48,471 bases of DNA from Acidobacteriaceae bacterium (GTDB taxonomy: Bacteria; Acidobacteriota; Terriglobia; Terriglobales; Acidobacteriaceae), in contig JANWJB010000077.1 in the NCBI GenBank assembly GCA_025449575.1, forward strand, positions 1-48,471. Direction: 5' to 3'. Numbering within the stretch: the stretch's first letter is position 1; every line of letters begins with the position of its first letter. The position numbers and the translations under genes are program-made. The notes below the pieces were generated by a model. The model ran no database searches and was not told the origin of the DNA. It saw only the letters and a list, made by a program, of their open reading frames with translations. Shown one piece after another: positions 1-48,471 of the stretch.

Positions 1-1790
1 ATGCCATAACGACCTTCCCATTGTGGCGTGCTCCCCAAAGCGCAAACCAATATTTGTCCGTGATGCTGCCCCCTCTCATGTTTATTGCGCTGATCGTGCT
101 GCTGCTCGCATGCGTCAACGTTGCCAGCCTCTTTCTGGTACGCGCGGTGGCCCGGCGCCGGGAGATGGCCGTGCGGCTTTCCCTTGGCGCCAGCCGCGTT
201 CGGCTAGTCCGGCAACTGCTTGTCGAAAGCGTTCTGGTGGCTCTCGCGGGTGGAGGGCTTGCACTCTTCGTCACATTTTGGACGGCCGGCGAATTCGGCC
301 GTTTTCTCCCCCCTACGGATGTTCCCATTGATTTGCACATGCACGTCGACGGACGCGTGCTGGCGGTCACCTTTCTGCTTTCCACGCTGACGGGCATCGC
401 CTTTGGAGTGCTTCCCGCACTGCGTTCCTCCCGCATCGTGCCCGTAGCCGTACTTAAGGAGGAGGCTGGAACCTCGTCGGGCGGCATGCACAAGGCGCGG
501 CTTACCTCGGCTCTGGTGATTGCGCAGATTGCGCTCTCCTTCCTGCTGCTGGTATGTGGCGGCCTTTTCATTCGTAGCTTTCGCAAGGAGCAGCGCGCCA
601 ATCCCGGCTTCCATGCGGATCACGTTCTGCTCTCGAGCGTCGATCTGTTTTCCGCCGGGTATACCGAAGAAACCGGGTTGGCCCTGCAGCGCGCGCTGCT
701 TCAGCGTATTCAGAACATTCCCGGGGTGCAGTCAGCCATTCTCTCCAGTTGGTCCCCACTGGGTTTCCGCGGTTCCGACGGGATCTTTACGCCGGAAGGA
801 TATGCGCCGCGCCACAATGAATCCCTCGACATGCTGGAAAACCAGGTCGCCCCCGATTATTTGAAGACGCTGGGAATTCCTCTGCTGGCGGGCCGCGACT
901 TCAATGCCGAGGACACGCCCGATACGCGGCGGGTTGCGATCGTGAACCAGACATTTATTCAGCGATACTGGCCGGGGCAAAATGCCCTCGGCCGTCGCAT
1001 CGAGGCTTTTGGAGAGTGGTACACCGTGGTCGGTGTGGCGGCGGACTCGAAATACGTGCGCCTTAGCGAGGCTCCGCGACGCATTGTCTACCGGGCGGCG
1101 TTGCAGGAATACAACGGCAACATTGTGCTGGATGTGCTGGTAAAGGGAGATCCCAAAGTCTATGCTGCGCCGGTTACCGCTGCGGTGCACAGTTTGGATC
1201 CTGAACTGCCCGTGCTCAACCAGTACCCGCTCTCCCGCGCCATTCAAACTGCCAGCACCGGCACGCGTATTGCTGGAACCTTTGTGGGGCTCTTCGGCGC
1301 TATCGGGCTCGCTCTGGCGGCCATCGGCATCTATGGCGTGATCGCCTACACCACGCGTCAGCGACTGCATGAGATCGGCATCCGTGTTGCGCTCGGTGCT
1401 ACGCGCCGCGGCGTCTTCGACCTGGTGCTCCGGCATGGACTGCGCATAACCGCGATTGGCATCGCATTGGGGCTGCTGTGCTCGCTTCTTCTTACGCCGT
1501 TGCTGCGCGGCCAGTTCTACGGTGTGGCGCCCTATGATCCCTTTACCTATCTTTGTGTTGAAGCCGCCCTGTGCGTGGTTGCGCTGGCCGCCTGCTCTTT
1601 GCCCGCGCAACGCGCGGCACAGGTAGATCCAAACCGTGCGCTTCGGTACGAGTCGGGCGCCGCGATCAGTCTGCTTGCCCTCGCCGGACCATCAAGAAAG
1701 GCCGTTTGGGTTTCAATCCAGGCCTGTCGGCCTCCGGCGATCACTACTGTTTCCTGGTCAGCCGCATTTTGGTCAGCCGGTCCTGCGTGA
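1..1790 (+). CDS. ABC transporter permease, ADOP/MacB-FtsX family (5' truncated by the window edge)
   Basis: Two FtsX-like blocks (LLLACVNVASLFLVRAVARRREMAVRLSLGASRVRLVRQLLVES and IAYTTRQRLHEIGIRVALGATRRGVFDLVLRHG) around a MacB_PCD-like periplasmic region. The reading frame is open upstream of the first listed start. The usual terminus ...ALRYE is followed by an atypical extension of about 45 aa. Confidence 0.88.
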   Translation, partial: AITTFPLWRAPQSANQYLSVMLPPLMFIALIVLLLACVNVASLFLVRAVARRREMAVRLSLGASRVRLVRQLLVESVLVALAGGGLALFVTFWTAGEFGRFLPPTDVPIDLHMHVDGRVLAVTFLLSTLTGIAFGVLPALRSSRIVPVAVLKEEAGTSSGGMHKARLTSALVIAQIALSFLLLVCGGLFIRSFRKEQRANPGFHADHVLLSSVDLFSAGYTEETGLALQRALLQRIQNIPGVQSAILSSWSPLGFRGSDGIFTPEGYAPRHNESLDMLENQVAPDYLKTLGIPLLAGRDFNAEDTPDTRRVAIVNQTFIQRYWPGQNALGRRIEAFGEWYTVVGVAADSKYVRLSEAPRRIVYRAALQEYNGNIVLDVLVKGDPKVYAAPVTAAVHSLDPELPVLNQYPLSRAIQTASTGTRIAGTFVGLFGAIGLALAAIGIYGVIAYTTRQRLHEIGIRVALGATRRGVFDLVLRHGLRITAIGIALGLLCSLLLTPLLRGQFYGVAPYDPFTYLCVEAALCVVALAACSLPAQRAAQVDPNRALRYESGAAISLLALAGPSRKAVWVSIQACRPPAITTVSWSAAFWSAGPA

Positions 1791-1808
1791 GCCAACCGGG
1801 GTCGGCGC

Positions 1809-3104
1809 CTATTCAGCGGCGGAGGGGAGAGCCTCCCCCTCCTGCTTCCACTTCGATTCGCCATTGCCCGCACGGATTTGTTCTGCGCGGCCGGATCGCG
1901 GATGCCCCGTGTGCCGCTGCAGCACCAGCGCCGCTGCTCCGCGCAGCCGCGCCAGCTCTCCGTCGGAGGCGGCGAAAATCCGCGGAGCCGGGCCGGCCAG
2001 CATCAGGTTCGCGACCTCCTTCTCCACAATCGGCGCAAGTCTTTCCCACAACGCCGTGATGTCGCCGATCACGATGATCATCTCGGGCGAGAGTGCGGCA
2101 GTCACCAGACGCAACCCCCGGCCCAGCGCCTTCGCCTGCCGCTCAAAAGCGGAGAGCGCCTGCGCATCGCCTTCCTCAGCAAGCTTCAGAAGATCCTCAA
2201 TATGGGCGGCGGGCATCTTCGGATTCAGCTCCGCATGATAACGAAGTGCCGCCGTGCTGGAGGCGAACATCTCCCAGCAACCCCTCTGTCCACAACCGCA
2301 CACTGGCCCCTCGGGATCGATGGGAATGTGTCCGAACTCCCCAGCCATTCCGCTGCGGCCCACCAGAATCTGTCCGTCGGCCAGAATCGCCGACCCCAGC
2401 CCCTCCGAAATGGCCACCAGCACCGCGTTGCGAATGCCGTTCATGTGCCCGAACCACAGTTCGGAGACCAGGCATGCGTTGGCATCGTTGTCCATCTGCA
2501 CCTGCAGATCCAGATGGTCGGCCAGGGTCTTCTTCAGGTCGAAGTTACTCCAGTGCAGGTTGGGAGCCAGCAGGATGCGCTGCGTCTCCGGGTCCACGCG
2601 TCCCGGAACGCTGACCCCCACTCCCTCAAACGTCTTCTCAGGATGGCGCTCCCGCATTGCCTGCATGGCCACCGCCATCTTAATCGAAGCGCGCTCGGCA
2701 TCGACCGGCAAGAGAATCGATTCCCGGGCATGGAATCTGCCATTCAAATCGACGACGGCCAGAATGGCGTGCCCCGGACGCAAATCGGCCACTAGGATCA
2801 CCAGCTCGTCGTTCATTGTCAGCATCGTCGGCCGGCGTCCGCGTGGCGTCCTGGCGACGGTGCCTTCCGTCACCCACCGCTCGTCGATCAACTGCTCGAC
2901 GATCGCCGAAACCGTGCTCGGGCGCAGGCCCGAACTACGAGCCAGATCTGCGCGCGAAATAGGCTGCCGGGAACGAATAATCTCCAGCAGCATGTCGCGG
3001 TTGGCATTGCGGACATTCTCGCTGGAAGCTGGTTCCGCATAAGCCAGATCTACGCGCGTGATCCCGCGCTTCTTTCTTCCGCCGTCAAATGTGGATCGCG
3101 TCAT
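1809..3104 (-). CDS. ROK family transcriptional regulator (NagC/XylR-like) with N-terminal winged HTH
   Basis: HTH region ISRADLARSSGLRPSTVSAIVEQLIDE; ROK zinc motif CGCGQRGCWE; GEFGHIPIDPEGP. Confidence 0.9.
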   Translation of the reverse strand: MTRSTFDGGRKKRGITRVDLAYAEPASSENVRNANRDMLLEIIRSRQPISRADLARSSGLRPSTVSAIVEQLIDERWVTEGTVARTPRGRRPTMLTMNDELVILVADLRPGHAILAVVDLNGRFHARESILLPVDAERASIKMAVAMQAMRERHPEKTFEGVGVSVPGRVDPETQRILLAPNLHWSNFDLKKTLADHLDLQVQMDNDANACLVSELWFGHMNGIRNAVLVAISEGLGSAILADGQILVGRSGMAGEFGHIPIDPEGPVCGCGQRGCWEMFASSTAALRYHAELNPKMPAAHIEDLLKLAEEGDAQALSAFERQAKALGRGLRLVTAALSPEMIIVIGDITALWERLAPIVEKEVANLMLAGPAPRIFAASDGELARLRGAAALVLQRHTGHPRSGRAEQIRAGNGESKWKQEGEALPSAAE

Positions 3105-3223
3105 CGAGAAACCCCGATCTCTACCTTCGTCACTTTCTCACTCCAGCAGCTTCTCAAGAAGGAAGCTTTGTATCGGGGCCCGGCGTTCGTCGTGCCGAAA
3201 GGTGTAACAACAAATCGCGAGCG

Positions 3224-6151
3224 TCAGCCCCTGGGCGCATTCTCCTTGTTGGGTGGAAGGTGGGAAGGAAGTTCTTTCCCCGCCTGATCTACCGCCGCGC
3301 CCCCGCGGAAGCTCTCCGGTGGCCCAAGATAGCTGGGAGCGATGCGGCCATGGCTCAGCACGATCCGCTCCAGCACCACGCCCGGATCGACCATCCAGAT
3401 CTTCAGCGTGTGATAGCCGGGAGACTCAATCGTCAACGGGATGCCCACCTTCTTCACTCCGTCGCTGACCGCCTGTGCCCAGTCTCTCTGCGTGTTGTAC
3501 TTGAGCGCGTCCACCACCGTTCGCGGCCCATCGTCGACCGAGACGGCAAAGCGTAGCCCACGGCCGGGAACGAAGTTGAGCGTCGGGGCCAGCACAGCCT
3601 CCAGGTTGAACGCGCCCGAATCGTAGAGATACATGCGATAGTCTAGTCCGGCGCCGGAGTTTGTGTCGCTGGCCGCCGTCACCGGAAAGACAGTCATTCC
3701 GGAGCGGGTCTCGCCAAAGCCCGGCAGTTCTTTCCATTGCGCCGCGGGGTCCGCGGTGCGGCCGCTCGTGTCCGCCGCTTCGATCGCCACGTAGCCATCG
3801 CTCTCCACAAAGCCCTGGGCATTCTCTCGCGTTACCCCGGCCAGCCGCCGGGTTTCAAGCTGCACGCGGAGGGGTTGGGCGTCCTTCTGCGTTACCGTAA
3901 TCGTTCCGTGAGCCACGCCTGCGGGAGCGGAGGCCCAGTCGATGTGTACCTTCAGCGGCAGATCCTGCTTGCCGACTACTCCTGAATGCTGGCTGACGAT
4001 GATCCATGGAGCGCTTGTTGTTAGCTGGAAGTTCACCGGCGCCGCTCCGCTGTTGAACAGGGTAAGCGTGCGGCTCTGTTGCGCTACCGAGTCAAACTGG
4101 CCCAGCGACGGCCGAAAGCCAAACCCGCCTTCGGGAGCCACGCCAATGGTGGAGTTCTCCGCCGGCTGCACCAGGCTGACCGCCGGCATCACATTCAGCG
4201 TTGGATCATGCCAGCCCACATATCCGATGTGTGTTTGGTCCATCATGTGATCCCACTGGCCGTTCAGCAGCTTATGGTTGTAATAGTCGCTGAGCTCAGC
4301 ATCCTTAGCAAAGCGCGCGCGGGTCTCCTCCGCATACTGGTTGGCGCTGGCCCGCCCCTGGTCTGCATATAAATGGTTGCGGCCGGCTGCGATATACATC
4401 TCCGTAAGGTTCGCGCAGGCATCCACTGGATACTGCACCAGTTCAAAGTAAGATGCGCGCTCGTCCTCCGGCAGTTCGCCGGCCAGCTTGTCCACGCGCG
4501 CCGCCAGCGAGCTCCACTCCCGCTGCACGCGATCGGCTTCCCCATAGCTGGTCAGGCTGAACGTTGTGGGAGTGATCAGCTCCGGCTTCCGGCGCCCATT
4601 GTAGCGAGTATATTCTTCCATCGCGGAGGCTATCTCCGCCGCATGCTCGGGGCCGAACTCCCGCGTTGCCCACAAGCGCGTGAACTCATCCAGGTGATCC
4701 GGACCCCAGCGGTCGGGAGTGCGTGCCATGCTGAGGAAGAACTCAATGGGAAACTCCATCGGTTTCAGGTCACCCACATTCACCACCCAGAGCCGGTCCG
4801 CGCCGTAATGCAGCGCCAGATTCATCTGCTCCTGGACTTTGGGGATGGGGTTCGTGTTCAGCCACTTGTAGGACCGCGGCCCTCCCACATAGTCGAAGTG
4901 GTAATAGATGCCGGCGCCTCCCGGTCGCTTGCGTTCGGCAGGAGTGGGCAGCCGGCGCAGATCTCCCCAGTTATCGTCCGACCACAGCAGCGTCACGTCG
5001 TCGGGCACCCGCATGCCCTTCTCGTAATAGGTCTGCACTTCTTTGTACAGAGCCCATAACTGCGGCACTTTACTTAGATCGGGATTGACCGTCTCCTTCA
5101 GGATCTGGCGCTGTTCGGCGATGATCTTCTCCAGCAGCGCCGTACTCGCGGAGCCTGACATCGGCGTGTCGTTCTCCCCGCGCATTCCCAGCGTGACGAC
5201 CTGATCATAATTCTTGTTGCGTTCCATTCCTTCGCGCCAGAACTGGTCGATGCGTTTCGAATTGGTTACGTAGTTCCAGGGACCGTCGCTCGGTTTCCAC
5301 TCCTTTTCCGCCCGCATCATCGGCTCCTCATGCGAGGTTCCCATCACGATGCCATACTCATCGGCCAGCTTCGCGTTCAGCGGATCGTCGGCGGCAAAAG
5401 CGCTGTTCCACATCGCCGGCCACAGAAAGTTCGCCTTCAGGCGCAGCAGCAATTCAAAGACGTGAACATAGAAGTTGTGGTTGTATCCGCCAAACTTCTC
5501 GTTGACCCAGCCGGTGAGCGCCGGCGCCTCGTCGTTGAGGAAGATACCGCGATACTTGACCGCCGGAACCGGCTGAATGTGCCTCCCCGTCTCGACAAAG
5601 ATCTCATCGTGATGGGAAATGCGAACATCGGCCCACCAGTACCAGGGGGAGACGCCAATCTGCTCGGAGATGTCGTAGATACCGTAGATCGTGCCGCGCT
5701 TATCGGCTCCGGCGATGACCAATGCCCGGCTCACGCCCCGCATTGGATGGTCCACAATCGTGGTCACCGCAGACTCCCAGTGGCCCGCGATTCCCGTCAC
5801 ATCCAGCTTGTGCCGGCGGATCATTTCGTCGATCAGCGCGCTCTTGCCGATCGTTCCGATAATGACTGCATGCCGTTCGTGCAGGTGCGCGCTGCGATGC
5901 AGAATCGCCGGTTGTACGCCGCTCACACGCTCAATGTCATGGCTAAGATCTCCCGTGGCACGGATCACTCCCGCCCAATCGCTATCACTTACCAGCAGCG
6001 GAGCCGCGGACCCATGGTCAACCAAGGGAAAGCTTGCTGGCGCAGGATTGTTGACGACATACTGCGGCTCACCCAGGGCATACGAGCGCAGCGGGGCGGC
6101 GCAGAACGCGGCGGCAATCGCGAATACGGCCAGAAACTTCCAACGAGTCAT
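3224..6151 (-). CDS. Glycoside hydrolase family 115 protein (probable xylan alpha-1,2-glucuronidase), secreted
   Basis: GH115-like blocks YRGIFLNDEAPALTGWVNEKFGGYNHNFYVHVFELLLRLKANFLWPAMWNSAF, GTSHEEPMMRAEKEW, MRGENDTPM and WSDDNWGDLRRLP, plus a GH115_C-like C-terminal region. A start at 6151 gives the signal peptide MTRWKFLAVFAIAAAFCAAPLRSYA. Confidence 0.92.
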   Translation of the reverse strand: MTRWKFLAVFAIAAAFCAAPLRSYALGEPQYVVNNPAPASFPLVDHGSAAPLLVSDSDWAGVIRATGDLSHDIERVSGVQPAILHRSAHLHERHAVIIGTIGKSALIDEMIRRHKLDVTGIAGHWESAVTTIVDHPMRGVSRALVIAGADKRGTIYGIYDISEQIGVSPWYWWADVRISHHDEIFVETGRHIQPVPAVKYRGIFLNDEAPALTGWVNEKFGGYNHNFYVHVFELLLRLKANFLWPAMWNSAFAADDPLNAKLADEYGIVMGTSHEEPMMRAEKEWKPSDGPWNYVTNSKRIDQFWREGMERNKNYDQVVTLGMRGENDTPMSGSASTALLEKIIAEQRQILKETVNPDLSKVPQLWALYKEVQTYYEKGMRVPDDVTLLWSDDNWGDLRRLPTPAERKRPGGAGIYYHFDYVGGPRSYKWLNTNPIPKVQEQMNLALHYGADRLWVVNVGDLKPMEFPIEFFLSMARTPDRWGPDHLDEFTRLWATREFGPEHAAEIASAMEEYTRYNGRRKPELITPTTFSLTSYGEADRVQREWSSLAARVDKLAGELPEDERASYFELVQYPVDACANLTEMYIAAGRNHLYADQGRASANQYAEETRARFAKDAELSDYYNHKLLNGQWDHMMDQTHIGYVGWHDPTLNVMPAVSLVQPAENSTIGVAPEGGFGFRPSLGQFDSVAQQSRTLTLFNSGAAPVNFQLTTSAPWIIVSQHSGVVGKQDLPLKVHIDWASAPAGVAHGTITVTQKDAQPLRVQLETRRLAGVTRENAQGFVESDGYVAIEAADTSGRTADPAAQWKELPGFGETRSGMTVFPVTAASDTNSGAGLDYRMYLYDSGAFNLEAVLAPTLNFVPGRGLRFAVSVDDGPRTVVDALKYNTQRDWAQAVSDGVKKVGIPLTIESPGYHTLKIWMVDPGVVLERIVLSHGRIAPSYLGPPESFRGGAAVDQAGKELPSHLPPNKENAPRG

Positions 6152-6273
6152 TTCTTCTCCTGTGGCGGCGCCGGACGCAAGGAACCTACGCCTGCGCGGA
6201 GGGGCGTGCAAGCCCCATTGCTACGCCGCGAGCGCTTGTCTTGCCAAGCCCAACCTGTGCGAGAGCTATATGA

Positions 6274-6289
6274 TTGGTACCACAAACAA
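6274..6289 (+). promoter_or_regulatory. Operator-like motif TTGGTACCACAAACAA adjacent to a TATA-rich -10-like element
   Basis: GCTATATGATTGGTACCACAAACAA lies in the divergent GH115/GH115-like intergenic region. A near-identical motif occurs at 8840-8855. Confidence 0.4.
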
Positions 6290-6431
6290 TAGTCCCCTGG
6301 AGTGTGCTTGTACTGCGAGGGGCTTCGCTAATGGCGCGAGCCGAAGCGAAAGCGCGAATGGTTGATGAAGCATCCCAGGACCATCAAGAGCGGGTTCCGC
6401 CAGAGGTGTTCCGGAAAAAATTGAGGAACCG

Positions 6432-8684
6432 ATGAGAAAAGATCGTTCGCGCGCCTCGTGGATTATCGCAGAATGCTTCACTTCAATCGTCCTGCTTGGC
6501 CTGTGCGCCGGCCTGTGCGCCGCGCCCGCCCTTTCGCAGGCCCGGCCGCCAGAGCCCGCGCGACGCGATACGACCGCCATGCCGCGGAACGGCAACGCGC
6601 CGGTGGTCACGCTCCAGCCGGGCGTGACGATTCTTGAAAGCGCCGGCGAGCCGCTGCCTATTCGGAAGGCTGCCGAAGACCTTGCCGACGATCTTGCCAA
6701 GGTTCTGGGCTCGCGGCCCCGGATCGTTACCCGGCCGCAAGATGCCTCGCCGGTCACCATCATGATCGGCGAGACGAATGAGCTCCCCCCCTCGCTTCGT
6801 CCGCCAGGTCTCACCGCGCCGGAATCCTTCTCCATCTCCGTCCGCGCCGCCAACTGGGGAGCCAATCGCCGGACCAAGGCCGTCGTGCTCGCCGGACCCG
6901 GCGTGCGCGGAACCATCTATGCCATTTACCAGTTCTCGCAAGACTATCTGGGCGTCGATCCCATGTACTACTGGACCGATAAGCAGCCGCTCCGCCGCGC
7001 CGCCATTGCGCTGCCTGCTTCACTGCAGAAAAATTTCCACCCTCCCGTCTTCAAGTACCGGGGCTTCTTCATCAATGATGAGGATCTGCTCACCGGATGG
7101 GCTCCCGGCGAGAAGACCGATAAAACCGGCATCTCGCTCGCGGTGTGGAACAAAATCTACGAAACCATCCTCCGGCTCAAAGGGAATATGGTCGTGCCCG
7201 GAACCTGGATCTTTCCCACCGATCCGCAGGTCAAGCTGGCCGGCGAGCGGGGATTGATTCTCACCCAGCACCACGCGATCCCTCTCGGCGTCAACGTTGC
7301 GCGCTGGCCTGAAAACGTCCCGTATAACTTCACCACCCATCCTGAAATCCTGGAGCGGGCCTGGAAAAACGCGGTGCATTCCTACGATCCGCACCAGGAG
7401 ATACTCTGGGCGGTGGGGCTGCGCGGCTTGTCGGATGAGAGCTATGCGGCTCTGGATCCCCGTGTCCGCGGCAACGACAAAGCCCTTGGCCATCTCATCA
7501 GCAAGGCCATCACCGATCAGATGAGCATCGTTCGCGCCGTCCACCCCGATGCTCACTTTGTCACCGACCTGTGGCAGGAAGGCGCGCGCCTGGATCGTCA
7601 GGGAGACCTGACCATTCCTCCTGAAGTTACCCGCGTCTGGGCCGATACCGGATACGGTTACCTGCAGGACAAAGGCGAGGTCGCCGCCGGCCAAGGCGCT
7701 TACTACCATGTCGCGATGATGAATGGCCGGGCTAACCAGCTCACGGAGATGGTTCCGGTCCAGCGCATTTATTCGGAGTTAGGCCGGTATATCAAGGCCG
7801 GAGCTACGCAGTATCTGTTGTTGAATACCAGCGACATCCGGCCGGTAGCCATGACGGCAAAGGCCGTTATGGATGTGGCCTGGGGAGGCCTTCCCCCACA
7901 AGGCGTCGCCGCTAGCGACGAATACTACCAACAGTGGGCTTCCCGGGAGTTTGGCAAAAGAGCGGCTCCCCGTGTCGCGAAGGTATATGAAGAATATTTT
8001 CAGGCTCCGGCGCACGTCGGTACGCCTATCCACGAATATGGCGATCAGCTCTACCACACGGAAGTTCGCCGCATGTTGCTGGACTACATGATTGCGTCGC
8101 CAATTTATTCCATTCCCAGCCAGTCCCCAAAATGGACTCCGCCCCGTATCGCGAATCGGCCCTTTGGCCTGCAAGGGGGGCGAAGCAACTGGCTGCAGCA
8201 GACCGCCGCCCGTGAGATTCTGCAGTGCGGCGGCGCGCAGCCTCGTTGGGACAAGGTATGGCGCGATGCTATGGCTGCCGAGCCTCTGGTCAATCCTTCG
8301 CGCCGCTCCTACTATCAAACCCAAGTGCTCACGATGATAGCCATCAACAGGGAAAGCAATCGCACGCTCTTCCTCATTTCCAAAGCTGTCCAGGATGCCG
8401 GAAAGGGGCAGACCGCCCAAGCCCACCATGAAGCGGAACAGGCTTTGGCCGCCCTCGACCAAGTGCAGCAAGCGCAGGCCGCGGCGGAATATGGCAAGTG
8501 GAAGAACTGGTACCGCGGCGACTGGCTAACCGGCGTCTACCGGACCCATCAAATCGTCCAAGTCTTTCTCAACTATCTTGACGATCCACTGACCCACCTC
8601 CCGGCGCCGGCGTTATGGAGCGGATGGGAGGCCTACTTCCACATCATGCACTATGAAGGGGATCACACCGTCGACGTCCAATAG
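6432..8684 (+). CDS. Divergent GH115-like protein (secreted, lacks the GH115_C-like domain)
   Basis: Signal peptide. Collinear with GH115 blocks: GVRGTIYAIYQFSQDYLGVDPMYYWTD, FKYRGFFINDEDLLTGW, NKIYETILRLKGNMVVPGTW, GLRGLSDESY, VWADTGYGYLQDKGEVAAGQGAYYHVAM. 750 aa versus about 975 aa for the neighbour. Confidence 0.75.
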   Translation: MRKDRSRASWIIAECFTSIVLLGLCAGLCAAPALSQARPPEPARRDTTAMPRNGNAPVVTLQPGVTILESAGEPLPIRKAAEDLADDLAKVLGSRPRIVTRPQDASPVTIMIGETNELPPSLRPPGLTAPESFSISVRAANWGANRRTKAVVLAGPGVRGTIYAIYQFSQDYLGVDPMYYWTDKQPLRRAAIALPASLQKNFHPPVFKYRGFFINDEDLLTGWAPGEKTDKTGISLAVWNKIYETILRLKGNMVVPGTWIFPTDPQVKLAGERGLILTQHHAIPLGVNVARWPENVPYNFTTHPEILERAWKNAVHSYDPHQEILWAVGLRGLSDESYAALDPRVRGNDKALGHLISKAITDQMSIVRAVHPDAHFVTDLWQEGARLDRQGDLTIPPEVTRVWADTGYGYLQDKGEVAAGQGAYYHVAMMNGRANQLTEMVPVQRIYSELGRYIKAGATQYLLLNTSDIRPVAMTAKAVMDVAWGGLPPQGVAASDEYYQQWASREFGKRAAPRVAKVYEEYFQAPAHVGTPIHEYGDQLYHTEVRRMLLDYMIASPIYSIPSQSPKWTPPRIANRPFGLQGGRSNWLQQTAAREILQCGGAQPRWDKVWRDAMAAEPLVNPSRRSYYQTQVLTMIAINRESNRTLFLISKAVQDAGKGQTAQAHHEAEQALAALDQVQQAQAAAEYGKWKNWYRGDWLTGVYRTHQIVQVFLNYLDDPLTHLPAPALWSGWEAYFHIMHYEGDHTVDVQ

Positions 8685-8731
8685 CGCATTCCCGGCAGGG
8701 AAGTCCGTGGTTATCTTTCTTTCTGCCGCTT

Positions 8732-8766
8732 CCGCAGGGAATCTGCGGTTGCTTCTCTTTTCTGTC
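8732..8766 (+). terminator. Candidate intrinsic terminator after the GH115-like gene
   Basis: CCGCAG-GGAAT-CTGCGG stem-loop followed by TTGCTTCTCTTTT. Confidence 0.45.
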
Positions 8767-8839
8767 ACCAGACTTGCGCGAGTGTCTTAGAGAGGATGCA
8801 GACACACGATCTGCAATTCCTGGAGCCATCGTGCTATAG

Positions 8840-8855
8840 TTGGTGCCGCAAACAA
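8840..8855 (+). promoter_or_regulatory. Operator-like motif TTGGTGCCGCAAACAA adjacent to a TATAGT -10-like element
   Basis: GTGCTATAGTTGGTGCCGCAAACAA, about 37 bp upstream of the SGNH esterase start. Matches the motif at 6274-6289. Confidence 0.4.
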
Positions 8856-8891
8856 ACAAGCTGCCAATCGTTGGGGGAAGGGTCAGTCATC

Positions 8892-10154
8892 ATGTCTTTT
8901 CGCAGCTTTTTTATCTCTCTCGGCTTGGCAGCGGCTTTCGCCGCCGCGTCGCTGCCTTGCGCGGCCAAAGCGAAGACGGTTCCCGGCCCACACTGGGTTG
9001 GCTCATGGGCCTGCTCTCCTCAGTTGGTCGAGCCGCGGAATCGGCCGCCCGCACCGGGTCTTGCCGGCAACACTTTGCGGCAGATCGTTCACCTCACCAT
9101 CGGCGGTGACCAGCTTCGCTTCAAGTTTTCCAATGAGTTCGGCCTCACTCCTCTTACCCTTACCTCGATCCACATCGCTCTGCCCGCAGGGCCGGGCGCA
9201 ATCCGCACCGACACTGATCAGGCATTGAGTTTTGGCGGCAGCCCCTCCATCACCATTCCTCCCGGCGCCTTCATGCTCTCCGATCCCATCCATTTCACCG
9301 TAGCGCCGCTCTCCGATCTGGCCGTCACCTTCCATGTCGACCGGATGCCCAAGGGAATCACCGGACACCCCGGCTCGCGCGAAACCTCCTATCTCGCCGT
9401 GGGAGACCAGGTAACCAAGGCCACGCTGGCCGATCCGGTAACAACGGAGCACTGGTACGTGCTCGACGGCATCGACGTTGAGGCCGCAAAAGATGCGGCT
9501 TCCATCGTCATCTTGGGTGATTCCATCACCGACGGTCACGCTTCCATCACCAACCAAAACACTCGTTGGACCGACTATCTGGCGCGCGACCTTGGGGCGA
9601 AGAAGAAAGACGCCGGCATCAGCGTGCTCAATCAGGGCCTTGGCGGCAACACCATTATTCATGGTGGGCTAGGCCCCACCGCGCTCTCCCGCTATGATCG
9701 CGACGTGATCACGCAGCCCGGCGTGCGCTGGGTAATCGTCTTTGAGGGTGTGAATGATATCGGGGGCTCCCGCTTCCGGCCTCCTCACGCCGCATCCGCA
9801 TCCTCGGGCGCTCCCGCTCCGCCCGGTGTCGCCGATCAAATCATTCAGGCCTACCACCAGTTCATCGTTCGCGCTCACACCCGTGGGCTGCTCATCTATG
9901 GAGCCACCATCACCCCATTCGGCGGATCATTCTATGACAGCCCCCTGACGGAAGCCGAAGTCAAGAAAGTCAACGCCTGGATACGGACCAGCGGCGAATT
10001 CGACGCCGTCATGGACTTCAATCAGGTAGTGAGCGATCCGCACAGCCCCGACAAACTCGATCCCACCTTCGACAGTGGAGATCATCTGCATCCGAACAGC
10101 GCGGGCTATAAGAAGATCGCGGCGGCCGTCAACCTCAAGCTCTTTGCACGCTAG
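8892..10154 (+). CDS. SGNH/GDSL-type esterase (secreted)
   Basis: Signal peptide MSFRSFFISLGLAAAFAAASLPCAAKA; GDSITDGHAS block; GLGGNTI; VFEGVNDIG; C-terminal SGDHLHPNSAGY (Asp-His). Confidence 0.87.
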   Translation: MSFRSFFISLGLAAAFAAASLPCAAKAKTVPGPHWVGSWACSPQLVEPRNRPPAPGLAGNTLRQIVHLTIGGDQLRFKFSNEFGLTPLTLTSIHIALPAGPGAIRTDTDQALSFGGSPSITIPPGAFMLSDPIHFTVAPLSDLAVTFHVDRMPKGITGHPGSRETSYLAVGDQVTKATLADPVTTEHWYVLDGIDVEAAKDAASIVILGDSITDGHASITNQNTRWTDYLARDLGAKKKDAGISVLNQGLGGNTIIHGGLGPTALSRYDRDVITQPGVRWVIVFEGVNDIGGSRFRPPHAASASSGAPAPPGVADQIIQAYHQFIVRAHTRGLLIYGATITPFGGSFYDSPLTEAEVKKVNAWIRTSGEFDAVMDFNQVVSDPHSPDKLDPTFDSGDHLHPNSAGYKKIAAAVNLKLFAR

Positions 10155-10205
10155 CGCGCTCAATGAAGGTGCGCATCTCTGATTTGGGAGGACGTACTAC
10201 TTAAA

Positions 10206-11801
10206 ATGTGGAACTCATTGCGATCGACATGCGTCTTGACCGCCGGCTTGGTTCTTGCTTCGAGCGCCAGCCCCCTTCTCGCCCAGTTCGGCAACGAAAC
10301 ACAAAAAAAGCTGCCTCCCCCCGCCGTCAACTGGACCTCTGAGCAGGATCATCAGAACATGATGGATCAGCTTGGCATCAAGACCATTCGTCCAGGCCCC
10401 AGCGGCTACCCAAACCTTCCCAACCCCGCCAACTATGACGAGTCGAAAGCCAATCCCTACCCCAATCTTCCCGATGCCCTCACCATGGACGACGGCAAAA
10501 AAGTGAACACCGCCGCCATGTGGTGGAAGCAGCGCCGCCCCCAGCTTGTCGACGATCTGTCGCGCTCCATGTATGGTTTCGTTCCCAAGGACGTCCCTAA
10601 GGTTACCTGGACAGTCGAGGTCGTCGATCATGAGCGCGTTGGTTTTATACCGGTAATCGCCAAGCGCCTGGTGGGACATGTCGATAACTCCCGCTATCCG
10701 TTGATCGATGTGAATATCCAGATGGTTGTCGTAACGCCGGAGAATGCCAAAGGGCCCGTTCCTCTATTGATGATGTTTGGGGCGGCGACTCTTCCCGCCC
10801 CTGCGCAGCCCAATCCGGATCAGCTCCAGCAGATCAACGACGCCCTGCGCGCGCTATTGGAGAAAAGCGATCCGGAGATCAAAGGCATTCTCGACCAGTA
10901 TCCGGCTTATGAGCCGGCGCAACCGGCGGCCAGAGCCAACCCCTTCGGCGGACCGGCGCCGGCTCCCGGGCAGCCTCGCCCTGATCCTCCCGCCATCCAG
11001 CAGCTGATCGCCGCCGGCTGGGGATTCGCGCGCATCAATCCGTCCAGCATCCAGGCCGATAATGGCGCCGGGCTCACGCGCGGCATCATCGGACTCGTCA
11101 ATAAGGGGCAGGCCCGCAAGCCTGATGATTGGGGCGCGCTCCGTGCCTGGGCATGGGGAGCCGGCCGCGGTCTGGATTATCTTGAGACCGATCCCGCCGT
11201 CGACGCCAAGCACGTGGGCATCGAAGGTGTCTCCCGCTACGGCAAGGCGGCGCTCGTGACCCTGGCGTTCGATCAGCGCTTCTATATGGGACTGATCGGC
11301 TCCTCTGGAGAAGGCGGAGCCAAGCCTAGCCGCCGGAATTTCGGCGAGTCTCTCGATAACCTCACGAATACCGGCGAGTATCACTGGATGGTGGGTAACT
11401 TCATCAAGTATGGAGCTGTACAAGCCAGTTTCGGTCCCAAGAACCCAGGCGATCTCCCTGTGGACTCCAACGACCTCATCGCCCTGTGTGCTCCGCGCCT
11501 CACCTTTATCAGCTACGGCGTTCCATCCCTGGGGGATGCCAATTGGCTTGACCAAAGAGGGAGCTGGATGGCGACCGTGGCCGCGCAACCGGTTTGGACC
11601 CTTCTGGGGGCCAAGGATTTAGGCGTTACCGGCGATTACCACACCGTGCCCATGCCTCCAGTCAACCAAGGATTGCTGGATGGGCAGATTGCGTGGCGGC
11701 AAGCCCATCAGGGGCACACCGACGCCCAGAACGTGAAGCCGTTCATTGCCTGGGCGGATAAGTTCATGGGTCGTCCCGCTCCCGTTGCTCGCGGGCGCTA
11801 A
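10206..11801 (+). CDS. Glucuronoyl methylesterase-like carbohydrate esterase (CE15 family)
   Basis: Secreted alpha/beta hydrolase with CE15 nucleophile motif GVSRYGKAA, GLDYLETDPAVDAKHVGIEGVSRYGK and C-terminal RQAHQGHTDA. Proline-rich insertion of about 70 aa after VPLLMMFG. Confidence 0.82.
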   Translation: MWNSLRSTCVLTAGLVLASSASPLLAQFGNETQKKLPPPAVNWTSEQDHQNMMDQLGIKTIRPGPSGYPNLPNPANYDESKANPYPNLPDALTMDDGKKVNTAAMWWKQRRPQLVDDLSRSMYGFVPKDVPKVTWTVEVVDHERVGFIPVIAKRLVGHVDNSRYPLIDVNIQMVVVTPENAKGPVPLLMMFGAATLPAPAQPNPDQLQQINDALRALLEKSDPEIKGILDQYPAYEPAQPAARANPFGGPAPAPGQPRPDPPAIQQLIAAGWGFARINPSSIQADNGAGLTRGIIGLVNKGQARKPDDWGALRAWAWGAGRGLDYLETDPAVDAKHVGIEGVSRYGKAALVTLAFDQRFYMGLIGSSGEGGAKPSRRNFGESLDNLTNTGEYHWMVGNFIKYGAVQASFGPKNPGDLPVDSNDLIALCAPRLTFISYGVPSLGDANWLDQRGSWMATVAAQPVWTLLGAKDLGVTGDYHTVPMPPVNQGLLDGQIAWRQAHQGHTDAQNVKPFIAWADKFMGRPAPVARGR

Positions 11802-11951
11802 GCGGATTCACGATAGGTGTATCCCGAGGCAGAGGAACCATACGCGGCTTTTCCGTCAAGAAAAGCCGCACCTCTCGAATCATGGTGGGGCATAGCAATC
11901 GTGAATCCGCACTAAGCGGATTCACGATAGGTGTATCCCGAGGCAGAGGAA
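11801..11951. repeat. MITE-like palindromic repeat element, one full unit (11801-11910) plus a 37-bp direct repeat of its left end (11915-11951)
   Basis: GCGGATTCACGAT (11802-11814) inverted with ATCGTGAATCCGC (11898-11910). Internal hairpin GCGGCTTTT/AAAAGCCGC (11844-11869). The 37 bp AGCGGATTCACGATAGGTGTATCCCGAGGCAGAGGAA is exactly repeated at 11801 and 11915. Confidence 0.85.
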
Positions 11952-12066
11952 GAACCCGTTTCCCCAAAGCCGAGCCGGTATACCTATGCCTGATTCGGTT
12001 TCAGCCGCTTAGGGAGCACCTTAAAAATAGCCCTGAGGAGGCTGCAAGCAACACACCACCTCCAAC

Positions 12067-12627
12067 CTACTGTTCCAGATAGCGGAGAACGATCTCCAGG
12101 TTTCTCTCCACCGGATGAGCGGAGTCGACGTCGAGCTTGGGATAGCGAATCGGTTCAAACTCCCGCTTTATTTTTCGATAAAGCTCGATGTCGCGGTTTT
12201 GCGCGGGATGCGCACGACGGCCCGGCACGCTTCCGCTCTGCTCCGCCGCAAAGCGGGCTTCGACAACCTCGTCCGGACAGGTTACACGGACAATCCGCCA
12301 CCTTGCGCCGGCTTGCTCCGCCGCCGCGATGGCCCGCTCGATCTGCACGCCATGGGAAAATGTTCTCCCATCGAGAAACACGAAGGCTGCGCTCGCGTGC
12401 GCCGTGAGATATGCCGCTGCTTCCAGGATCGCCCACATGCAGAGGTCATCCTGCTGCTGCGTGTAATCGGTGAGCTCGCCCGGGAATAGCGTGTCTCGCA
12501 CAACGTCCTTGTCCAGCGTCACGGCCCTGTCTTCCGCCAAGGTATCGTTGAGCCGCTTCTCCAGCGCGCGTGCAAGTGTGCTCTTGCCTACGCCAGGAGG
12601 TCCGGCAAACAGCACCCAGGTGGTCAT
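12067..12627 (-). CDS. P-loop (AAA-type) nucleoside/polynucleotide kinase-like ATPase
   Basis: Walker A GPPGVGKST at the N-terminus; FLDGRTF; lid-like region ARFAAEQSGSVPGRRAHPAQN. Confidence 0.72.
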   Translation of the reverse strand: MTTWVLFAGPPGVGKSTLARALEKRLNDTLAEDRAVTLDKDVVRDTLFPGELTDYTQQQDDLCMWAILEAAAYLTAHASAAFVFLDGRTFSHGVQIERAIAAAEQAGARWRIVRVTCPDEVVEARFAAEQSGSVPGRRAHPAQNRDIELYRKIKREFEPIRYPKLDVDSAHPVERNLEIVLRYLEQ

Positions 12628-12746
12628 AGCCTAAGAATACCCGCCATGGACGCGTCTACTGGGGGAAGCTCCCGATCCCGCGTCGAGACCCGCGGGCCTG
12701 GCGCTCTGGCTTCGCTTGCCGGCAGCGTTCTTCTGCGCGCTCGGGC

Positions 12747-13010
12747 GTGAAAGCGCTTCTATTCTTCCGCCCCCCTTTGCTGCCGAGCCGGATACCGGAT
12801 GCCGATGAGTTTTCCCCTTCACAACTGGATGGTCTCGACGGCCTGCTCTCCGGCTGCACCATGGCTATCGCCGCCACCGGAACCCTGGTTCCGCAGAACG
12901 CTCCCGCCCAAGGAACGCGCAAGCTGTCCTTAGTCCCCGACTATCATCTTTGCGTCGTCGACGCCGGTCAGGTCGTGGAAACCGTTCCTCAAGCCTTCGC
13001 CGCGGCCAGC
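12747..13010 (+). pseudogene. Remnant of a LutC/YkgG-type LUD-domain protein
   Basis: LDGLDGLLSGCTMAIAATGTLVPQNAPAQGTRKLSLVPDYHLCVVDAGQVVETVPQAFA matches the conserved C-terminal core of LUD proteins. No N-terminal region is present and the C-terminus degenerates after about residue 87. Confidence 0.6.
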
Positions 13011-13080
13011 CATCTCTTCCACGTCTTTTCCAACAGCCGGAGAGAGCGGAGCGGAGCGAATGTCGATTCCGCGCTATGGT

Positions 13081-13184
13081 GGATTTCCTACAGGGGTATA
13101 TCGGGGGAGCTGCAGCAAGCGCGGCTTTTCATCGAGAAAAGCCGCGCCTCGTCGGGTTCGTGGGTGCACAGCTACAGGAAATCT
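13081..13184. repeat. Diverged copy of the MITE-like element
   Basis: Termini GGATTTCCT/AGGAAATCT. Internal hairpin GCGGCTTTT-CATCGAG-AAAAGCCGC. Flanks align with the 11801 and 25483 copies (e.g. GGGGTATATCGGGGGAG and TGGGTGCACAGCTA). Confidence 0.6.
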
Positions 13185-13187
13185 GAC

Positions 13188-13712
13188 TTAGATGCTGTGC
13201 CTCTCGGCGATTTTCTTCACTGCGATCGTCATCACCGCCGCGCCCAGCGCCTTCACCAGTGTCGGATGTTGCGCGTAGATCGAGCTCATGCGGTCGACGA
13301 TCGACGGATCGGCATCGTGCGCATGTTGCGCCAGTGCGGCTACATCGGCGGCCGGAACGCTCGCAGCCTGCTGCGGGGTCACTGCCGTTTGGCCCGCGTT
13401 GAGCAGCGACGCCAACGGTGAATTGGGGTTATTTTGGGTGAATTTTGAGAGGACCTCCGGTCCCACCGAGGAGAGTAAAGTGCTTAACATTCCGGCCTGT
13501 TGCTCGCCGTTGGCGCTGGAAAATAGCCGGCTTGCCGCCTGCGAAAAGGAGCCGGCCTGCCCGGAGCGCAAGGCATCGGCCAGCCCGCTGGCCAGCGATG
13601 AACTGGGAACCGATTGCGCAACCTGATCGAAGTGCTGTTCCACGTTCGCTGGGTTCGCGCTGTTGCCGGTGTACTGCTTGAGTAGATCGCCAATTCCTGA
13701 AAGAAAGCTCAT
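13188..13712 (-). CDS. Conserved hypothetical protein (Ala/Ser-rich, about 174 aa)
   Basis: Intact ORF with sensible start (MSFLSGIGDLLKQYTG...) and composition. No family confidently recognised. Confidence 0.65.
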   Translation of the reverse strand: MSFLSGIGDLLKQYTGNSANPANVEQHFDQVAQSVPSSSLASGLADALRSGQAGSFSQAASRLFSSANGEQQAGMLSTLLSSVGPEVLSKFTQNNPNSPLASLLNAGQTAVTPQQAASVPAADVAALAQHAHDADPSIVDRMSSIYAQHPTLVKALGAAVMTIAVKKIAERHSI

Positions 13713-14156
13713 AAGATCCTTCCGCTTCGTTCGTTGCCTGTGGAGGATCCACCCTTCGAGCGCCCGGGTCCCGGCGTTGGAACCCGGAGTTGTGGAATGG
13801 GGGTGAGTCCCTGTTATGCCATCACTGCTTTTCGTGCTGGCTGCGTTTGTTTTGGGTTGATTCCGCCTTCATCTTTCCCGGCACGGATGGCTTTGCCAAA
13901 CGGCAGCCCTCCGTTTGCGGGTGCCGGCTTCCGTCATCCACCGGCCTGTCCCGGGGGTAATCGGACGTGTGAGATACATCTTTTCCTGTTTCGGTTGGCC
14001 CGCTCGGATATATTTGCTTTCGCGTTCGCAATTCGCTTTCCTTTTATGCCGGGGGAGCGCATGCCTGCGCAGCGCTCTGCGCGCAGGCTCGCGTCCCCTT
14101 CATTTGCCTATGAGAAAATCCAACGGAGGTGAGAGGGTCGAGGTGAGAGGGTCCAA

Positions 14157-14990
14157 GTGGGGCTAATTCCATTCACGCTGCTGGTCGCGCTCACCTCGCT
14201 TGTCGCCGGACTCCTCGGAGCGCTGACCGGGCTGGGCGGTGGAGTGGTGATTGTGCCGGTTTTGGCGCTGCTCTTTCACGTGGACATTCGCTACGCCATC
14301 GGCGCCTCGCTCGTCTCCGTAATCGCGACCTCCTCGGGAGCCGCCGCCGCCTATGTCCGCGAAGGCTTTTCCAACGTGCGCATCGGGATGTTCCTGGAAG
14401 TGGCGACCACGCTCGGCGCGCTCGTGGGAGCCTATCTCACCGCCAAGGTCTCTACCCACGCCATCGCCATCGTCTTCGGCATCGTGCTGCTCTACTCTGC
14501 CTGGGCTTCGTTTTGGGAGAAGCCGTCGCACCGCGGCCGCAAACCCAGCCAGTTGGCGATCAAGCTCAAGCTCAATGGCGACTATCCCGCCGCGGAGGGA
14601 CCCGCCGACTATGTCGCCGAGCGGGTTCCTGCCGGCTTCGGCATCATGGTTCTGGCTGGAATTCTCTCCGGCCTGCTGGGCATCGGCTCCGGCGCAGTCA
14701 AGGTTCTGGCCATGGATCAAGCGATGGGCCTCCCCTTCAAGGTCTCCACCACCACCAGCAACTTCATGATCGGGGTTACGGCGGCGGCCAGCGCAGGCGT
14801 CTATTTGGCCCGCGGCTACATCGCTCCCGGACTCGCCGCTCCCGTGATGTTGGGCGTGTTGCTGGGCTCTCTCGCCGGCTCGCGCATGCTGGTCAAAATT
14901 CGCGTCAGTGTGCTGCGCCTGGCGTTTGCCGCCGTCATCGTCACCCTGGGGATTGAGATGATCTTTAGCGGCGCCACGGGGAGGCTGTGA
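14157..14990 (+). CDS. TauE/SafE family membrane permease (GTG start)
   Basis: ALTGLGGGVVIVPVLALLFHVDIRYAIGASLVSVIATSSGAAAAYV and second-half LSGLLGIGSGAVKVLAMDQAMGLPFKVSTTTSNFMIGVTAAAS. Confidence 0.92.
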   Translation: MGLIPFTLLVALTSLVAGLLGALTGLGGGVVIVPVLALLFHVDIRYAIGASLVSVIATSSGAAAAYVREGFSNVRIGMFLEVATTLGALVGAYLTAKVSTHAIAIVFGIVLLYSAWASFWEKPSHRGRKPSQLAIKLKLNGDYPAAEGPADYVAERVPAGFGIMVLAGILSGLLGIGSGAVKVLAMDQAMGLPFKVSTTTSNFMIGVTAAASAGVYLARGYIAPGLAAPVMLGVLLGSLAGSRMLVKIRVSVLRLAFAAVIVTLGIEMIFSGATGRL

Positions 14991-14994
14991 GCCG

Positions 14995-15369
14995 ATGAGT
15001 TCAGACGCCGATCAAAGGATGGACATTGCTGTTGGCCACATGTTGCGCGTCGGCGTCACCATCGCGGCCTGCGTTGTCTTCGTGGGTTGGCTCTTCTATC
15101 TCGCGGGGGCAAATGGAATCGCGCCCGACTACCGGCAATTCCACGGTACGCCGATTTATCTGGCCCACCCCGGCGCCATCTTCCATGGCATCCGCTCCCT
15201 CGATAGCCGAAGCATCATCGGCCTCGGCATCCTTTTGCTGATCGCCACGCCGGTGGCCCGAGTGATTTTCTGCATCGTGAGCTTTGCCCTCCAGAAAGAC
15301 CGGCTGTATGTGCTGGTGAGCACCACGGTTTTGGCGATTCTGGTTTATTGCCTTTTCTTCCGTGCGTAA
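14995..15369 (+). CDS. DUF1634 family membrane protein
   Basis: Small membrane protein directly downstream of TauE/SafE. MLRVGVTIAACVVFVGWLFYL...GIGILLLIATPVARVIFCIVSFALQKDRLYVLVS-type DUF1634 sequence. Confidence 0.85.
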   Translation: MSSDADQRMDIAVGHMLRVGVTIAACVVFVGWLFYLAGANGIAPDYRQFHGTPIYLAHPGAIFHGIRSLDSRSIIGLGILLLIATPVARVIFCIVSFALQKDRLYVLVSTTVLAILVYCLFFRA

Positions 15370-15390
15370 GGGAAAGAAGCCGTGCGTGCC

Positions 15391-15424
15391 CCGGGCTATG
15401 CCAGGCGGCTATCGTGAATCCGCT
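15391..15424. repeat. Partial MITE-like repeat end
   Basis: CTATCGTGAATCCGCT (15409-15424) equals the element terminus AGCGGATTCACGATAG in reverse, and abuts the minus-strand stop codon of the response regulator gene. Confidence 0.6.
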
Positions 15425-15427
15425 CTA

Positions 15428-16096
15428 TCAGCGCGAGCCCGCCAGCCAGTCCTCCGAGTGCTTTTCCAATGCGATTCGCACCAGTTGGCTGCGCGTCCTG
15501 ACTCCGGTCTTGTCAAAGAGCTGCTGCAACACGGCCTTCACCGAACTCTCCGAGATCGCCAGTTGAGCTCCGATCTCCTTATTCGTAAGGCCTTCAAACA
15601 CTCCTTTGAGCACAGCCCGCTCGCGCGCGGACAAGTCGCGCGGAGCCGTCCTGACGTCGCTGACCGCGGATGCTGCGGCGATCATGGATCGGGCAATGCG
15701 GCTGTCCAGCCACATCTCCCCTTGCATCACCTTTCGAATCGCCTCGACCAGCCGGCCCGGAGGGCTGTGCTTGAGGAAGATTCCCGACGACCCGCTATGC
15801 AGCGCCCGAAAGATTGCGGCGTCGTTCATCCCCGCCGTCACCAGCAGCACGCGTCCGGAGAAACCCTGCTCCGGCGCCTGCACCAGAAACCGCGTGCCGT
15901 CTTCTTCGCCCAGATCGTAGTCCAGCAGCGCGAGATCGAAGGTCGCCAGGTCGGGGACGGCAAGCGCCGCCGCCGCCGAAGCGCAGCTTCCCGCGATCTG
16001 AAAGTCAGGCTCGGTTTGCAGCAGCCGGCCTAGGCTCTCCCGGAACAGGCTGTGATCGTCTATCAGCAGAATCCGTATCGGGTTGGTATTGCTCAT
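15428..16096 (-). CDS. NarL/FixJ-type LuxR response regulator
   Basis: MSNTNPIRILLIDDHSLFRESLGRLLQ receiver N-terminus; DYDLGEEDG; LuxR HTH LSARERAVLKGVFEGLTNKEIGAQLAISESSVKAVLQQLFDKTGVRTRSQLV. Confidence 0.93.
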   Translation of the reverse strand: MSNTNPIRILLIDDHSLFRESLGRLLQTEPDFQIAGSCASAAAALAVPDLATFDLALLDYDLGEEDGTRFLVQAPEQGFSGRVLLVTAGMNDAAIFRALHSGSSGIFLKHSPPGRLVEAIRKVMQGEMWLDSRIARSMIAAASAVSDVRTAPRDLSARERAVLKGVFEGLTNKEIGAQLAISESSVKAVLQQLFDKTGVRTRSQLVRIALEKHSEDWLAGSR

Positions 16097-17498
16097 CTCG
16101 TTCACCGTCGCTCTCCCCAGGCGCCACCGACAACTCAACAGAAAAAATGGAGCCATCCATCGCCGGCTCATAGCGCAGATCGCCATGAAAGCTGCGCATG
16201 AAGGCCCGCGATAGATAGAGTCCCAAGCCAGTCGATTCCGCCTCGCGCTGGAAGGGGTGGAATAGAAACTCCGGATGGGCAACCCCGCCGCCGCTATCGG
16301 CGAACCGGACCACGGCTCCGAAGCCCTCCGGTTGGGCGGAAATGGCCAGCGTCCTGGTCTTCCTCGTCTGCATCGCGCGTTCGCTGTTCTTGGTTAAATT
16401 GAGGAAGACCTGGAGCAGGCTTTGCCGGTCAGCCCACACTGCCGGCAGCGGGTTGGAAGTCTGCCAGAGCACGCTCACGCCGCCATCGCGCAGCGATGGC
16501 TCGATGACGATCCGCAATTCGTCCAGTACCGAAGCCAGATCGGTGACGCCTGCGCGGGCGGCCGTCTGCCGCAGATCCATCCCCGCGATCCGCTCCAGCG
16601 CCAGCACCAGCGTTCCCAGCGCCTCGAAGTCTTTGTTCCCGGCAATCTGGCCGCTGCGCGCAAGGTTTTCATGAACCAGCGCGATCGATCCGCATACGTT
16701 GCGAATCTCATGCGAAACCGCCGACATGAGTATGCGTGAGCCCAGCGAGAGTTGGTGCAGGCTGGCCTCCTCCCGGGTTCGCAGATCCTCCGAGGTGTCC
16801 AGCACCATGGCCGCCAGGCGCGGACCCACGCTGGTGAGATAGGTGGAAAACCATACGTCGGCCTGAAAGACCTCTCCGTCCGCGCGCCGTCCCTGGCATT
16901 GCATCGCCGTCCGAAAGGCGCGGCCGCTGCCGCTCCGGGGCGGCACGTTGATCAGCGACGGCAGATAATCATGGACCGGCATCCCAGCGAGCGTTCCCGA
17001 CGGAACGCCGAACAGACGGTGCGCGGCATCGTTTGCCAGCAGAATCCGGCTCTCCGAGTCCGCGGTGAAGATCGCCGCCGGGCTGCTCTCCACCAATATC
17101 TTCAGTTGCTCTTCTGCCTCCCGCCGCGCAGCCATCTCCTCCTGCACGATGCTCATATGCTCCGCTGCGGCTTTGCGGCTGCGCGTGACCTCGTGAACGA
17201 AAAGCCCGACGCAGCAAAAAGTGGAAAAGTAAAGCGCGTCGCGCGGAATGCCGGTGTGCGGTCCCCAGCTAAACTTGTCGAATAATTCCGCCAGTATCGC
17301 GCACGTGCCCGCCACCCCGGCGATTCCCCAACGGCCCAGAGCGCCTCCGGCCAGCAGCATGGGAAACAGATAAAGGAAAGCCAGCGGCATGGAGCTGTTG
17401 GTGTGCGAGTCCAGCAGCGCGATCGAGACGATCAAGACCGAGGAGATCGCCAGCCGGAATCTGCGATCGCGTGGGAATGAGAGAGAAGTAATTCGCAT
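16005..17498 (-). CDS. PAS-domain sensor histidine kinase
   Basis: N-terminal transmembrane region; PAS block VESSPAAIFTADSESRILLANDAAHRLFG; H box SAVSHEIRN; N box NLTKNSERAM; G boxes FADSGGGV and STGLGLYLSR. Confidence 0.92.
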   Translation of the reverse strand: MRITSLSFPRDRRFRLAISSVLIVSIALLDSHTNSSMPLAFLYLFPMLLAGGALGRWGIAGVAGTCAILAELFDKFSWGPHTGIPRDALYFSTFCCVGLFVHEVTRSRKAAAEHMSIVQEEMAARREAEEQLKILVESSPAAIFTADSESRILLANDAAHRLFGVPSGTLAGMPVHDYLPSLINVPPRSGSGRAFRTAMQCQGRRADGEVFQADVWFSTYLTSVGPRLAAMVLDTSEDLRTREEASLHQLSLGSRILMSAVSHEIRNVCGSIALVHENLARSGQIAGNKDFEALGTLVLALERIAGMDLRQTAARAGVTDLASVLDELRIVIEPSLRDGGVSVLWQTSNPLPAVWADRQSLLQVFLNLTKNSERAMQTRKTRTLAISAQPEGFGAVVRFADSGGGVAHPEFLFHPFQREAESTGLGLYLSRAFMRSFHGDLRYEPAMDGSIFSVELSVAPGESDGERDEQYQPDTDSADRRSQPVPGEPRPAAANRA

Positions 17499-18094
17499 AT
17501 CTGCCGGATGATTGTGGTCCGGCCGCGCCCCTGTCGAACAATTCTAGATGAGCCGGCATTTCCGCGCCGCGCCCTGCACCACCAGATCGCGAAAGAGGCT
17601 TCTCATCTTAGGACTTCATTACAAATTGTTCAGAGCCGCCTTGCAACTTGAGCAGTATCTGCTTAACCGAAAGATAAGTTGCATCGCTTCAACCGCGCTC
17701 GATACGCTCAAAGTTATAAGCAGATAGTTTTGCTTCAACTTGACCTTCCATCGTCGGGAGGCTCGCCGGAGGATTTTTGAGGTCTGGCCTTGAGGCCTTC
17801 ACCGGCTTCCGCAGCCGGCGCATCGTAGAAAGCCTAATGCGCCGTGGTCGCGTGTTCCAGCAGCGCCGCGGTCTTCCTCGAAAGCGTCAAGGAGGATCGC
17901 CGCCCCGCGAGGGCGAAACGAACGTGTGTGACATTTCTGAGCATTCCCGCGAGCGTGGCGCGGAAGAATTGCCTCCAGCATCTCTCTTGGCCCGCGAACA
18001 GGAAGGCGGACTCTTGTCCAGAGTCTTACTGAACAGCGTGCGGCCGGCCGCGCTCCAGCTACTTTGTGTGCCGCGCAACTGCATTGGCAGAGGG

Positions 18095-19282
18095 ATGCCC
18101 GTTGGTCCGTGCCCCGACGAGGAGCGTTTTACAAGAAGCCGGATCGCGCTGCTTTGTGCGGCGATTTGTACGGCGCTCGCGCTGGCCGCGCTGGGCGGTT
18201 GCAGCGGGGCCAAGCATGACTATGCCGCCGAGGCTCCTCCCCCCGCCCAGGTGGAGATCAGTAACGGCGTCAATTTGATTTCCGTCGATCGCCCCGGCCG
18301 TTATCCGCTCTTTACCGCGAGACAGGCGGAAACTACCTCCACGCTGGACGTTACCGGCGCGGTGGCCCCCGACGTCTCCCGTACCATTCCCGTCATTTCG
18401 ATGGCCTCCGGCCGCGTGGTCGCCATCCATGCTCAACTTGGCGACTATGTGCGCAAGGGGCAGTTGCTCATGGAGGTCCAGAGCTCCGACGTCTCCGGAG
18501 CCTTTGCCCAATATCTCAAGGCCGTCAACGATGAGCGGCTGGCGCGCGCGCAGGATGATCGTGCCAAGCTGCTCTATGGCAAAGGGGCGATTGCGCGAAG
18601 CCAGATGGAGATTGCCGACGACGCTGAACAGGACGCGCAAACCGGCCTGACCACTGCGAAAGAACAGCTCCACGTACTGGGCATCGACAAGGACCATCCG
18701 TCGGCGGTCGTCAAAGTCTACGCGCCGGCCAACGGAGTCATCATCGCTCAAAACGTCACCGACGGCGCCGCCGCCGGCATCGGGTTGGCCGGCACCTCCA
18801 CCGCCTTCACGATTGCAGATCTCTCCCAAGTCTGGATCGTCTGCGACGTTTATGAGAACGATCTGCCTGTCGTCCACGTCGGCCAACCTGCCGACATCCG
18901 GCTGAACGCCTATCCCGATCGCCTGCTGCACGGAACCATCAGCGAGATTGACGCCGTCCTCGATCCCAGCCTGCGCACCGCCAAGGTCCGCATTCAGGTT
19001 CCCAATCCGGACCGCATCATGCGTATCGGCATGTTCGCCACTGCCGTCTTTCATGGAAAGAAGCCGCAGGCGCAGGTCTCGATCCCCGCTACCGCCATCC
19101 TTCATCTGCACGATCGCGATTGGGTCTACGTTCCCGCCTCAGGAGACAAGTTCCAGCGGGTCGGCGTGGTAAGCGGAGCCATGCTTCCTGGCGGAATGCA
19201 GGTGGTCGCCTCCGGCGTCAAGCCCGGCGACCGGGTTGTAACCAATGCCCTCGAGCTGCAGAACTCGGCGGATCAGCAATGA
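18095..19282 (+). CDS. RND efflux periplasmic adaptor subunit (CzcB/CusB/HlyD-like), lipoprotein
   Basis: Lipobox LAALGGC; barrel-sandwich motif SGRVVAIHAQLGDYVRKGQLLMEVQSSDV; YAPANGVIIAQNVTDG. The start at 18095 is preferred over the 17777 ORF start. Confidence 0.88.
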   Translation: MPVGPCPDEERFTRSRIALLCAAICTALALAALGGCSGAKHDYAAEAPPPAQVEISNGVNLISVDRPGRYPLFTARQAETTSTLDVTGAVAPDVSRTIPVISMASGRVVAIHAQLGDYVRKGQLLMEVQSSDVSGAFAQYLKAVNDERLARAQDDRAKLLYGKGAIARSQMEIADDAEQDAQTGLTTAKEQLHVLGIDKDHPSAVVKVYAPANGVIIAQNVTDGAAAGIGLAGTSTAFTIADLSQVWIVCDVYENDLPVVHVGQPADIRLNAYPDRLLHGTISEIDAVLDPSLRTAKVRIQVPNPDRIMRIGMFATAVFHGKKPQAQVSIPATAILHLHDRDWVYVPASGDKFQRVGVVSGAMLPGGMQVVASGVKPGDRVVTNALELQNSADQQ

Positions 19283-22200
19283 TTCGGGCGCTTGTCGATT
19301 TTGCCCTCAACAATCGATTCATCGTTCTCACCGTCGCCGTTCTGCTTTTTGTCTGGGGAGGCATCTCCTTCCACAACCTGCCCGTCGAGGCCTATCCCGA
19401 CGTGGCAAACAACTACGTTCAGATCATCACGCAGTGGCCGGGACGCGCCTCCGAGGAGGTGGAGCAGCAGGTTACGATCCCGTTGGAAATCGCCATGGCC
19501 GGCATTCCCCACATGCAGCATCTGCGCTCCGTCTCCCTGGCCGGCCTTTCCAGCATCACCATGATCTTCGACGACAGCTCGGTCAACGACTGGAACCGCG
19601 AGAAGGTCCTCGAGCGCCTTTCCATGGTCACGCTGCCCGCCGGCTTGCAGCCGCAGATCGGCAGCGACTGGAGCCCCGTCGGACAAATCTACTGGTACAC
19701 CCTGGCCAGCTCCAATCCGGCCTACGACAACATGCAGCTGAAGTCGCTCCAGGACTGGACGCTGGGAAAGCAATTCAAGTCCGTCCCCGGAGTGGTTGAT
19801 GTCTCCAGCTTCGGCGGCATCACCCGCGAGTATCAGGTTCGTGTGGACCCCAATAAGCTCATTGCCTACGGTCTGAGCATTGGCCAGGTGGAGCGGCAAC
19901 TCGCCGCCAACAACATCAATGCCGGCGGCAGCTTCATCGAGCAGGGCGCGCAGCAGGTCAACGTGCGCGAAGTGGGCCTCTTCCGCAACGTCGATGACAT
20001 CAAGCAGACGGTTCTCAAGACATCCAACGGCACAGCAATCCGAGTGCAAGACATCGCAGACGTGGTGCAGGGCCCCAAGATCCGCCTGGGGCAGATCGGC
20101 AAGGCCGTTCACCTCGCCGATGGAAAGATTCTCGACGATCCGGATGTTGTCGAAGGCATCGTGTTCCTGCAGAAGGGCGACGACTCCCAGTCCGCCCTCG
20201 CCGGCATTCACGCCAAGGTCAAAGAACTCAACGATCACATCCTCCCTGAGGGAGTGAAGATCGTCCCCTTTCTCGACCGCAGCGATTTGCTCAGCTACAC
20301 GCTGCACACGGTGCTGCACAATCTCACCGAGGGAATCATCCTGGTGGTGATCGTCCTCTTTCTCTTCCTCGGCAATATCCGGGGAGCCATCATTGTCTCC
20401 GTCACCATTCCTTTCGCGTTGCTCTTCGCAGCCATCTGTTTGCAGTCCGCGCATATCCCCGCCAACCTGCTCTCGCTGGGAGCGCTGGATTTCGGCATGG
20501 TGGTGGATGGCTCGGTGATTATGGTGGAAAACATTGTTCGCCATTTGGGACGAAAAACCGATGACGTCCCCGAAGCCAAGATCCGCACTGCGGCGCACGA
20601 GGTCCAGCGTCCGGTCTTCTTTGCCCGCGCCATCATCGTGACCGCCTACCTGCCTATTTTTACCCTGCAATCGGTTGAAGGAAGGCTCTTCAAACCCATG
20701 GCGTGGCTGGTCAGCTTTGCCCTCCTCGGATCGCTGGTCTTCGCCATGCTGATCGCTCCAGTCGTAGCGACATTTCTTTTTCGACATGGCGCGAAGGAGT
20801 GGCGCAACCCGGTGATGGGATGGTTGACTGCGCACTATCGCTCCGGCGCCACCTGGGCCATCGAGCACCGCTATGTCACCGTTGGCGCCGCCATCGGTGC
20901 TCTGCTGCTGACCGCCTTTCTCGGCTTTAGCGGCGTGATCGGATCGGAGTTCCTGCCTCATCTGGACGAGGGGGCCATCTGGGCGCGCGGCACGCTTGCT
21001 CCCAGCACCGGCCCTACTGCCGCTGTCGCCATTGCGGACAGGGCCCGGCGCATCCTTGCATCCTTCCCCGAGGTTCCCGTCGTGGTAAGCCAGGTGGGCC
21101 GCCCCGACGATGGCACCGACGCCACCGGCTTCTTCAACACCGAATACTTCGTCGATCTGCTGCCCAAGAAAAAATGGCGGCCGGTCTTCCACCAAAATAA
21201 GCAAGAGCTCATCGGAGCCATGGATCGCCAGTTGGAGAAGATACCCGGCGTGATTTGGAACTTCTCCCAGCCCATTTCTGACAATGTGGAAGAGGCGGTC
21301 AGCGGCGTGAAAGGGGAGCTGGCAGTCAAAATCTACGGCGACGATTTGAACACATTGGAAGGCATAGGCAACCAGATCGCCGCCGTCATGAGCCAGGTGC
21401 AGGGCGTTCAAGACCTGGGCGTCTTCCGCTCCATCGGCCAGCCGAATCTCAACTACCTAGTCAATCGCCAAGCCGCCGCTCGTTATGGTATCAACGTCAG
21501 TGACATTCAAGACGCCATCCAGACCGCCGTAGGGGGCGGAGCCGTCAGCCAGGTGCTGCGGGGCGAGGCCCGCTACGACCTGGTGGTCCGCTACCAGAAG
21601 CCGTACCGTGACACCGCCGAGGCCATCGGCGACATCCAGCTGCTCTCTCCCTCCGGCGAGCGTGTTCCTCTCTCCCAACTCACCACTGTGCAGACGGAGG
21701 ATGGAGCTGAGGAGATTTATCGCGAAGCTGGCCAGCGTTACGTTGCCGTAAAGTACAGCGTTCGCGGACGCGCTCTTGGCAGCACGGTCGAGCAAGCCAT
21801 CGCCAGAGTCAGCGCCCAAGTCAAGCTCCCTACCGGCTACCACCTCGATTGGTCCGGCGAGTACCAAAGCCAGAAGCGCGCCGACAAGCGGCTGGGCACG
21901 GTTATCCCCATTACTCTGCTGCTCATCTTCATCATCTTGTATGCCATGTTCAAGTCGGCGAAATGGGCGCTGCTCATCCTGGCCACGGTTGCCATGGCTC
22001 CCCTCGGCGGCATGCTGGCGCTGCTGGTCACCCGTACCAATTTCAGCGTTTCTTCCGGCGTGGGCTTCCTGGCCCTCTTCGGCGTATCGGTCGAGACCGG
22101 CGTCATCATGCTGGAGTACATCAATCAATTGCGGGCCGGCGGCCGCTCCGTTAAGGAGTCCGCGATTGAAGGAGCTGTGCTTCGTCTTCGCCCCACCATG

Positions 22201-22410
22201 ATGACCATGCTGGTGGCCACGCTCGGTCTGCTGCCGGCGGCGACCTCCCATGCCATCGGGTCTGATTCGCAGCGTCCCTTCGCCATCGTCATTGTCGGCG
22301 GCCTCATCACTGCGCTGATCATCAGTGTCTTTCTGCTTCCTACCCTCTACGTCTGGATGGCGAGAGATAGCGATGTGCTCCCGGTGCCGGAAACGGAGTT
22401 TGAGAATTGA
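19279..22410 (+). CDS. CzcA/CusA-family heavy-metal RND efflux transporter
   Basis: HME-RND sequence MIRALVDFALNNRFIVLTVAVLLFVWGGISFHNLPVEAYPDVANNYVQIITQWPGRASEEVEQQVTIPLE; ATGA overlap with the upstream adaptor gene. Confidence 0.95.
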   Translation: MIRALVDFALNNRFIVLTVAVLLFVWGGISFHNLPVEAYPDVANNYVQIITQWPGRASEEVEQQVTIPLEIAMAGIPHMQHLRSVSLAGLSSITMIFDDSSVNDWNREKVLERLSMVTLPAGLQPQIGSDWSPVGQIYWYTLASSNPAYDNMQLKSLQDWTLGKQFKSVPGVVDVSSFGGITREYQVRVDPNKLIAYGLSIGQVERQLAANNINAGGSFIEQGAQQVNVREVGLFRNVDDIKQTVLKTSNGTAIRVQDIADVVQGPKIRLGQIGKAVHLADGKILDDPDVVEGIVFLQKGDDSQSALAGIHAKVKELNDHILPEGVKIVPFLDRSDLLSYTLHTVLHNLTEGIILVVIVLFLFLGNIRGAIIVSVTIPFALLFAAICLQSAHIPANLLSLGALDFGMVVDGSVIMVENIVRHLGRKTDDVPEAKIRTAAHEVQRPVFFARAIIVTAYLPIFTLQSVEGRLFKPMAWLVSFALLGSLVFAMLIAPVVATFLFRHGAKEWRNPVMGWLTAHYRSGATWAIEHRYVTVGAAIGALLLTAFLGFSGVIGSEFLPHLDEGAIWARGTLAPSTGPTAAVAIADRARRILASFPEVPVVVSQVGRPDDGTDATGFFNTEYFVDLLPKKKWRPVFHQNKQELIGAMDRQLEKIPGVIWNFSQPISDNVEEAVSGVKGELAVKIYGDDLNTLEGIGNQIAAVMSQVQGVQDLGVFRSIGQPNLNYLVNRQAAARYGINVSDIQDAIQTAVGGGAVSQVLRGEARYDLVVRYQKPYRDTAEAIGDIQLLSPSGERVPLSQLTTVQTEDGAEEIYREAGQRYVAVKYSVRGRALGSTVEQAIARVSAQVKLPTGYHLDWSGEYQSQKRADKRLGTVIPITLLLIFIILYAMFKSAKWALLILATVAMAPLGGMLALLVTRTNFSVSSGVGFLALFGVSVETGVIMLEYINQLRAGGRSVKESAIEGAVLRLRPTMMTMLVATLGLLPAATSHAIGSDSQRPFAIVIVGGLITALIISVFLLPTLYVWMARDSDVLPVPETEFEN

Positions 22411-22513
22411 GCCCGCGCATCCGCCCGCCCTTGGCTGCTCCCGCACCTGGCCGCACCGACAGGCTCGTTGCAGAGCACGGGGGCGGCGGAATGCTATAGG
22501 CTAGGTTTACGCT

Positions 22514-23908
22514 ATGGAGTTGCAATCTCATCAACTGCTTTGCATCGGCTGCGGCCGCAGGCTGGGCGCCGAGGAAGCGCAGCGCGATTTCCGGTGCGCC
22601 GACTGTGCGAACCTCTTCGAAGTTGTCTATCCCTGGAGTTCAACTACAGCTTCGCCGGAGGGTTCCGGTGATTCCGTCGCGGCCATTGACAACCGCCAGC
22701 CGAATCCCAGCGCGCTGCGCTGGCGCTGGCGCGAACGTCTGGGGTCAACGGCGCCCATCGATCAAAGCGGGGTTTGGCGCTTCCGCGATCTGCTGCCCAT
22801 TCTGCGCGATCCCGAACGGGCCGTGACTCTGCGCGAGGGGAATACCCCGCTGTACAGCCTGCCCCGCGCGGGCGGTGAGCTTGGTCTCGAGAGGCTCTTT
22901 GCCAAACATCAGGGAATGAATCCGACCGGCTCGTTCAAGGATACGGGAATGACGGCGGCGCTTTCCGTAGCGCGTGAAATGGGCTTTCAGTGGGTGGCCT
23001 GCGCGTCTACAGGGAACACCTCCGCGGCCATGGCTGCCTATGCGGCGCGCGCCCGCATGAAGAGTTTGGTGCTGCTGCCGGAGGGAAAAATCTCCTGGCC
23101 CAAGCTCTCCCAATCGATCGACTATGGCGCGCTTACCTGCCAGCTCAAGACCGATTTTGATGGCTGCGCCCAGGTGTTGCTTGAAGTCGTACGGCGCGCT
23201 CCCGTCTACCTGCTGAATTCCATGAATCCCTACCGCTTGGAGGGCCAGAAGACCCCCGCCTTCGAGATTGCGGAGGAATTGGGCTGGGAGGTTCCCGATC
23301 ACGTCATCGTCCCCGGCGGGAATCTCGCCAATGGCTCCGCGCTGGGTAAGGGCTTCCTGGAGATGAAGCATCTGGGGCTGACCAGCCGCGTCCCGAAGAT
23401 TACGGTGATTCAGGCCGAGGGAGCCAACCCGCTTTATCACAGCCTGAGGGATTTTGACGGGCAGCGTATGGAGCCGATGGAAGCCAATACCCGAGCCAGC
23501 GCAATTCGCATCGGCAATCCCGCCTCGTGGAAGAAGGCTGTGCGGGTGGTGCAGCAGACGGGCGGATTCTGCGAACAGGTAAGCGAGACGGAGATCGCTT
23601 TGGCCAAGGCGGAGATTGGCCAAGAGGGCATCGGCTGCGAGCCGGCCTCCGCCGTCACCCTGGCGGGGTTGAAAAAGCTGGTGCGGGCCGGCAAGGTCCT
23701 CGCGGCGGAGACGGTCGTCCTGGTGCTTACCGGTCATATGCTCAAGGATTCCGACTACACCATCGACTTTCACCGCGGGCAACTGCTCACTGCCGAAGAG
23801 ACGGAGGGCTGGGAGAAGGAGCTGGAGCACCGCCGCCGCGGCACCCGCTCATTGGACGCGAATGCCGAGGCCGTACTGAGGGAACTGGAGGCCGCCGTCC
23901 CCGCATGA
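22514..23908 (+). CDS. thrC: Threonine synthase with N-terminal zinc-ribbon-like segment
   Basis: CIGCGRRL...FRCADC; EGNTPLYSLPRAG; PLP-lysine motif GSFKDTGMTAALS; STGNTSAAMAAYAARA. Confidence 0.95.
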   Translation: MELQSHQLLCIGCGRRLGAEEAQRDFRCADCANLFEVVYPWSSTTASPEGSGDSVAAIDNRQPNPSALRWRWRERLGSTAPIDQSGVWRFRDLLPILRDPERAVTLREGNTPLYSLPRAGGELGLERLFAKHQGMNPTGSFKDTGMTAALSVAREMGFQWVACASTGNTSAAMAAYAARARMKSLVLLPEGKISWPKLSQSIDYGALTCQLKTDFDGCAQVLLEVVRRAPVYLLNSMNPYRLEGQKTPAFEIAEELGWEVPDHVIVPGGNLANGSALGKGFLEMKHLGLTSRVPKITVIQAEGANPLYHSLRDFDGQRMEPMEANTRASAIRIGNPASWKKAVRVVQQTGGFCEQVSETEIALAKAEIGQEGIGCEPASAVTLAGLKKLVRAGKVLAAETVVLVLTGHMLKDSDYTIDFHRGQLLTAEETEGWEKELEHRRRGTRSLDANAEAVLRELEAAVPA

Positions 23909-24813
23909 AGACCGTGCGGCTGCAGCTTCCCGCGACTTCCGCGAACTTGGGGCCGGGCTTCGACACCCTCGCGCTCGCGCTGGAACTGTTTCTTGAGATT
24001 GAAGCCGAGGCTGCCGCTACCTTCTCCATCGAGTGCTCGGGCAGAAATCCTGAGATTTGCGGCGACCTCAACAACCATCTGCTCCTCGAGACCTATCGCT
24101 CAGTGCTGGCGGCCGAGCACCGAACGGCGGTTCCGCTGGCTTTGCGGATGAAGAACGGCATCCCGTTGGGCATGGGCCTGGGATCGTCGGCGGCCGTCCG
24201 CTTGGCAGCGGTGGCGCTCGCGGCGCACTTCGGCAGTCTGGCGTGGAGTTCCAGCCGGATCGTCGAGGTGGCGGCAGCGCTTGAAGGCCATCCCGACAAT
24301 GTGGCGGCGTGCTGGTACGGCGGCTTCGCCGTTGCTGGCTCCCCTTCCGGCCGGCTGGCCAGTGTCTCCATCTCTCCTCCCGCCGAGTGGCGGGCTATTC
24401 TGGTTCTTCCGGATCGGCCGGTGGCTACCGAGCACTCCCGTTCCGTTTTGCCTGAGCACTATTCGCGCGCCGACGCGGTGAGCAACCTGCAGAATGTCGC
24501 CCTATTGACCGCCGCCTTTGCCCTGCGGAGACCGGAGTTGCTGCCCCTGGCGACCCAAGACACCTTTCATCAACCCTATCGCCTGCAGCTCTGTCCGCTT
24601 CTGCCCCTACTGCTGCCTCTGGCGGGCGCCGGAGGCGTCTTGTCGGTTACTCTAAGCGGGGCCGGTCCGGCAGTCCTGGTGCTGTGGACGGGAGCCGAAA
24701 GCCCCACTCATGTGAAACAGCTCATTCTTGAGCGCACCACGCAGCTAGCCCTGGTCGAGCTGATCGAGGTGCGGCTTTGGGGTGAGGGCGCCAGCTTGGA
24801 TTTAATCGGATAG
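23905..24813 (+). CDS. thrB: Homoserine kinase
   Basis: GHMP kinase: PATSANLGPGFDTLALAL; IPLGMGLGSSAA; EGHPDNVAA; ATGA overlap with thrC. Confidence 0.95.
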   Translation: MKTVRLQLPATSANLGPGFDTLALALELFLEIEAEAAATFSIECSGRNPEICGDLNNHLLLETYRSVLAAEHRTAVPLALRMKNGIPLGMGLGSSAAVRLAAVALAAHFGSLAWSSSRIVEVAAALEGHPDNVAACWYGGFAVAGSPSGRLASVSISPPAEWRAILVLPDRPVATEHSRSVLPEHYSRADAVSNLQNVALLTAAFALRRPELLPLATQDTFHQPYRLQLCPLLPLLLPLAGAGGVLSVTLSGAGPAVLVLWTGAESPTHVKQLILERTTQLALVELIEVRLWGEGASLDLIG

Positions 24814-24860
24814 CAGCCGCCGTATGGGGAAGGTAACGCCAAGCCCGTTACTAAATTATT

Positions 24861-24974
24861 ACCTAAGTTCTATTTACTTCCCGGTGCCAAAGCCCTATTT
24901 TCACGACGTGGGCAGTTCTGGGGGAGGGCTGCTCTAGCGCTCGCGACTTCTTAAAGTCGCGGGCGCTTTTATTT
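24861..24974 (+). ncRNA. Candidate small RNA with conserved promoter-like motif and intrinsic terminator
   Basis: ACCTAAGTTCTATTTACTT motif (24861-24879) followed about 60 nt later by the terminator-type hairpin at 24937-24966. No ORF supported. Confidence 0.35.
24937..24974 (+). terminator. Strong intrinsic terminator
   Basis: GCGCTCGCGACT-TCTTAA-AGTCGCGGGCGC stem (12 bp including one G-U) followed by TTTTATTT. Confidence 0.8.
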
Positions 24975-25151
24975 GGTGCGCAGGTGTTTCCATGGCCGGC
25001 GAATCGGTCTTCCGGCTTCCCTCCGTCCCGCGCCCCAGAATGCCTCCTGCGACTTTTTGCTTGCCCCAGCATCTCTATCAGGTGATCCGAATGCTATTCT
25101 CAGCAAGCTGGCCTGGCGAAGTCCAGGAGAGGCATTTCGGTGGAGGAGGGT

Positions 25152-25481
25152 ATGTTGGCTGAGTCGGTGTCTGAGGTAAGTGATGCAACCTTCGAGCAGG
25201 AGGTGCTGCGTTCCGAGCAACCTGTCCTGGTGGATTTCTGGGCAGCATGGTGCGGACCGTGCCGCGCGCTGGCTCCCATCGTGGCCGAAGTGGCTAACCA
25301 GTACAACGGCAAACTGAAGGTGTTCAAGATGGACGTGGATAGCAATTCCGCGACCCCGATGCGGTATGGAATACGCGGTATCCCCGCACTGCTGCTCTTC
25401 AAGGACGGCAAGGTGGCTGAACAGATCGTTGGCTATGTGCCGAAGGACACGATCGATAAGAGCATCAGCCGCCACGTCTAG
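25152..25481 (+). CDS. trxA: Thioredoxin
   Basis: VDFWAAWCGPCRALAPIV; YGIRGIPALLLFKDGK. Confidence 0.96.
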   Translation: MLAESVSEVSDATFEQEVLRSEQPVLVDFWAAWCGPCRALAPIVAEVANQYNGKLKVFKMDVDSNSATPMRYGIRGIPALLLFKDGKVAEQIVGYVPKDTIDKSISRHV

Positions 25482-25482
25482 A

Positions 25483-25590
25483 GCGGATTCACAATTGCTA
25501 TGCCCCACCACGGTTGCGGAAATGCGGCTTTTTTAACGGGAAACCCGCATATGGTGCATTTGCTTCCGGGTAGACCTATCGTGTATCCGC
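25483..25590. repeat. MITE-like element, full-length copy in inverted orientation relative to the 11801 copy
   Basis: GCGGATTCACAATTGCTATGCCCCACCA...TGCGGCTTTT...ATATGGTGCATTTGCTTCCGGGTAGACCTATCGTGTATCCGC aligns end to end with the reverse complement of 11802-11910. Confidence 0.82.
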
Positions 25591-25688
25591 TGTCGGGGGA
25601 TGTTCACGGGTCGCCGTTGCGGGCAAACAAGAAAGCGCCCCGCGATTCGTTGGCTGGGATCAAAAGCTATAGCACGTCAACCGAAAGC

Positions 25689-26255
25689 TTAGACCCGTAG
25701 CAAGCCGCGAAATCCTCTTCCGCGATAAAAGCAGGGCGCGGTGTTGTGATACACGAAGACATGGCCGAAGCGGCGGTCGCCAAAGATGGCGCCGCCCAAC
25801 TTCGCAATATCAACCGGCGTTTTCAACCAACTCTGCGTCTTTGTGTCGAAGCTCCCGAGTCTCTGGAGTTCCCGGTATTGCTCTTCTGTTAGCGGCTCGA
25901 TGCCCATCGCGGCTGCCATATCGAGCATGTTGCCGGCCGGATGCAAACCTTCCTTTTCTCTTTTCTCTTGGCCTTTGCGGTCATAGCAGATGTTTCTGCG
26001 GCCCGGCGGAGTTTCCGCCGAGCAATCACAAAAGACGTATTCGCCGCTCTCCTCGTCCTTGCCAATGACGTCCGGCTCGCCGCCAGTTCCTTCCATTTCG
26101 CGAAGGGACCAAAGCGCCCGTCTCTTCCGTACGAGCGCTGCCTGGACGTCCGCCCACGCCAAGCCCTTGTGCCGCTCCATATGTCGCTCAAAGCGGGCTT
26201 TCAGTTCCCTGAGTCGCCCCTCACGTTCTTCCTTCGAGAGAGTGGCAGTGGTCAT
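25689..26255 (-). CDS. DUF4256 domain-containing protein
   Basis: LKARFERHMERHKGLAWADVQAAL...CDCSAETPPGRRNICYDRKGQEKR...FGHVFVYHNTAPCFYRGRGFRGLLRV. Confidence 0.85.
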   Translation of the reverse strand: MTTATLSKEEREGRLRELKARFERHMERHKGLAWADVQAALVRKRRALWSLREMEGTGGEPDVIGKDEESGEYVFCDCSAETPPGRRNICYDRKGQEKREKEGLHPAGNMLDMAAAMGIEPLTEEQYRELQRLGSFDTKTQSWLKTPVDIAKLGGAIFGDRRFGHVFVYHNTAPCFYRGRGFRGLLRV

Positions 26256-26309
26256 GATTTACCTGCGGATTCAAACTTAGATCGTCGACCCTATCGGGGA
26301 GCGAAAGCT

Positions 26310-26912
26310 CTATGAGTACTTGCGCAGCATCCCTAAAACCCGGCCCTGAATGGCGAGTTCCGAGAGCGGCACATAGATGGGCGCCATCTCGGCATTGGAA
26401 GGCTGGAGCCTGGCCACGTCGCCCTCAATGTAATAGCGCTTGAGCGTTGTTTCGCTGCCGCGCACCAGAGCCACAATAATCTCTCCTTGCCGTGCGGTCC
26501 GCGTCCGCTCCACCAGCACATAATCGCCATCCAAGATATGCTCGTCGTGCATCGAGTCTCCGCGAACCTGAAGCGCGAAGACCTCGCGGCTTCCGATAAT
26601 GTCGCCGATGGAGATGCTTTCGGCCACCTCGGAGGCCTCCACCGGCAGGCCGGCGGCGATACGCCCCATCAAGGGAAGACGCTCCGCCCGCGCCTTATTG
26701 CGCGGCGGCAGCACATCGATGGAGCGGCTGCGGTTGTGATCGCGCTGCAGCAGGCCCTTCTTCTGCAAATTCGTGATGTGCTTGTGCACCGTCGCCAGTG
26801 ACTTCAAGCTGAGGCCGCGCGCGATCTCGTCAAAAGAGGGAGAGTATCCATGGTTCTCGACAAAGCCGCTGATAAAGTCGAGTACCTCTTTTTGCCTTCG
26901 GGTGACGGACAT
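26310..26912 (-). CDS. lexA: LexA repressor
   Basis: TRRQKEVLDFISGFVENHGYSPSFDEIA HTH; cleavage site AAG; catalytic GDSM; lysine in TTLKRYY. Start at 26912. Confidence 0.95.
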   Translation of the reverse strand: MSVTRRQKEVLDFISGFVENHGYSPSFDEIARGLSLKSLATVHKHITNLQKKGLLQRDHNRSRSIDVLPPRNKARAERLPLMGRIAAGLPVEASEVAESISIGDIIGSREVFALQVRGDSMHDEHILDGDYVLVERTRTARQGEIIVALVRGSETTLKRYYIEGDVARLQPSNAEMAPIYVPLSELAIQGRVLGMLRKYS

Positions 26913-26926
26913 GCCGCCATTATAGC

Positions 26927-26941
26927 GAACAAAAAGCGAAT
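26927..26941 (-). promoter_or_regulatory. Candidate LexA autoregulatory site (ATTC-N7-GTTC direct repeat)
   Basis: On the minus strand ATTCGCTTTTTGTTC, 15 bp upstream of the lexA start. Resembles GTTC-N7-GTTC type LexA boxes. Confidence 0.4.
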
Positions 26942-27205
26942 CGCAAGAGAAAACTTTTGTGGCTCTCCGCCTGGAGATTGTCCTATTTCCGTACATTCGG
27001 AGTCGTGCCCGGTTTCCTGTGCCCGGCGGTCTCGACCTGCGGATCTAGATAGGCGATCGGGAAGTCCCTGGCCGGCTCCAGTGAGGCCCATGCGGGTCGC
27101 ACGGTGGCTCGGAGCGAAGAGGCGGTCTCGACGCTTCCGCATTGCAAGTTATAAAATTTGCCCGCGCAACAAAACTGCCGTGAGGGAGAAGCTGCTTTGA
27201 ATTGG

Positions 27206-28036
27206 ATGAGACCTTCAAGGATTGTATGGACGGGCCTTGCACTGGCCGGAATGATTGCTCCCGGGGCTCTCGTCGCCCAGAACGCTGCGCCGTCACCGAA
27301 CGCCGTGGCTGCGCGCGCGCCCAGAAGGCCAGCCAACGCCGCCGAAGCCGCTGCGGCGCGCAAGACCGATCCCTATTGGATCAAACATGACAAGCAATTG
27401 ATGGTGGACTTCGGCGATCTGAAACACTTTGCGCAGGCTGATGCGGCGCTGCCGGCGCCCGCCGCCGGCGAGAACCGCGTGGTCTTTCTGGGTGACTCCA
27501 TCACCGAGGGATGGAATCTGAAGACGGCGTTTCCCGGCAAGCCATACGTCAATCGCGGCATCAGCGGAGAGACCTCGCCGCAGATGCTGGTGCGCTTTCG
27601 CCAGGACGTGATCGATCTGCATCCGAAAGTCGTGGTGATCCTGGCGGGAACCAACGATATTGCCGGAAATACCGGGCCGATGACCGCGGAGCAGACCGAA
27701 AACAATCTGCGCTCCATGGCCGACTTGGCCACGGCAAATGGAATTCGGCCGGTGCTCTGCTCGGTGACTCCGGCAGTGGACTTCTGGTGGGCTCCCGGCA
27801 AAGATCCCTCGCCACAGATCGCTGCGCTAAACCAGTGGATTCAGTCCTACGCCGCCCGCAAGGGATATGTGTATGTGGACTTCTACTCGGCGCTCAAAGA
27901 TGCTCAGGGCGGATACAAGCCCGGCCTAAGCAGAGACGGCGTGCATCCGGGGCCGGACGCCCATGCCATCATGAATCCTCTGGTGGAGACAGGCATCCAG
28001 AAGGCGCTGCAGCGGCACCGCAGGCACGGTCGCTAG
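27206..28036 (+). CDS. SGNH/GDSL hydrolase (secreted)
   Basis: VVFLGDSITEGWN; NRGISGETSPQMLVRF; ILAGTNDIAGN; DGVHPGPDAHAIM. Confidence 0.9.
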   Translation: MRPSRIVWTGLALAGMIAPGALVAQNAAPSPNAVAARAPRRPANAAEAAAARKTDPYWIKHDKQLMVDFGDLKHFAQADAALPAPAAGENRVVFLGDSITEGWNLKTAFPGKPYVNRGISGETSPQMLVRFRQDVIDLHPKVVVILAGTNDIAGNTGPMTAEQTENNLRSMADLATANGIRPVLCSVTPAVDFWWAPGKDPSPQIAALNQWIQSYAARKGYVYVDFYSALKDAQGGYKPGLSRDGVHPGPDAHAIMNPLVETGIQKALQRHRRHGR

Positions 28037-28054
28037 CTCCCGGCTAGGGCTGGG

Positions 28055-28987
28055 CTAAAGTTTGGCGGCCGCTGGAGTGCCCGTGCTGCCCGCCGGCTGC
28101 AGCGTGTGCACCGTAATCTCCGGCGGACAGCGAAAACGGAAGGGAACACCCACGGTGCCGATTCCCCTGTTCACGTAGAGCTGCGTCGCGTCGGGGAGGT
28201 GAAAAAGCCCTTCCACATACTTGGTTCCCATCTGTGGAAGGTACATGGGCGGTATGAAGGGGATGCGGACCTGGCCGCCGTGGGTGTGGCCCGATAAGAC
28301 CAGGGCGACTTGGTGGCCGACCACCCGGTCGGCGTAATCCGGCTCATGCACCATCAGGATGACTGGTTCACGCGCAGCATCGCGCCGTGCGGGTACAGCG
28401 CGCGTGAGGCTGGGATGCTGGAAGAGGACCTCCGCAAGTCCGGAGAGCCAAATGCGGCTGCCGTCCCGTTCCAGCGGCACATAGCTGTTGCTTAGAACGG
28501 GAATGTGATTGGACACCAGCGCCTCGGTGACAGCGACCGGATTCACCAGAACGTCGTGATTGCCTAGAACCGCATATCGCAGAGGGCAGCTAAGCTGGTC
28601 CAGAATCCTGGCGCACTGATGGCTCCAGCCAATGGAGAGGCGGGGAGGGAGCGGTCCGTTGCTGACAAAGTCCCCCGTTAACGCGACCAAATCCGGGCGA
28701 ATTGTGTTGATGCGATGGACGGCCTCTTCAAGGAAGAAAGCTTCGGTGAATTCCTCGAAATGGATATCGCTGAGTTGCGCGATCCTGAATCCGGCGAAGG
28801 AATCGGGTAGGCCGGCGAGATGGATGGTGCGATGAACAACGTCGATCTCGTGGCGCTCACCCTCACTCGAATAGACGACCAGGCCCCCCACCGCGGCGGC
28901 CGCCGAGAAGCCGAGGAAGCTGCGCCGTGTCATGTGGCTGGTTGATAGGTTTTGCTCTTGCAGGGCGGGCGAAGCAGTCATCAGCAT
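28055..28987 (-). CDS. Metallophosphoesterase with Tat-like signal
   Basis: RRSFLGFSAAAAVGG; QLSDIHFEEF; LTGDFVSNG; LGNHDVL; LSGHTHGGQ. Confidence 0.93.
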   Translation of the reverse strand: MLMTASPALQEQNLSTSHMTRRSFLGFSAAAAVGGLVVYSSEGERHEIDVVHRTIHLAGLPDSFAGFRIAQLSDIHFEEFTEAFFLEEAVHRINTIRPDLVALTGDFVSNGPLPPRLSIGWSHQCARILDQLSCPLRYAVLGNHDVLVNPVAVTEALVSNHIPVLSNSYVPLERDGSRIWLSGLAEVLFQHPSLTRAVPARRDAAREPVILMVHEPDYADRVVGHQVALVLSGHTHGGQVRIPFIPPMYLPQMGTKYVEGLFHLPDATQLYVNRGIGTVGVPFRFRCPPEITVHTLQPAGSTGTPAAAKL

Positions 28988-29172
28988 CGTCCCCGCCAGG
29001 CGTAGCTGGTTCTGGCCACGCGATCGAGTGCGGGCTGTCCTCTGAGTTGCGGGGCCTGGATAATCATCTCCATCAAGTCTATCGGCATCCGCCCCGCGGA
29101 GGATCGCTCCGGCGGCTCACGATCGATTCCGCACTCTGATCGCGCACCGGGTTAATAACGCGCCGGTGGGAA

Positions 29173-29706
29173 TCACAGTGCGGTATTGCTCTCGCAGGAG
29201 CCATTGAGTGGATGTCGGTAGCGAATCTCGTCCACGGTCACGCCCCATACGGTCTGGCGGCGAGAGTTTCCGTCGGCCAGCCAGTTGCCGCGGCGGTAAA
29301 AGCGGTCCGCCCGGTGGTTGCCGGCCAACATCCAAAGGAGCGCGCGCGAGAATCCCCGATCCAAGAGCCGGCGGTGCGCCTCCGCGAGAAGAATGCCGCC
29401 GACGCCTTGGCCCCAGCGATCAGGGTCAACATAAAGAGCACACAACTCGCCATGCGAAGCAAGGTCATGATCTCGGGACGGCGCCGTGGTGGCAAAGCCG
29501 AGAATCGTATCACCTTCGGTGGCAAGAATTGTTTTCGGCGATCCGGGATCGGCCGCGGCGAAGTCATATTTTTCAGCGCGGTCTTCCGGCCTCATCTGAG
29601 CGAGGTACTCCGCAGGGAGCAGAGAGGCATAGGCAGCCCGCCATGAGCGGACGTGGACTTGAGCTACTGCCATGGCGTCCGAAGGCTCGGCGATTCGGAT
29701 CTGCAT
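29173..29706 (-). CDS. GNAT family N-acetyltransferase
   Basis: MQIRIAEPSDAMAVAQVHVRSWRAAYASLLP; LYVDPDRWGQGVGGILLAEAHRRL; Start at 29706. Confidence 0.9.
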   Translation of the reverse strand: MQIRIAEPSDAMAVAQVHVRSWRAAYASLLPAEYLAQMRPEDRAEKYDFAAADPGSPKTILATEGDTILGFATTAPSRDHDLASHGELCALYVDPDRWGQGVGGILLAEAHRRLLDRGFSRALLWMLAGNHRADRFYRRGNWLADGNSRRQTVWGVTVDEIRYRHPLNGSCESNTAL

Positions 29707-29723
29707 AGACGGTTTCTCGAAGC

Positions 29724-29753
29724 TGTCCCGGGGCACACCTATCTGAATCCGCT
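29724..29753. repeat. Partial MITE-like repeat end
   Basis: Minus strand AGCGGATTCA(--)GATAGGTGTGCCCCGGGACAG aligns with AGCGGATTCACGATAGGTGTATCCCGAGGCAG, directly after the xylB stop TAG. Confidence 0.6.
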
Positions 29754-31319
29754 CTATGGCGCGAAGATCTGCCGCAAGGCTGGATAGAGGCGGCGATAGT
29801 TCGCGTAAGCCGCCTGCATCGTAGTCACGTTCTGCGGATCAGGCGCGATCCGCTGTGCCACATGGACGACGGCGTCGCAGGCCTGTTCGACCGTCGGCCA
29901 CAAGCCCGCGCCTACGCCGGCCAGCAGCGCCGCGCCATAAGCCGCCCCTTCTTCGGCGGCTACCGTCTCCACCGCTTGTCCATAGACTTCGGCTTGAATT
30001 TGGCGCCACACGGAAGAACGCGCACCGCCTCCGCCTAGCCGTATTTCACGAACCGGAATCCCCAACTCGCCGAAGATGGTGAGCGAGTCCTTCAGGCTGA
30101 AGGCGACACCTTCCAGAATCGCGCGGATCACGTGTCCGCGGCCATGGCTCGCGGCCAAACCTACCAGGGCGCCGCGCGCATTCGGGTCCAGGTAAGGGGT
30201 GCGCTCGCCCATGAGATACGGCGCCCAGAGAACGCCCTCCGAGCCGGCGGGGATGCGCGAGGCCTCCGCGGCAAGCGCGTCATAAGGATCTCCCGCCGGC
30301 ATGGGTTCCTTGCCCGTGCCGAAGTTGTCGCGGAACCAGCGCAATGAGAGCCCCGCTGCCTGGGTCACGCCCATCACGTGCCAGCGCCCGGGGATGGCGT
30401 GGCAGAAGGTATGGAGACGGCCGCGCGGGTCGGTGAAGGGCGCGTCGGTTGCGGCAAAGACCACCCCCGAGGTGCCGATGGTCGCGCTGACGTCGCCGGG
30501 ACGCGCGATTCCCATGCCCAGCGCGCCGGCAGCCTGGTCCCCCGCGCCGGCCACGATCGGCGTGCCCGCCTTCAGCCCTGTCTCCTTCGCGGCGGCTTCG
30601 CTGATCCGGCCGGCGATCTCCGGCGACTCGAAGAGTTGCGGCAGGCAGTCCCGGTTCAGGCCGGTGGCCTCCAGCATGGCATACGACCACTGGCGGTGCT
30701 GCACGTCGAGCAACAGCGTGCCCGAAGCATCGGCCACGTCGATGGCTCGCAGCCCGCTGAGCCGAAAACGAACGTAGTCCTTGGGCAAAACGAAGCTGTG
30801 GAACTTCCGCCAGATCTCCGGCTCGTGCTTGCGCACCCAAAGCAGCTTGGTGAGGGTGAAGTTGGTGAGCGCGGGGTTGGCGGTCAACTCGACCAGGCGC
30901 TCGGGACCGATGGTCGAATTCAGGTCGCGGCACTCCTCGGCGGTGCGCTGGTCGGCCCAGATCAACGCCGGGCGCAGCACCCGGTTCTCTTTGTCCAGCA
31001 GCACCGCGCCGTGCATCTGGCCGGTGAGCCCGATGCAGGCGATCTCCTCCGGAGCAATGGCCGACTCGCGCAGCAAGCGGGCGATGGCGGCGCTCGAAGC
31101 CTTCCACCAGTCGTGCGGATCCTGTTCCGCCCATCCGGCGTGTGGAGAGCGAAAGGGCTCATGTTCGTGGACCGCCGAGGCGACCACCGCGCCCGATTCA
31201 TCGATCAATAAAGCCCGCGAGCCCCCCGTGCCGACGTCGATTCCAAGCAAGTGAATGGCGCTACCCTCCCGATCGTGATGCAATTGCTTTTTTTTTGAGC
31301 GCGGACGAGCACCGCGCAT
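29754..31319 (-). CDS. xylB: Xylulokinase (FGGY family)
   Basis: LLGIDVGTGGSRALLIDESG; GLTGQMHGAVLLD; LGGGGARSSVWRQIQAEVYGQAVETV. N-terminus uncertain. Confidence 0.9.
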   Translation of the reverse strand: MRGARPRSKKKQLHHDREGSAIHLLGIDVGTGGSRALLIDESGAVVASAVHEHEPFRSPHAGWAEQDPHDWWKASSAAIARLLRESAIAPEEIACIGLTGQMHGAVLLDKENRVLRPALIWADQRTAEECRDLNSTIGPERLVELTANPALTNFTLTKLLWVRKHEPEIWRKFHSFVLPKDYVRFRLSGLRAIDVADASGTLLLDVQHRQWSYAMLEATGLNRDCLPQLFESPEIAGRISEAAAKETGLKAGTPIVAGAGDQAAGALGMGIARPGDVSATIGTSGVVFAATDAPFTDPRGRLHTFCHAIPGRWHVMGVTQAAGLSLRWFRDNFGTGKEPMPAGDPYDALAAEASRIPAGSEGVLWAPYLMGERTPYLDPNARGALVGLAASHGRGHVIRAILEGVAFSLKDSLTIFGELGIPVREIRLGGGGARSSVWRQIQAEVYGQAVETVAAEEGAAYGAALLAGVGAGLWPTVEQACDAVVHVAQRIAPDPQNVTTMQAAYANYRRLYPALRQIFAP

Positions 31320-31414
31320 AATATGACGTTTTCTTTCCCAGATCCCACGAGTGGGACCTGGGAAGATGGAGCCGGGGAAAACAAATACCTTGTAACTGTT
31401 ACGGTAGCGAAGCC

Positions 31415-32854
31415 CTAGAACTGGTTCCAGAGATATTGGTTGTAGACCTCGTGGTGAAATTGAACCTCGGGCGCCTTTACATAGGTTCCCAGAAGGCGTG
31501 GGCAGCGGTCGGCCGAGGCCTGCTTCAGATCGGCGTAGCGCGCCTTGACGTCCGCGCCGAGCAGCTTGGTGGTCCACTCCGATTTGCGGAAGGCTTCCAG
31601 CGCGGTATAGATGTTATCGGGCAGGAAGCGCTTCGCCTGACGAAGGTTTTGGATCTTGGCGATCTCCCCCTGCAGCCCCGTGCGGAAAATGGAATAGAGC
31701 ACCAGGTAAGGGTTCGCATCCGGGCTGACCGAGCGAACCTCCAGCCGCGCGCTCTTCTCGTTGCCCAGGGGCACCCGCACCATCGAGCCGCGGTCGATGG
31801 CCGACGCCTTGATCTGGTTGGGCGCTTCAAAGTGCGGGTCCAAGCGGCGGTAGGCGTTTACGCTGGGGTTCAGCAGGATGCAGATATCGTTGGCGGAGGT
31901 TAGCAGGCGATCCACGAACGACCATGCCATGGGGCTGATCTTCTCTTCGCCCTTCGGATCCCAGAAGAGGTTCTTGCCCCCCTTGGTCACCGAGACATTG
32001 GTGTGCATGCCGCTGCCGTTCACTCCCACCACCGGCTTGGGCAAGAAGCTCGCCGTATAGCCCAGCTTGGTGGCTACCTCGCGGCAGATGAATTTGTAGA
32101 GTTGGATCTGGTCGGCCGCCGCCACCACTTCGCCGTAGGAATAGTTGATCTCAAACTGCGAGGGCGCGACCTCCGGATGGTCCTTTTCATTTTCAAAGCC
32201 CATCGCGCGCTGCACCTCTGCGGTGGTGTCGATGAAGGTGCGCAGCGGGTCGCCGGGCAGCGAATGGTAGTAACCGCCGGTATTGACGTAATCGAACTTG
32301 CCGGTTTCGTGGTAGTGCCGCTCGGCGTCGGGCCCGGCGAAGAGGAAGCCTTCAATCTCATTGGCGGCGTTCAAGGTATAGCCGTGCTCGCGATACTGCT
32401 CGTCGGCGAAGGTCTTCAGGACCCCCCGCACGTCGCCGGAGAAAGGCTTGCCGCTCTTATCGATGACCTGTCCGAAGACCAGGACCTTGCCGGCGCCGAA
32501 GAAGTCCGCAGGCGCCCAGTAGAAGGCGTTCCAATCCATGGCCAGCCGCAGATCGCTCTCATGCTGCGCGGTAAAGCCGCGAATCGAGGAGCCGTCGAAG
32601 GTCAGATTGTCCCAGCTCTTCAGCAGGAACTTCTTGTCGTAGTCCAGCATGTGCAGCCGGCCTTCCAAATCGCTGAAGAAGACGGTCACAGCCTTGATCC
32701 GCTTTTCGTCCGTCAGGTACTTCAGGCGAGCTTCCTGAACCTTGTCCACCGAAGCGCGCTTCTTACGCTCCTCTTTGGCCTTCAGATTCAGGTCTTCCAA
32801 CTCCGCGTACGACAACATCAGAAAATCGCGTAGATCGCGTAAATCGTTCGGCAT
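31415..32854 (-). CDS. glnA: Glutamine synthetase (type I-like)
   Basis: FDGSSIRGF; FEINYSYGEVVAAADQ; GSGMHTNVSV; NPSVNAYRRLDP. Confidence 0.92.
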   Translation of the reverse strand: MPNDLRDLRDFLMLSYAELEDLNLKAKEERKKRASVDKVQEARLKYLTDEKRIKAVTVFFSDLEGRLHMLDYDKKFLLKSWDNLTFDGSSIRGFTAQHESDLRLAMDWNAFYWAPADFFGAGKVLVFGQVIDKSGKPFSGDVRGVLKTFADEQYREHGYTLNAANEIEGFLFAGPDAERHYHETGKFDYVNTGGYYHSLPGDPLRTFIDTTAEVQRAMGFENEKDHPEVAPSQFEINYSYGEVVAAADQIQLYKFICREVATKLGYTASFLPKPVVGVNGSGMHTNVSVTKGGKNLFWDPKGEEKISPMAWSFVDRLLTSANDICILLNPSVNAYRRLDPHFEAPNQIKASAIDRGSMVRVPLGNEKSARLEVRSVSPDANPYLVLYSIFRTGLQGEIAKIQNLRQAKRFLPDNIYTALEAFRKSEWTTKLLGADVKARYADLKQASADRCPRLLGTYVKAPEVQFHHEVYNQYLWNQF

Positions 32855-33286
32855 GGAACTCCTTTACAGTGGGCGATGAATTGGGTCTGGTGATCACGAT
32901 GGAGAATGACGGACAAGCACGCGCCGTTGCCGGCAAGCGGAGGGCGAGGGGGCGAGCGGTTTCGACGAGCATCAAGCGTGCGGACAAGGAGCGAATTGTA
33001 CCGGCGTACACCGGAGGAGAAGCATGCGGCAAGGGGACGATAAAGCTTCTCTCGCGGCGGCCATTTTTCAAATCCGGCCTGAGCGAAGCTGTGAGCCGGA
33101 GCGGCAAAACGCCGTCCTCCCTCCCGCTAGCTTTCCGTGGGGTGAACAGGCTCTAGCATAACGCGAGGGCCGCCCAGGCACCAAAAAAAGAGAGGGCCGC
33201 AAAAGGCGGGGAGCTGCGCTCGCCGCGGGGTCTTCCAGGCCTGGCAAGCGCCGGGCCGCGGAGCCGGCACGTTACAATGAGCACCC

Positions 33287-33967
33287 ATGAGCACCCGCGA
33301 CGAGGAAAAAGCCGCTGCCGCTCGCAAGAGCCTCGAATATATTCAGCCGGGGATGGTCGTTGGGCTGGGTTCCGGTTCCACCGCGACTCTGGCCATCCGC
33401 CAGATCGGCGAGCAGGTGAGCCGCGGACTGAAGATCCGCGGCATCCCTACCTCCAAGAACAGCCAGGCCCTGGCGCAATCGCTCGGCATCCCTCTCCTCA
33501 CTCTGGATGACGTGGATGCCATCGATGTCACGATCGACGGAGCCGACGAAATCGCTCCCGGCCTGCAATTGATCAAAGGCGGAGGAGGATTCCTGCTGCA
33601 CGAGAAGATTGTCGCTGCTGCTTCCAAGCGCCTGGTAATTGTGGCCGACCAACAAAAAAAGGTTGCCGAGTTAGGCCGCTTTCCTCTTCCCGTAGAGGTG
33701 GTGCGCTTCGCCCGGGCGCCGGTCCGGCGTAAGTTGCAGGCGATGGAAGCAAACCCTCAGTTGCGTTCAGGCAGCGATGGAAGGCCTTACGTGACCGACG
33801 AAGGGAACTTCATCTTTGATTGCAGCTTCGGCAGCATTCCCGACCCCGCCGCTACCGCGCGGGAGTTGAAAAGCATTCCCGGCGTCGTGGAGCATGGCCT
33901 ATTTTTGGGCTTGGCTTCGCTGGCCATTGTCGCCGGTCCCGGCGGAATTGAAATCCTGACCGTTTGA
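33287..33967 (+). CDS. rpiA: Ribose-5-phosphate isomerase A
   Basis: GMVVGLGSGSTATLAI; DVTIDGADEIAPGLQLIKGGGGFLLHEKIVA; PVEVVRFA. Confidence 0.96.
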   Translation: MSTRDEEKAAAARKSLEYIQPGMVVGLGSGSTATLAIRQIGEQVSRGLKIRGIPTSKNSQALAQSLGIPLLTLDDVDAIDVTIDGADEIAPGLQLIKGGGGFLLHEKIVAAASKRLVIVADQQKKVAELGRFPLPVEVVRFARAPVRRKLQAMEANPQLRSGSDGRPYVTDEGNFIFDCSFGSIPDPAATARELKSIPGVVEHGLFLGLASLAIVAGPGGIEILTV

Positions 33968-34009
33968 AAGGGACGCCCGCCCACCCTGAGCCAGGCGCCC
34001 CGTCCCGAG

Positions 34010-34153
34010 TCAGATCACGCGCAACAGAAGAAGAATGATAATGATCAACAGGATGAGGCTAATGCCGCCTCCGCCGTAGTAGCCCAGCCCCGGACCCAGG
34101 CGATAGCCGCCAAAGAGAAAGATCAACAGCAGGATGATCAGGATGATTAGCAT
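34010..34153 (-). CDS. DUF3309-like 47-aa hydrophobic microprotein
   Basis: Hand-translated: MLIILIILLLIFLFGGYRLGPGLGYYGGGGISLILLIIIILLLLRVI*. Two hydrophobic helices flank a Gly/Tyr-rich turn. Shorter than the ORF track cutoff. Confidence 0.7.
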   Translation of the reverse strand: MLIILIILLLIFLFGGYRLGPGLGYYGGGGISLILLIIIILLLLRVI

Positions 34154-34452
34154 GACGTCTCCAATCGTTCAGAGGCTCGGTTCCGGTTGCCGCAACGGCG
34201 ATGCTCCGTACCCCCGCCCGTTTTCTAGGAATAGGAACCACAAGTCGCATTCTGCGTTGTATGTAGGAACGAAAGTGCAAGCCTCTGGAGCCGCTGGAGC
34301 CGGGTGGCCGCATTTGGGTACGCAGGTGGACAAACGGATGTGACTTATCGGTCAGATTGCACGATTTCTAAGTCATAACCCCTGTAACCTAAGTACTTTA
34401 CTGACGCTTTAGCGCTATTTCAGAGTGCTCGCGGTCCGCCTACTCTTCACCC

Positions 34453-34656
34453 ATGTTGCTCCGTGCAGTACTTGTTTTTCTCTCATTGTTCTTGGCAAGT
34501 CTGGGCGGCTTGGTGCTTATCCACCGCCATATTGAGTCTCGTTCCCCAAAAGAAGCAATGGATGGATTGGGTGCCCTCGGCCGGAAGAGCGCGCAAGCGA
34601 TGCATTTGCGCGCCGCCCTTCGTGACAGGCCGCGCCGAAGGACAAAACTGCGTTGA
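34453..34656 (+). CDS. Possible small membrane-anchored protein (67 aa), hypothetical
   Basis: ATG ORF with one N-terminal hydrophobic helix. Preceded by a promoter-like motif at 34387 and followed by a terminator at 34681. Confidence 0.35.
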   Translation: MLLRAVLVFLSLFLASLGGLVLIHRHIESRSPKEAMDGLGALGRKSAQAMHLRAALRDRPRRRTKLR

Positions 34657-34680
34657 TCGTTAATGCCTGACGGTTCTCTA

Positions 34681-34712
34681 AGGGGGCGCCCGCATAGCGG
34701 CGCCCTCTTTAT
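34681..34712 (+). terminator. Intrinsic terminator
   Basis: AGGGGGCGCC-CGCATAGC-GGCGCCCT followed by CTTTATT. Confidence 0.65.
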
Positions 34713-34928
34713 TGCGTGATCGCATTTTCCGCCACCTCCGTTCAGCGGAGAGGCAGGGCTCTGGAAACGCGGGATGGGACCTCTCGTCCGGCGGGGTGCC
34801 GGGGCCGCATCCGGTGCTTCACCGCGGGCTTCGCAATCGCAGACGCGTGGCTACAGCGAAAAGCTCCTAGCTTTCCCCTCGTCATTTCCACCAGAGATGG
34901 ACCTCCCGCTGGGAAAACTCTGCTAATA

Positions 34929-34947
34929 TAGGACCAGAACAGTCCCA
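34929..34947 (+). promoter_or_regulatory. Candidate operator for the Rrf2/Suf regulator
   Basis: TAATATAGGACCAGAACAGTCCCAT: inverted repeat GGAC-N7-GTCC immediately after a TAATAT -10-like element, upstream of the Rrf2 gene. Confidence 0.4.
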
Positions 34948-34983
34948 TTCCTGCGCAGGGACTGAATGGAGACGCGGAAATCA

Positions 34984-35477
34984 ATGATCCGGCTGGGCAA
35001 ATTGACGGATTACGCGCTGGTTCTCATGACCCATGTCGCGCGTAAGCCGGTCGAGCAACTGCATACCTCCGCCGCGCTGTCGCAGGAATCTCGCCTGCCT
35101 CTGCCTACCGTCACCAAAGTCTTGAAAAAGCTGCAACAGGGAGTGCTTCTCACCTCTCATCGTGGGGTTAAGGGTGGATACACCCTGGCTCGCAATGCGG
35201 ACGAGATCTCGGTGGCGGAGATCATTGCCGCCATGGAGGGTCCACTGGCCCTCACAGCCTGCAGTTCTCACGTTCCGGGGGCTTGCGATTTGGAATCGTA
35301 CTGCCTCATCAAAGACAACCAGCGGATCATCAATCGCGTGGTAGGAAGCGCTCTGGAGCGGGTCACCCTCTCCGATCTGGCGCATCCTCTCCAAGTGGTC
35401 ACCATCCAAGAGAAGCGGGACGACGATAAGCGAGGCGGCCGAGCGCCCGTTATCGGTTTTATTACCGGGAGAATTCA

Positions 35478-35481
<4 letters not shown>
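34984..35481 (+). CDS. Rrf2 family regulator, SUF/Isc-type Fe-S sensing
   Basis: [19 protein letters not shown]; Rrf2 HTH; three cysteines in [15 protein letters not shown]; heads the suf operon. Confidence 0.92.
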
Positions 35482-36935
<1,454 letters not shown>

Positions 36936-37017
36936 CACCGTGCCGCGGCGGACGCCGCGGTGTGCGCCCTCAAGGGGCGCCGATAGCCAGAGACGAAACG
37001 GAAAGAGAGAGACGGGA

Positions 37018-37809
37018 ATGAGCTTATTGGAAATCCGGAATCTCCACGCAAAAGTGGATAACCATGAAATTTTGAAGGGCGTGAACTTGACCGTGAACGC
37101 GGGCGAGGTGCACTCCATCATGGGGCCCAATGGCTCCGGCAAAAGCACGCTGGCCCAGGTGCTGGCACGCCGCGACACCTATGAGGTCACCGCGGGGGAA
37201 GTGCTCTTCAACGGCAAGGATCTCCTGGCGATGAAACCGGAAGAAGCAGCCTGCGAAGGGCTGTTTATGGCCTTCCAATATCCGGTGGAGATTCCCGGCA
37301 TCGGCAATGCGCACTTTCTGCGCACGGCGATGAACGCCGTCCGCCGCTACCGCCATCAGGACGAAGTCGATGCCATCGACTTTCTGCCTCTCTATCGGGA
37401 GAAGCTCAAGCTCCTGGAGATGGATGAGAAGCTGATGAGCCGCTCGCTGAACGAGGGATTCTCGGGCGGCGAGAAAAAGCGCAACGAGATTTTGCAGATG
37501 GCCCTGCTGGAACCCAAGCTTGCGATTTTGGATGAGACTGACTCCGGACTGGATATCGATGCGCTGCGCATCGTAGCTCAAGGAGTGAACGCGATGCGCA
37601 GCCCCGATCGGGCGATCATCCTGGTTACCCACTACCAGCGGCTGCTGGACTACATCGTTCCCGACTTCGTCGACGTGCTGGTGGAGGGCCGGATCGTCCG
37701 CTCCGGCGGTCCTGAGCTGGCTTTGGAGTTGGAAGACACCGGCTATGGCGCGATGGAGACCAAAGTGATGGAGACCGCGGCGCGCGGAGGCGAGGTGAGA
37801 GCACGGTGA
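37018..37809 (+). CDS. sufC: Fe-S cluster assembly ATPase SufC
   Basis: GPNGSGKSTLAQVLA; GLFMAFQYPVEIPG; FSGGEKKRNEILQM; LAILDETDSGLDIDAL. Confidence 0.97.
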   Translation: MSLLEIRNLHAKVDNHEILKGVNLTVNAGEVHSIMGPNGSGKSTLAQVLARRDTYEVTAGEVLFNGKDLLAMKPEEAACEGLFMAFQYPVEIPGIGNAHFLRTAMNAVRRYRHQDEVDAIDFLPLYREKLKLLEMDEKLMSRSLNEGFSGGEKKRNEILQMALLEPKLAILDETDSGLDIDALRIVAQGVNAMRSPDRAIILVTHYQRLLDYIVPDFVDVLVEGRIVRSGGPELALELEDTGYGAMETKVMETAARGGEVRAR

Positions 37810-39218
37810 GCCTGGCCACGCTAACGGAAAATTACCTGGAGAGCTTCAGCGACTTTGAGGCCCGCGCTGCAGGGCATCGCCTGCCTTGGCTCAAGAATCT
37901 GCGTGGCGACGCATTTGCACGTTTTTGCCAAATTGGCTTTCCCACCACGCACGATGAGGACTGGCGCTTCACCAACGTTTCGGCTCTGGCCCAGACCGGC
38001 TTCCGTCTTGCCCCGGCAAGCCCGACCCAGCTCTCGCCTGAGGCAATCGAGCCTTACCGCGTGCCCGGAGCGGGCGTGCAGCTGGTTTTCGTAGATGGGC
38101 GATTTGCTCCGGAGCTTTCTCGGACCGCCCAGTTACCCGATGGCGTCGAAGCCGGCAGCTTGGCGGCCAAGATCGAGAGCGATCCGGCAGAGCTTGAGCC
38201 GCTGTTGGGCCGCTACTTTGACTCTGGCCGCGATGCCTTCTCCGCGCTGAATACTGCTTTTCTCGAGGATGGAGCTTATATTCGCGTTCGCAAGGGGATA
38301 GTGGTCGAGGAGCCCATCTGCCTGCTCTTCGTCTCTAGCTCCGCCGCTCCGGAAGCAAATTCGCTGGTGCCGGCCGCAGGCGCAATCATGACCCATCCGC
38401 GCAATCTCATCGTTGTCGGGGAGAACGCCCACGCCGGCTTTCTTGAAGATTATGTTTCGCTCGGCCAGGATGCGGCCTTTTGCAATTCGGTTACCGTTCT
38501 GCTGGCCGGCGACCACAGCGTTGCCACTCACTCCATGATTGAGCGCGAAAACCTTCGCTCTTTCAACGTCTCGACTCTGCGCATCCAGCAGGGAAGAGCC
38601 TCCGACGTGGCCTCCCATTCGGTGTTGCTGGGCGGTGCGCTGGTGCGCAACAATGTGCATCCGGTTCTGGCCGGCGAGGGAGCCGAGTGCCTGATCAACG
38701 GTCTGTTCGTCGGAGGCGGTAAACAGCACTTGGACAATTACATGTTGGTCGAGCATGCCAGTCCGCGCTGCGCCAGCCGCCAGTTCTACAACGGCATCCT
38801 TGACGGACATTCCAGCGGCGTTTTCCATGGCCGCATCATCGTTCAGAAGGATGCGCAGAAGACCGACAGCAAACAGACCAACCGCAACCTGCTGCTCTCC
38901 GATGACGCGCGCATCGACACCAAGCCGCAGTTGGAAATCTACGCCGACGACGTGAAATGCACGCATGGAGCCACCATCGGCCAGATCGACGCGGAGGCTC
39001 TCTTCTATCTGCGCTCGCGCGGCATCAGCGAGGCGGACGCGCGCAAGCTGCTGCTGGTGGCCTTCGCCAGCGAGTGCCTCGACCGCATGAAGCCGGGACC
39101 GGTCCGCGAGCGGATCGAGAAATTGATCCAGACCTGCCTGGCCCAGGTGGCGCTTTCAGTGACCTCCGCTTCTTCCAGCGGAACCGGCGGAGTCGGATAT
39201 TGGGAGGCTGCAGAATGA
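37806..39218 (+). CDS. sufD: Fe-S cluster assembly protein SufD
   Basis: DEDWRFTNVSAL; SDDARIDTKPQLEIYADDVKCTHGATIGQIDAEALFYLRSRGI. Confidence 0.96.
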   Translation: MSLATLTENYLESFSDFEARAAGHRLPWLKNLRGDAFARFCQIGFPTTHDEDWRFTNVSALAQTGFRLAPASPTQLSPEAIEPYRVPGAGVQLVFVDGRFAPELSRTAQLPDGVEAGSLAAKIESDPAELEPLLGRYFDSGRDAFSALNTAFLEDGAYIRVRKGIVVEEPICLLFVSSSAAPEANSLVPAAGAIMTHPRNLIVVGENAHAGFLEDYVSLGQDAAFCNSVTVLLAGDHSVATHSMIERENLRSFNVSTLRIQQGRASDVASHSVLLGGALVRNNVHPVLAGEGAECLINGLFVGGGKQHLDNYMLVEHASPRCASRQFYNGILDGHSSGVFHGRIIVQKDAQKTDSKQTNRNLLLSDDARIDTKPQLEIYADDVKCTHGATIGQIDAEALFYLRSRGISEADARKLLLVAFASECLDRMKPGPVRERIEKLIQTCLAQVALSVTSASSSGTGGVGYWEAAE

Positions 39219-40483
39219 GTGCCCACCACGGTCTTTCTTCCCCCGGTGCAATCGCTGAAAAAGGCGAGTTGGATGTCGAGACGATTCGCCGCGACTTTCC
39301 CATCCTCTCCCAGCGCGTGCGGCACAAGCCGCTGGTCTATCTGGACAACGCCGCGACCACGCAGAAGCCCCGCGCGGTTATCGACGCGCTCTTGCGTTAT
39401 TACGAAACCGAAAACTCCAACATCCATCGTGGCGTGCATTACCTCTCCGAGGTGGCGACGGAGAAGTATGAGAAGGCGCGGGAGCGGGTGAGAGGTTTCC
39501 TCCACGCCGAATCTACCAGCGAGATCGTTTTTGTCCGCGGCGCCACGGAAGGCATCAATCTCGTGGCGCAGACCTATGGCCGGGCCAACCTGAGTGCCGG
39601 CGATGAAGTCCTGATCTCTGCCATGGAGCATCACTCGAATATCGTGCCCTGGCAGATGATCTGCGATGAAAAGAATGCGCGGCTGCGGGTGGCGCCCATC
39701 GGGGAGAGCGGCGAGCTCGATTTCGGAGCCTTCGAGCAGCTCCTCAGCCCGCGCACCAAGCTGGTTGCCATTACCCACGTCTCCAACGCCTTGGGAACCA
39801 TCAATCCTATCCGCCAGATCGTTCAAGCGGCGCACCGCCTCCATGTTCCGGTGCTGGTGGACGGTGCGCAATCCGCGCCCCATCTTCCCGTCGACGTACA
39901 GAGTCTCGATTGCGACTTCTTTACCTTCTCCGGGCACAAGGTCTACGGTCCAACCGGCATTGGAATCCTTTATGGCAAGGCCGCCTTGCTGGACGACATG
40001 CCTCCCTATCAGGGTGGCGGCGACATGATCAGCTCGGTAACGTTCGAGAAGACGATCTACAACAAGCTGCCTTACAAATTCGAGGCGGGCACTCCGAACA
40101 TTGCCGGCGCCATCGGGCTAGGCGCGGCGATCGATTATGTTCAGGCCATCGGCTTGCAAAGGATTGCCGCGCACGAAGATCACCTGCTGGCGCACGCCAC
40201 CGCCGCGCTGGAAGCCATTGCCGGCATTCGCATTATCGGCACCGCCAAGCGCAAGGCCGGAGTGCTCTCCTTCGTCTTCGGCGAAATCCATCCTCACGAT
40301 GTGGGAACCATTCTCGATCAGGAGGGAATCGCCATTCGCACCGGACACCACTGCGCCCAGCCGGTGATGCAGCGCTACGGCATACCCGCGACGGCGCGCG
40401 CCTCCTTCGGTCTTTACAACACCATTGCCGAAGTCGATGCGCTGGCCGCCGGCGTCGGGCTGGTGCGGGAGGTATTTGCCTGA
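39215..40483 (+). CDS. sufS: Cysteine desulfurase SufS
   Basis: DFPILSQRVRHKPLVYLDNAATTQKP; SGHKVYGPTGIGILYGK; RTGHHCAQPVM. Start at 39215. Confidence 0.97.
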   Translation: MSAHHGLSSPGAIAEKGELDVETIRRDFPILSQRVRHKPLVYLDNAATTQKPRAVIDALLRYYETENSNIHRGVHYLSEVATEKYEKARERVRGFLHAESTSEIVFVRGATEGINLVAQTYGRANLSAGDEVLISAMEHHSNIVPWQMICDEKNARLRVAPIGESGELDFGAFEQLLSPRTKLVAITHVSNALGTINPIRQIVQAAHRLHVPVLVDGAQSAPHLPVDVQSLDCDFFTFSGHKVYGPTGIGILYGKAALLDDMPPYQGGGDMISSVTFEKTIYNKLPYKFEAGTPNIAGAIGLGAAIDYVQAIGLQRIAAHEDHLLAHATAALEAIAGIRIIGTAKRKAGVLSFVFGEIHPHDVGTILDQEGIAIRTGHHCAQPVMQRYGIPATARASFGLYNTIAEVDALAAGVGLVREVFA

Positions 40484-40944
40484 TGTCCGATTTGCGTGAG
40501 CTCTACCAGGAAATCATCCTGGAGCACAGCAAGGCGCCGCGCAACTTTCGCCAGCCGGAGGCCGCCAACCAGAGCGCGGAGGGGTATAACCCGCTCTGCG
40601 GCGATCACTTCACCGTCTATCTGGAGATGGATGGCGATTGCATCCGCGATATCGGCTTTCAAGGTTCCGGCTGTGCCATCTCCAAGGCTTCCGCCTCGAT
40701 GATGACCCAGAGCGTAAAGGGCAAGACCAAGGCCGAGGCAGAGCGACTCTTCCATCAGTTTCGCGACCTGGTCGCCGGCCATTCGCATGCGAACAGCGAT
40801 TCCGGCGAAGCCACGCAACTGGGAAAGCTGGAAATTTTCGCCGGCGTCTCCAAATTTCCTACTCGCACCAAATGCGCGACGCTGGCTTGGCACACGCTGC
40901 AGGCTGCGATCGAACGCAAGCAGAAAGCGGTTTCTACGGAATAG
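40483..40944 (+). CDS. sufU: SufU-type Fe-S scaffold/sulfur relay protein
   Basis: LYQEIILEHSKAPRNF; NPLCGDHFTVYLE; GFQGSGCAISKASASMMT; PTRTKCATLAWHTL. Confidence 0.95.
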   Translation: MSDLRELYQEIILEHSKAPRNFRQPEAANQSAEGYNPLCGDHFTVYLEMDGDCIRDIGFQGSGCAISKASASMMTQSVKGKTKAEAERLFHQFRDLVAGHSHANSDSGEATQLGKLEIFAGVSKFPTRTKCATLAWHTLQAAIERKQKAVSTE

Positions 40945-40959
40945 GGAGGTACCGGGCCC

Positions 40960-41505
40960 ATGGACGGCGTCGATCTGGTGGTTCTAACCCGGGCATGCGA
41001 GGCGGTCGGGGTGCCCAGCGGCGTGGGCCGCACCCTCTCCGCCGGAACGGTTGTCCGCATCCTGCAACATCTTGGCGACGGTTATACCGTTGGCACCGAT
41101 TACGGCGAGATGTATCGCATCGACGACTCCTATGCCGACGCCCTGGGCCGCGAAAGGACTGAGCCCCCGCCGCCCTCCACCGATGCGCCCTTCAGCGAAG
41201 AGATGGTTCGCGAGCAGCTCAAGACGGTTTACGATCCCGAGATCCCCGTCGATGTCGTCGAGCTGGGCCTGATTTATGACTCCGAGATCGTGCCCCTCGA
41301 CGATGGCGGCAGGAAGATCCACATCACAATGTCGCTGACCGCTCCCGGCTGCGGCATGAGCGAGGTTCTGAAGGCGGATGTGGAACGCAAGCTTTCCTCG
41401 CTGCCGACCGTGAAAGAGGTGCAGGTGGATGTGGTCTTCGATCCGCCCTGGCACCCTGGGCTGATGTCGGAAGCGGCCCGGCTGCAGCTCGGCTTCGATA
41501 TGTAG
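40960..41505 (+). CDS. sufT: SufT family protein (DUF59/MIP18 domain)
   Basis: VYDPEIPVDVVELGLIYDSEI; MSLTAPGCGMSEVL; VVFDPPWHPGLMSEAARLQLGF. Confidence 0.93.
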   Translation: MDGVDLVVLTRACEAVGVPSGVGRTLSAGTVVRILQHLGDGYTVGTDYGEMYRIDDSYADALGRERTEPPPPSTDAPFSEEMVREQLKTVYDPEIPVDVVELGLIYDSEIVPLDDGGRKIHITMSLTAPGCGMSEVLKADVERKLSSLPTVKEVQVDVVFDPPWHPGLMSEAARLQLGFDM

Positions 41506-41526
41506 AGCCCGCGGAGAGAAAGCACG

Positions 41527-42105
41527 ATGAATCTTCTGCATCGCATTGTCTGCCGCTCCGGAATGTGGAAGCGGGTAGTCGAAGAGAAGATCTTTCCCTG
41601 GGTTTTTCAAGACGTCAATCTCGGCAGCCACGTGCTTGAGGTTGGCCCCGGACCCGGGCTCACCACCGATCTGCTGCGGAGCCGGGTCGACCGCTTGACC
41701 GCGGTTGAAATCGACCATGCGCTCGCCCGGAAGCTGGCTCGCCGCTTGGCTGGAACAAACGTCACCGTGGTGGAGCAGGATGCCACGTCGATGAAATTTC
41801 CCGATGCCAGCTTTGACGGAGCCGTCTGCCTCACCATGCTGCACCACGTTCCATCCCCAGCCTTGCAAGACCGGCTGCTCGCCGAAGTCGCCCGCGTCCT
41901 GCGTCCCGGAGCGATCTTTGCCGGATGCGACACCATCGCGCACTCCAGCTTCAGTTGGACGCACCTCTTTGACACCAGAGTGCCGGTCGATCCCCAGACG
42001 TTTCCCGCGCGGCTCCAGGCGGCAGGCTTCGAAGATGTTTATCTCGAAACCAACGAACGCGCCTTCCGCTTTGTCGCTCGCAAACCGGTGGCGGCTCCTC
42101 AGTAA
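41527..42105 (+). CDS. Class I SAM-dependent methyltransferase
   Basis: VLEVGPGPGLTTDLL; DASFDGAVCLTMLHHVP; EVARVLRPGAIFAG. Confidence 0.92.
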   Translation: MNLLHRIVCRSGMWKRVVEEKIFPWVFQDVNLGSHVLEVGPGPGLTTDLLRSRVDRLTAVEIDHALARKLARRLAGTNVTVVEQDATSMKFPDASFDGAVCLTMLHHVPSPALQDRLLAEVARVLRPGAIFAGCDTIAHSSFSWTHLFDTRVPVDPQTFPARLQAAGFEDVYLETNERAFRFVARKPVAAPQ

Positions 42106-42144
42106 AAGGACGCGGATCGCAGACCTCGTGGCGCCGCTTCCGCT

Positions 42145-42747
42145 CTACAGCGCGAGCAGCTTGACGTGCTCCGCGCGGACTTCGGCGGCGCTGAAAACGC
42201 GATAGAAAGGCGCGCCCTGAGCCGCTTTCTCCACGGCGGGGCGGCCGTTGGCCTCCTCCCGCTCCACCAGGCAGGCGACGGCGAGAATCTGCATGCCGGC
42301 CTCGCGCGCCGCCTCAATGGCGGCAATGGTGGAAGCGCCCGTAGTGCATACATCGTCCACAATCACCACCGGCGCGCCGGAGACGCAGAAGCCCTCGATG
42401 CGCCGTCCGGCGCCATGGCTCTTTTCTGCCTTGCGCACTAAAAAGCCGTCGAGCACGGTAGCGCCCGGATGCTCAAGCGCCTGCCAGGCGCTGCCCGCGG
42501 AGACGTTTGAGACAATCGGATCGGCGCCGAGTGTAAGCCCGCCCACCGCGCGCGGCAGCAGGCGGTGCTCCCGGATCAAATCGAGAATCACCACGCCCGT
42601 CAGGCGGCCGCCTTCGCCGCTAAGGGTGGTGGTGCGGCAGTCGACGTAATAGTCGCTGACCCCGCCGGAGGAGAGTTTGAACTCGCCGAGCTTGAAGGAA
42701 TCTCGGGCCAGGCGCTTCAGCAGTGCATCGCGATGCGTGACGGTCAT
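42145..42747 (-). CDS. pyrE: Orotate phosphoribosyltransferase
   Basis: KLGEFKLSSGGVSDYYVDCR; VGGLTLGADPIV; VVIVDDVCTTGAST. Start at 42747. Confidence 0.94.
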   Translation of the reverse strand: MTVTHRDALLKRLARDSFKLGEFKLSSGGVSDYYVDCRTTTLSGEGGRLTGVVILDLIREHRLLPRAVGGLTLGADPIVSNVSAGSAWQALEHPGATVLDGFLVRKAEKSHGAGRRIEGFCVSGAPVVIVDDVCTTGASTIAAIEAAREAGMQILAVACLVEREEANGRPAVEKAAQGAPFYRVFSAAEVRAEHVKLLAL

Positions 42748-42822
42748 CGCGTCCAGTGTACCGGAGCGGGCACGAAAGAGCAGAAGCGGCGCGGCCATAG
42801 CCGGCGGCCGGGAAGCCGGATA

Positions 42823-42893
42823 GGATTTTCAATCAAGAAAAATCCGCCCTTCCAGGTGTTGCGCCGGGTGCACCTCGTGCCGATTCTGCTCTA
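42823..42893. repeat. Possible degenerate MITE-like element
   Basis: Hairpin GGATTTT-CAATCAAGA-AAAATCC resembles the element core loop (CCGTCAAG). The right end CGATTCTGCTCTAG resembles GAATCCGCTCTAT. Confidence 0.3.
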
Positions 42894-42916
42894 GACTGCC
42901 GCGATTTGGAGCATCC

Positions 42917-43390
42917 TCAGACTTGCCCGGCCAGCTTCTTCGCGATTCCCGCTGCGATGGGAACTTCGTAGCGTTTGCCCTGATAGGCGAGGACCATCAG
43001 GATGATCCAGGCGGCCAGCGTGACCAGGCTCAAGAGTATGGAAATCAACGACCAGAAGGCCCACATTCCCAGGAACCCGCTGCCCACGATGCCGAAGCTC
43101 AGAATGATCCTCAGCACGAAGAGAAAACCGAAGACGACGATGGACTGCGCCGCATGAAAGCGGACGAGCGGCCGCTTGTCGATCATCAAGAAGATAATGC
43201 CCGTAAGCCAGCCAAGCAGGTAGCACAGCAGCCCCGCGACATTTTCCTGCAAGCCGCTGCCTGCTGTGGAAATTGCTGCTGGAGTTCCCACCCCCGCTCC
43301 TGGCGCTGCGACGCCAATCGGTGCACCGCATTGCGGGCAATAGGCAACACCATCCGTCACCCCGGATCCGCATTTGCTGCAGAAAGCCAT
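42917..43390 (-). CDS. Zinc-ribbon plus DUF4870-like membrane protein
   Basis: MAFCSKCGSGVTDGVAYCPQCGAPIG; NVAGLLCYLLGWLTGIIFLMIDKRPLVRFHAAQSIVVFG. Confidence 0.85.
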   Translation of the reverse strand: MAFCSKCGSGVTDGVAYCPQCGAPIGVAAPGAGVGTPAAISTAGSGLQENVAGLLCYLLGWLTGIIFLMIDKRPLVRFHAAQSIVVFGFLFVLRIILSFGIVGSGFLGMWAFWSLISILLSLVTLAAWIILMVLAYQGKRYEVPIAAGIAKKLAGQV

Positions 43391-43535
43391 AAATTACCCT
43401 CCTCGACCGGCGGTAACTCGTCAAAAATGTCTCTGGCCCTGAGCTGCCGCGGAATGCTCAAGTTTTGCGGAAGCCTACGCGACGGGGGTCGAGGTGTCAA
43501 TAGGAGTTTGTCAAGGGGCCTGCGGGCGGTGGATG

Positions 43536-44222
43536 CTACGGCCGGCCTTTTTCATGGGAGGCGCGAAGCCGAAGCCGCTTCTCGGTGAGTTTCGCAATTT
43601 GCTCCCGAACCTCATCAATCGAGCCATCGCCCTCAATCACGGCCACTCGGCCACTCTCCCGGGCGGCAATCTCCCGGTATTTGTTGAGCACCCTTCGATA
43701 GAAGGCTTGGTCTTCGCGTTCGAATCTGTTTTCGTTCGCGCCCGGAGAGCCTTCGGCATCGCTGCGGGCGTTGCGCCGGCGCGCCCGCTGTAACGCTCGC
43801 TGGAGATTTGGCAGCAGTAGGAAGGTTAGATCAGGTTGCAAGCCGCCGCAGAGCCGGGCGTGCAGATCGAGCACGATCCGGCTGCCAAGTTGGCGCCCTC
43901 CACCCTGATAAGCTTCCGTGGAATCGGTGAAGCGGTCGCACAACACGACGTCACCTCGTTCCAGCGCCGGCCCGATCACCTCGGCGATCGATTGTGCGCG
44001 GTCGGCAAACATCAGCCCCAACTCCGCCAGCGGCGAGAGGTCATGCGTGCGGGAGTCCAGCAGCAGCCCGCGGATGCCGTCGCCAATGTGTGTGCCTCCC
44101 GGCTGGCGAGTGGCTGTAACGCTCTCTCCCCGCGCCTCCAACCATGCCTTCAAACCAGCCAACTGCGTGCTCTTGCCGGAGCCGTCGAGACCCTCGAAGG
44201 TGATGAAGAAGCCGCGGGACAT
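43536..44222 (-). CDS. tmk: Thymidylate kinase
   Basis: FITFEGLDGSGKSTQ; DRFTDSTEAYQGGGR. Confidence 0.95.
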   Translation of the reverse strand: MSRGFFITFEGLDGSGKSTQLAGLKAWLEARGESVTATRQPGGTHIGDGIRGLLLDSRTHDLSPLAELGLMFADRAQSIAEVIGPALERGDVVLCDRFTDSTEAYQGGGRQLGSRIVLDLHARLCGGLQPDLTFLLLPNLQRALQRARRRNARSDAEGSPGANENRFEREDQAFYRRVLNKYREIAARESGRVAVIEGDGSIDEVREQIAKLTEKRLRLRASHEKGRP

Positions 44223-44234
44223 GAGGCGAGTCTA

Positions 44235-46106
44235 CTAGACCAATGTTTCGGACGAAGGCAGGCTGCCGGGTTGCGCCGGCGCGAGATCAACCATCTCCAG
44301 CTCCAGACCGCCGAAATCGGGATGCTCATTCTCGCGCAGCCGGAAGGCGACATCAACGATAGCGCCGGCGTCCAGGCCCGCCTTCCGCACCCGTTCGGCC
44401 CAGTTCCAACCTAACGCGGAGAAGACTGGAGTGGCTCCGCTAGCGCCGCCCTGCGCCAGTTTGAGCTGCACATGCCGCTCCTTGAAGAACCGTGGCGGAG
44501 CAGCCACACGCAGATGCCGGGCTACAAAGATCGGCTCTTCATTCCCCATGCCGAAGGGCTCCAGGCTGCGCAAATGAGTGCAAAGCGCCGACGTGATTCG
44601 GTCCAGCGGCAAGACGGCGTCGCAGCGCAGGGCGGGAATCTCCGGCGCCGGATGGCTTTCCGTCCAGGACTGAAGCCGCCGCCGGAGTTCCGGCACCCGT
44701 TCGCTGGGCAGGGAAAAGCCCACCGCATGAGCATGTCCGCCAAAGCGGCTAAACAGGTCGCCGCAGCTCTCAATCGCCGCGAGCAGGTGAAAGCCGGGAA
44801 CGGAGCGGCCCGAGCCGTGCGCCTCGCCATCCTCCCGCGCGATCACCAGAGCCGGGCGGCCGCACGCATCGACGACGCGGGAGGCGAGAATGCCGAGAAT
44901 GCCGCGGTGCCAGCCCTCGCCATCGATTACCAGGCAGCGCTCGCCGTTGAGTTCGGCGTCCTCGGCCAGCCGCCGCTCAATCTCCTCCAGCACCGCTGCT
45001 TCGGCTTGGCGGCGTTCTCCATTCAACCGGTCGAGCTTTTCCGCCAGCTCCCGGGCACGTTGCGGGTCGCGCGTGGTGAAGAGTTCAACCACGTCGGAGG
45101 CAACGTCCATCCGTCCCGCGGCATTGATGCGCGGCGCCAGCCGGAAGGCGAGGTCTCCCGCGGTCAGCCGGCGCCCCTGCGATCCCAACCGCGCCAGCTC
45201 AAGCAACCGGCGCAGCCCCGGGTTTACCGGGCGGCGCAGTTGCTCCAGTCCCAGGCTCAGGAAGACCCGGTTTTCGCCCAGCAGCGGAACCGCGTCGGCA
45301 ACGGTGGCAATGGCCAGCATCTTGAGAAAGGAGGGAAGAATCTTGCTGCGCGCGCGGCCTGCGTCGCGGGCCTCCAGCAACGCCTGCGCCAGCTTAAAGG
45401 CGACGCCCGCTCCGCACAGGTGCTTGCAGGCATAGCCGCAGGCGGGCTGGTTGGGATTCAGGATGGCCAAGGCGCGCGGCAGACGGCCGCCGGGCGCCGC
45501 CACATCCGCCGCCGCCTCAGGCAAATCGCGCGCCGCCTCAGGCAGGTGATGATCGGTGACGATCAGATCCAATCCAAGAACTTCGGCCGCTTCCGCCGCG
45601 GCGAAGGCGCGAATCCCGCTGTCCACGCTGATCACCAGCCGGACCCCGTCGGCCGCCGCCGCCCCGAGAATCTCCGCCTGCATCCCGTACCCATCGCGGA
45701 TGCGATGCGGCACATGGAAACGAACCTTCCCCCCCAGCATCTCGATGGCGGTTTTCAACAGCACGATGGCGGTAGTTCCATCGGCGTCATAGTCGCCGTA
45801 GACCAGGATCGGCTCGCCGTCACGAATGGCGGATTGAATGCGGCTGACTGCCGTGGCCATGCCATGCATGCTGTAGGGGTCGAGCAGATCTTCGATGCGG
45901 GGGGAGAGAAATTGCCGCGCCTCTTCGGCATTGCGCACGCCGCGTGCGTAAAGCAGTTGCGCAACCAACGCGGGCAGCCCTGTGTCGCGCGACAGCTCCT
46001 GCGCGGCGCCCTGCGCGGTGCAGGGATCAGCCTCCGGCAGGGTCCAGCGGAAGAGCGGCAGCGTTGCGGAGATGCGCGAGGGCAGAGCGCGCGCCGCGGC
46101 CGCCAT
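44235..46106 (-). CDS. recJ: Single-stranded-DNA-specific exonuclease RecJ
   Basis: YGDYDADGTTAIVLL; SVDSGIRAF; VTDHHLPE; APRINAAGRM; FGGHAHAVGFSL. Start at 46106 preferred. Confidence 0.95.
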   Translation of the reverse strand: MAAAARALPSRISATLPLFRWTLPEADPCTAQGAAQELSRDTGLPALVAQLLYARGVRNAEEARQFLSPRIEDLLDPYSMHGMATAVSRIQSAIRDGEPILVYGDYDADGTTAIVLLKTAIEMLGGKVRFHVPHRIRDGYGMQAEILGAAAADGVRLVISVDSGIRAFAAAEAAEVLGLDLIVTDHHLPEAARDLPEAAADVAAPGGRLPRALAILNPNQPACGYACKHLCGAGVAFKLAQALLEARDAGRARSKILPSFLKMLAIATVADAVPLLGENRVFLSLGLEQLRRPVNPGLRRLLELARLGSQGRRLTAGDLAFRLAPRINAAGRMDVASDVVELFTTRDPQRARELAEKLDRLNGERRQAEAAVLEEIERRLAEDAELNGERCLVIDGEGWHRGILGILASRVVDACGRPALVIAREDGEAHGSGRSVPGFHLLAAIESCGDLFSRFGGHAHAVGFSLPSERVPELRRRLQSWTESHPAPEIPALRCDAVLPLDRITSALCTHLRSLEPFGMGNEEPIFVARHLRVAAPPRFFKERHVQLKLAQGGASGATPVFSALGWNWAERVRKAGLDAGAIVDVAFRLRENEHPDFGGLELEMVDLAPAQPGSLPSSETLV

Positions 46107-46579
46107 CACCCGTGGTCTTCCTCGTCGTCGTCCCCAAAAACCAGATCGCTGTATTCCTCGACGAACTCCAGCAGATGCTGGTAGCGCTCGTACCATTCCG
46201 TCGCGCTCTCGTGCACGAAGATCACGCCCTGGTAGGCGAAGCCGAGCTGAACGAAGCCGATCTTGCCCACGTAGTTCACCAGGTACTGCGCCTCTTGCAG
46301 TTCAGAGGCGTCCTCGTCGGAATAGTTCTCCGCGTGGATCTGCGCCAGCAGCATCTCCACGTCCTGCTTCTCCAGCACCACGCTGCTCATGGTGAGGAAG
46401 GGAGCGCCGGCGGCTTTCGCCATCTCGACAAAGTCTTTCCAACTGTCCGGATTCCGGTCGCCCTCCCATTGGACCGTGGCGATGTCCTCGGTCACGTATC
46501 CGGGCAGGCGGCGCATGCCGTGCCCTTCAATGAAGGCCACCATGTCGTCTTGCAGGGAGTGCAGATCGTCGGAGCGCAT
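46106..46579 (-). CDS. Conserved hypothetical protein (about 157 aa, acidic)
   Basis: Intact ORF MRSDDLHSLQDDMVAFIEGHGMRRLPGYVTEDIATVQWE..., adjacent to and co-directional with recJ. Acidic C-terminus. Confidence 0.7.
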   Translation of the reverse strand: MRSDDLHSLQDDMVAFIEGHGMRRLPGYVTEDIATVQWEGDRNPDSWKDFVEMAKAAGAPFLTMSSVVLEKQDVEMLLAQIHAENYSDEDASELQEAQYLVNYVGKIGFVQLGFAYQGVIFVHESATEWYERYQHLLEFVEEYSDLVFGDDDEEDHG

Positions 46580-46618
46580 ATGCTGGTTTCCTATTGTCGC
46601 AGATGTTCGAGGCGAATG

Positions 46619-46664
46619 GAGAGTGGATGCAATGCGCCTGCTCGATCGCATTGCATCCACTCTC
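46619..46664. repeat. Perfect inverted repeat with 18-bp arms and 10-nt loop
   Basis: GAGAGTGGATGCAATGCG-CCTGCTCGAT-CGCATTGCATCCACTCTC. Confidence 0.95.
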
Positions 46665-46819
46665 GCCGTGGAGAAGATTTGCGGCGGCGCCAGCCGCAAC
46701 TGTAGTGGTCGACTCCCCGTTCACCTTCGATCCGAAGAACGGCGAGGGGCTCAGCGTTGAGCCGCGGCGCGACCGCAAGACACTGAAAAAGAGCGCCTGA
46801 CCGCAACTCCGGTTGTTGC

Positions 46820-46849
46820 CTTCCGGGGCCCTACATCCGGCCCCGGAAG
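46820..46849. repeat. GC-rich stem-loop with perfect 11-bp arms
   Basis: CTTCCGGGGCC-CTACATCC-GGCCCCGGAAG. Confidence 0.9.
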
Positions 46850-47036
46850 CGTACTGGGGCCGGGAGCCCCCGGATGCCCGGCGCGCGGCCCCGTCCGCCC
46901 GAAACCGGAGGCCGGCTTGCTTGCCGCCGCGTGCAGTAGGGATGAGACGCGGGCAAGAAGCGGGGAAGAGACAGCAGAACGCCATTGGGGCGCGGGATTG
47001 GAGCGCGTGAATATGCTATAGTCCGAAGCAGAACAC

Positions 47037-47315
47037 ATGATTTTTTCGCGGGAATACGTAAGTTATCTGGCGCGCCAGACCGTAAAACATCTCATTGACG
47101 CCAAGGCGATCCAAACCAAAAATGTCGCCGCGGTGAACGAGCGTGTTCACGCCGCCCTGCTCGAAGAGCTGTCTCTGGAAGACAGGATCAATGAAGAAGT
47201 GCGCGTCATTTTGGACGCCTACCAGGACGACATGCTGCGGACCGGGGCCAGCTACGCGGAGATGTTCAAGAAGGTCAAAATCGAGCTGGCGCGGAAATAC
47301 AAGGCGGTGTTGTGA
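47037..47315 (+). CDS. DUF507 family protein
   Basis: MIFSREYVSYLARQTVKHLIDAKAI...LEDRINEEVRVILDAYQDDML...YAEMFKKVKIELARKY. Confidence 0.9.
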   Translation: MIFSREYVSYLARQTVKHLIDAKAIQTKNVAAVNERVHAALLEELSLEDRINEEVRVILDAYQDDMLRTGASYAEMFKKVKIELARKYKAVL

Positions 47316-47587
47316 GAGTCTCGCGCGACAAGCTGAACAAGATGGCGCACATGGTCGCCGACGCGCTGGCGGAGACCCCGGAATGCGATTTCCTGGAGGA
47401 CCGGAACACCATTCGCCAGGAGGCGCGCAATGCGCTGGAAAAGCTGCTGACCGACGAGATGAAGGTCGATCAGGCCGCGCGCAACAAGATCGCCTCCCAA
47501 CGCAAGATCATCCTGGAAGGCAGCCAGGAGTGGGACATCCTCTACCGCAAGTATTACAACGAGGAAGTGAAGCGGCTCGGCCTCTAG
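47312..47587 (+). CDS. DUF507 family protein (second paralogue, GTG start)
   Basis: MRVSRDKLNKMAHMVADALAE...IRQEARNALEKLLTDEMKVDQAARNKIASQRKIILEGSQEWDILYRKYYNEEVKRLGL. GTGA overlap with the upstream gene. Confidence 0.88.
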   Translation: MRVSRDKLNKMAHMVADALAETPECDFLEDRNTIRQEARNALEKLLTDEMKVDQAARNKIASQRKIILEGSQEWDILYRKYYNEEVKRLGL

Positions 47588-47721
47588 TCCGCCAGGTCGC
47601 CCACGCTGCAGCGAATCGGCTTTGTTATACTGCTGATTGAGCCGCTGAAGTCCACTGCGGGACTCCAGGTTCTGGACCCCGGGTGGCACAAGGCAGCAGC
47701 CCTCCCCAACACCCCTCTGTG

Positions 47722-47797
<76 letters not shown>

Positions 47798-48319
47798 AAA
47801 TCAAAATAAATAAATTCATCGTTGCTTCCGAGACCTATTTTTCGGCCTAAATTTTAAACACGGTCACGCTGTGGTCACGATAGAACCGGAATCGGGCGCT
47901 TTTCGTCTTCGTTCCCTGGCATTCCTTGAAGGTAGGAGCTCTGGTTCGATGAGCATCGGGTGGAGCAGCTGGATGATCTCCTGCGGTAGACCCCGGCAAA
48001 GTTGTCCCCATCGTGTGGCCGTCTGCGAGATTTTCAAAGACAGCCGGAATGCGTGCTCCACGGAAGACCCACGCACCGCTGACTTTGCCGGGCACGCTCG
48101 GGACAGCCGCGCATTGTGACCAATCGAGCGCCATTCCCAAAACACGTTTTCCAGCCTTCGTTCCCCGGCAACCGTTGGGCATGGCCATACGTGGGCTTCC
48201 GGATGCGCCCGGCACGAAGAGCTTCACGCAGCTCGGCGAGTCGGTGGGGTGTAGACTGGCCCGAAATTAGGAAACAAAAATGGAAGTCCCGGTTGTTAGA
48301 TTCTGAAAGGGAATATTGA

Positions 48320-48471
48320 ATGAAAAATGGGAGCACGGTCACCCGGCGGGAGACGCTGCAGGGAATGATGGGCGTTGCGATAGCGGCGATATTGCCGGCC
48401 AGCGCCGAAGCGGAGGGTTTAGACAGCCAGACGGTTAAGACGGGCTCGCCTGCGAGTTCGGGCCATAGCCA
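48320..48471 (+). CDS. Tat-signal exported protein (3' truncated by the window edge)
   Basis: MKNGSTVTRRETLQGMMGVAIAAILPASAEAEG... twin-arginine-like leader. Runs off the window. Confidence 0.6.
   Translation, partial: MKNGSTVTRRETLQGMMGVAIAAILPASAEAEGLDSQTVKTGSPASSGHS

Follow-up and report, generated by a model that had tools for sequence, protein, structure and literature searches.

The window, the whole 48,471-nucleotide stretch of DNA analyzed here, carries a MITE-like mobile-type DNA element of about 110 bp, which is present in about 80 copies in the host genome. The original prediction had described a family of small, non-coding, dispersed elements with terminal inverted repeats (TIRs), and such a family was found: none of the copies detected in the host genome lies inside a gene, most of their ends adjoin TA or YTAR, and they match no Rfam family. 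Two properties of the family were absent from that prediction: it splits into many subfamilies whose TIRs differ although they share a conserved core, and copies are inserted on stop codons.

The predicted unit of about 109 bp with TIRs and a central hairpin was confirmed; its TIRs are 13 nt long and its core hairpin has 10 bp (Table 1). Its fold lies far beyond chance expectation, with z=-8.0 on one strand and -5.6 on the other. The second full copy is inverted as predicted, since covariance model R1 scores best on opposite strands for the two copies. A diverged copy had been placed at 13081-13184; it is genuine, its span is corrected to 13079-13187, and its TIR is of the GGATTTCCTACAG type, a sequence unlike the TIR at 11802-11910 and yet still an inverted repeat. 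Both predicted end fragments are genuine element ends. The element bases of the partial copy at 11916-11951 are identical to those of the adjacent full copy, so that it is probably a local duplication. All three full copies and the fragment at 29724 are placed at stop codons. A weak R1 match at 42780-42889 (21.5 bits, E=0.003) is perhaps a decayed copy. As a separate observation, a perfect tandem duplication of 14 bp (GAGGTGAGAGGGTC) is located at 14126-14153, just upstream of a gene start.

Table 1. Element copies and associated features in the window. For full elements, the strand is the best-scoring orientation of model R1.
Feature	Position	Strand	Evidence or remark
Full-length element, main subfamily	11802..11910	-	R1, 108.6 bits, E=4e-27
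Outer TIR, left arm, GCGGATTCACGAT	11802..11814	+	Sequence; inverted repeat I1
Outer TIR, right arm, ATCGTGAATCCGC	11898..11910	+	Sequence; inverted repeat I1
Inner core hairpin, GCGGCTTTTC-CGTCAA-GAAAAGCCGC	11844..11869		Exact core-pattern match
Left flank CTAA	11798..11801	+	Includes the TAA stop codon (11799-11801) of the upstream gene 10236-11801
Right flank CTAA	11912..11915	+	Direct repeat of the left flank CTAA at 11798..11801
Partial tandem copy of the element's left part	11916..11951	+	Repeat D3, 98% identical
Full element, second subfamily, other TIR but same core	13079..13187	-	R1, 74.5 bits, E=9e-18
Core hairpin of the 13079-13187 copy	13121..13145		Core-pattern scan
Stop codon TAA of gene 13188-13712, abutting the 13079-13187 element	13188..13190	-	Gene calling
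End fragment, TIR 15409-15424	15391..15424		Repeat / TIR-pattern search
Full element, main subfamily, orientation opposite to 11802-11910	25483..25590	+	R1, 60.3 bits, E=7e-14
Stop codon TAG of thioredoxin gene 25140-25481, abutting the 25483-25590 element	25479..25481	+	Gene calling
End fragment	29724..29753		Adjoining TA is part of the stop codon (29754-29756) of carbohydrate kinase gene 29754-31283 on the minus strand

Copies were counted in the host genome (G000), an Acidobacteria MAG of 233 contigs and 3.03 Mb that is 83% complete and represents a soil bacterium. A profile search of fetched loci yielded at least 78 non-redundant elements, of which 62 are close to full length, so the family is not restricted to a few copies. 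Among the 40 of 121 candidates that were scored in a DNA search, nearly all were full or near-full, with 84-100% identity. The TIR pattern matched 118 times (59+59), compared with 0 matches of a reversed-pattern control. Both orientations occur, and highly similar copies are found beside unrelated genes. In genome G061, a single contig of 6.4 Mb, 335 TIR matches were obtained versus 0 in the control.

Most element ends lie directly next to TA, mainly in the form CTAG or TTAG. TA or YTAR is present on both sides in 35 of the 62 near-full copies of the host genome and on one side or both in 59. At positions -1 to -3, ahead of TA, the two flanks of host copies agree more often than shuffled pairs do (p about 0.002-0.005), whereas in G061 this agreement is not above chance. 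The host flanks had at first suggested a clean 4-bp duplication of YTAR; the result from G061 weakens that reading, and we therefore limit the claim to TA/YTAR at the ends. One 400-kb comparison of genomes G045 and G053 (97.2% identical), in which few copies were found, showed no polymorphic empty site of the element. A clean empty site of another kind was seen between these genomes: a 134-bp palindromic insertion (ACTGTCCTGCCGG...) lies inside a hairpin in G053 (L376, around position 15782) and is absent in G045 (L396). This insertion is a small repeat different from the element family described here.

According to a codon-usage gene caller, 0 of the 78 host elements lie inside genes. The flanking TAG or TAA is the stop codon of the adjacent gene in 41 of these 78 copies, over three times the 15.5% expected from other non-coding YTAR sites (p=4e-14), and 37 copies lie away from stop codons. 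A measure that does not depend on the gene caller gave the same picture: the flanking TAR was the exact end of a reading frame of 150 or more codons on 41 of 99 sides, compared with 8 of 198 for the other two frames. The bias was repeated in G061 (12/23, p=7e-6) and in G002 (9/31, p=0.001) and was absent in the small sample from G036 (1/9). Copies are located between convergent genes in 31 of 78 cases and between two gene starts in four. Donation of stop codons by the TAG end of the element through random gene truncation is ruled out, since only in the TAR frame do long reading frames end. Also against truncation, the alignment between a solved thioredoxin and the thioredoxin next to the copy at 25483 extends to the final residue of the latter, showing that its native stop and C-terminus are in place. 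The excess at stop codons could reflect either targeting or the survival of harmless insertions.

Since the copy at 13079-13187 carries a different TIR around the same core, the search was widened to a superfamily. Within the host order, 8 of 150 genomes contain the core GCGGCTTTTC-N-GAAAAGCCGC, some of them many times. Among the matches listed when the GTDB genome collection was scanned, most acidobacterial cores have an outer inverted repeat, usually with a score of 10-19; cores in other phyla, again among the matches listed, have no outer repeat above a score of 8. Subfamily TIRs among these listed matches comprise GCGGATTTCCTAT, AGCATTTTCACTTCT, GAACCTGTCTCATAAT, TTGAGTCTCGCAGA, AGAGCAAATCCAGC, GCCCGAGTTCGTCAC and others. 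The elements are 104-124 bp long, and the outer TIRs measure 13-19 nt in every subfamily. In an alignment of 16 subfamily sequences, all 13 of 13 outer pairs show changes on both sides, with 63 double-change cells at true partners versus at most 18 for slid partners. Of 396 genomes from the phylum, at least 17 contain members detected by model R1, and each of these genomes belongs to the host's family; these counts are minima, as nine candidates per genome were scored with strict filters. In the genomes sampled, the superfamily appears to be confined to one acidobacterial order.

R1 members also include further cores (GCCGTTTTT, GGCGTTTTC, GTGGATTTTTC), and in G002 elements with the same TIR have a different core (L278, L269, L281). 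Thus, what stays constant throughout the superfamily is the architecture, and both ends and core vary. Several variants were noted in addition: versions of about 140 bp whose core-hairpin loop contains additional palindromic sequence (L266, L267 and L274 in G002), an element copy interrupted by a further insertion of about 260 bp (L325 in G061, 1500-1870), and two elements arranged head to tail with one CTAG common to both (L148 in palsa_350, 1-220). It is conceivable, though we would regard it as doubtful, that the subfamilies exchanged TIRs and perhaps helper transposases too, that the core was kept since mobilization needs it, and that stop codons provided gene-safe insertion sites.

Divergence within one genome was determined from 48 aligned copies of the host. 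It amounts to 4.8% in the outer stem, 4.4% in the core and 11.6% in unpaired positions, the stems thus being about 2.5 times less diverged. There were 0 compensatory double changes versus 77 one-sided broken cells; given this decay without compensation, pairing is not visibly maintained in place. We read the pattern as constraint that would act on copies still moving, followed by decay in place, and selection may act on the stem sequence in place. The core hairpin is as constrained as the TIRs, which suggests that it has a part in mobilization, either in protein binding or in a folded single-strand intermediate. An inner hairpin under such strong constraint is not expected in a plain DDE MITE and counts against one.

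The best explanation, to which we assign a probability of roughly 0.7, is a MITE-like element of the kind represented by RUP, Correia and ERIC, non-autonomous and mobilized in trans through TA target sites. The TIRs would be recognized by a DDE transposase acting in trans, which would most likely belong to the TA-targeting IS630 type, and insertion would occur at TA within YTAR. TAG and TAA stop codons would offer this TA, and since its duplication would regenerate the stop and leave the gene unharmed, insertions there would survive. Once inserted, copies would mostly decay neutrally, and mRNA ends may be affected where these hairpins lie immediately 3' of genes.

Searches for a helper used PF01609, PF13358 and PF01797. 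No IS with the same TIRs was found in the fragmented MAGs G000 and G002, and in the stretches read from G000, G002 and G061 a search by TIR pattern revealed no pair at the spacing of an IS that included a transposase. Two IS630-type remnants are present in the host genome, and the only end recognized among them, TAGTGTCCTGAGTC, does not match. Because these searches gave no IS sharing its ends, we call the element MITE-like and not a proven MITE. The best lead to a helper is a match of 14 of 17 positions between the TIR of the subfamily in CRAIB (G037) and the TIR of an IS630-family IS in the congeneric genome G036 (0 of 20,000 shuffles; 126 comparisons). The PF01609/PF13358 search also revealed several ISs of relatives with CTAG at their ends and other TIRs (IS1182, IS1380, IS701, IS1634, IS630). 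Resident ISs of these five families in the host order (L130-L136, L142) have their ends next to CTAG.

The elements might instead be REPIN-like and moved as a folded single strand by a RAYT/TIRYT (Y1 HUH), in which case TA would be borne by the element and not duplicated. The distal base after TA at stop-codon copies fits TA duplication and element-borne TA alike, and an inner hairpin conserved like the ends would suit the Y1 route. Y1 genes (PF01797) are present in 11 of 13 carrier genomes, including G000, and a 199-aa Y1 gene in G002 (contig C395, L358, 1049-1912) lies between two full elements in inverted orientation (50.4 and 45.2 bits). TIR-flanked tyrosine transposases, one distinct group of them from Acidobacteria, are described in one report (PMC3733652). 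However, L358 was the only bracketed locus among the 30 Y1 loci examined; the other 29 have different palindromes, for example of the GGGTGCCCC type or CCTGGGGC...GCCCCAGG, or none detected. At L358 the element itself appears to be inserted in the REP palindrome of the Y1 gene (GAACCCG-TA...TA-CGGGTCC). The Y1 gene of the host genome carries different repeats, and no Y1 gene was found in two carriers, G025 (98% complete) and G036 (73% complete), where a helper may have been lost. A RAYT as general helper is thus mostly rejected; mobilization by this route is unlikely, and less likely than a DDE/IS630 helper. The original proposal that a transposase or a RAYT acts in trans consequently stays conditional, as the searches of G000 and G002 gave no IS with matching ends and the Y1 link is confined to one of 30 loci. 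GTAG/CGTC-tagged REP units of 20-40 nt in inverted pairs are not the form seen here, where the ends are mostly of the TAGAGC type and surround a single central hairpin. RIME elements of Rhizobium, which by description are intergenic palindromes with TAGAGC-like ends, provide a lead. A separate observation concerns a Y1 gene between long inverted repeats, which has opposite orientations relative to the left flank in the congeneric genomes G061 (L347) and G066 (L365), as if inverted by recombination.

A structured RNA in 3'UTRs, selected at gene ends as an mRNA stabilizer, processing site or regulator, would account for the strong fold on both strands, for the adjacency to stop codons and for the rarity of copies between two gene starts. 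We consider it improbable, because base changes within the host genome are mostly one-sided breaks with no compensation, highly similar copies lie in both orientations beside unrelated genes, and nearly half of the copies are off stop codons. Furthermore, an Rfam RNA family was rejected, since no family scored above the gathering threshold for the element and only a tRNA was detected in the window. A bidirectional intrinsic terminator or terminator-like repeat, to which hairpins directly after stops and often between convergent genes might point, is rejected as very improbable, since the GC stem is followed by no T-tract on either side and the A/T tracts lie inside the stem, confirming that the hairpin is not in terminator order as predicted.

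By kind, the MITE-like element resembles several known systems. RUP of pneumococcus is a 107-bp intergenic element with TIRs, a TA target and about 100 copies, thought to be mobilized in trans by the IS630-family IS IS630-Spn1 (PMC2229807; PMC3049150). Size, TIRs, intergenic site, TA target and copy number are alike; RUP differs in phylum and sequence, no TIR-different subfamilies with one inner hairpin are reported for it, and a counterpart of IS630-Spn1 was not found for the present element in G000 and G002. Correia/NEMIS and ERIC are palindromic MITEs of about 100-155 bp with TA termini, whose transcripts fold into long stem-loops (PMC2229807). They are likened here in size, palindromic structure and TA termini, by description and not by sequence; they belong to other phyla, whereas the present family has many TIR subfamilies around one core and its placement at stop codons. 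REPIN/REP-RAYT systems and TIRYT 'TIRtrons' (PMC3733652) are likewise palindromic, dispersed and of high copy number, and one Y1 gene is bracketed here. They differ in that most Y1 genes here have other palindromes, some carriers have no Y1 gene, and the element has no GTAG tag and one central hairpin inside long TIRs. The TIRYT genes of Acidobacteria, with a TIR family reported for Koribacter versatilis, are the closest published context for the Y1 route (PMC3733652).

A search of the openly searchable full-text literature found no description of the family. Apparently, this family of Acidobacteria elements, by kind with RUP, Correia/NEMIS and ERIC, is undescribed so far. For Acidobacteria, a phylum dominant in soil, it is a large addition to the small mobile elements. 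It is unusual among MITEs in two respects: a single constrained hairpin is enclosed by terminal repeats that are unrelated between subfamilies, and placement at stop codons is strong. These two features open direct tests of helper-transposase switching and of the tolerance of gene-adjacent insertion.
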